Virus record (IMG/VR): IMGVR_UViG_3300031673_000271
Coordinates: 1-33,874 of that record
DNA from: a virus
Direction: 5' to 3' (one strand)
Length of the DNA: 33,874 nt
In this document: in pieces, positions 1 to 33,874 of the stretch
Layout: each line of letters opens with the position of its first letter
Position numbering within the stretch: the stretch's first letter is position 1
Notes under the pieces: model-generated
Told to the model about the DNA's origin: nothing
The model's input: only the letters and a program-made list of their open reading frames with translations
The model's database searches: none
Position numbers and translations under genes: made by a program

Positions 1-42
1 TCTGTATAAGTTATCCACTCAGTATACTCGTATTTTTTGTTT

Positions 43-219
43 CTATACTGGAACATAAGTAAATCCTTTATAGTTAAACCATGTAGTTATACCGTCTTTA
101 TCGTCTTCTTCATCATAGATGAACGCGAATCCTTGAGGCAATGAACCTATTAAGTACGGTCTGTACTTGGCGCCGTCTAAACTTATTTCTTTAGACTTTA
201 AAAATTTTATTGATTTCAT
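43..219 (-). CDS. Hypothetical small protein (58 aa)
   Basis: The product is not recognised. It is a short soluble protein with a central acidic run (YDEEDDKD) and no membrane segment or known motif. The start is placed at the ATG at 219 because it is preceded by the AAAACTATG leader shared by several neighbouring minus-strand genes. An in-frame TTG at 240 would add seven residues but lies at the edge of the 35-nt promoter-like element at 241-275. That element probably drives this gene as a separate unit from the operon to its right. It ends in TAG. The gene is probably an early host-takeover or accessory gene, inferred only from its position. Confidence 0.6.
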   Translation of the reverse strand: MKSIKFLKSKEISLDGAKYRPYLIGSLPQGFAFIYDEEDDKDGITTWFNYKGFTYVPV

Positions 220-240
220 AGTTTTATATTTTATATTCAA

Positions 241-275
241 TTATATTATCGATTTTAGTTCGTATTAGTTTTGTA
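241..275 (-). promoter_or_regulatory. Putative early promoter P1 (35-nt element, copy 1 of 6)
   Basis: Read leftward the element is TACAAA, six bases, ACGA, seven bases, then TCGATAATATAA. The same blocks with identical spacing occur at 1492-1526, 2213-2247, 2544-2578, 2623-2657 and 3199-3233. This copy overlaps the last codons of the gene ending at 265 and lies just upstream of the gene starting at 219. Promoter function is inferred from its recurrence, orientation and position before genes. It does not fit the host TAnnTTTG minus-7 box. Confidence 0.7.
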
Positions 276-492
276 AAATATGTATTCCGCTACTGTTATA
301 GTTCCATACTTTAGTGTGCGAGTGAGTTTTACCTTTAGTTCCAGCTCCTTTAACTTTCACCTTAATACTTTTGTATTGTTTGTCGGTTACTCCGCTACAA
401 GATCCACCTTGCTTAACAACATTGTTGCGGTGCACTGCATTTGCTTTTTTCTGGTTTGCAACGTATTCGCACGCTTCTTTCATAGTCATCAT
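265..492 (-). CDS. Hypothetical small basic protein (75 aa)
   Basis: The product is not recognised. It is Lys/Gly rich in its C-terminal half (KVKVKGAGTKGKTHSH) and strongly basic, so nucleic-acid binding is possible but unproven. It begins at an ATG overlapping the TGA of the upstream gene (ATGA), which suggests translational coupling. ATG codons at 489 and 483 are alternative starts. It is the last gene of the leftward operon that starts downstream of the promoter-like element at 1492-1526. Confidence 0.6.
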   Translation of the reverse strand: MMTMKEACEYVANQKKANAVHRNNVVKQGGSCSGVTDKQYKSIKVKVKGAGTKGKTHSHTKVWNYNSSGIHILQN

Positions 493-671
493 AGTGTTCT
501 TTTTAGTTCGTCTTTAATTCTTTGTATATCTTCGTCACTTATTTCTTCATCAGAGGAAAAGTTATCTTCTCTTTCAAATAATACACTTAATATGGCGTCA
601 TGAAAGTGGGCACCTATTATATCGTCTAAGCGATCCGCTATTGCTGATATTTCTTCTTTAGTTAGGTTCAT
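489..671 (-). CDS. Hypothetical small acidic protein (60 aa)
   Basis: The product is not recognised. It is an acidic, mostly helical small protein (runs such as EREDNFSSDEEISDEDI). It is preceded by an ATAACTATG leader without a Shine-Dalgarno sequence, as in the neighbouring genes, and its TGA overlaps the next start at 492. It belongs to the same leftward operon as the genes between 265 and 1475. Confidence 0.6.
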   Translation of the reverse strand: MNLTKEEISAIADRLDDIIGAHFHDAILSVLFEREDNFSSDEEISDEDIQRIKDELKRTL

Positions 672-673
672 AG

Positions 674-916
674 TTATTTATTTATAGTTACTTCAACCCA
701 GCCTTTTTCACTGTGACTAGCGTATACATTTAATCCGTCTTTAGTTAAGATTTCTTCCAACTTTTCCGCTGCTCGCCAAAGACTTGGTTCTGGCATTTGA
801 TCGTGCTCGTCGTCGTACATTACTTCGCCTCTACACTGGTAGAACACATCGTCTACATCATTTTCTACTAATTCAAAGTTCCAACCGTTTACGGCAATAT
901 AGTCATTTAATTTCAT
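674..916 (-). CDS. Hypothetical small protein (80 aa)
   Basis: The product is not recognised. It is acidic in the middle (MYDDEHDQMPEP), followed by an amphipathic helix (SLWRAAEKLEEILTKDGL) and a terminal beta-like strand (GWVEVTINK). Its ATG overlaps the upstream gene's stop by 4 nt and the gene ends 2 nt before the next start region, so expression is probably coupled. No catalytic motif is visible. Confidence 0.6.
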   Translation of the reverse strand: MKLNDYIAVNGWNFELVENDVDDVFYQCRGEVMYDDEHDQMPEPSLWRAAEKLEEILTKDGLNVYASHSEKGWVEVTINK

Positions 917-1122
917 ACTTGTTCAGTTTTAAAGGTTGATGGGAATTTATTCACCATATACTTTGCTAAACCTAATCCTTCGTTTGCATTGTTTGCAATG
1001 TGATTAGCGATCTTATCTTGCATTTCGAATAAGTCATCTTGACAATATTGGTCACATAAGAAGAATCTATCTCCACCCATTAATTCGCATAGTTCGTCTA
1101 TGAATTCTACATTTTTACTCAT
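913..1122 (-). CDS. Hypothetical small protein (69 aa)
   Basis: The product is not recognised. It contains two cysteines close together (FLCDQYCQDD) and is otherwise helical and acidic. The start at 1122 follows an AAATAAATAATTATG leader. It overlaps the following gene by 4 nt. It is a member of the leftward early operon. Confidence 0.6.
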   Translation of the reverse strand: MSKNVEFIDELCELMGGDRFFLCDQYCQDDLFEMQDKIANHIANNANEGLGLAKYMVNKFPSTFKTEQV

Positions 1123-1128
1123 AATTAT

Positions 1129-1254
1129 TTATTTATTTTTGTGTTTAGTTTTTCTAGTATATTGTTTCTTACTTTTCTGAACATTACCGCGCATCGCCAT
1201 CCATATCTCTTGGATAGTGAATTGAGTAGTTTTTAATTTATTTTCTTTGTTCAT
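1129..1254 (-). CDS. Hypothetical micro-protein (41 aa), basic
   Basis: This is a short open frame read directly from the minus strand: an ATG at 1252-1254 with the recurrent ATAACTATG leader, and a TAA at 1129-1131. The product begins MNKENKLKTTQF and ends in a very basic tail (KSKKQYTRKTKHKNK). It overlaps the previous gene by 17 nt in another frame and ends 7 nt before the next start, the same packing seen throughout the operon. The product is not recognised. Confidence 0.5.
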   Translation of the reverse strand: MNKENKLKTTQFTIQEIWMAMRGNVQKSKKQYTRKTKHKNK

Positions 1255-1387
1255 AGTTATTAGTGTTTATATAGAAGTCAATTCTTTCTTCAACTTCGTC
1301 TCGAGTGATCTCACCCGTCATTTGCTTTAATATATCAGTAGACATATCGATCCGTTTTCCGTTAGGACAAGTTAGTATAAATTCCAT
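1238..1387 (-). CDS. Hypothetical small protein (49 aa)
   Basis: This is a short open frame on the minus strand starting MEFILTCPNGKR and ending in TAA at 1238-1240. It lies 1 nt from the upstream 28-codon gene and overlaps the downstream gene by 17 nt. The sequence is plausible as a folded mini-protein (an N-terminal strand, then a helix ITRDEVEERIDFYI). The product is not recognised. The tight packing between two other genes supports it being real. Confidence 0.5.
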   Translation of the reverse strand: MEFILTCPNGKRIDMSTDILKQMTGEITRDEVEERIDFYINTNNYEQRK

Positions 1388-1388
1388 A

Positions 1389-1475
1389 TTATCGTTTTAT
1401 AGAATGTATAGCACTTGCAATTTCTTTTAATTCTGTTAGTACTAGTAGTACATAGTGATTGAATTTTGTTTTCAT
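1389..1475 (-). CDS. Hypothetical micro-protein (28 aa)
   Basis: This is a 28-codon frame with the AAACTATG leader used by its neighbours. It is the first gene after the promoter-like element at 1492-1526. The product is one amphipathic or hydrophobic helix (YVLLVLTELKEIASAI). Because it is so short it could be a leader peptide rather than a functional protein. Support comes from its position between a promoter and an operon, and from the one-base gap to the next gene. Confidence 0.4.
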   Translation of the reverse strand: MKTKFNHYVLLVLTELKEIASAIHSIKR

Positions 1476-1491
1476 AGTTTATTTGTTACGT

Positions 1492-1526
1492 TTATATTAT
1501 CGAATTTTATTCGTGTTTTGTTTGTA
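1492..1526 (-). promoter_or_regulatory. Putative early promoter P2 (copy 2 of 6)
   Basis: It has the same block pattern as P1, and ACGA is again exactly seven bases before TCGATAATATAA. It is followed by a GTAACAAATAAA leader that is also found after P3-P5 in near-identical form. It drives the seven-gene leftward operon 1475 to 265 (inference). Confidence 0.72.
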
Positions 1527-1531
1527 TTTAT

Positions 1532-1693
1532 TTATACCGATTCCCAAAAGAGATCGCGTTGTTCACTAGTTAAACCTTTTAGGTTTTCTTGACCGAACAG
1601 GTCAATACAGATTTTAGTTCGTCTTTTTGATTCGTTAAATTCGTGAGTAACTTCATCCCACGCTTGTTGGTTAGTTTGGTATTTTCTATACAT
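1532..1693 (-). CDS. Hypothetical small protein (53 aa)
   Basis: This is a minus-strand frame from an ATG at 1691-1693 to a TAA at 1532-1534, beginning MYRKYQTNQQAWDE. It is charged and helical with a C-terminal LTSEQRDLFWESV. The stop lies immediately before the promoter element P2. It follows the tRNA-like element and is probably co-transcribed with it and the 105-residue gene from P3. The product is not recognised. Confidence 0.5.
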   Translation of the reverse strand: MYRKYQTNQQAWDEVTHEFNESKRRTKICIDLFGQENLKGLTSEQRDLFWESV

Positions 1694-1716
1694 TATATTA
1701 TTATTTTAATTATTAG

Positions 1717-1795
1717 TTGAAGTGTGAGAATCGAACTCACTTTACTGGAACTACTATCTTCTAAACCGAAAAGAGTTCTAAAACCGTTACTTCAT
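1717..1795 (-). tRNA. tRNA-like element (acceptor and T-arm only; cloverleaf incomplete)
   Basis: Read leftward, a TGAAGT stem pairs with ACTTCA 77 nt apart. Next to it is a textbook T-arm: GTGAG, loop TTCGATT, CTCAC. The middle does not make a standard cloverleaf. The best I can fold is a TCTTTT/AGAAGA stem with a six-base CGGTTT loop, and a competing GAACT/AGTTC pairing. The D-arm lacks the expected GG, the variable region would be about 16 nt, and no CCA is encoded. It may be a divergent or decayed phage tRNA, a tRNA mimic, or part of a larger RNA with the hairpin at 1796-1826. No anticodon can be called with confidence. Confidence 0.38.
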
Positions 1796-1826
1796 AGTGT
1801 TTTCTCCCTATAACCGTGGAAACACT
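1796..1826 (-). ncRNA. Stem-loop directly 5' of the tRNA-like element
   Basis: AGTGTTT and AAACACT form a perfect 7-bp stem around a 17-nt loop that can close further through CC/GG. Read leftward it precedes the tRNA-like element with no gap, and it lies just after the stop of the 105-residue gene. It could be an intercistronic processing site or part of a composite structured RNA. The loop carries TATAGGGAGA, the start region of T7-class promoters, which may be coincidence. Confidence 0.4.
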
Positions 1827-1849
1827 TAAACACCGCAAAAGTAGTTAGA

Positions 1850-2167
1850 TTACTTCACTTCATCTAACTCTACTACCTCAATAACCGTTGTTCTAACAGA
1901 ACTTGGCATATTAGTACTCTGAGACCAATAACCCCTCTTAATCCAACAAGGCATGATATTTAGTTTAGGTAACATTACCTTTAACACTTCATCGTGATTG
2001 TAAGTGATCTTTTGGTTTTTGTTGTTAACAAAAGTTATTACTTGATTTCTACCTAACCAACTTTTTCTTACTACGAAGTTTTTTCGTTCAATAGGTGGGA
2101 AGATTAAAGATTTTTCTTCATTAGACATTTTCGCAATTGCGTTGGTAATTAATTCTTGATTGTTCAT
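1850..2167 (-). CDS. Hypothetical protein (105 aa)
   Basis: The product is not recognised. It is the largest protein of the leftward block. It has an N-terminal helical part (TNAIAKMSNEEKSLIFPP) and a likely beta-rich middle (KNFVVRKSWLGRNQVITFVNNKNQKITYNHDEVLKVML). It contains a single cysteine (MPCWIKRGYW) and has no membrane segment. The ATG at 2167 follows a long AT-rich leader with TTATTATTATTA repeats downstream of the promoter element at 2213-2247, making it first in its operon, followed by the hairpin, the tRNA-like element and the 53-residue gene. Confidence 0.65.
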   Translation of the reverse strand: MNNQELITNAIAKMSNEEKSLIFPPIERKNFVVRKSWLGRNQVITFVNNKNQKITYNHDEVLKVMLPKLNIMPCWIKRGYWSQSTNMPSSVRTTVIEVVELDEVK

Positions 2168-2212
2168 AATTTACTGTTTTTATTTATTATTATTATTATT
2201 TATTTGTTACAT

Positions 2213-2247
2213 TTATATTATCGAATACTACTCGTATTTAGTTTGTA
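2213..2247 (-). promoter_or_regulatory. Putative early promoter P3 (copy 3 of 6)
   Basis: TACAAA, six bases, ACGA, seven bases, TCGATAATATAA, read leftward. It is followed by TGTAACAAATAAATAA and then the 105-residue gene. Spacing is identical to the other five copies. Confidence 0.72.
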
Positions 2248-2340
2248 AGTTTTATTCTATGTGGGTGGTAATGTGTTATGAGTTTATTTTGTAAGCTCTG
2301 CCATTACTCTCTACCTCGCTCTCTCTTATTCCTTTAAAAA

Positions 2341-2387
2341 AGGTGACAATAGGGTGTTATATTACTATAGTAGTAGGCTATCGTCGC
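2341..2387 (-). repeat. Dyad element copy A (of three)
   Basis: This is an imperfect inverted repeat with arms at 2343-2352 and 2378-2387 (about 9 of 10 pairs including a wobble) and a 25-nt AT-rich centre. Read on the minus strand it begins GCGACGATAGCCTACTACTA. It aligns with copy B (minus strand) and copy C (plus strand) through a shared core GYGACRRTAGCCTRYTACTA and a distal CTAYTGTCRC arm. It lies 3 nt beyond the stop of the 43-residue gene, so it could end or process that transcript, or it could be an operator. The bases from 2248 to 2340 show nothing else recognisable. Confidence 0.6.
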
Positions 2388-2390
2388 TGT

Positions 2391-2522
2391 TTAGAACTCA
2401 TTATGGGTTAACCATGTGTACATTGCATTCTCAGTGTACTTTATTTCTAGTTCACTTTGTTTTACTAGATCTTTTGATTCTTCAGCGGAGTATCCTAACT
2501 CCATCCATTCAGTTACATTCAT
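2391..2522 (-). CDS. Hypothetical micro-protein (43 aa), acidic
   Basis: This is a minus-strand frame from an ATG at 2520-2522 to a TAA at 2391-2393, starting MNVTEWMELGYSAEE. It is acidic and helical and is not recognised. It follows the tandem promoter elements at 2544-2578 and 2623-2657, with an AACAAATAACAATATG leader. The stop is 3 nt from dyad element A. The promoter-gene-hairpin layout supports it being a real monocistronic unit. Confidence 0.5.
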   Translation of the reverse strand: MNVTEWMELGYSAEESKDLVKQSELEIKYTENAMYTWLTHNEF

Positions 2523-2543
2523 ATTGTTATTTGTTTGTTACAC

Positions 2544-2578
2544 TTATATTATCGATTTGACTTCGTATTAAGTTTGTA
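2544..2578 (-). promoter_or_regulatory. Putative early promoter P4 (copy 4 of 6)
   Basis: Standard blocks and spacing read leftward. It contains TAATACGA followed seven bases later by TCGATAATATAA, and is followed by GTGTAACAAACAAATAACAAT before the ATG of the 43-residue gene. It forms a tandem pair with P5, 44 nt upstream. Confidence 0.72.
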
Positions 2579-2622
2579 AAGATTATTTAGTTAATTTAGT
2601 TATTGTTATTTGTTTGTTACAT

Positions 2623-2657
2623 ATATATTATCGAAAACCGATCGTGTTAGGTTTGTA
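2623..2657 (-). promoter_or_regulatory. Putative early promoter P5 (copy 5 of 6)
   Basis: Standard blocks and spacing read leftward; the last block is TCGATAATATAT here. Its leader, TGTAACAAACAAATAACAAT, is almost identical to that after P4. No gene lies between the two copies, so this looks like a duplicated tandem promoter for the gene at 2391-2522. Confidence 0.68.
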
Positions 2658-2723
2658 GAACTTTCGGTGCTATACATGCTATACATAGTGTAGGACGGAG
2701 TCTACTCTTCCGGTTCTGTTTCA

Positions 2724-2747
2724 AGACCAGGCTAATAGTAGGGGTCT
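2724..2747 (-). terminator. Possible small stem-loop after the 46-aa gene
   Basis: AGACC and GGTCT are separated by 14 nt, about 10 nt after the stop codon of the leftward gene ending at 2758. There is no U-tract, so intrinsic termination is doubtful. It is recorded as a candidate transcript-end or processing hairpin. The rest of 2658-2757 shows no gene. Confidence 0.25.
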
Positions 2748-2757
2748 GATCAGCTGG

Positions 2758-2898
2758 TTAAGCCGATGTCCCGAATGCTTCGATCGCTCGAGCCGTGCGC
2801 TCTTGATCATCAGTCCATATGTGTGGAACTTGATTGATCCAGAATGCTGATTCGTATGTTGTCCCGTCAGGACGTGTTACAGTTTTTAATTTATACAT
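2758..2898 (-). CDS. Hypothetical small protein (46 aa)
   Basis: This is a minus-strand frame from an ATG at 2896-2898 to a TAA at 2758-2760, beginning MYKLKTVTRPDGTTYES. The N-terminal half looks like a beta hairpin and the C-terminal half is a charged helix (DDQERTARAIEAF). It lies 13 nt after the 87-residue gene and is probably co-transcribed with it. Both are clearly more GC-rich than the genes further left, suggesting separate acquisition. The product is not recognised. Confidence 0.5.
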   Translation of the reverse strand: MYKLKTVTRPDGTTYESAFWINQVPHIWTDDQERTARAIEAFGTSA

Positions 2899-2911
2899 GC
2901 TCGTATTTTTG

Positions 2912-3175
2912 CTATTTTTTCGCATATTTAATTTTTATAATTGCTTGATATAAAGCCATGCAAGCATCTGTTGCAGCCTCAAGCGTTACGTTGCCTTCCA
3001 GATACTGGTTCAGCTCATCGATCGTTGCCAGCACGTTAGCCCTTGTCTGTTGGCTGATCGCATTACGTTTGTTAGCCTGTGCGAATAACGCCTGAGCATA
3101 CGGCTTAGTGTAGCCTTCTGCGATCCAGTCTGCGATCGATCTGTTAGGCGCGTTGTAATTATCTTCTGTAGTCAT
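2912..3175 (-). CDS. Hypothetical helical protein (87 aa)
   Basis: The product is not recognised. It is predominantly helical (IADWIAEGYTKPYAQALFAQANKRNAISQQTRANVLATIDELNQYL is read as two or three helices split by loops) with a basic C-terminus (IIKIKYAKK). A small DNA- or protein-binding role is possible but unsupported. It starts at an ATG preceded by TATAACAGACC and lies downstream of promoter element P6. Its codons are richer in G and C than those of the rest of the leftward block. Confidence 0.6.
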   Translation of the reverse strand: MTTEDNYNAPNRSIADWIAEGYTKPYAQALFAQANKRNAISQQTRANVLATIDELNQYLEGNVTLEAATDACMALYQAIIKIKYAKK

Positions 3176-3198
3176 GGTCTGTTATATTTTAGATTCGT

Positions 3199-3233
3199 AT
3201 ATATTATCGGTAACGCATCGTATTACGTACGTA
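3199..3233 (-). promoter_or_regulatory. Putative early promoter P6 (copy 6 of 6, most divergent)
   Basis: ACGA and CCGATAATATAT keep the exact seven-base gap, and TAATACGA is intact, but the upstream block is TACGTA instead of TACAAA. It precedes the genes at 3175 and 2898. It marks the left edge of the divergence region between leftward and rightward transcription. Confidence 0.6.
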
Positions 3234-3640
3234 GATAAACGATCAGAGCCGAGAGCCGGAGCCGAGCACAGGATCAGGACCAGAGCACAGGACCAGGACC
3301 AGGATCACAGACCAGTAGCATCGTACGATAGCATCGCTCAGCAACATCGCTCAGGATCTTAAGCACAGCATGCATGTACATACACGGCAGCAGGCACAGA
3401 ACCACAGCACAGGATCACAGCTCAGCACAGATGTCAGCATGATCCCACAGAAAGTCTGGATATCTGACCAGAATGCAGACCTCGGATAGTATGCTGCGCA
3501 GCCAGAGCCAGGCATAACAGCCTGTAACAGGATCAAAACGCGGGACCCCTGTCCAGGGATCATAAAACACAGGGGACTGGGCTTTAAAAATCGGGTTTTT
3601 GTTATGAGCTGGTAGTGTAGAAATAGTATTGCAACCCATC
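3234..3640. repeat. GC-rich, repeat-bearing non-coding divergence region
   Basis: This stretch is strikingly richer in G and C than its surroundings. It holds a 19-nt tandem repeat (GAGCACAGGATCAGGACCA at 3264-3282, repeated with one change at 3283-3301), preceded by GAGCCGA-type 7-nt repeats and followed by a partial third unit. It also holds the palindrome ATCGTACGAT (3320-3329), two copies of CATCGCTCAG (3332-3341, 3345-3354), several CAGCACAG motifs and many GATC sites. Open frames through it are antisense to each other and look accidental. Iteron-like repeats beside an AT-rich tract (3641-3690) at a transcription divergence point fit a replication origin or a regulatory hub; this is inference. 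Confidence 0.5.
3546..3575. other. Inverted repeat CCCCTGT/ACAGGGG
   Basis: A perfect 7-bp inverted repeat with a 16-nt spacer sits at the right end of the GC-rich region. A smaller competing hairpin CCCT/AGGG lies inside it (3547-3558). There is no U-tract on either strand directly after it. It could be a structured RNA or a protein-binding site. Confidence 0.35.
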
Positions 3641-3694
3641 GCTTATATATATGTCACAAAAAATTTTTTATTATTTTTTTTTTAGGATAAAAAG

Positions 3695-3738
3695 GCGACA
3701 GTAGGTAGTTATATATAATAGTAATAGGCTATTGTCAC
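3695..3738 (-). repeat. Dyad element copy B (of three)
   Basis: Arms at 3695-3704 and 3729-3738 pair imperfectly around a 24-nt AT-rich centre. On the minus strand it starts GTGACAATAGCCTATTACTA, matching copies A and C. On the plus strand the 12-mer AGGCGACAGTAG is identical to copy C. It lies 65 nt upstream of the first rightward gene, next to an AT-rich tract, so it may be an operator or part of the promoter for the late rightward genes. Confidence 0.6.
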
Positions 3739-3802
3739 GTTTTGAGTATGTAAAAACGGTAAAAAGCATGTAAATATGCTTAATATATATAATACAATTA
3801 GT

Positions 3803-4075
3803 ATGGCTAAGCAAAAATTGAGTGCAACGGCTGCGGCAGCGAAGAAGAAGCGGGACTTACGTTATGCAAATTCGTCAGATCGCAAGGACAAGAGGGCTGA
3901 TAGCCAAAAAAAGAGGAGGGAAGCTGTTAAAAAGCATGGTGCAAACTGGTTGGTAGGTAAAGACTTTGATCATAACACCGGTAGATTTGTAAATTCTTCC
4001 CATAACAGGGGAGGAACGCAATCAAGAAGCAAAAAAGACGGTACTAAAGCAGAATACAAACAACGTAAAAAATAA
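3803..4075 (+). CDS. Small, very basic hypothetical protein (90 aa)
   Basis: This is a Lys/Arg-rich, largely disordered protein (AAAAKKKRDLRYANSSDRKDKRADSQ) ending with a GKDFDHNTGRFVNSSHNRGGTQSRSKK segment. Comparable short basic proteins occur in other Bacteroidota phages, but I know no function. DNA or virion binding is plausible from the charge. The ATG at 3803 (MAKQKL) is preferred over the in-frame ATG at 3776, which would add nine residues encoded by the AT-rich leader. It is the first gene of the rightward block, just after dyad element B. Confidence 0.65.
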   Translation: MAKQKLSATAAAAKKKRDLRYANSSDRKDKRADSQKKRREAVKKHGANWLVGKDFDHNTGRFVNSSHNRGGTQSRSKKDGTKAEYKQRKK

Positions 4076-4086
4076 AACAAACAAAA

Positions 4087-6027
4087 ATGGCATTAATTTA
4101 TACATATCCACCTATAGGGAGCATTGAGGACGCAGATTTGCTATTGGTAAGTGATGTAAGCTTAGCTAGCAACGCTACAAGGAACATGGACTTAGGTACA
4201 TTCGCTTCTTATATTATTACAAGTAGAAATATTATAACAGGAACGGGTACCTTAAACGCCTTACCTGTATTTACAGGTCCTACAACTATTGGAGACTCTG
4301 TAATGACAAAAGTTAATGGTGGTTTACAAATTGCTGGTGGCTTAACTATAACTGATTTCCTTATAGCTGACGGAGGCGTTAGATTATTAGGCTCTACGCC
4401 TTTTAGTGCAAACATTCTCAATGTAAACGGAACAACAAATTTAAACGGGAATGCAAATGTAAGCGGAGGTGCTTTTATAGAGGGTAGTTTAACCGTTGAA
4501 GGTATAGGTGCGTTTGACGATAACGTAACTATAGAGGGTAATAGCGTTTTAAACGGTACACTTGCTGTTAGTGGCACTTCTGTTTTAACAGGAGCGGTTA
4601 CTACAAACGCAATTACAGTTAATGGAGCATCGACTTTTAATGCAGATGCTTTGTTTGAAGAAAAAGCAGAATTCCAAGGAGCCGTAGCGGATAGCCAAGG
4701 TAACGTTGGTACTGCTGGTCAAGTATTAAGTTCTACTGTCAGTGGAGTTCAATGGGTTACTGACGAAGGAGGTAATGTTACAGGTACAGGAAATAACCTA
4801 ACGGCAGCTATGTGGCTTGGTGCAACCCCTTTTAATGTAAGTTCCATTGCGACATCTCCACTTTCTTTTAAAGTAGTAGGCACAGACCCGTCGAATATTT
4901 ATAGCTTACAATTTGGAACAAACTCTGTAGCTTCAGGAGACTTTAATTCAGTAGCGCTTGGATACGGAAACTTGGCATCTGATAAATCAACAATAGCAAC
5001 AGGGTTTGGCACAACAGCAAGTGGCCTTCATTCTGCTAGTTTTAACTTTGAAACAATTGCAAGTGGTCAAAAGTCCGCTGCATTTGGAGGTGAATCAGTA
5101 GCTTCTGGTAGTTCGAGTTTTGTTGTTGGATTACGAAACACCGCTGCTACAAGTAATGCTTTTGCTGGTGGATTAGATTCTACCGCTAACCCGTCATTAA
5201 ACGGATCAAGTGCTTTTGCTTATGGTAACGCTTTAAATGTTACAGGAGAGGATGCAGCTAGTTTTGGAAAAGGGAACAGTGTTTCCGGGGCATATTCCTT
5301 TTCTGCAGGATTTGGAAATACTATTAGTAATGCGTATAGTTTTGCTTTAGGGCGACTTAATAGTGTTCAATCAATCCAGTCTTCTGCGATTGGAACAGGC
5401 AATACTGTCTCAGGCTTTCGAAGTCACGCAATAGGAGTTTCTAATGCGGTAGATACTCAGAACAGTATCGCTGTTGGTTCTTTTTTAGTTACAGGAAGCT
5501 TAGACCAAGTGGTTGTTGGAAGATATAATAGGTTAAGAACCTCTGCAGTATTTGTTGTAGGTAATGGTGATAGTGGTAACCAAAATAATGCAATTGAAGT
5601 TTATGCTAATAATATAAAAATACCAGATTACGGGAGCGGGGCTCGAACCGGGGACGCTGCGTATAACTTACAAGTTGATGCAACTGGTAAAATAATTGAA
5701 ACACAAGCTGCAGGTGATTACAAAGAGGTAGTTGCTCTTATTAACCAAGTTGGTATTCAAGCCCCAACAACACAACTTACTTTATCGAATACACTTGGGG
5801 TTGCGCTGCCTCTTACGTGGACAAGAATTTCTACGGGAGTATATAATCTAAATGCTCCAGGAAAGTTTCACTTAAACAAAACAATAGTGTTTGCAAACAA
5901 TGGCAGCCAGCTAGAGACTTTTAATGTATCTTGGCAAGTTATTGACGTTGATAATTTACGTATACAAACATTTGGAGGGGATAACCAGCTTACAACAGCT
6001 GCAATAGAAATAAGAACTTATATATAA
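4087..6027 (+). CDS. Adhesin-like tail or head fibre with left-handed beta-roll repeats (646 aa)
   Basis: This is probably a trimeric fibre mediating host attachment. Residues about 1-70 form an N-terminal part (IGSIEDADLLLVSDVS) likely to anchor to the virion. Residues 70-240 are NG/TG-rich beta repeats (VNGTTNLNGNANVSGG, FIEGSLTVEG). Residues about 275-490 carry degenerate 14-16-residue repeats of the type SVALGYGNLASDKSTIATGFGTTASG split over several turns, the YadA/Hia head-like LbR fold. The C-terminal 100 residues are a non-repetitive beta domain. There is no signal peptide. It is followed 4 nt later by a small tail-associated gene. The fibre role is inferred from the repeat type; whether it sits on the tail or the head is unknown. 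Confidence 0.7.
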   Translation: MALIYTYPPIGSIEDADLLLVSDVSLASNATRNMDLGTFASYIITSRNIITGTGTLNALPVFTGPTTIGDSVMTKVNGGLQIAGGLTITDFLIADGGVRLLGSTPFSANILNVNGTTNLNGNANVSGGAFIEGSLTVEGIGAFDDNVTIEGNSVLNGTLAVSGTSVLTGAVTTNAITVNGASTFNADALFEEKAEFQGAVADSQGNVGTAGQVLSSTVSGVQWVTDEGGNVTGTGNNLTAAMWLGATPFNVSSIATSPLSFKVVGTDPSNIYSLQFGTNSVASGDFNSVALGYGNLASDKSTIATGFGTTASGLHSASFNFETIASGQKSAAFGGESVASGSSSFVVGLRNTAATSNAFAGGLDSTANPSLNGSSAFAYGNALNVTGEDAASFGKGNSVSGAYSFSAGFGNTISNAYSFALGRLNSVQSIQSSAIGTGNTVSGFRSHAIGVSNAVDTQNSIAVGSFLVTGSLDQVVVGRYNRLRTSAVFVVGNGDSGNQNNAIEVYANNIKIPDYGSGARTGDAAYNLQVDATGKIIETQAAGDYKEVVALINQVGIQAPTTQLTLSNTLGVALPLTWTRISTGVYNLNAPGKFHLNKTIVFANNGSQLETFNVSWQVIDVDNLRIQTFGGDNQLTTAAIEIRTYI

Positions 6028-6031
6028 TAAC

Positions 6032-6343
6032 ATGGGCTGGAAAATAATAAACATGGAACACAAGACCTCTGATGGTTTTGTAATTGAAGTAACATCTGCT
6101 TACGAGAAACAAGATGGAGCTGGTTACGCTAGCAACATATTTTTAAACAACTTTGAGGACATCGTAGGTCCTGATTTTATACCTTACGAGGATTTAACCG
6201 AAGACTTGGTTATTGGCTGGGTTAAAGATGCTCTTGGACCAGAAGCAGTAGCTAAAACTGAGTTGGAGGTAGATACATTGGCTGCAACTAAAAAAGAGGA
6301 AATTGAAAATCCTCAGGTTGAAGGTGGGTTACCTTGGGTGTAA
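6032..6343 (+). CDS. Small tail-fibre-associated protein (DUF7936-like, 103 aa)
   Basis: The pattern WKI...VTSAYE...D...PYEDLTEDLVIGWVKDALG and the C-terminal ENPQVEGGLPWV match, by memory, a family of about 100-residue phage proteins encoded beside fibre genes in many marine phages. The function is not established. The ATG at 6032 keeps the conserved WKI N-terminus; ATG 6053 is a weaker alternative. It lies 4 nt after the fibre gene and is probably co-translated. Confidence 0.55.
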   Translation: MGWKIINMEHKTSDGFVIEVTSAYEKQDGAGYASNIFLNNFEDIVGPDFIPYEDLTEDLVIGWVKDALGPEAVAKTELEVDTLAATKKEEIENPQVEGGLPWV

Positions 6344-6360
6344 AAACCAAAAAAAACCGG

Positions 6361-6424
6361 TAATATATATAATATAGATATTAATAAAAACATTAAAATA
6401 TAATTAAATTAAATCAAATCAAAC
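6361..6424 (+). promoter_or_regulatory. AT-rich leader and possible promoter of the chaperonin cassette
   Basis: The 81-nt gap before groEL is the longest in this part of the rightward block. It contains TAATATATATAATA (6361-6374), which also occurs at 3781-3794 just before the first rightward gene. It ends in AAATTAAATCAAATC repeats directly before the start, a leader type also seen before the genes at 11919, 12326, 25288 and 31764. Promoter activity is a guess. Confidence 0.3.
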
Positions 6425-7981
6425 ATGACTGACAAAATTGTTAAGAATCTTAACTTTGGCGATGAAGCCAAGGATAAGGTTTTTTCTGGAATAGAGAAAC
6501 TTACAAAAGCCGTTAGCTCTACACTTGGAGCTAGTGGTAAATGTGTTATCTTAGAAGACCATACGGGTCAACCTATTATAACAAAAGACGGTGTGACAGT
6601 AGCAAATTCAATAACGCTATTAGATCCTGTAGAAAACATAGGTGCAACACTTATTAAACAAGCTGCACAAAGAACAGTTAGCGAGGCTGGTGACGGAACA
6701 ACCACTGCAACAGTGCTGGCGCACGCCATCTTAAAGAAGGCATATAAAGCGCTTAAGTCACATAGTGCTCGTAATATAAAAGAAGGTATAAACCTAGCGG
6801 TTACTAAGGTATGTAAGCTACTTGAGAAAAACTCTATACCGGTAACCGGGGAGATGATTAATCAAGTTGCTACAATCTCAGCAAACAACGATGCTGAGCT
6901 AGGAACTATTATAGCTGATGCTTTTAAAGCAGTTGGTAACAACGGGATAGTTATAATGGAAACTTCGAATGAATCTGAAACCACAACAGAAGTTGTCGAT
7001 GGAGTACAGTATGACAAAGGATTAAAAAACTTTCATTTTGTAAGTAACAAAGACACAGGTGTTTCTGAATTAGAAAACCCATTAGTTTTAATAGTAGAAT
7101 CAGAAGTATCTAATATTAGAAAGATTCAAAGTGTATTAGAACATGTTATTAAAAACAAGCGAAGTCTTTTGATAATCGCAGACGTTGGCTTAGAAGTGTT
7201 GAATGCACTTGCTATGAATCACGTTAAAGGAAATATTAAAGTTAACGTCATTGACGCACCTACTTACGGTGTTACAAGAAAAGAAGTTATGCAGGATTTA
7301 GCTTTATTAACTGGAGCTACTGTTATAAATGAAAGTCTTGGTGATGATATGGATTTAATACAACCTGAATATTTAGGTGAGTGTTTAAAATCAGTTACAA
7401 ACAACGAGGAAACAATTTTACAAATTGGCGAGCCTAGTAAAGAAGTTGAAGAACTTACTATCCAAGTTAGGAAGCAGCTTGAAGAAGCTACACTTGCGGG
7501 TTATAAAATTCGATATGAAAAAAGACTTGGACGTCTTTCTGCTAAAGTAGCTATTGTTAAAGTTGGAGCAAACTCGGAAGTAGAACTAAAAGAAAAGAAA
7601 GATAGAGTTGAAGACGCTATCTGTGCTACAAAAGCCGCAATAAAAGAAGGAATCGTTCCAGGAGGAGGTATCGCTTTGCTGAATGCGTATATGAGTATAA
7701 AAGCTAAGAGTGAAGGTGAAAAAGTTTTGCTAGAAGCAATCAAAGCACCTTACGAGGCAATTCTTATAAATGCAGGTCTTGATATAGTTTACCCTCAAGT
7801 AAAAAACAGAGGACTAAATGTGGTTACAGGAAAAGACGTAAATATGGTACGAGCAGGGATTATAGATCCACTACTGGTAACTAAGAGCGCTTTAAAAAAT
7901 GCGGCTTCAGTAGCTACTACAATAATTTCAACCGATTGTGTAATCAATAACTTAAGAGTAGGAGATGAAAGCAATAGGTAA
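6425..7981 (+). CDS. groEL: GroEL-type chaperonin (518 aa)
   Basis: This is a group I chaperonin that folds proteins in an ATP-driven ring with GroES. All three domains are present, so it is not a fragment. ATP-site landmarks are kept: TKDG (D55, equivalent to GroEL D52), GDGTTTAT 89-96 (D90, equivalent to D87), VED with D397 (equivalent to D398), and PGGG at 412-415. The usual TLGPKG is TLGASG at 33-38, so the loop contacting ATP is altered. The Gly-Met tail is missing, since the protein ends INNLRVGDESNR, which explains most of the difference from the usual ~545 residues. It overlaps groES by 17 nt, and the order groEL-groES is reversed from the bacterial operon. It probably serves folding of phage structural proteins. 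Confidence 0.97.
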   Translation: MTDKIVKNLNFGDEAKDKVFSGIEKLTKAVSSTLGASGKCVILEDHTGQPIITKDGVTVANSITLLDPVENIGATLIKQAAQRTVSEAGDGTTTATVLAHAILKKAYKALKSHSARNIKEGINLAVTKVCKLLEKNSIPVTGEMINQVATISANNDAELGTIIADAFKAVGNNGIVIMETSNESETTTEVVDGVQYDKGLKNFHFVSNKDTGVSELENPLVLIVESEVSNIRKIQSVLEHVIKNKRSLLIIADVGLEVLNALAMNHVKGNIKVNVIDAPTYGVTRKEVMQDLALLTGATVINESLGDDMDLIQPEYLGECLKSVTNNEETILQIGEPSKEVEELTIQVRKQLEEATLAGYKIRYEKRLGRLSAKVAIVKVGANSEVELKEKKDRVEDAICATKAAIKEGIVPGGGIALLNAYMSIKAKSEGEKVLLEAIKAPYEAILINAGLDIVYPQVKNRGLNVVTGKDVNMVRAGIIDPLLVTKSALKNAASVATTIISTDCVINNLRVGDESNR

Positions 7982-8225
7982 AAATATAATTATAAAGAAA
8001 ACAAAAGAAGGGACCACCACTACGAAGGGTGGTTTACTTCTGGCTGAGAATCAAAGAGAGGATATACGTTATACAGAGGCTGTAGTGGTTTCTGTTGGTA
8101 ATGAAGTAGTAGGAGTACAACAACAAGACGTTATATATTATGATCGCCATGCTGGTCACAAAATTGAATTTAACGGAGATCTATTCGATGTCATTAAAAT
8201 GCAAGATGTTGTAGTTGTAGTATGA
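7965..8225 (+). CDS. groES: GroES-like co-chaperonin (86 aa)
   Basis: This is a co-chaperonin that caps the chaperonin ring. It starts MKAIGKNIIIKK as in GroES (RPLHDRVIVKR). It has a mobile loop at about residues 14-32 with a hydrophobic LLL in place of the usual IVL (KGGLLLAE), then the beta-barrel pattern EAVVVSVGNE and DVIYYDRHAGHKIEFNGDLFDVIKMQDVVVV. At 86 residues it is slightly shorter than cellular GroES (about 97). Its start lies inside the last codons of groEL and its TGA overlaps the next ATG, so the three products are probably coupled. It presumably partners the adjacent GroEL, giving the phage a self-sufficient pair. Confidence 0.92.
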   Translation: MKAIGKNIIIKKTKEGTTTTKGGLLLAENQREDIRYTEAVVVSVGNEVVGVQQQDVIYYDRHAGHKIEFNGDLFDVIKMQDVVVVV

Positions 8226-8641
8226 GACGCTTAGAGGTATCTGATTTGCGCTCTTTAAATGTTTTAAAGCATTACCGCATAATTAGAAAATGGAGTGCTA
8301 AAACGCACGGCTTACAAGAGGCGGATTTAGAACTGCTAGTGTACTTTGATTGCTTAGACCACTTCACAAGAAACGATTATAAAATAGGTGTGCTTGCATA
8401 TAGCTGGGATAATAAAAGATGGAATAGACTTTTAAAAGAAGGCTGGATTAGCGTGTGGAGAAAAAGAAATCATACAACACAAAAGTACCATATATACAAA
8501 ACTTCTTTTAAGTGCAGACAAATGATTACACGCATGTATAAGATGTTGCTAAATGAAGAAGAGATACCTTTAATTAAAAATCCTAAAACGTATTCAGAAC
8601 GAGCGTTAGGATTGGCTATAAAAAAAATAAATTATGAATAA
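8222..8641 (+). CDS. Winged-helix-like protein, possible regulator (139 aa)
   Basis: The protein looks like a MarR-type winged helix: helices in residues 1-60 (HYRIIRKWSAKTHGLQEADLELLVYF), a recognition-like stretch (YSWDNKRWNRLLKEGWISVWRKRN) and a beta wing (QKYHIYKTSFKC), then a helical C-terminus. Similar genes occur in Bacteroidota phages, but the target is unknown. It is basic, consistent with DNA binding. It overlaps the groES stop by 4 nt (ATGA) and the next gene by 8 nt. It may regulate late genes, or it may be a virion protein. The fold call is moderate and the role is inferred. Confidence 0.5.
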   Translation: MRRLEVSDLRSLNVLKHYRIIRKWSAKTHGLQEADLELLVYFDCLDHFTRNDYKIGVLAYSWDNKRWNRLLKEGWISVWRKRNHTTQKYHIYKTSFKCRQMITRMYKMLLNEEEIPLIKNPKTYSERALGLAIKKINYE

Positions 8642-9215
8642 AACTCCTTTTTATAAAACCGGTTTAGACTTTGCGCTACCAGGTATTAAAGCTAAGCCAG
8701 TGACTGGATCTTCCGGGGTGCAAGATAACGGTGGAGGCGGTGGTGGTGCGAATTGGGATCAAGGACAGGTTGATCTTCAGTTGTCTCATGTTGCCGCATC
8801 GTTGGACCAAATAGCTAGGACGGACGGCAAAGACGACACTCGTTTACAGAGACGAATAGATAAAGCTACAAAGCAAGGTAAAGAAGACAAAGTAGCTAGG
8901 CTGCAAGGCAAGCAAGATCGTCAAGACGTTCGACAAAAATCAAGAGCTAAACGCGAAACGCAACGTAATGTGGAACGCGAAGAAGTAACGCAGGAAAGGC
9001 AAGATCGAAAAACACAAAGGTTTGAAAGTAGGAGAGTAGGGGCGGATGGTATATATGGAACTGATGATGATACCGCTCCGGTAAGTAGTGTTGGTATGTT
9101 GTTTGATAAAATTGGAGGATTGTTTAGAAAAGATGATAGTCCTGTTCCAATGAAGATGTCAGCCAAACAATACACTCAAGAGCAAAGAAATTCAAAAATA
9201 GCAAAAGATATATAA
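8634..9215 (+). CDS. Hypothetical basic coiled-coil protein (193 aa), candidate virion protein
   Basis: The product is not recognised. The N-terminus reads FALPGIKAKPVTGSS, then a poly-Gly stretch and ANW. The same arrangement (PAIKAARITG, Gly/Ser-rich, GGAANW) starts the long protein at 32896, suggesting a shared targeting or cleavage signal for virion cargo. Residues about 60-135 are a very charged helix (QRRIDKATKQGKEDKVARLQ). Residues 137-150 (ADGIYGTDDDTAP) look like a calcium-loop-type DGxYGTDDD motif. It starts inside the previous gene and ends 1 nt before the next ATG. Confidence 0.55.
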   Translation: MNKTPFYKTGLDFALPGIKAKPVTGSSGVQDNGGGGGGANWDQGQVDLQLSHVAASLDQIARTDGKDDTRLQRRIDKATKQGKEDKVARLQGKQDRQDVRQKSRAKRETQRNVEREEVTQERQDRKTQRFESRRVGADGIYGTDDDTAPVSSVGMLFDKIGGLFRKDDSPVPMKMSAKQYTQEQRNSKIAKDI

Positions 9216-9216
9216 T

Positions 9217-9648
9217 ATGGCAAGTGGAATAGCAAGAGCGGCATCTGGCGCTAGTAAAAGCGGCTTAGGTGGAATTTTAGGAGGAGCTACAGGCGTACTA
9301 AAAGGAAACCAAGGAGGAGGTGAAATGAGTGGTAGAATAGAAGGAATTGAAAGTAGAATTGAAGCTTTGGAAACAAGTGGTGGTGGAATGGATGCAGCAG
9401 CAGTAGGCTCAATAGCATCTGCAGCTCCAGCAACCCCAGGAGAAGCAATGGCGGATCAAGCATCTAACGTAGGGGGTAATATTACAACGGGTAGATTTTC
9501 AGATCAAGCATTATCTACAGCAAACCAAGTCTTTGGAAGCGAACCGTCAAGACAAGCAAGCGTAGGACAAATACCTGCGGCTGTTGCTGGGGGGAATGAA
9601 CAGATTACCAACGACATTAGTCAAATGATAAATGAACAATTTATATAA
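9217..9648 (+). CDS. Hypothetical Gly/Ala-rich protein (143 aa)
   Basis: The product is not recognised. The Gly/Ala/Ser-rich N-terminus (ASGIARAASGASKSGLGG) resembles flexible segments of internal virion proteins. A short coiled coil follows (SGRIEGIESRIEALET, residues 37-52), and then low-complexity Ala/Gly sequence. It is likely to be a minor structural or ejected protein, but that is inference. Start and stop sit tightly between neighbours. Confidence 0.5.
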   Translation: MASGIARAASGASKSGLGGILGGATGVLKGNQGGGEMSGRIEGIESRIEALETSGGGMDAAAVGSIASAAPATPGEAMADQASNVGGNITTGRFSDQALSTANQVFGSEPSRQASVGQIPAAVAGGNEQITNDISQMINEQFI

Positions 9649-9657
9649 ACACAAATT

Positions 9658-9864
9658 ATGGAAAAATCACACACACACAAAATAAACGAACCTCTTCAAG
9701 GAACCGTGGGTGAATCTCACTTATGGGATGGCCCTATAGATCTTGATATGCTTCCAAAAGGAAAAGGTAGTAGCTCTGGAAAAGACGGATTAGAGGTAAG
9801 TAAGTATGCTTGCAAGCCTTATAGCTTTGAGCCAATTACTCAACGAGCTAAAGGTAAAATATAA
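9658..9864 (+). CDS. Hypothetical small protein (68 aa)
   Basis: The product is not recognised. It is His/Lys/Gly-rich without predicted membrane segments; landmarks are HTHKINEPLQG, LWDGPIDLDMLPKG and a single Cys (KYACKPYSF). Its TAA shares the A of the next start (TAATG). Confidence 0.5.
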   Translation: MEKSHTHKINEPLQGTVGESHLWDGPIDLDMLPKGKGSSSGKDGLEVSKYACKPYSFEPITQRAKGKI

Positions 9865-10019
9865 TGACCGCTCAAGATATTAAACTTTACGCTATAAATT
9901 CTTTAACACTAGGTGTAACCACATTTACTAGGATAGAAATGGGTTTAAAAATAATATTATTAACAGTTACTATTGGGTATACTGTGCATAAATGGTTATC
10001 GTTAAAAAGTAAAAAATAA
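9864..10019 (+). CDS. Small single-pass membrane protein (51 aa)
   Basis: This frame was read directly: an ATG overlapping the previous stop and a TAA overlapping the next ATG, in the same TAATG chain as its neighbours. There is one clear transmembrane helix (LKIILLTVTIGYTVHKWL, residues 29-46) followed by a basic tail (SLKSKK), so the C-terminus is probably cytoplasmic. Small membrane proteins of this kind occur in related phages near lysis genes. A role in lysis or membrane attachment is possible but not shown. Confidence 0.6.
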   Translation: MTAQDIKLYAINSLTLGVTTFTRIEMGLKIILLTVTIGYTVHKWLSLKSKK

Positions 10020-10342
10020 TGGCATATAATCAACTAGGCTCACCTTTTCTTAAAGCAAAGCCACCAGCACCGTCTAAAAAGAAATCACTAGGTTATTACA
10101 ACGAAGTAAAATCTAAGTCAAAAGAAGGTGCAGCTGCAGGAGGAGGTATGACTCAAGCAGGTGTTGATAAATATAAAAGAGATAACCCTGGCAGTACACT
10201 TAAAAAAGCTGTAACTAACTGCAAGGCTAAACCAGGCACTAAGCCTTTCAAAAGACAAAAAGCATTTTGCTCAAGATCTAAGAGTTGGGACGGTGAAAGA
10301 GGTAAAGCTGCTAGAAGAAGATGGTGCTGCAGTAGATTTTAA
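10019..10342 (+). CDS. Small Cys/Arg-rich protein (DUF6321-like, 107 aa)
   Basis: Residues 40-107 follow the pattern GGMTQAGVDKYKRDNPGSTL, KAVT, KPGTK, AFCSRSKSW, GERGKAARRRW, which I recognise as a DUF6321-type phage domain of unknown function. The N-terminal 30 residues (LGSPFLKAKPPAPSKKK) are Pro/Lys-rich like several neighbours. Cysteines in the second half (AFCSRS and WCCSRF) could bind metal or form disulfides. It is strongly basic and virion- or DNA-associated at a guess. Confidence 0.55.
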   Translation: MAYNQLGSPFLKAKPPAPSKKKSLGYYNEVKSKSKEGAAAGGGMTQAGVDKYKRDNPGSTLKKAVTNCKAKPGTKPFKRQKAFCSRSKSWDGERGKAARRRWCCSRF

Positions 10343-10346
10343 TAAT

Positions 10347-10496
10347 ATGGAAGACAGAGGATTTGGGGATACTATTGCTAGGTTTACAAAAGCAACAGGT
10401 ATTAAGAAATTAGCGGATAAAATTCCAGGTGGGTGTGGGTGTGAAGCTAGACAATCTGCTTTAAACAAAATGTTACCATATAAAAGAAACAAATAA
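10347..10496 (+). CDS. Small protein with CGC motif (49 aa)
   Basis: The start is set at the ATG at 10347 (MEDRGFGDTIARFTKATGIKK is its opening, split here: MEDRGFGDTI, ARFTKATGIKK), because this lies just after the upstream stop. An in-frame ATG at 10293 would run 50 nt into the previous gene. The C-terminal motif GGCGCEARQSALNKMLPY (two Cys plus Arg and a PY end) recurs in small Bacteroidota phage proteins as far as I recall. The function is unknown. Confidence 0.6.
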   Translation: MEDRGFGDTIARFTKATGIKKLADKIPGGCGCEARQSALNKMLPYKRNK

Positions 10497-10813
10497 TGGG
10501 AATAGGCTTTACAATGAAAGGGGCACCTTATAAAATTGATAACACACCAATATATCATGTAGATATGGAGGGAGATCCGGTTATGGGTAAAGCTAATAAG
10601 TGTGGTTCAATAATCATTAACGAAGACTTAGATGCTAAAGAAATCCCTGCGGTGATCGCTCATGAAAAAGTGCATATAGATCAAATGAGAAGAGGTGACT
10701 TAGATTACGACGATGATACGGTGTATTGGAAAGGTAAAAAATACCCAAGATCTAAAATGAACGAAGGTGCTAAAAATCTACCATGGGAGGTAGAAGCATA
10801 TAAAAACGCATAA
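10496..10813 (+). CDS. Minimal HExxH zinc-metallopeptidase-like protein (105 aa)
   Basis: A zinc-dependent peptidase-like domain is indicated by AHEKVHIDQ (residues 60-68; H, E and H of HExxH) and a downstream glutamate in PWEVEAY that could be the third zinc ligand. The first 50 residues form a beta-like sheet (YKIDNTPIYHV...GSIIINEDL). At 105 residues it is close to the smallest such folds. No signal peptide is present, so it would act in the cytoplasm or virion; candidate roles are head-protein maturation or wall degradation at entry. Its start overlaps the preceding stop by 1 nt. The motif is clear; the substrate is unknown. Confidence 0.65.
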   Translation: MGIGFTMKGAPYKIDNTPIYHVDMEGDPVMGKANKCGSIIINEDLDAKEIPAVIAHEKVHIDQMRRGDLDYDDDTVYWKGKKYPRSKMNEGAKNLPWEVEAYKNA

Positions 10814-11034
10814 TGAAATTTTCAAAACTAGGTTATTTAAGAAACAGCCCCGATGTTAACAAGCCTCAGAATATTATAGAAGGGAACGCTATAACAATGA
10901 AGGGAGTTGATTTTAAAGTACTCGGAACTGACGATCGAGGATACACTAAAGTTATGTATCCAGGATATGATTATATATTCCCTGGAGCTAAATACGTAAT
11001 AGAAACACCAATGCAAACAACCAAAAATAAATAA
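10813..11034 (+). CDS. Hypothetical small protein (73 aa)
   Basis: The product is not recognised. The N-terminus (MKFSKLGYLRNSPDVNKP) resembles neighbouring small proteins, and the core looks like a compact beta domain (FKVLGTDDRGYTKVMYPGYDYIFPGAKYVIETP). It overlaps the metallopeptidase-like gene by 1 nt (TAATG), so the two are probably co-translated. Confidence 0.55.
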   Translation: MKFSKLGYLRNSPDVNKPQNIIEGNAITMKGVDFKVLGTDDRGYTKVMYPGYDYIFPGAKYVIETPMQTTKNK

Positions 11035-11067
11035 TAACTAATTACAATTAACACTAAAACAAACAAA

Positions 11068-11484
11068 ATGGGTTACAAACAATCACCAGGTAGAATGAAT
11101 ATGCCTAAAACAGGAAGAGGAGTTGACACTGTTGCTTTAATGACAGGATCTCCTGCTAGACAAAACGATCCAGTAGATGGCTACAAGAAAGAACTTGAAA
11201 ATGTTAGAAAAAGAGATTCAGAAGGAGGGTTTATGAATACACTTAAAAACATAGGTACGGGTCTTTCACACGGATTTTCTTCTGTGGGATATGACAGCTC
11301 CCAATACCAAGGAAAAAACAACCCATTCGCTAGTGGGTCAAGTGGTACCAAAGATATAGGAAAAAGTATAAGTTCAGCTGTTTCAACTGCTTATAACTAT
11401 GCAAAAGGGAATATACCAGAAAAAGTTACTGACAAAGATAAACCAAAGAAAGTTAGAGCTGCACAAAAAACCTATTTAGACTAA
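11068..11484 (+). CDS. Hypothetical Gly/Ser/Lys-rich protein (138 aa)
   Basis: The product is not recognised. It is a mostly flexible protein with an N-terminal GYKQSPGRMNMPKTGRG and an Ala/Ser/Gly-rich middle (GTGLSHGFSSVGYDSS). It is basic overall, without membrane segments. Placed among other small putative virion or lysis genes, it may be a minor virion component. Confidence 0.5.
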   Translation: MGYKQSPGRMNMPKTGRGVDTVALMTGSPARQNDPVDGYKKELENVRKRDSEGGFMNTLKNIGTGLSHGFSSVGYDSSQYQGKNNPFASGSSGTKDIGKSISSAVSTAYNYAKGNIPEKVTDKDKPKKVRAAQKTYLD

Positions 11485-11488
11485 TAGT

Positions 11489-11890
11489 TTGAATAAATTG
11501 TTCCAATGGCTTACGGGTGGCATTATCAAAGAAGTTGGTAATGTCATCGATAAGCTTACTACTACCAAGGAGGAAAAACTTGAGGCCCATAGATTAATAC
11601 AAGAGATCTTGGAAAAAGCTGATAAAGATGCTCAAGCTCAAGTAACAGATCGTTGGAAGTCAGATATGGCTAGTGATAGCTTTTTGTCTAAAAATATACG
11701 GCCGCTTGTGTTAATATATTTAACGGTAATATTTACTGCTTTAGCTTTTTTTGACGGTAACATTGGGGGCTTTGCAGTTGCGGAACAATACGTGCCTATA
11801 TTCCAATCATTATTGATTACAGTATATGGCGCTTACTTTGTAGGTAGATCTTGGGAAAAAGCAAAAAGATCAGGTAATAATAAAGAATAG
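11489..11890 (+). CDS. Holin, GTA-type three-helix family (133 aa)
   Basis: This is a membrane protein expected to permeabilise the inner membrane at lysis. A charged N-terminal helix (residues 1-60, with KEEKLEAHRLIQEILEKA) precedes the family signature SKNIRPLVLIYLTVIFT (TM1 about residues 71-88). A second hydrophobic helix and a third (PIFQSLLITVYGAYFVGRS) follow, then a Lys-rich tail. This matches the 'Holin of 3TMs' (PF11351-type) layout from memory. The only suitable start is TTG at 11489, 4 nt after the upstream stop, which is unusual here. No endolysin is recognisable beside it. Confidence 0.75.
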   Translation: MNKLFQWLTGGIIKEVGNVIDKLTTTKEEKLEAHRLIQEILEKADKDAQAQVTDRWKSDMASDSFLSKNIRPLVLIYLTVIFTALAFFDGNIGGFAVAEQYVPIFQSLLITVYGAYFVGRSWEKAKRSGNNKE

Positions 11891-11918
11891 TAATATTAAT
11901 CAAATCAAATTAAATTAA

Positions 11919-12320
11919 ATGAAAAAAATAATCTTAGTACTAAGTATATTGTTTAGTAGCTTTTTTTATGCACAAGACGTTAAGCCTGTGCCAGAAAAAC
12001 TGTTGCTAGAAGGCATGTGGGAATCGAATGACACATCTTATACGTGTATTATAACGGTAAGTGAATTTATTGATATCAATAAAGTTAAAACTATCCATAA
12101 CGTTAGTTTTGAAAAAGACTTAGTTTTGTTAGAAAAAATATTGTTTCAAGATGACACTAAAGTGATAACAACACACACTAACAAAGTAAATGGACACAAG
12201 GTTGAATCAACATATGTTTTAGTTGATGCAAATACTTTGTCTAGACAATTTAAAGGTGATTCAGATATGCTTATATTCTACACCAGAGCAGATACAAAAT
12301 TAAAATATAACTTAAATTAA
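11919..12320 (+). CDS. Secreted or periplasmic protein with Sec signal peptide (133 aa)
   Basis: The first 19 residues (MKKIILVLSILFSSFFYAQ) are a classic signal peptide with an flavobacterial FYAQ end; no lipobox cysteine follows. The mature part has a GMWESNDTSYTCIITVSE opening and alternating beta strands, reminiscent of lipocalin-like META/fatty-acid-binding beta barrels, though I cannot assign a family. A phage protein exported to the periplasm next to the holin could help lysis or block superinfection. It is preceded by a repeated AAATT leader and followed 5 nt later by a coiled-coil gene. Confidence 0.6.
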   Translation: MKKIILVLSILFSSFFYAQDVKPVPEKLLLEGMWESNDTSYTCIITVSEFIDINKVKTIHNVSFEKDLVLLEKILFQDDTKVITTHTNKVNGHKVESTYVLVDANTLSRQFKGDSDMLIFYTRADTKLKYNLN

Positions 12321-12325
12321 ATCAA

Positions 12326-12559
12326 ATGACAAAAATTAAAGAAGAACAATTAACTAAAATTCAAGATCAACAAAAAGCTTTAACTGACATACTTAATCAA
12401 GTAGGGATATTAGAAGCGCAAAAACACGGATTACTCCATGAATTTGCTCATATTAATAAACAAGTTGAAGATACTAAAAAGGAACTTGAAGATGAATACG
12501 GACAAGTAAGCATCAATCTTCAAACAGGAGAATATACAGAAGTACCTAAAGATGAGTAG
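12326..12559 (+). CDS. Short coiled-coil protein (77 aa)
   Basis: Residues 1-60 are one long heptad-like helix (EEQLTKIQDQQKALTDILNQ, ILEAQKHGLLHEFAHINKQ), ending with a beta-like segment YGQVSINLQTGEYTE. I recall similar proteins in other Bacteroidota phages, without a known function. It overlaps the following gene by 8 nt and has an AAATTAAATCAAATG leader. Confidence 0.6.
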   Translation: MTKIKEEQLTKIQDQQKALTDILNQVGILEAQKHGLLHEFAHINKQVEDTKKELEDEYGQVSINLQTGEYTEVPKDE

Positions 12560-12779
12560 CAACGTAAGAAAAATCAGTATAGGCTCTGATTATAAAAATG
12601 ACGCCATGCATTATGCAGTAGGGCAGCAAGTTTATGGAGGGCATGAGATATCGAATATCTTACTTGATAAAGCTGATCATTCTTACAACATCTACATTAA
12701 AAAAAACAATGAGATATTGCCATGGAAGAAATTTAATTCTAACATGGCTATATCCGTTGAATATGACTTAGAGTATTAA
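12552..12779 (+). CDS. Hypothetical conserved phage protein (75 aa)
   Basis: The opening RKISIGSDYKNDAMHYAVGQ and the beta-rich rest (NIYIKKNNEILPWKKFN...ISVEYDLEY) resemble a small protein I remember from crAss-like and related phages upstream of the terminase region. The function is unknown. Its start overlaps the preceding gene by 8 nt and its TAA shares its last A with the ATG of the GroES-like gene. Confidence 0.6.
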   Translation: MSSNVRKISIGSDYKNDAMHYAVGQQVYGGHEISNILLDKADHSYNIYIKKNNEILPWKKFNSNMAISVEYDLEY

Positions 12780-13384
12780 TGAATAGCTTATATAGCTTTA
12801 TTGTAAAACCATTAAAAGGTAGATACAATAATGAGAAGAAAATAGGCGACAGTAGCCTGTTACTAAATAATAATATAGAAAGCTTTCGTCACGTTAGCAA
12901 AGAAGCAATCGTAGTTGCTGTTCCTCTCGCATTTAAAACAATTATAAAACCAGGTGATGTTGTAATAATACATCATAACATTTTCAGAAGGTTCTATGAT
13001 ATGCGTGGGGTTGAAAAAAACAGTAGTACTTATTTTAAAGACGATATGTACTTTGCCAGTATTGATCAAATCTATATGTACCAGAAAGATAATAAATGGT
13101 ACACAAATTTAGATTATTGTTTTGTAAAACCAATATTGGAAAAGGACGATTTTAAAGCGTCCAAAGAACAAAAACAAATTGGTATATTAAAATATGGAAA
13201 CGACGCGTTAAAAGTGCTCGGACTTAACCCTGGGGACTTAGTTGGATTTAAACCTTATAGAGAGTTTGAATTTATTATTGACGACGAGCGTTTGTATTGT
13301 ATGAAATTAAATGATATTATAATTAAGTATGAGCGTAAAGGAAACGAAGAGGAATATAATCCAGGCTGGGCAAAAAGCAGTTGA
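12779..13384 (+). CDS. Second GroES-like protein with two barrel-like halves (201 aa)
   Basis: This is a probable co-chaperonin-fold protein. The first half has a GroES-type start (YSFIVKPLKGRY) and a likely mobile loop at residues 14-37 with a hydrophobic LLL (SSLLLNNN). Then comes the barrel core EAIVVAVP...IIKPGDVVIIHHNIFR. The second half repeats the pattern (YCFVKPILEKDDF, QIGILKYGN, LNPGDLVGFKP, EFIIDDERLYCMKLNDIIIKYE), suggesting a tandem duplication. Proteins like this are annotated as GroES-like in some Bacteroidota phages. It may work with the phage GroEL on capsid folding, or have been recruited for another role. Dyad element C lies within the loop codons (residues 23-38). It overlaps the next gene by 56 nt. 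Confidence 0.6.
   Translation: MNSLYSFIVKPLKGRYNNEKKIGDSSLLLNNNIESFRHVSKEAIVVAVPLAFKTIIKPGDVVIIHHNIFRRFYDMRGVEKNSSTYFKDDMYFASIDQIYMYQKDNKWYTNLDYCFVKPILEKDDFKASKEQKQIGILKYGNDALKVLGLNPGDLVGFKPYREFEFIIDDERLYCMKLNDIIIKYERKGNEEEYNPGWAKSS
12846..12892 (+). repeat. Dyad element copy C (of three), inside a coding region
   Basis: It starts GCGACAGTAGCCTGTTACTA and ends CTTTCGTCAC. It aligns with copies A and B on the minus strand and shares the exact 12-mer AGGCGACAGTAG with the plus strand of copy B. It encodes the presumed mobile loop (GDSSLLLNNNIESFRH) of the 201-residue GroES-like protein. Copy C lies about 440 nt upstream of terS, so it could act on the packaging and structural genes. Confidence 0.55.
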
Positions 13385-13601
13385 GGAACTAATTAAAGTT
13401 GCCAAAGAAGCTATTGTTGATTCTGGAGAAGATATCACAGCGGATAGACTTAAGAATGCTGCAGCTACAAAAAAGCTAGCAATTTTTGACGCATTTGAAA
13501 TACTTAATCGTATCGAAGAAGAACAAGCAATACTTGATGGAGATAATACTGAAACAAGAGCCAAGTCTTTTAAAGGCTTTGCTGAAGGAAGATCTAAGTA
13601 A
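13329..13601 (+). CDS. terS: Probable terminase small subunit (90 aa)
   Basis: This small helical protein immediately precedes the large terminase and overlaps it by 1 nt (TAATG), the usual place of terS. It is composed of helices (NIIQAGQKAVEELIKVAKEA, ADRLKNAAATKKLAIFDAFE, ILNRIEEEQAIL). Comparable proteins occupy the same slot in related phages. It would bind the packaging site and recruit TerL. The start at 13329 lies within the previous gene; the ATG has an ATTAAGT leader. The assignment rests mainly on position and size. Confidence 0.55.
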   Translation: MSVKETKRNIIQAGQKAVEELIKVAKEAIVDSGEDITADRLKNAAATKKLAIFDAFEILNRIEEEQAILDGDNTETRAKSFKGFAEGRSK

Positions 13602-15811
13602 TGTACGAGCAATCATTATATAAAGTAATACCTGATCACATTAAAGCTAGTGTTATTAAGAAAAACAATAGATACAAAAAATGGGTTTATGGATACAACA
13701 AAGAATACGATGTTGTTGTTATAAGTAAGACAGGAGAGATTGGCGAAGTATATGAAATGCAAAACTTAAAAATAGCTTTGCCTAAAGAAGATGACACTCA
13801 CAAATTTAAAAAAGATAGATGGGAGCGATTAGATTACCCAAAAGATCTTGAAAAAATTAAAAGTGTTTCTGAGTGGAATTCAAAACCTGAATACTTTAAA
13901 GAAAACCATTATGATTACATTGATAAAGAATTTAATCGAAGGTCACAAGGCTTTTGGTTCTATAATAAAGGTGTGGCTACTTACATTACTGGTACTCACT
14001 TTATGTACTTGCAGTGGTCCAAGATTGATGTTGGGGCAGCAGATTTTAGGGAGTCAAACAGATTATTCTTTATATTCTGGGAAGCTTGTAAGGCAGACGC
14101 GCGGTGCTATGGAATGTCCTATCTTAAAAACCGTAGGAGCGGATTTTCGTTCATGTCCTCAGCCGAGACTGTTAATCTCGCGACAATTTCCTCAGATTCA
14201 CGATTTGGCATATTGTCAAAGTCTGGCTCTGATGCTAAGAAAATGTTCACAGACAAGGTGGTACCGATATCCGTCAACTACCCGTTCTTCTTTAAGCCTA
14301 TCCAAGACGGTATGGACAGGCCGAAAACCGAGCTTGCCTATCGTATTCCCGCATCCAAACTTACCAGGAAGAAGCTTGATCAAGGGGAAAAACTTGAGGA
14401 ACTTGAAGGATTAGATACAACTATTGATTGGAAAAATACAGGAGATAACTCCTATGATGGAGAAAAATTAAAACTACTAGTACACGATGAAAGTGGAAAG
14501 TGGGAAAGACCTGACAATATATTAAATAACTGGAGAGTTACAAAAACTTGTTTACGGCTAGGATCTAGAATTGTAGGGAAATGTATGATGGGTAGTACAT
14601 CAAATTCACTTGACAAAGGAGGTGAAAACTTTAAAAAACTTTACTATGCTTCAGATGTTACCAAGAGAAACCGCAACGGACAGACTAGCTCAGGATTATA
14701 TTCTTTGTTTATACCTATGGAGTGGAATTACGAAGGATTCATTGACTCTTATGGATTACCTGTATTCGATACACCCAAAGAAGATGTCGGGGGTCCTTAT
14801 GGGGAAAGTATAAATCAAGGAGTAATAGAGCATTGGCAAAACGAAGTAGATGGTTTAAAAAGTGATCAAGATGGTTTAAACGAATATTACCGCCAATTTC
14901 CAAGAACAGAGCAACACGCTTTTAGAGATGAAGCAAAAGAATCTTTGTTCAATCTAACTAAAATATACCAACAAGTAGACTACAATGAAGATTTAAGAAG
15001 TTCTAATGTAGTAACACGAGGAAGTTTTCATTGGGAAAACGGAATTAAAGATAGTAAAGTAATATTTTCTCCTAACAAAGATGGTAGATTTATTATATCT
15101 TGGATACCAAATAAAAACCAACAAAACCGCGTAATAATAAAGAACGGTATTAAATATCCAGGCAATGAACATATGGGTGCATTCGGATGTGATTCATACG
15201 ACATTTCAGGAACTACCGATGGTAAAGGTTCAAAAGGAGCATTACATGGTCTTACTAAGTTTAGTATGGAAGATCATCCGGCTAACACGTTTTTTTTAGA
15301 ATACATTGCAAGACCTCAAACTGCAGACATATTTTTTGAAGATGTTTTAATGGCTTTAGTATTTTATGGAATGCCAATACTTGCGGAGAATAACAAGCCT
15401 AGATTGCTTTATTATTTAAAAAGAAGAGGTTATAGAGGATTTTCAATGAATAGGCCAGACAGACTTTTAAACAAGCTATCTGTAACAGAAAGAGAAATTG
15501 GTGGAATGCCTAACTCTAGTGAAGATATTAAACAAGCACATGCAGCCGCTATAGAAGCATACATAGAAGATTATGTTGGCTTACAATCTGATGGCACTTA
15601 TGGAACAATGTATTTGCAAAAAACCCTTGAAGATTGGGGAAGATTTAATATAAACAATAGAACAAAGCATGATGCGTCGATTAGTTCTGGTTTAGCTATT
15701 ATGGCTTGCAATAAAAATAAGTACAGTCCAAGGGCTGAAAGAATAATAACATCCCACACTTTGAGTATTAAAAAATACGACAACAAAGGGTACAGTTCAA
15801 AAATAATGTAA
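13601..15811 (+). CDS. terL: Terminase large subunit, ATPase-nuclease (736 aa)
   Basis: This is the DNA-packaging motor. ATPase domain: a Walker A-like KNRRSGFSF (residues 177-185; Arg-rich, without the classic GKS/T), Walker B KLLVHDE (291-297; D296, E297), and a coupling-type GSTSN (331-335). Nuclease domain: acidic residues in GCDSYD (D531, D534), FFEDVL (E580, D581) and KHDASISSGLA (D691). Length and motif style fit Bacteroidota podovirus terminases, which are longer than T7 or lambda types. Codon use between about 14085 and 14400 (residues 162-267) shifts strongly to G/C-ending codons, unlike the rest of the gene. It overlaps terS by 1 nt and directly abuts the portal gene. Confidence 0.9.
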   Translation: MYEQSLYKVIPDHIKASVIKKNNRYKKWVYGYNKEYDVVVISKTGEIGEVYEMQNLKIALPKEDDTHKFKKDRWERLDYPKDLEKIKSVSEWNSKPEYFKENHYDYIDKEFNRRSQGFWFYNKGVATYITGTHFMYLQWSKIDVGAADFRESNRLFFIFWEACKADARCYGMSYLKNRRSGFSFMSSAETVNLATISSDSRFGILSKSGSDAKKMFTDKVVPISVNYPFFFKPIQDGMDRPKTELAYRIPASKLTRKKLDQGEKLEELEGLDTTIDWKNTGDNSYDGEKLKLLVHDESGKWERPDNILNNWRVTKTCLRLGSRIVGKCMMGSTSNSLDKGGENFKKLYYASDVTKRNRNGQTSSGLYSLFIPMEWNYEGFIDSYGLPVFDTPKEDVGGPYGESINQGVIEHWQNEVDGLKSDQDGLNEYYRQFPRTEQHAFRDEAKESLFNLTKIYQQVDYNEDLRSSNVVTRGSFHWENGIKDSKVIFSPNKDGRFIISWIPNKNQQNRVIIKNGIKYPGNEHMGAFGCDSYDISGTTDGKGSKGALHGLTKFSMEDHPANTFFLEYIARPQTADIFFEDVLMALVFYGMPILAENNKPRLLYYLKRRGYRGFSMNRPDRLLNKLSVTEREIGGMPNSSEDIKQAHAAAIEAYIEDYVGLQSDGTYGTMYLQKTLEDWGRFNINNRTKHDASISSGLAIMACNKNKYSPRAERIITSHTLSIKKYDNKGYSSKIM

Positions 15812-18223
15812 ATGGTATCAACTAACTATAATAGTTCATTTCCGGATCAGGTGGTACCTGAAGAGGTAAAGCAAAGTTTAGATTATGGCGTGCAAGTAGG
15901 ACAAGCTATAGAGAACGAATGGTTTAGAAATAATCGCTCCGGCGGTGACAGGTTTATGGCTAATTTTCAAAACTACCATAGACTTAAACTATACGCTAGA
16001 GGAGAGCAGTCAATACAAAAATATAAAGATGAATTAGCTATTAATGGTGATTTGTCTTATTTGAATTTAGACTGGAAGCCAGTGCCGGTAATAGCAAAAT
16101 TTGTAGATATAGTAGTTAATGGTATGTCGCAAAGATCATACGAGATACAAGCATTTGCTCAAGATCCAGAATCTTTGCAAAAAAGAACAAAATACGCAGA
16201 AAGAATAATGCGTGACATGATGGCTAAAGAGTTTCTAGACAAAGTTCAAGAGACTATGGAAGTTAATATGTACTCCACAGATCCAGAAAGTTTACCAAAT
16301 GACGTTAACGAACTCTCGTTAAAGATGCAGTTAGAGTTTAAGGAATCTGTTGAAATTGCTGAAGAGTCAGCTATCAACACTATTCTTGATAAAAATAGAT
16401 ATGACGAAAAAAGAAAGCGTGTTTTATACGATTTAGTTGTATTAGGTATTGGAGCTACAAAAACAAACTTTAATCCTTCTGAAGGAATTACAGTAGACTA
16501 TTGTGATCCAGCTAGTATGGTTTATTCGTATACAGAAGATCCTAACTTTGAAGACTTATATTATGTAGGTGAAGTAAAAACAATATCGCTTTCAGAATTA
16601 AAGAAACAGTTTCCTCAATTAACCTCAGAAGAATTAAAGAAAATACAATCTTGGGGTAACACACCAAATAATTATTTAAGAAATTGGAATGGTGGTGATA
16701 CAACAGATGATCAAATTAATGTTTTATATTTTGAATACAAAACATACCAGGATCAAGTTTTTAAAATTAAAAAGACAGAAGCTGGATTAGAAAAAGCATT
16801 AGAAAAGCCTGACACTTTTAATCCACCTAAGAATGACAATTTTGAAAGAGTAGGTAGATCAATAGAAGTATTATATAGTGGAGCTAAAATATTAGGTCAA
16901 AATAAAATGCTTAAATGGGAATTGTCAGAAAATATGACAAGACCTTTTTCTGATACTACAAAAGTTAAAATGAACTATTCAATTTGTGCACCAAGAATGT
17001 ACAAAGGTAGAATAAATTCTTTAGTAAGTCGCGTTACTGGATTTGCAGATATGATTCAGATTACGCATTTAAAAATGCAGCAAGTCTTATCTCGTATGGT
17101 ACCAGACGGTGTATATGTAGATGTTGATGGTTTAGCTGAAGTTGATCTTGGGAATGGAACTAATTATAATGCTGCAGAAGCATTAAATATGTATTTTCAA
17201 ACTGGTTCTATAGTAGGTAGGTCGTTAACTCAGGATGGAGATATTAATAGAGGTAAGATTCCAATTCAAGAGTTACAATCTTCTAGTGGACAAGCTAAAT
17301 TAAGCGCTTTAATAAGCACATATCAATATTATTTACAAATGATTCGTGATGTCACGGGCCTTAATGAGGCTAGAGACGGAAGTACTCCGGACAAATTTGC
17401 TTTAGTAGGGTTACAAAAAATGGCAGCTGCAAATTCAAATACAGCTACACGTCATATTTTGCAAGCTCAAATGTACATAACATTATCTACCTGTGAAAAC
17501 ATTGCATTAAGATTAGCAGATGCATTAGCTTATCCGCTAACAGCAGAAGCTCTCAAAAAATCTGTAAGCAATTACAACGTAGGAACTTTAGAAGAACTAG
17601 CTAGTTTGCAACTACACGATTTTGGTATTTTCTTAGAGTTAATGCCAGACGAAGAAGAAAGAGCTATGTTAGAAAACAACATTCAGACCGCGCTAGGCTC
17701 GGGGTTAATAGCTTTAGAAGATGCAATTGATATTAGAAATGTAGCTAATATTAAAACAGCTAACGAACTATTAAAAGTTAAACAGCGTAAAAAAGCTCAA
17801 AGAGACCAAGAAGCTAGTCAAGCTAACATACAAGCTCAAGCTCAAGCTAATGCCCAATTAGCGGAACAAACAGCAATGGTTGAAACACAGAAGCAACAAG
17901 TTATAACAGAACAAAAAATACAGTTAGAGCAAGCTAAAATGCAATTTGGCATTCAGAAACTACAACAAGAGGCTGAGATTAAAAAACAGTTGATGGGTAC
18001 AGAATTTGATTACAACATGCAGTTAGCGCAAGTGAATGCTCAGGCTCAAACAGGTAAAGAAAATAATAAAGAAGATCGTAAAGACGGTAGAGCAAAGTTA
18101 GTAGCTTCGCAACAAAGTGAGTTGATTAATCAAAGACAAAACAATTCACCACCAAAAAACTTTGAGTCCTCAGGTATGGATGTATTAGGAGGGTTTGGTT
18201 TAGAACAATTTGACCCTAAGTAA
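15812..18223 (+). CDS. Portal protein (803 aa)
   Basis: It forms the dodecameric portal through which DNA enters the capsid. It follows terL with no gap and has portal-like features: an N-terminal alpha/beta part, a long middle region with a crown-type stretch (MVPDGVYVDVDGLAEVDLG) and the stem-like segment RDVTGLNEARDGSTPDKFALVGLQ (split by loops). The C-terminus, residues about 655-755, is a Gln/Ala/Lys-rich coiled coil (QANIQAQAQANAQLAEQ), common in large Bacteroidota phage portals. Family assignment is by position, size and this architecture. Confidence 0.85.
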   Translation: MVSTNYNSSFPDQVVPEEVKQSLDYGVQVGQAIENEWFRNNRSGGDRFMANFQNYHRLKLYARGEQSIQKYKDELAINGDLSYLNLDWKPVPVIAKFVDIVVNGMSQRSYEIQAFAQDPESLQKRTKYAERIMRDMMAKEFLDKVQETMEVNMYSTDPESLPNDVNELSLKMQLEFKESVEIAEESAINTILDKNRYDEKRKRVLYDLVVLGIGATKTNFNPSEGITVDYCDPASMVYSYTEDPNFEDLYYVGEVKTISLSELKKQFPQLTSEELKKIQSWGNTPNNYLRNWNGGDTTDDQINVLYFEYKTYQDQVFKIKKTEAGLEKALEKPDTFNPPKNDNFERVGRSIEVLYSGAKILGQNKMLKWELSENMTRPFSDTTKVKMNYSICAPRMYKGRINSLVSRVTGFADMIQITHLKMQQVLSRMVPDGVYVDVDGLAEVDLGNGTNYNAAEALNMYFQTGSIVGRSLTQDGDINRGKIPIQELQSSSGQAKLSALISTYQYYLQMIRDVTGLNEARDGSTPDKFALVGLQKMAAANSNTATRHILQAQMYITLSTCENIALRLADALAYPLTAEALKKSVSNYNVGTLEELASLQLHDFGIFLELMPDEEERAMLENNIQTALGSGLIALEDAIDIRNVANIKTANELLKVKQRKKAQRDQEASQANIQAQAQANAQLAEQTAMVETQKQQVITEQKIQLEQAKMQFGIQKLQQEAEIKKQLMGTEFDYNMQLAQVNAQAQTGKENNKEDRKDGRAKLVASQQSELINQRQNNSPPKNFESSGMDVLGGFGLEQFDPK

Positions 18224-18257
18224 AGTAAATTTTTTAATTATTTAATTATATTATATT

Positions 18258-19400
18258 ATGTCAGAAGTAAAACAAGAAGGGGATTTTAAAATTAAATCCA
18301 AAACACCAAGGAAGTTTTCAAATAACGATGAAGTTACTAAAGTTAATTTGGATGCGCCTGCAGAAGACGTTACTAGAGTAGTAATTGATGAAGACAAAAG
18401 TGACGAACAAGTCACTAAGTTAGACATCAATACATCTAGTGAAGTTGCAGAAGATAGTAAAGAACCACAAGTTACAAAAGATACTGAAGGAGTACTTCAA
18501 GAAATAAGTAACGAAGAGGTTCAAGAACAAGCGGAAGATTTAAAAGAAGATGTTCAAGAAGCTATAGCTAAACAAGAAAGTACCGGGGTTAGATTACCTG
18601 AAAACATTGAAAAAGTTGTAAACTTTATGAATGAAACAGGGGGAACGCTTCAAGACTATGTTCGCTTAAGTGCGGATTACTCTACAATAGACAACAGTGC
18701 GTTATTACGCGAGTATTACGCTAAAACAAAACCTTATTTAGAAGGTGAAGATATTAGCCTTATCTTAGAAGACTTTTCATATGATGAAGAGTTAGACGAG
18801 GAAAGGGATATACGTAAAAAGAAAATTGCGTATAAAGAAGAGATTGCAAAAGCCAAGGATTATTTGGAAGGTTTAAAGGGTAAATATTACGACGAAATCA
18901 AGTTGAGGCCCGGCGTAACCCAAGACCAACAAAAAGCTACGGACTTTTTCAATAGGTACAACGAAGAGCAACAAGCAAATGTGCAAGTGCGGGATAAGTT
19001 TTTACAAGATACTAATTCTTATTTTACAAATGAATTCAAAGGTTTTGATTTCAACGTAGGAGAAAAGAAGTTTAGGTATGGAGTAAAAGACTCAAGCACC
19101 GTAATGGATCAACAGAATGATTTAACACGAGTTATCGGAAAGTTTCTAGATAGCGATGGAAATGTTAAAAATCAGTCTCAATACCATAAAGCTATATTTG
19201 CTGCCAGAAATGCAGATACAATTGCTCAACACTTTTACGAACAAGGTAAAGCAGACGCAGTACGTAACATAACAGCGAAATCTAATAATGTTTCCGGAGA
19301 TGTGCGTCAGTCAGCGCCCGACAGTGTATTTGTGAATGGGTTTTCTGTAAAAGCAATTAATGGTGTTGATTCTTCAAGATTAAAAATTAGAAAAAAATAA
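18258..19400 (+). CDS. Probable capsid scaffolding protein (380 aa)
   Basis: This very acidic, helix-rich protein lies between portal and major capsid genes, where scaffolds are encoded. Residues 1-110 are disordered with repeated VTK/VTRV motifs (DEVTKVNL, EDVTRVVID, EQVTKLDI, PQVTKD). Residues 110-270 are mostly helical and charged (EERDIRKKKIAYKEEIAKAK). The C-terminus is basic (SSRLKIRKK) and may contact the coat protein, as in other scaffolds. There is no protease motif. An AT-rich leader (TTTAATTATATTATATTATG) precedes the start. Confidence 0.6.
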   Translation: MSEVKQEGDFKIKSKTPRKFSNNDEVTKVNLDAPAEDVTRVVIDEDKSDEQVTKLDINTSSEVAEDSKEPQVTKDTEGVLQEISNEEVQEQAEDLKEDVQEAIAKQESTGVRLPENIEKVVNFMNETGGTLQDYVRLSADYSTIDNSALLREYYAKTKPYLEGEDISLILEDFSYDEELDEERDIRKKKIAYKEEIAKAKDYLEGLKGKYYDEIKLRPGVTQDQQKATDFFNRYNEEQQANVQVRDKFLQDTNSYFTNEFKGFDFNVGEKKFRYGVKDSSTVMDQQNDLTRVIGKFLDSDGNVKNQSQYHKAIFAARNADTIAQHFYEQGKADAVRNITAKSNNVSGDVRQSAPDSVFVNGFSVKAINGVDSSRLKIRKK

Positions 19401-19419
19401 ACATTAAAAACATTTTATT

Positions 19420-20856
19420 ATGGGAAATTTCCAAAACGGTGGCGCTTATCCAGCTTCATTGCTTCCTTCACAGCAGCAGCAAGCTCTTAGCACCAACTAT
19501 TTAAACTTTGCAGGTGACACTCCTGCTAATGACTTCGCTCAACAATACTTGCCTGATATTTATGAGGCTGAAGTAGAGCGTTATGGTAACAGAACTATTT
19601 CTGGGTTCTTACGTATGGTAGGAGCTGAAATGCCATTGCAATCTGATCAAGTAATTTGGTCTGAGCAAAACAGATTACACGTTGCTTATGAAGCGGTAGG
19701 TTCTGATCAAGTAGCTACTCTTACATTACCAGCTGGACACGTAATTGTACCAAACATGACTTTGGTTGTTACTGATCCTTCAAAGCCTGCTAGTGAAAAA
19801 GTAATTGTTGCATCTGTAACTAATACAACTGCTGTTGTATATCCTTACCAAGCTGCTAACCTTGCTGGCTTAGCTACAACTGGACTTAAGGTATTTGTTT
19901 ACGGATCTGAATTTGCTAAAGGTACAACAGGATCTACAGCAAACATCACTCCATCTTTTACGCAATTTAGCAATTCACCAATTATCATCAAAGATAAATA
20001 TTCTATCTCTGGTTCTGATACTGCTCAGATTGGATGGGTTGAGGTTGCAACTGAAGCTGGAACTTCTGGATATTTATGGTACTTAAAGGCTGAAGGCGAA
20101 ACTCGCTTACGTTTTGAAGATTACTTAGAAATGTCTGTAGTTGAAGGTGAACTTGCTGCTGCTGCTGGAGGTTTTGCTACTAACCAAGCTGCAGTGCCTG
20201 GATTTAGCGCAACAATCAACGCAAAAGGTACTGAAGGTTTATTCGCTGCTATTCAAGAAAGAGGTAACGTATATACTAATGCTACATTTGGAGGAACAGG
20301 TGCAGGTGAAGGTATTGCTGAATTTGACACAATTCTTGCTCAGTTAGATACTCAAGGAGCTATTGAAGAGAACATGCTTTTCTTAAACAGAGCTACTTCT
20401 CTTGCTTTTGATAACATGTTAGCTAACGTATCTGCTGGATCTGCTGGTGGTACTGCTTATGGGTTATTTGAAAACTCTGAAGAGATGGCATTAAATTTAG
20501 GTTTCTCTGGATTCAGAAGAGGTTCTTATGACTTCTACAAAACTGACTGGAAATACTTAAACGATGCTTCTACTCGTGGAGGTACTAGTGATATTGATGG
20601 AATCCTTGTTCCTGCTGGAACATCTACGGTTTACGATCAAATCTTAGGAACTAACATCCGTCGTCCATTCTTACACGTACGTTATAGAGCTTCACAGGCT
20701 GATGACAGACGAATGAAGTCTTGGATAACTGGATCTGTTGGGGGAGCTGCTACATCTGATCTTGATGCAATGGAAGTACACTTCCTTTCTGAAAGATGTT
20801 TATGTGTGCAAGCTGCAAATAACTTCGTGTTATTTACTTCTTCTCCAGTAGTATAG
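19420..20856 (+). CDS. Major capsid protein, HK97-fold candidate (478 aa)
   Basis: This is the most likely coat protein: correct place after scaffold, size close to 480 residues, and strong use of a restricted codon set (GCT, GGA, AAC, TTC, CGT, TCT) unlike neighbouring genes, a sign of high expression. Landmarks are DIYEAEVERYGNRTISGFLR near the N-terminus, an insertion of beta strands at residues 80-170, a long Ala/Gly-rich helix region (VEGELAAAAGGFATNQAA) and a conserved-looking RRPFLHVRYRASQADDR near the C-terminus. The gene is followed by a strong terminator hairpin at 20871-20897, so coat protein can be made in excess. Confidence 0.85.
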   Translation: MGNFQNGGAYPASLLPSQQQQALSTNYLNFAGDTPANDFAQQYLPDIYEAEVERYGNRTISGFLRMVGAEMPLQSDQVIWSEQNRLHVAYEAVGSDQVATLTLPAGHVIVPNMTLVVTDPSKPASEKVIVASVTNTTAVVYPYQAANLAGLATTGLKVFVYGSEFAKGTTGSTANITPSFTQFSNSPIIIKDKYSISGSDTAQIGWVEVATEAGTSGYLWYLKAEGETRLRFEDYLEMSVVEGELAAAAGGFATNQAAVPGFSATINAKGTEGLFAAIQERGNVYTNATFGGTGAGEGIAEFDTILAQLDTQGAIEENMLFLNRATSLAFDNMLANVSAGSAGGTAYGLFENSEEMALNLGFSGFRRGSYDFYKTDWKYLNDASTRGGTSDIDGILVPAGTSTVYDQILGTNIRRPFLHVRYRASQADDRRMKSWITGSVGGAATSDLDAMEVHFLSERCLCVQAANNFVLFTSSPVV

Positions 20857-20870
20857 ACAATTTGTAATTC

Positions 20871-30163: not shown

Positions 30164-31753
30164 ATGGCAGCTATCTTAGAAGTAAAATATTATAACTCCT
30201 TTTGGTTAAAGAAAATTAAAACTTTAACAGAATCAGGAGTAGGTTCCGCGGGTGCTACCCGAGCTGTAACAAATCAAGATCAGGTAAATAAGGCTTTGAT
30301 AACGGTAAATCCAAGTTTTGCTTCAATTACAGCAGGACAAGGGTCGGAGGTTATTATACAGAATGGAACTACAGGAGAACAATTTACAGGATATATATTC
30401 CAGCTGATAAGTAATACTACCTTTATTTTAAATGAAGCACCTCTTTTTGATATTGAAATAGGTAACAATACTTGCGTATTTGGGGGTATTGTAAATTTTG
30501 CTGGAGTTCCCCAAAATTATGTATCTACCCCAGAGAGTGATTGGTTTATTGAAGAAGCTAGGATCAGAGGTGGGTATAACAATACAAATATTGATTACGG
30601 AGTTAGAGCTTACGCCGTAGATGAAAATACACAAGGCGAAATTAGAGACAACGCTTTAATATATTCAGGTATTTATAATTCTAGAACAGGTGTTAATAAT
30701 ACTAATCAATTTCCTGTAGGATCTGAAATAACCAAAGCGGTTGATCCTGCTTATGGTAGTATACAAAAACTGTATGCAGAAGATTCTAACTTAATTATAT
30801 TCCAAGAAGATAAAGTCAGTAGAGCTTTAATAGATAAAGACGCTATTTACTCAGCCGAAGGAGGTGGTACTGTAACCTCGAGCAATTTAGTTATAGGTGT
30901 TGTGCAGCCTTACGGAGGAGAATATGGTATATCCACAGAACCAGAAAGCTTTGCTGTATACGGATATAGAAAGTACTTTACAGATAGAAAAAGAAATGCG
31001 GTACTTAGATTATCTATGGACGGTATTGAAGAAATATCTAGATATGGTATGACTGATTACTTTAGAGATAGCTTGTCTACGTTATCTTCAACATCAAAGA
31101 TTGTAGGTGGATATGATTTACATACTAAAAAATACGATATTTCATTACTTTATAGTGGTCAATTTGCGCCAATATCTAACGACGACTATGACACTCTTTC
31201 TTTTGATGAAAGCGTAAAAGGTTGGACAAGTTTTTACACATATGCACCAGATTTTATAGCAAGTTTAAAAAACAAATTTTATTCGTTTAAAAAAGGAGGA
31301 ATTTGGCAACACTATAATAATGCCGGAGATTATAGCACATTTTATAATGTAGCTAGCCCTTCTAAAGTAACCTTTATATTTAATCCTAAGGTTTCAATGG
31401 TTAAAGTTTTTAAAACAATTAATTACGAAGGATCTGAAGGCTGGGAAGCAACCTCTATTACTACAAGTCAAAACCAAGGGGTGCCCATAACGCAATACGT
31501 AGCGCCTAATGGATCGGCCGCTTTGCAAGCTCAGTTATTTTCAAATCAATTTATAAATAAAGAAGATAAATATTTTGCAAACATAAATAACAATACACCT
31601 CAACAAAGAGGAGCTATTGTTTTTGGAAACTCTATGACTGGAGTTAGAGGGTTTTTTAGCACTGTTGAAATGTCTTTAACAGGAACAAACGCAACTCAGA
31701 GTCAAAAAGAACTATTTGCAGTTTCAACAGAATATGTTGAATCATCTTATTAA
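30164..31753 (+). CDS. Second tail nozzle / propeller-like protein (529 aa)
   Basis: The core DYGVRAYAVDENTQGEIRDN, AVDPAYGSIQKLYAEDSNLI, IFQEDKVSRALIDKDAIYSA, GEYGISTEPESFAVYGYRKY, FTDRKRNAVLRLSMDGIEEI and YGMTDYFRDSL is a pattern I associate with the C-terminal half of nozzle or muzzle proteins in marine and Bacteroidota podoviruses. Here it is a separate gene after the 1609-residue protein, so an ancestral single protein may have been split, with the first part expanded. Residues 1-115 form an N-terminal beta domain (SFWLKKIKTLTESG). It is beta-rich throughout and has no signal peptide. It acts in the tail, probably at its tip. Confidence 0.65.
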   Translation: MAAILEVKYYNSFWLKKIKTLTESGVGSAGATRAVTNQDQVNKALITVNPSFASITAGQGSEVIIQNGTTGEQFTGYIFQLISNTTFILNEAPLFDIEIGNNTCVFGGIVNFAGVPQNYVSTPESDWFIEEARIRGGYNNTNIDYGVRAYAVDENTQGEIRDNALIYSGIYNSRTGVNNTNQFPVGSEITKAVDPAYGSIQKLYAEDSNLIIFQEDKVSRALIDKDAIYSAEGGGTVTSSNLVIGVVQPYGGEYGISTEPESFAVYGYRKYFTDRKRNAVLRLSMDGIEEISRYGMTDYFRDSLSTLSSTSKIVGGYDLHTKKYDISLLYSGQFAPISNDDYDTLSFDESVKGWTSFYTYAPDFIASLKNKFYSFKKGGIWQHYNNAGDYSTFYNVASPSKVTFIFNPKVSMVKVFKTINYEGSEGWEATSITTSQNQGVPITQYVAPNGSAALQAQLFSNQFINKEDKYFANINNNTPQQRGAIVFGNSMTGVRGFFSTVEMSLTGTNATQSQKELFAVSTEYVESSY

Positions 31754-31763
31754 ATTAAATTAA

Positions 31764-32165
31764 ATGGAATTAAGTAAAAGAAGACTACAGCACGATGACT
31801 ATGACACTATTGTAAAATGGTGGGAGTCTTGGCCAGATTGGGAGCCATTAGCTAGAAATTTATTACCGGAAAACGGTACGGGTGGTATTATGATCGAAAG
31901 AGATGGTACACCTATTGTAGCTGGTTTTCTATATGGTACAAATTCAAAAATATCGTGGATGGAATGGATTGTAGGTAATCCAGAAGAAAGAAATAAATCA
32001 GAAGCTATAGAACTACTAATATCTTCATTGGAAGAATGGGCGGTTGAGGGTGGTTTTGAAGTTATTCTAAGTATAGGCAGAAGCAAAAGCCTTATAGATA
32101 AACATAAAAAACTAGGGTATACAGTGGATGATAATCCATCCCATGAAATAATAAAAAAAATATAA
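31764..32165 (+). CDS. GNAT-like acetyltransferase fold protein (133 aa)
   Basis: The order of elements fits a compact GNAT fold: an N-terminal helix (DYDTIVKWWESWPDW), strands GGIMIERDGTPIVAGFLYGT and SWMEWIVGNPEERNKSE, a helix (AIELLISSLEEWAVEGGF), then VILSIGRSKSLIDKHKKLGY. The classic Q/R-x-x-G-x-G/A acetyl-CoA loop is not obvious; NPEERNKSEA occupies its place, so catalysis is uncertain. Proteins like this are commonly encoded inside tail modules of marine phages. A TAAATTAAATTAAATGG leader precedes it and the next gene starts 2 nt after its stop. Confidence 0.65.
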   Translation: MELSKRRLQHDDYDTIVKWWESWPDWEPLARNLLPENGTGGIMIERDGTPIVAGFLYGTNSKISWMEWIVGNPEERNKSEAIELLISSLEEWAVEGGFEVILSIGRSKSLIDKHKKLGYTVDDNPSHEIIKKI

Positions 32166-32167
32166 GC

Positions 32168-32875
32168 ATGGCAGCAGTAACAGGAGCCGTTTTATCACTT
32201 GGCGGAAGTATTTTAGGTGGTATGGGAGCAAGGAGTGCGGCAAGAGCAGCTGAAAGGCAAGCAGCCGCAGCAAGAGCTCAAATTAAAAGTATTGAAAATA
32301 ACAGAGCTGTGGTTATAAATCCATATGCAGGGATGGAAAGCATAACTGATATGGCAGAAGACTTAAGCAGTAAAATGTCAAATCCTTTTGCTCAATTAGG
32401 AGTAGCTACTCAAGCGGCCGAGATGCAAGCAGAAGAAGCTGATATTTCTTTAGCAAATACTTTAGATACTATGTTGGCTACTGGTGCAGGAGCTGGGGGT
32501 GCAACAGCATTAGCTCAAGCGGCTTTAAGATCTAAAAAAGGTATCTCCGCTAGCATAGAAACACAAGAATCATCTAATGAAAAAATGAGGGCTGAAGGTG
32601 AACAAAAATTAAATGAACGTCAAATGGCAGAAGCTGAAAGAATGCAAAATATTGGAATGCAAGACGAACTTCGTTTACAATCAGCAGAAGCTCAAGGGAA
32701 AGCCTACCAATTTGAATCTCAAGAACAAAGAGATGAGAACCAGATGGCTAGACTGTCAGGACAAGCGCAGCAAGCTTCAGCACAAGCGGCGTCAGCGGCG
32801 GCAGGAGCAAACAGTATGTTTGGAGGAATAGCTTCAATGGGAGGACAGTTGCTAGGGTCAGCATTATCAAAATAA
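32168..32875 (+). CDS. Probable internal virion / ejection protein (235 aa)
   Basis: This Ala/Gln/Glu-rich helical protein has a Gly/Ala N-terminus (GAVLSLGGSILGGMGARSAA) like those of membrane-interacting phage ejection proteins. A conserved-looking centre follows (VINPYAGMESITDMAEDLSS and MSNPFAQLGVATQAAEMQAEEADI), then a long coiled coil (EKMRAEGEQKLNERQMAEAE). The C-terminus is again Gly/Ala/Ser-rich (SMFGGIASMGGQLLGSALSK). Its placement after tail genes and before another Gly-rich protein fits an internal core or ejected protein, analogous to gp14-like products. Confidence 0.6.
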   Translation: MAAVTGAVLSLGGSILGGMGARSAARAAERQAAAARAQIKSIENNRAVVINPYAGMESITDMAEDLSSKMSNPFAQLGVATQAAEMQAEEADISLANTLDTMLATGAGAGGATALAQAALRSKKGISASIETQESSNEKMRAEGEQKLNERQMAEAERMQNIGMQDELRLQSAEAQGKAYQFESQEQRDENQMARLSGQAQQASAQAASAAAGANSMFGGIASMGGQLLGSALSK

Positions 32876-32895
32876 GAGAATAAATAAGGTATCAC

Positions 32896-33874
32896 ATGGC
32901 AAACACAATAAATTTTAATCCACCTGCAATCAAAGCGGCTAGGATAACCGGTAATGGAGGTTCTAGTGGAGGTAGCGGAGGAGCAGCTAATTGGAGTAAC
33001 ATAGGCAAAGATATTGCTTCTATTGGTACAAGTATCGCAGCAGGACTTCAAGCTCGGCAAGCGAATATAAGATTTGAAAAGCAACAACAACTTAACCTTA
33101 TTAAAGAAAGAAACGATCTTACAACTTTGCAATACGATAAAGTTGCACTGATAGATACATTGCCTAACAGTACTTGGGAAAAAAGTAAAAATACAATGCT
33201 TTACGGATTAATGGATAAATTCGTTGATATAAAAACTGCTTTAAATGATCCTAACAGTGGGCTTGACTCTAGTACAGGAAATGCTGCATTGCAAGAGATT
33301 ATGGGAACTGTTACAAAGTATGCAAAACAAGCTCCTGCAATTTACGCAGCGGCTACCTCTTTAAAAGCAGCTTTAGCAAAACCATTTGGAACCCCAGGTG
33401 CAATAGCTGGAGGAGTGCCAAGTGCTCAACAGCAAATATTACTTTCTTTAGTGGAAGATGGTAATGTTGAAATTGCAGCAAAAGATGGAAAATTTTATTT
33501 GTATCAATTAGATGATGAAAACAATGTTACCGATGCGTTCAATATTGACGAATACATGTCTGTTACCAGTGGTGGTACTGATCCTGAGTCTTATTTTAGA
33601 ACAATAGCAGATACCTCCAAGGAATCTCAAAGCGCTGCTACGACTATATTAGGAACGACTGAGTCTGCAAATAACGCTTACTACGATATTAAAAGAGAAA
33701 CTAATGCGGCAGGAGATTCTGTGGTTACAAGCACGACATGGAAAACGCCTCCCGGTGGAAAAGATCCCATGTTAACAAAATTTGGCGCTATTAAAAACAT
33801 TGCAAGTACCGGTTTCAATCATCTACTAAAAGACGAAAAGTTTCTTGGAAGCATGGAAGACCTGTGGACTAACA
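32896..33874 (+). CDS. Virion-associated protein, 3' end beyond window (at least 326 aa)
   Basis: An open frame runs from the ATG at 32896 to the window edge without a stop, so only the N-terminal part is seen. The start (INFNPPAIKAARITG, then Gly/Ser-rich, GGAANW) matches the opening of the 193-residue protein at 8634, suggesting a shared signal for packaging or proteolysis. Residues 40-80 are helical (IASIGTSIAAGLQARQANIR). A beta-like part follows (DGNVEIAAKDGKFYLYQLDDE). Given the position after an internal virion protein and the large size expected, it is probably an ejected core protein. No enzyme motif is visible in the part present. Confidence 0.65.
   Translation, partial: MANTINFNPPAIKAARITGNGGSSGGSGGAANWSNIGKDIASIGTSIAAGLQARQANIRFEKQQQLNLIKERNDLTTLQYDKVALIDTLPNSTWEKSKNTMLYGLMDKFVDIKTALNDPNSGLDSSTGNAALQEIMGTVTKYAKQAPAIYAAATSLKAALAKPFGTPGAIAGGVPSAQQQILLSLVEDGNVEIAAKDGKFYLYQLDDENNVTDAFNIDEYMSVTSGGTDPESYFRTIADTSKESQSAATTILGTTESANNAYYDIKRETNAAGDSVVTSTTWKTPPGGKDPMLTKFGAIKNIASTGFNHLLKDEKFLGSMEDLWTN

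Follow-up and report, generated by a model that had tools for sequence, protein, structure and literature searches.

The stretch of DNA analysed here (the window: 33,874 nt, positions 1 to 33,874 of IMG/VR virus record IMGVR_UViG_3300031673_000271) carries terminase and portal genes on its plus strand and a repeated element on its minus strand (Table 1). An earlier note, made by reading the sequence, had described six copies of a 35-nt element. All six sites were recovered on the minus strand, but the element is 34 nt long, each of the earlier ranges having one surplus base, and the sixth copy departs from the pattern, with TACGTA replacing TACAAA and CCGATAATATA replacing TCGATAATATA. Other details of that reading stand: the orientation of all six copies is that of the leftward genes, four copies have a common GTAACAAA directly downstream, TAATACGA is present in three, and the plus strand of the window lacks the element at up to 3 mismatches. 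No match to the element arose in 100 dinucleotide-preserving shuffles of the window, and neither tRNAs nor RNA families reaching their gathering score were detected in it.

Table 1. Repeated elements and marker genes of the window
Feature	Position	Strand	Remarks
Element copy 1	242..275	-	exact; small ORF with ATG at 219 downstream
Element copy 2	1493..1526	-	exact; GTAACAAA leader, then short ORF with ATG at 1476
Element copy 3	2214..2247	-	exact; GTAACAAA leader; ORF 1850-2167 (105 aa) downstream
Inverted repeat, second element of the group	2345..2385		41 bp, imperfect; GACAATAG ... CTATCGTC
Element copy 4	2545..2578	-	exact; GTAACAAA leader, then short ORF with ATG at 2522
Element copy 5	2624..2657	-	exact; GTAACAAA leader; in tandem with copy 4, 45 nt upstream
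Element copy 6	3200..3233	-	3 mismatches; ORF 2912-3175 (87 aa) downstream
Inverted repeat, second copy	3697..3736		40 bp; in leader of first rightward late gene (ORF 3776-4075)
Terminase large subunit	13601..15811	+	phrog_6681, E 4.1e-162; clade marker; opposite strand to elements
Portal protein	15812..18223	+	phrog_6547, E 2.1e-140; second marker of relatives

Carriers of the element form a group of phages of roughly 60 kb, represented here by metagenome contigs alone. Eighty-six motif-bearing contigs were found in IMG/VR, and the 50 longest, some of which are near-duplicates of each other, contain 372 copies when up to 3 mismatches are allowed. All but one of these copies (371/372) keep to a single strand per contig, and a relative of the window terminase, present in 49 of the 50, always lies on the strand opposite to the element. 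The view that this is a phage-specific, directional, promoter-like element before leftward genes is supported in 50 contigs, and the pattern that the earlier note had named as evidence against it, namely occurrence in both orientations and inside late genes, was not what these contigs revealed. The reversed pattern had no match in the 50 related contigs searched. A scan of one genome per species, covering 84,980 bacterial and archaeal species, gave a single exact match; it falls within an ORF, on a MAG contig, that we take to be exonuclease-III-like. In the collections searched, the element is confined to this phage group.

Copies are found upstream of genes and in gene orientation, as predicted for promoters. 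Of the 65 copies in the window and six near-complete genomes, 54 end no more than 60 nt from an ATG, compared with 18% of random positions, and the median distance from element end to ATG is 23 nt. When six clade genomes are summed, GATAATA occurs 50 times before 231 leftward genes, versus 5 for the reversed control, and 8 times before 275 rightward genes, versus 8 for the control. As predicted for a sigma-type promoter, a -10-type box lies at a constant distance from a -35-type box; the gap between TACAAA and GATAAT is 19 nt, longer than the 17-nt gap between the boxes of sigma-70 promoters. Moreover, a set of 318 unique sites in sigma loci (see below), chosen by GATAAT alone, regains the upstream boxes at fixed offsets (TACAAA at 74-84% and AAYACGA at 72-89% per column). 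The predicted +1 position, a column not used in selection, is a purine in 143 of 143 exact copies, and a purine is found there in 91% of the GATAAT-anchored set.

A repeated, rigid, three-block sequence might instead be an operator, a replication iteron or some other protein-binding repeat that is no promoter, and further repeated regulatory-looking elements do occur in clade genomes and in a relative. However, the element is asymmetric, has a single orientation, is dispersed at a short median distance before start codons, and includes a -10-like box with a fixed purine, which makes an explanation of this kind very unlikely.

A candidate reader is encoded by the same phages. The genomes of 33 of the 50 motif contigs encode a compact sigma-70-family factor, one of the 33 genes being broken. 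In the remaining 17 contigs, which are probably truncated at that place, the adjacent Erf gene is likewise missing, as judged from a search run without a separate positive control. The window itself contains no sigma gene, and its contig seems to end before this gene is reached. In one contig (G049) frameshifts break the sigma gene, yet nine element copies persist.

The assignment of this protein is based on several comparisons. It matches phrog_351 (E 1.9e-23) and TIGR02937, for which the first member scores 57.2 bits against a cut-off of 42.9, and the latter profile is matched by all 59 aligned members (E<=0.01). Both of the regions expected of a sigma-70 superfamily protein, 2 and 4, were found: Sigma70_r2 in 53 and r4 in 40 of the 59 members (E<=0.01), with both slightly below the Pfam cut-off in the first member. 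Foldseek matches were RNA polymerase or sigma entries in 50 of the 50 listed, at low TM-scores of about 0.3 by query, and region 2 superposes on FliA 1sc5 with Z 12.4 and 2.1 Å over 79 residues. Since VIA-align matched sigma-70, sigma-S and sigma-28 chains with tied Z, it offers no choice of subfamily. The best PDB sequence match is FliA sigma-28 (E 4.3e-6); membership in the FliA/WhiG subfamily was rejected, with 47.9 bits for the first member against a cut-off of 189.6. A tblastn search of the sigma factor against 50,697 phage records returned no match at E<=0.01.

Across 80 sigma loci, 322 copies of the element (<=4 mismatches) are located on the sigma strand and none on the opposite strand, and the seven relatives tested have neither the motif (0/7) nor Sigma70_r2 (0/7). 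This co-occurrence may represent one ancestral event. Six of the 80 loci (L181, L193, L196, L213, L216 and L223) are without a copy at <=4 mismatches, and variant boxes are present in L193. Covariation of the -35 box with the sigma factor beyond that with neighboring genes is not supported: the box variants require 5 changes on the sigma tree versus 3 and 4 on neighboring gene trees. Among 30 tests, box distance did not correlate with sigma region 4 (partial r -0.11, p 0.92) and did so with primase (p 0.007), while region 4 correlated with the two bases before GATAAT (0.34, p 0.003) and weakly with columns 6-8 (0.09, p 0.04). Self-activation of the sigma gene is not general, because the motif lies <=60 nt upstream of it in only 13 of 80 loci (24 of 80 for <=900 nt).

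The earlier note had proposed a phage polymerase or a phage-modified host sigma factor as the reader, and this proposal changes now that relatives are found to encode a sigma-70-family factor of their own. Its T7-class reading has to be abandoned: TAATACGA is merely one form of the AAYACGA block, and the single-subunit, T7-type polymerase gene that it suggested looking for was found in none of eight clade genomes (a set that leaves aside the window, a fragment), whereas control phage T7 was found at 9.9e-110. Likewise, the Rpb1_2 domain of cellular-type polymerases was not found in eight clade genomes and three relatives. The element could also be read by a virion-borne phage RNA polymerase, for example one hidden in a giant structural protein that ends the late cluster. 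Virion polymerases fused to tail proteins are known elsewhere (PMC10770324). Five of six near-complete clade genomes do contain a giant ORF of 2,518 to 4,044 aa, four of the giant proteins align mutually and with a 3,859-aa protein of MW202828, and the corresponding place in elemoE is occupied by an 11-kb structural gene. Nevertheless, besides the failure to find T7-type and Rpb1_2 sequences in the genomes searched, a giant-protein profile retrieved no polymerase from the PDB at E<=5, and the giant protein displays no conserved DxDxD. Promoters of the N4 virion polymerase form a hairpin in single-stranded promoter DNA, and five of the six window copies show no hairpin excess (z about -0.05 to 1.01; -1.78 for the sixth). 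These values, five of which are above -0.1, speak against an N4-type promoter, and we consider a virion-borne reader of any sort to be improbable.

Host sigma factors must be weighed as well. The flavobacterial sigma-A box is TAnnTTTG, and PMC9723704 gives only sigma-54 and seven ECF factors beyond sigma-A for F. psychrophilum. Among 143 exact copies only 3 have TAnnTTTG in register, which speaks against an ordinary flavobacterial sigma-A promoter. Before the leftward genes of the six clade genomes this box occurs 11 times versus 5 for the reversed control (231 genes), and before the rightward genes 11 versus 13 (275 genes); several plus-strand matches in the clade are the reverse complement of the element itself. 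Relatives give a mixed picture: the corresponding counts are 15 versus 1 (37 late genes) and 3 versus 2 (35 others) for MW202828, 10 versus 5 and 9 versus 3 for elemoE, and 3 versus 0 and 2 versus 4 for a 50-kb part of phi40:1. Host-type promoters look scarce in the clade.

It is nonetheless conceivable that the element is a classical early promoter recognized by host RNA polymerase and one of the host's sigma factors, and that the phage sigma factor, made at the cluster end, serves other (middle or late) genes. In G029 the sigma gene is found at the distal end of the motif-bearing cluster and comes after the motif array, where an early product might be encoded; this would fit, as would the lack of an own element copy before most sigma genes. 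Of 143 exact copies, 79 have a 3' end of the form TATAWWTG, close to the host box, one G037 copy continues into TATATTTG, and the box is slightly in excess before leftward genes. Moreover, in phiEco32 and 7-11 it is host promoters that are active first (PMC4331800). Such a division of labor is unlikely, however, given how rarely the exact TTTG is in register, the short list of F. psychrophilum sigma factors, the absence of the motif from cellular genomes save for the one coding match, and the late strands of two clade genomes (G029 and G013), where the search for a sigma motif found no word pair clearly above shuffles.

We therefore return to the phage sigma factor, and regard it as probable that the element is a promoter, most likely read by host core RNA polymerase together with this phage-encoded protein. 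From the comparisons above we infer the promoter role, the transcription start, reading by the phage sigma and a possible early timing. TACAAA would be a -35-like box at about -37 to -32, AAYACGA (about -28 to -22) an additional block, and GATAAT(ATA) the -10 box at -12 to -7. Transcription would start at the purine that follows the -10 box by 6 nt, leaving a median of about 17 nt to the start codon. The reader would be host core polymerase carrying the sigma factor of about 252 aa, and many small leftward genes would have an element copy of their own. A possible, though doubtful, extension is that these phages largely swapped host-read promoters for a private sigma regulon over the leftward cluster, the first sigma being virion-borne or leaked from the host-like TATAWWTG end, so that one element would serve both host and phage holoenzymes.

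If true, this amounts to a predicted gene-expression program for phages that have no sigma-bearing member among the 50,697 phage records, and provides a compact sigma factor with a defined promoter that are open to in vitro testing. A search of a limited literature collection, with subscription papers mostly outside its reach, found no paper on a Cellulophaga phage promoter or RNA polymerase, a Flavobacterium phage early promoter or a flavophage sigma factor, and PMC8776804 mentions neither sigma nor promoter nor RNA polymerase. In the relative MW202828 the repeated sequence is instead a 14-bp palindrome, which suggests that related lineages swapped the signal before the same kind of gene cluster, using a sigma-type element here and the palindrome there.

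Among known promoters, those of flavobacterial sigma-A likewise place a -10-type element shortly before the gene, but differ in the TTTG that so few (3/143) exact copies have in register. The likeness to T7-class promoters is limited to TAATACGA in three window copies, and the rest of the element does not match the T7 consensus. FliA/sigma-28 promoters have a -10 box GCCGATAA and a -35 box TAAA, which resemble CGATAAT and CAAA of the element at similar spacing; we know of no counterpart of the AAYACGA block in them. Phages phiEco32 and 7-11, as presented in PMC4331800, are like this group in that their structural and functional genes occupy different strands, that they encode a sigma factor only distantly related to sigma-A, and that a phage-specific promoter motif precedes their genes. 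In those phages, however, the first genes depend on host promoters and the sigma promoters (tAATGTAtA) are used for middle and late genes, whereas in the group described here the element is restricted to the functional strand, consists of three blocks, and occurs where host-type promoters look scarce.

The repeated element TACAAA-N6-ACGA-N7-TCGATAATATA occurs six times in the window, five times exactly, and 100 shuffled windows gave no match to it. All copies lie on the minus strand, as an earlier note had stated, and the pattern search found none on the plus strand; copies 4 and 5 form a tandem pair. The window sequence also bears out the GTAACAAA leader common to four copies and TAATACGA in three. 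The six sites claimed are present, although one carries three mismatches, and the pattern measures 34 rather than 35 nt. Among 148 exact instances, the free columns reveal that ACGA is preceded by AAY and that a purine lies 4 nt past the pattern; in a recount, which removed duplicates differently, the purine held that column in 143 of 143 exact copies. To avoid selecting the columns being measured, we anchored sites on GATAAT and a downstream ATG in 80 loci carrying a phage sigma gene. Among the 318 unique sites so obtained, the columns of TACAAA agree at 74-84% and those of AAYACGA at 72-89%, and the purine is present in 91%. Distance to a start codon was measured for the 65 copies of the window and six near-complete genomes: 54 have their end no more than 60 nt from an ATG (median 23 nt), whereas 18% of random positions do. 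Upstream of leftward genes, GATAATA occurs 50 times versus 5 for its reverse; before rightward genes the counts are 8 and 8. The element is real, group-specific and promoter-like, and very probably a promoter. If GATAAT is taken as -12 to -7, the purine would be +1, TACAAA would occupy a -35-like position (-37 to -32), and the predicted median leader would be about 17 nt.

The window, 33.9 kb long, is part of the genome of a phage of the element-bearing group, with genes for terminase, portal, virion proteins and GroEL. Named terminase and portal relatives have Flavobacterium, Cellulophaga, Tenacibaculum and Maribacter as hosts, and also include MW202828, a spring metagenome genome; by analogy with them, the group probably has flavobacterial hosts and podovirus form. 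An exact scan of IMG/VR viral contigs gave 108 stretches (86 distinct contigs by count of the list), of which the 50 longest (at least 28.4 kb, near-duplicates included) were examined. At up to 3 mismatches these hold 372 copies, 371 of them on one strand per contig and the sole exception in contig G049; the reversed pattern occurs 0 times. A relative of the window's terminase was found in 49 of the 50, on the strand opposite to the element, with 72-90% identity in matched pieces (52% in one short piece). One genome per species (84,980 bacterial and archaeal) yielded a single exact match, which falls inside a presumably exonuclease-III-like reading frame on a MAG contig. Given this one coding match in cells and the distribution among phage contigs, the element is a signal of one phage group within the collections searched.

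The most likely reader, which we favor by a modest margin over even odds, is a phage-encoded sigma factor. Counting copies with as many as 4 mismatches, the 63.6-kb contig G029 has 14 among its leftward genes, and the last directly precedes the gene for a 252-aa protein matching sigma factors (phrog_351, E 1.9e-23; TIGR02937 over cut-off). Its best PDB sequence match is FliA (E 4.3e-6), and its predicted model (mean pLDDT 77, pTM 0.49) has fold matches to RNA polymerase and sigma entries. The sigma gene is present in 33 of the 50 contigs, including G049, where several frameshifts break it (sequencing error or pseudogene). The other 17 also lack the neighboring Erf gene, in a search run without its own positive control, and by gene order both ends of contig G021 flank the missing sigma stretch. 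Seven relatives, out of 87 terminase-bearing records, have neither the element at up to 3 mismatches nor Sigma70_r2, which does match in G029 as positive control. Allowing up to 4 mismatches, the 80 sigma loci contain 322 copies, every one on the strand of the sigma gene; six of the loci have none. At 5 mismatches the sigma strand has 42, the other strand 0 and the reversed control 20.

Joint presence of element and sigma may nevertheless reflect one ancestral event. The -35 box, mainly TACAAA, is TCGAAA or TCGAAT in sigma loci L184-186, L188 and L192, TGCAAA in L197 and L204, and CACGGA in L193, and the middle block varies as well; GATAAT is constant in this search by construction. Across 60 loci (6 of non-main type; shuffles about 5.9 changes), these variants fit the sigma tree no better, requiring 5 changes versus 3 and 4 on the primase and Erf trees, and box distance did not track sigma region 4 in 42 loci. 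Among 30 tests, the two bases before GATAAT track region 4 (partial r 0.34, p 0.003), columns 6-8 do so weakly, and the -35 box correlates with primase (p 0.007). The element lies within 60 nt upstream of the sigma gene in only 13 of 80 loci.

Other readers of the element look less likely. The single-subunit or giant RNA polymerase gene that the earlier note proposed seeking did not appear: eight clade genomes contain no T7-type polymerase (T7 as control), these and three relatives no Rpb1_2 domain, and no polymerase was recognized in the giant structural protein. According to PMC9723704, flavobacterial sigma-A recognizes TAnnTTTG, and F. psychrophilum has, besides sigma-A, sigma-54 and seven ECF factors. 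Absence of that box from the element holds for TTTG in register (3 of 143 exact copies) but not for the looser TATAWWTG, and a weak host reading is possible because the latter occurs in 79 of 143. Before leftward genes, host-type boxes are rare: 231 upstream regions gave 11 matches versus 5 in the control. Before rightward genes they show no enrichment (11 versus 13, 275 regions).

A second repeat, an imperfect inverted repeat of 40-42 bp (GACNNTAG, an AT-rich center, CTANNGTC), has two sites each in the window and four of six clade genomes and one in the clade genome G012; the pattern used found none in G021, elemoE, MW202828 or the 50-kb part of phi40:1. Among the matches listed, 15 first-late-gene rows have it ending 36-73 nt before an ATG, and it may act as a late promoter or as a regulator's site. 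In G029 a 206-aa HTH_11-domain protein is encoded directly upstream of the sigma gene, with the 40-bp form of this inverted repeat at the start of its gene. At a similar location MW202828 carries another kind of repeated signal: 15 copies of TGTCG..A.CGACA among rightward small genes (14 are TGTCGTTAACGACA), by annotation eight intergenic and seven overlapping genes. In the first 50 kb of phi40:1, a AACACTATCAAAA-like string precedes 7-9 of 59 leftward genes on the minus strand.

Coordinates of features in the window and in related sequences
Feature	Sequence	Position	Strand	Remark
Element copy with 3 mismatches	window	3200-3233	-	pattern search
GroEL-type chaperonin gene	window	6425-7981		within rightward gene cluster
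Inverted repeat	window	2345-2385; 3697-3736		
Inverted repeat	G029	4402; 58802		
HTH_11-domain protein gene	L121 (in G029)	18186-18806	-	
Frameshifted sigma gene	L257 (G049)	about 8100-8860		
Repeat TGTCG..A.CGACA	L115 (MW202828)	43746-49888		
Repeat TGTCG..A.CGACA	L116 (MW202828)	43746-55168		

If a phage sigma reads the element, leftward genes would not be the very first expressed, unless the sigma is virion-borne or leaked from another promoter. "Early" is thus better taken as "early or middle". The closest known systems are phiEco32 and 7-11, which have a similar two-strand layout and likewise a phage sigma; its own promoters serve the middle and late genes, once host-read promoters have driven the early genes (PMC4331800). 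Unlike in those phages, the element here is restricted to the functional strand.
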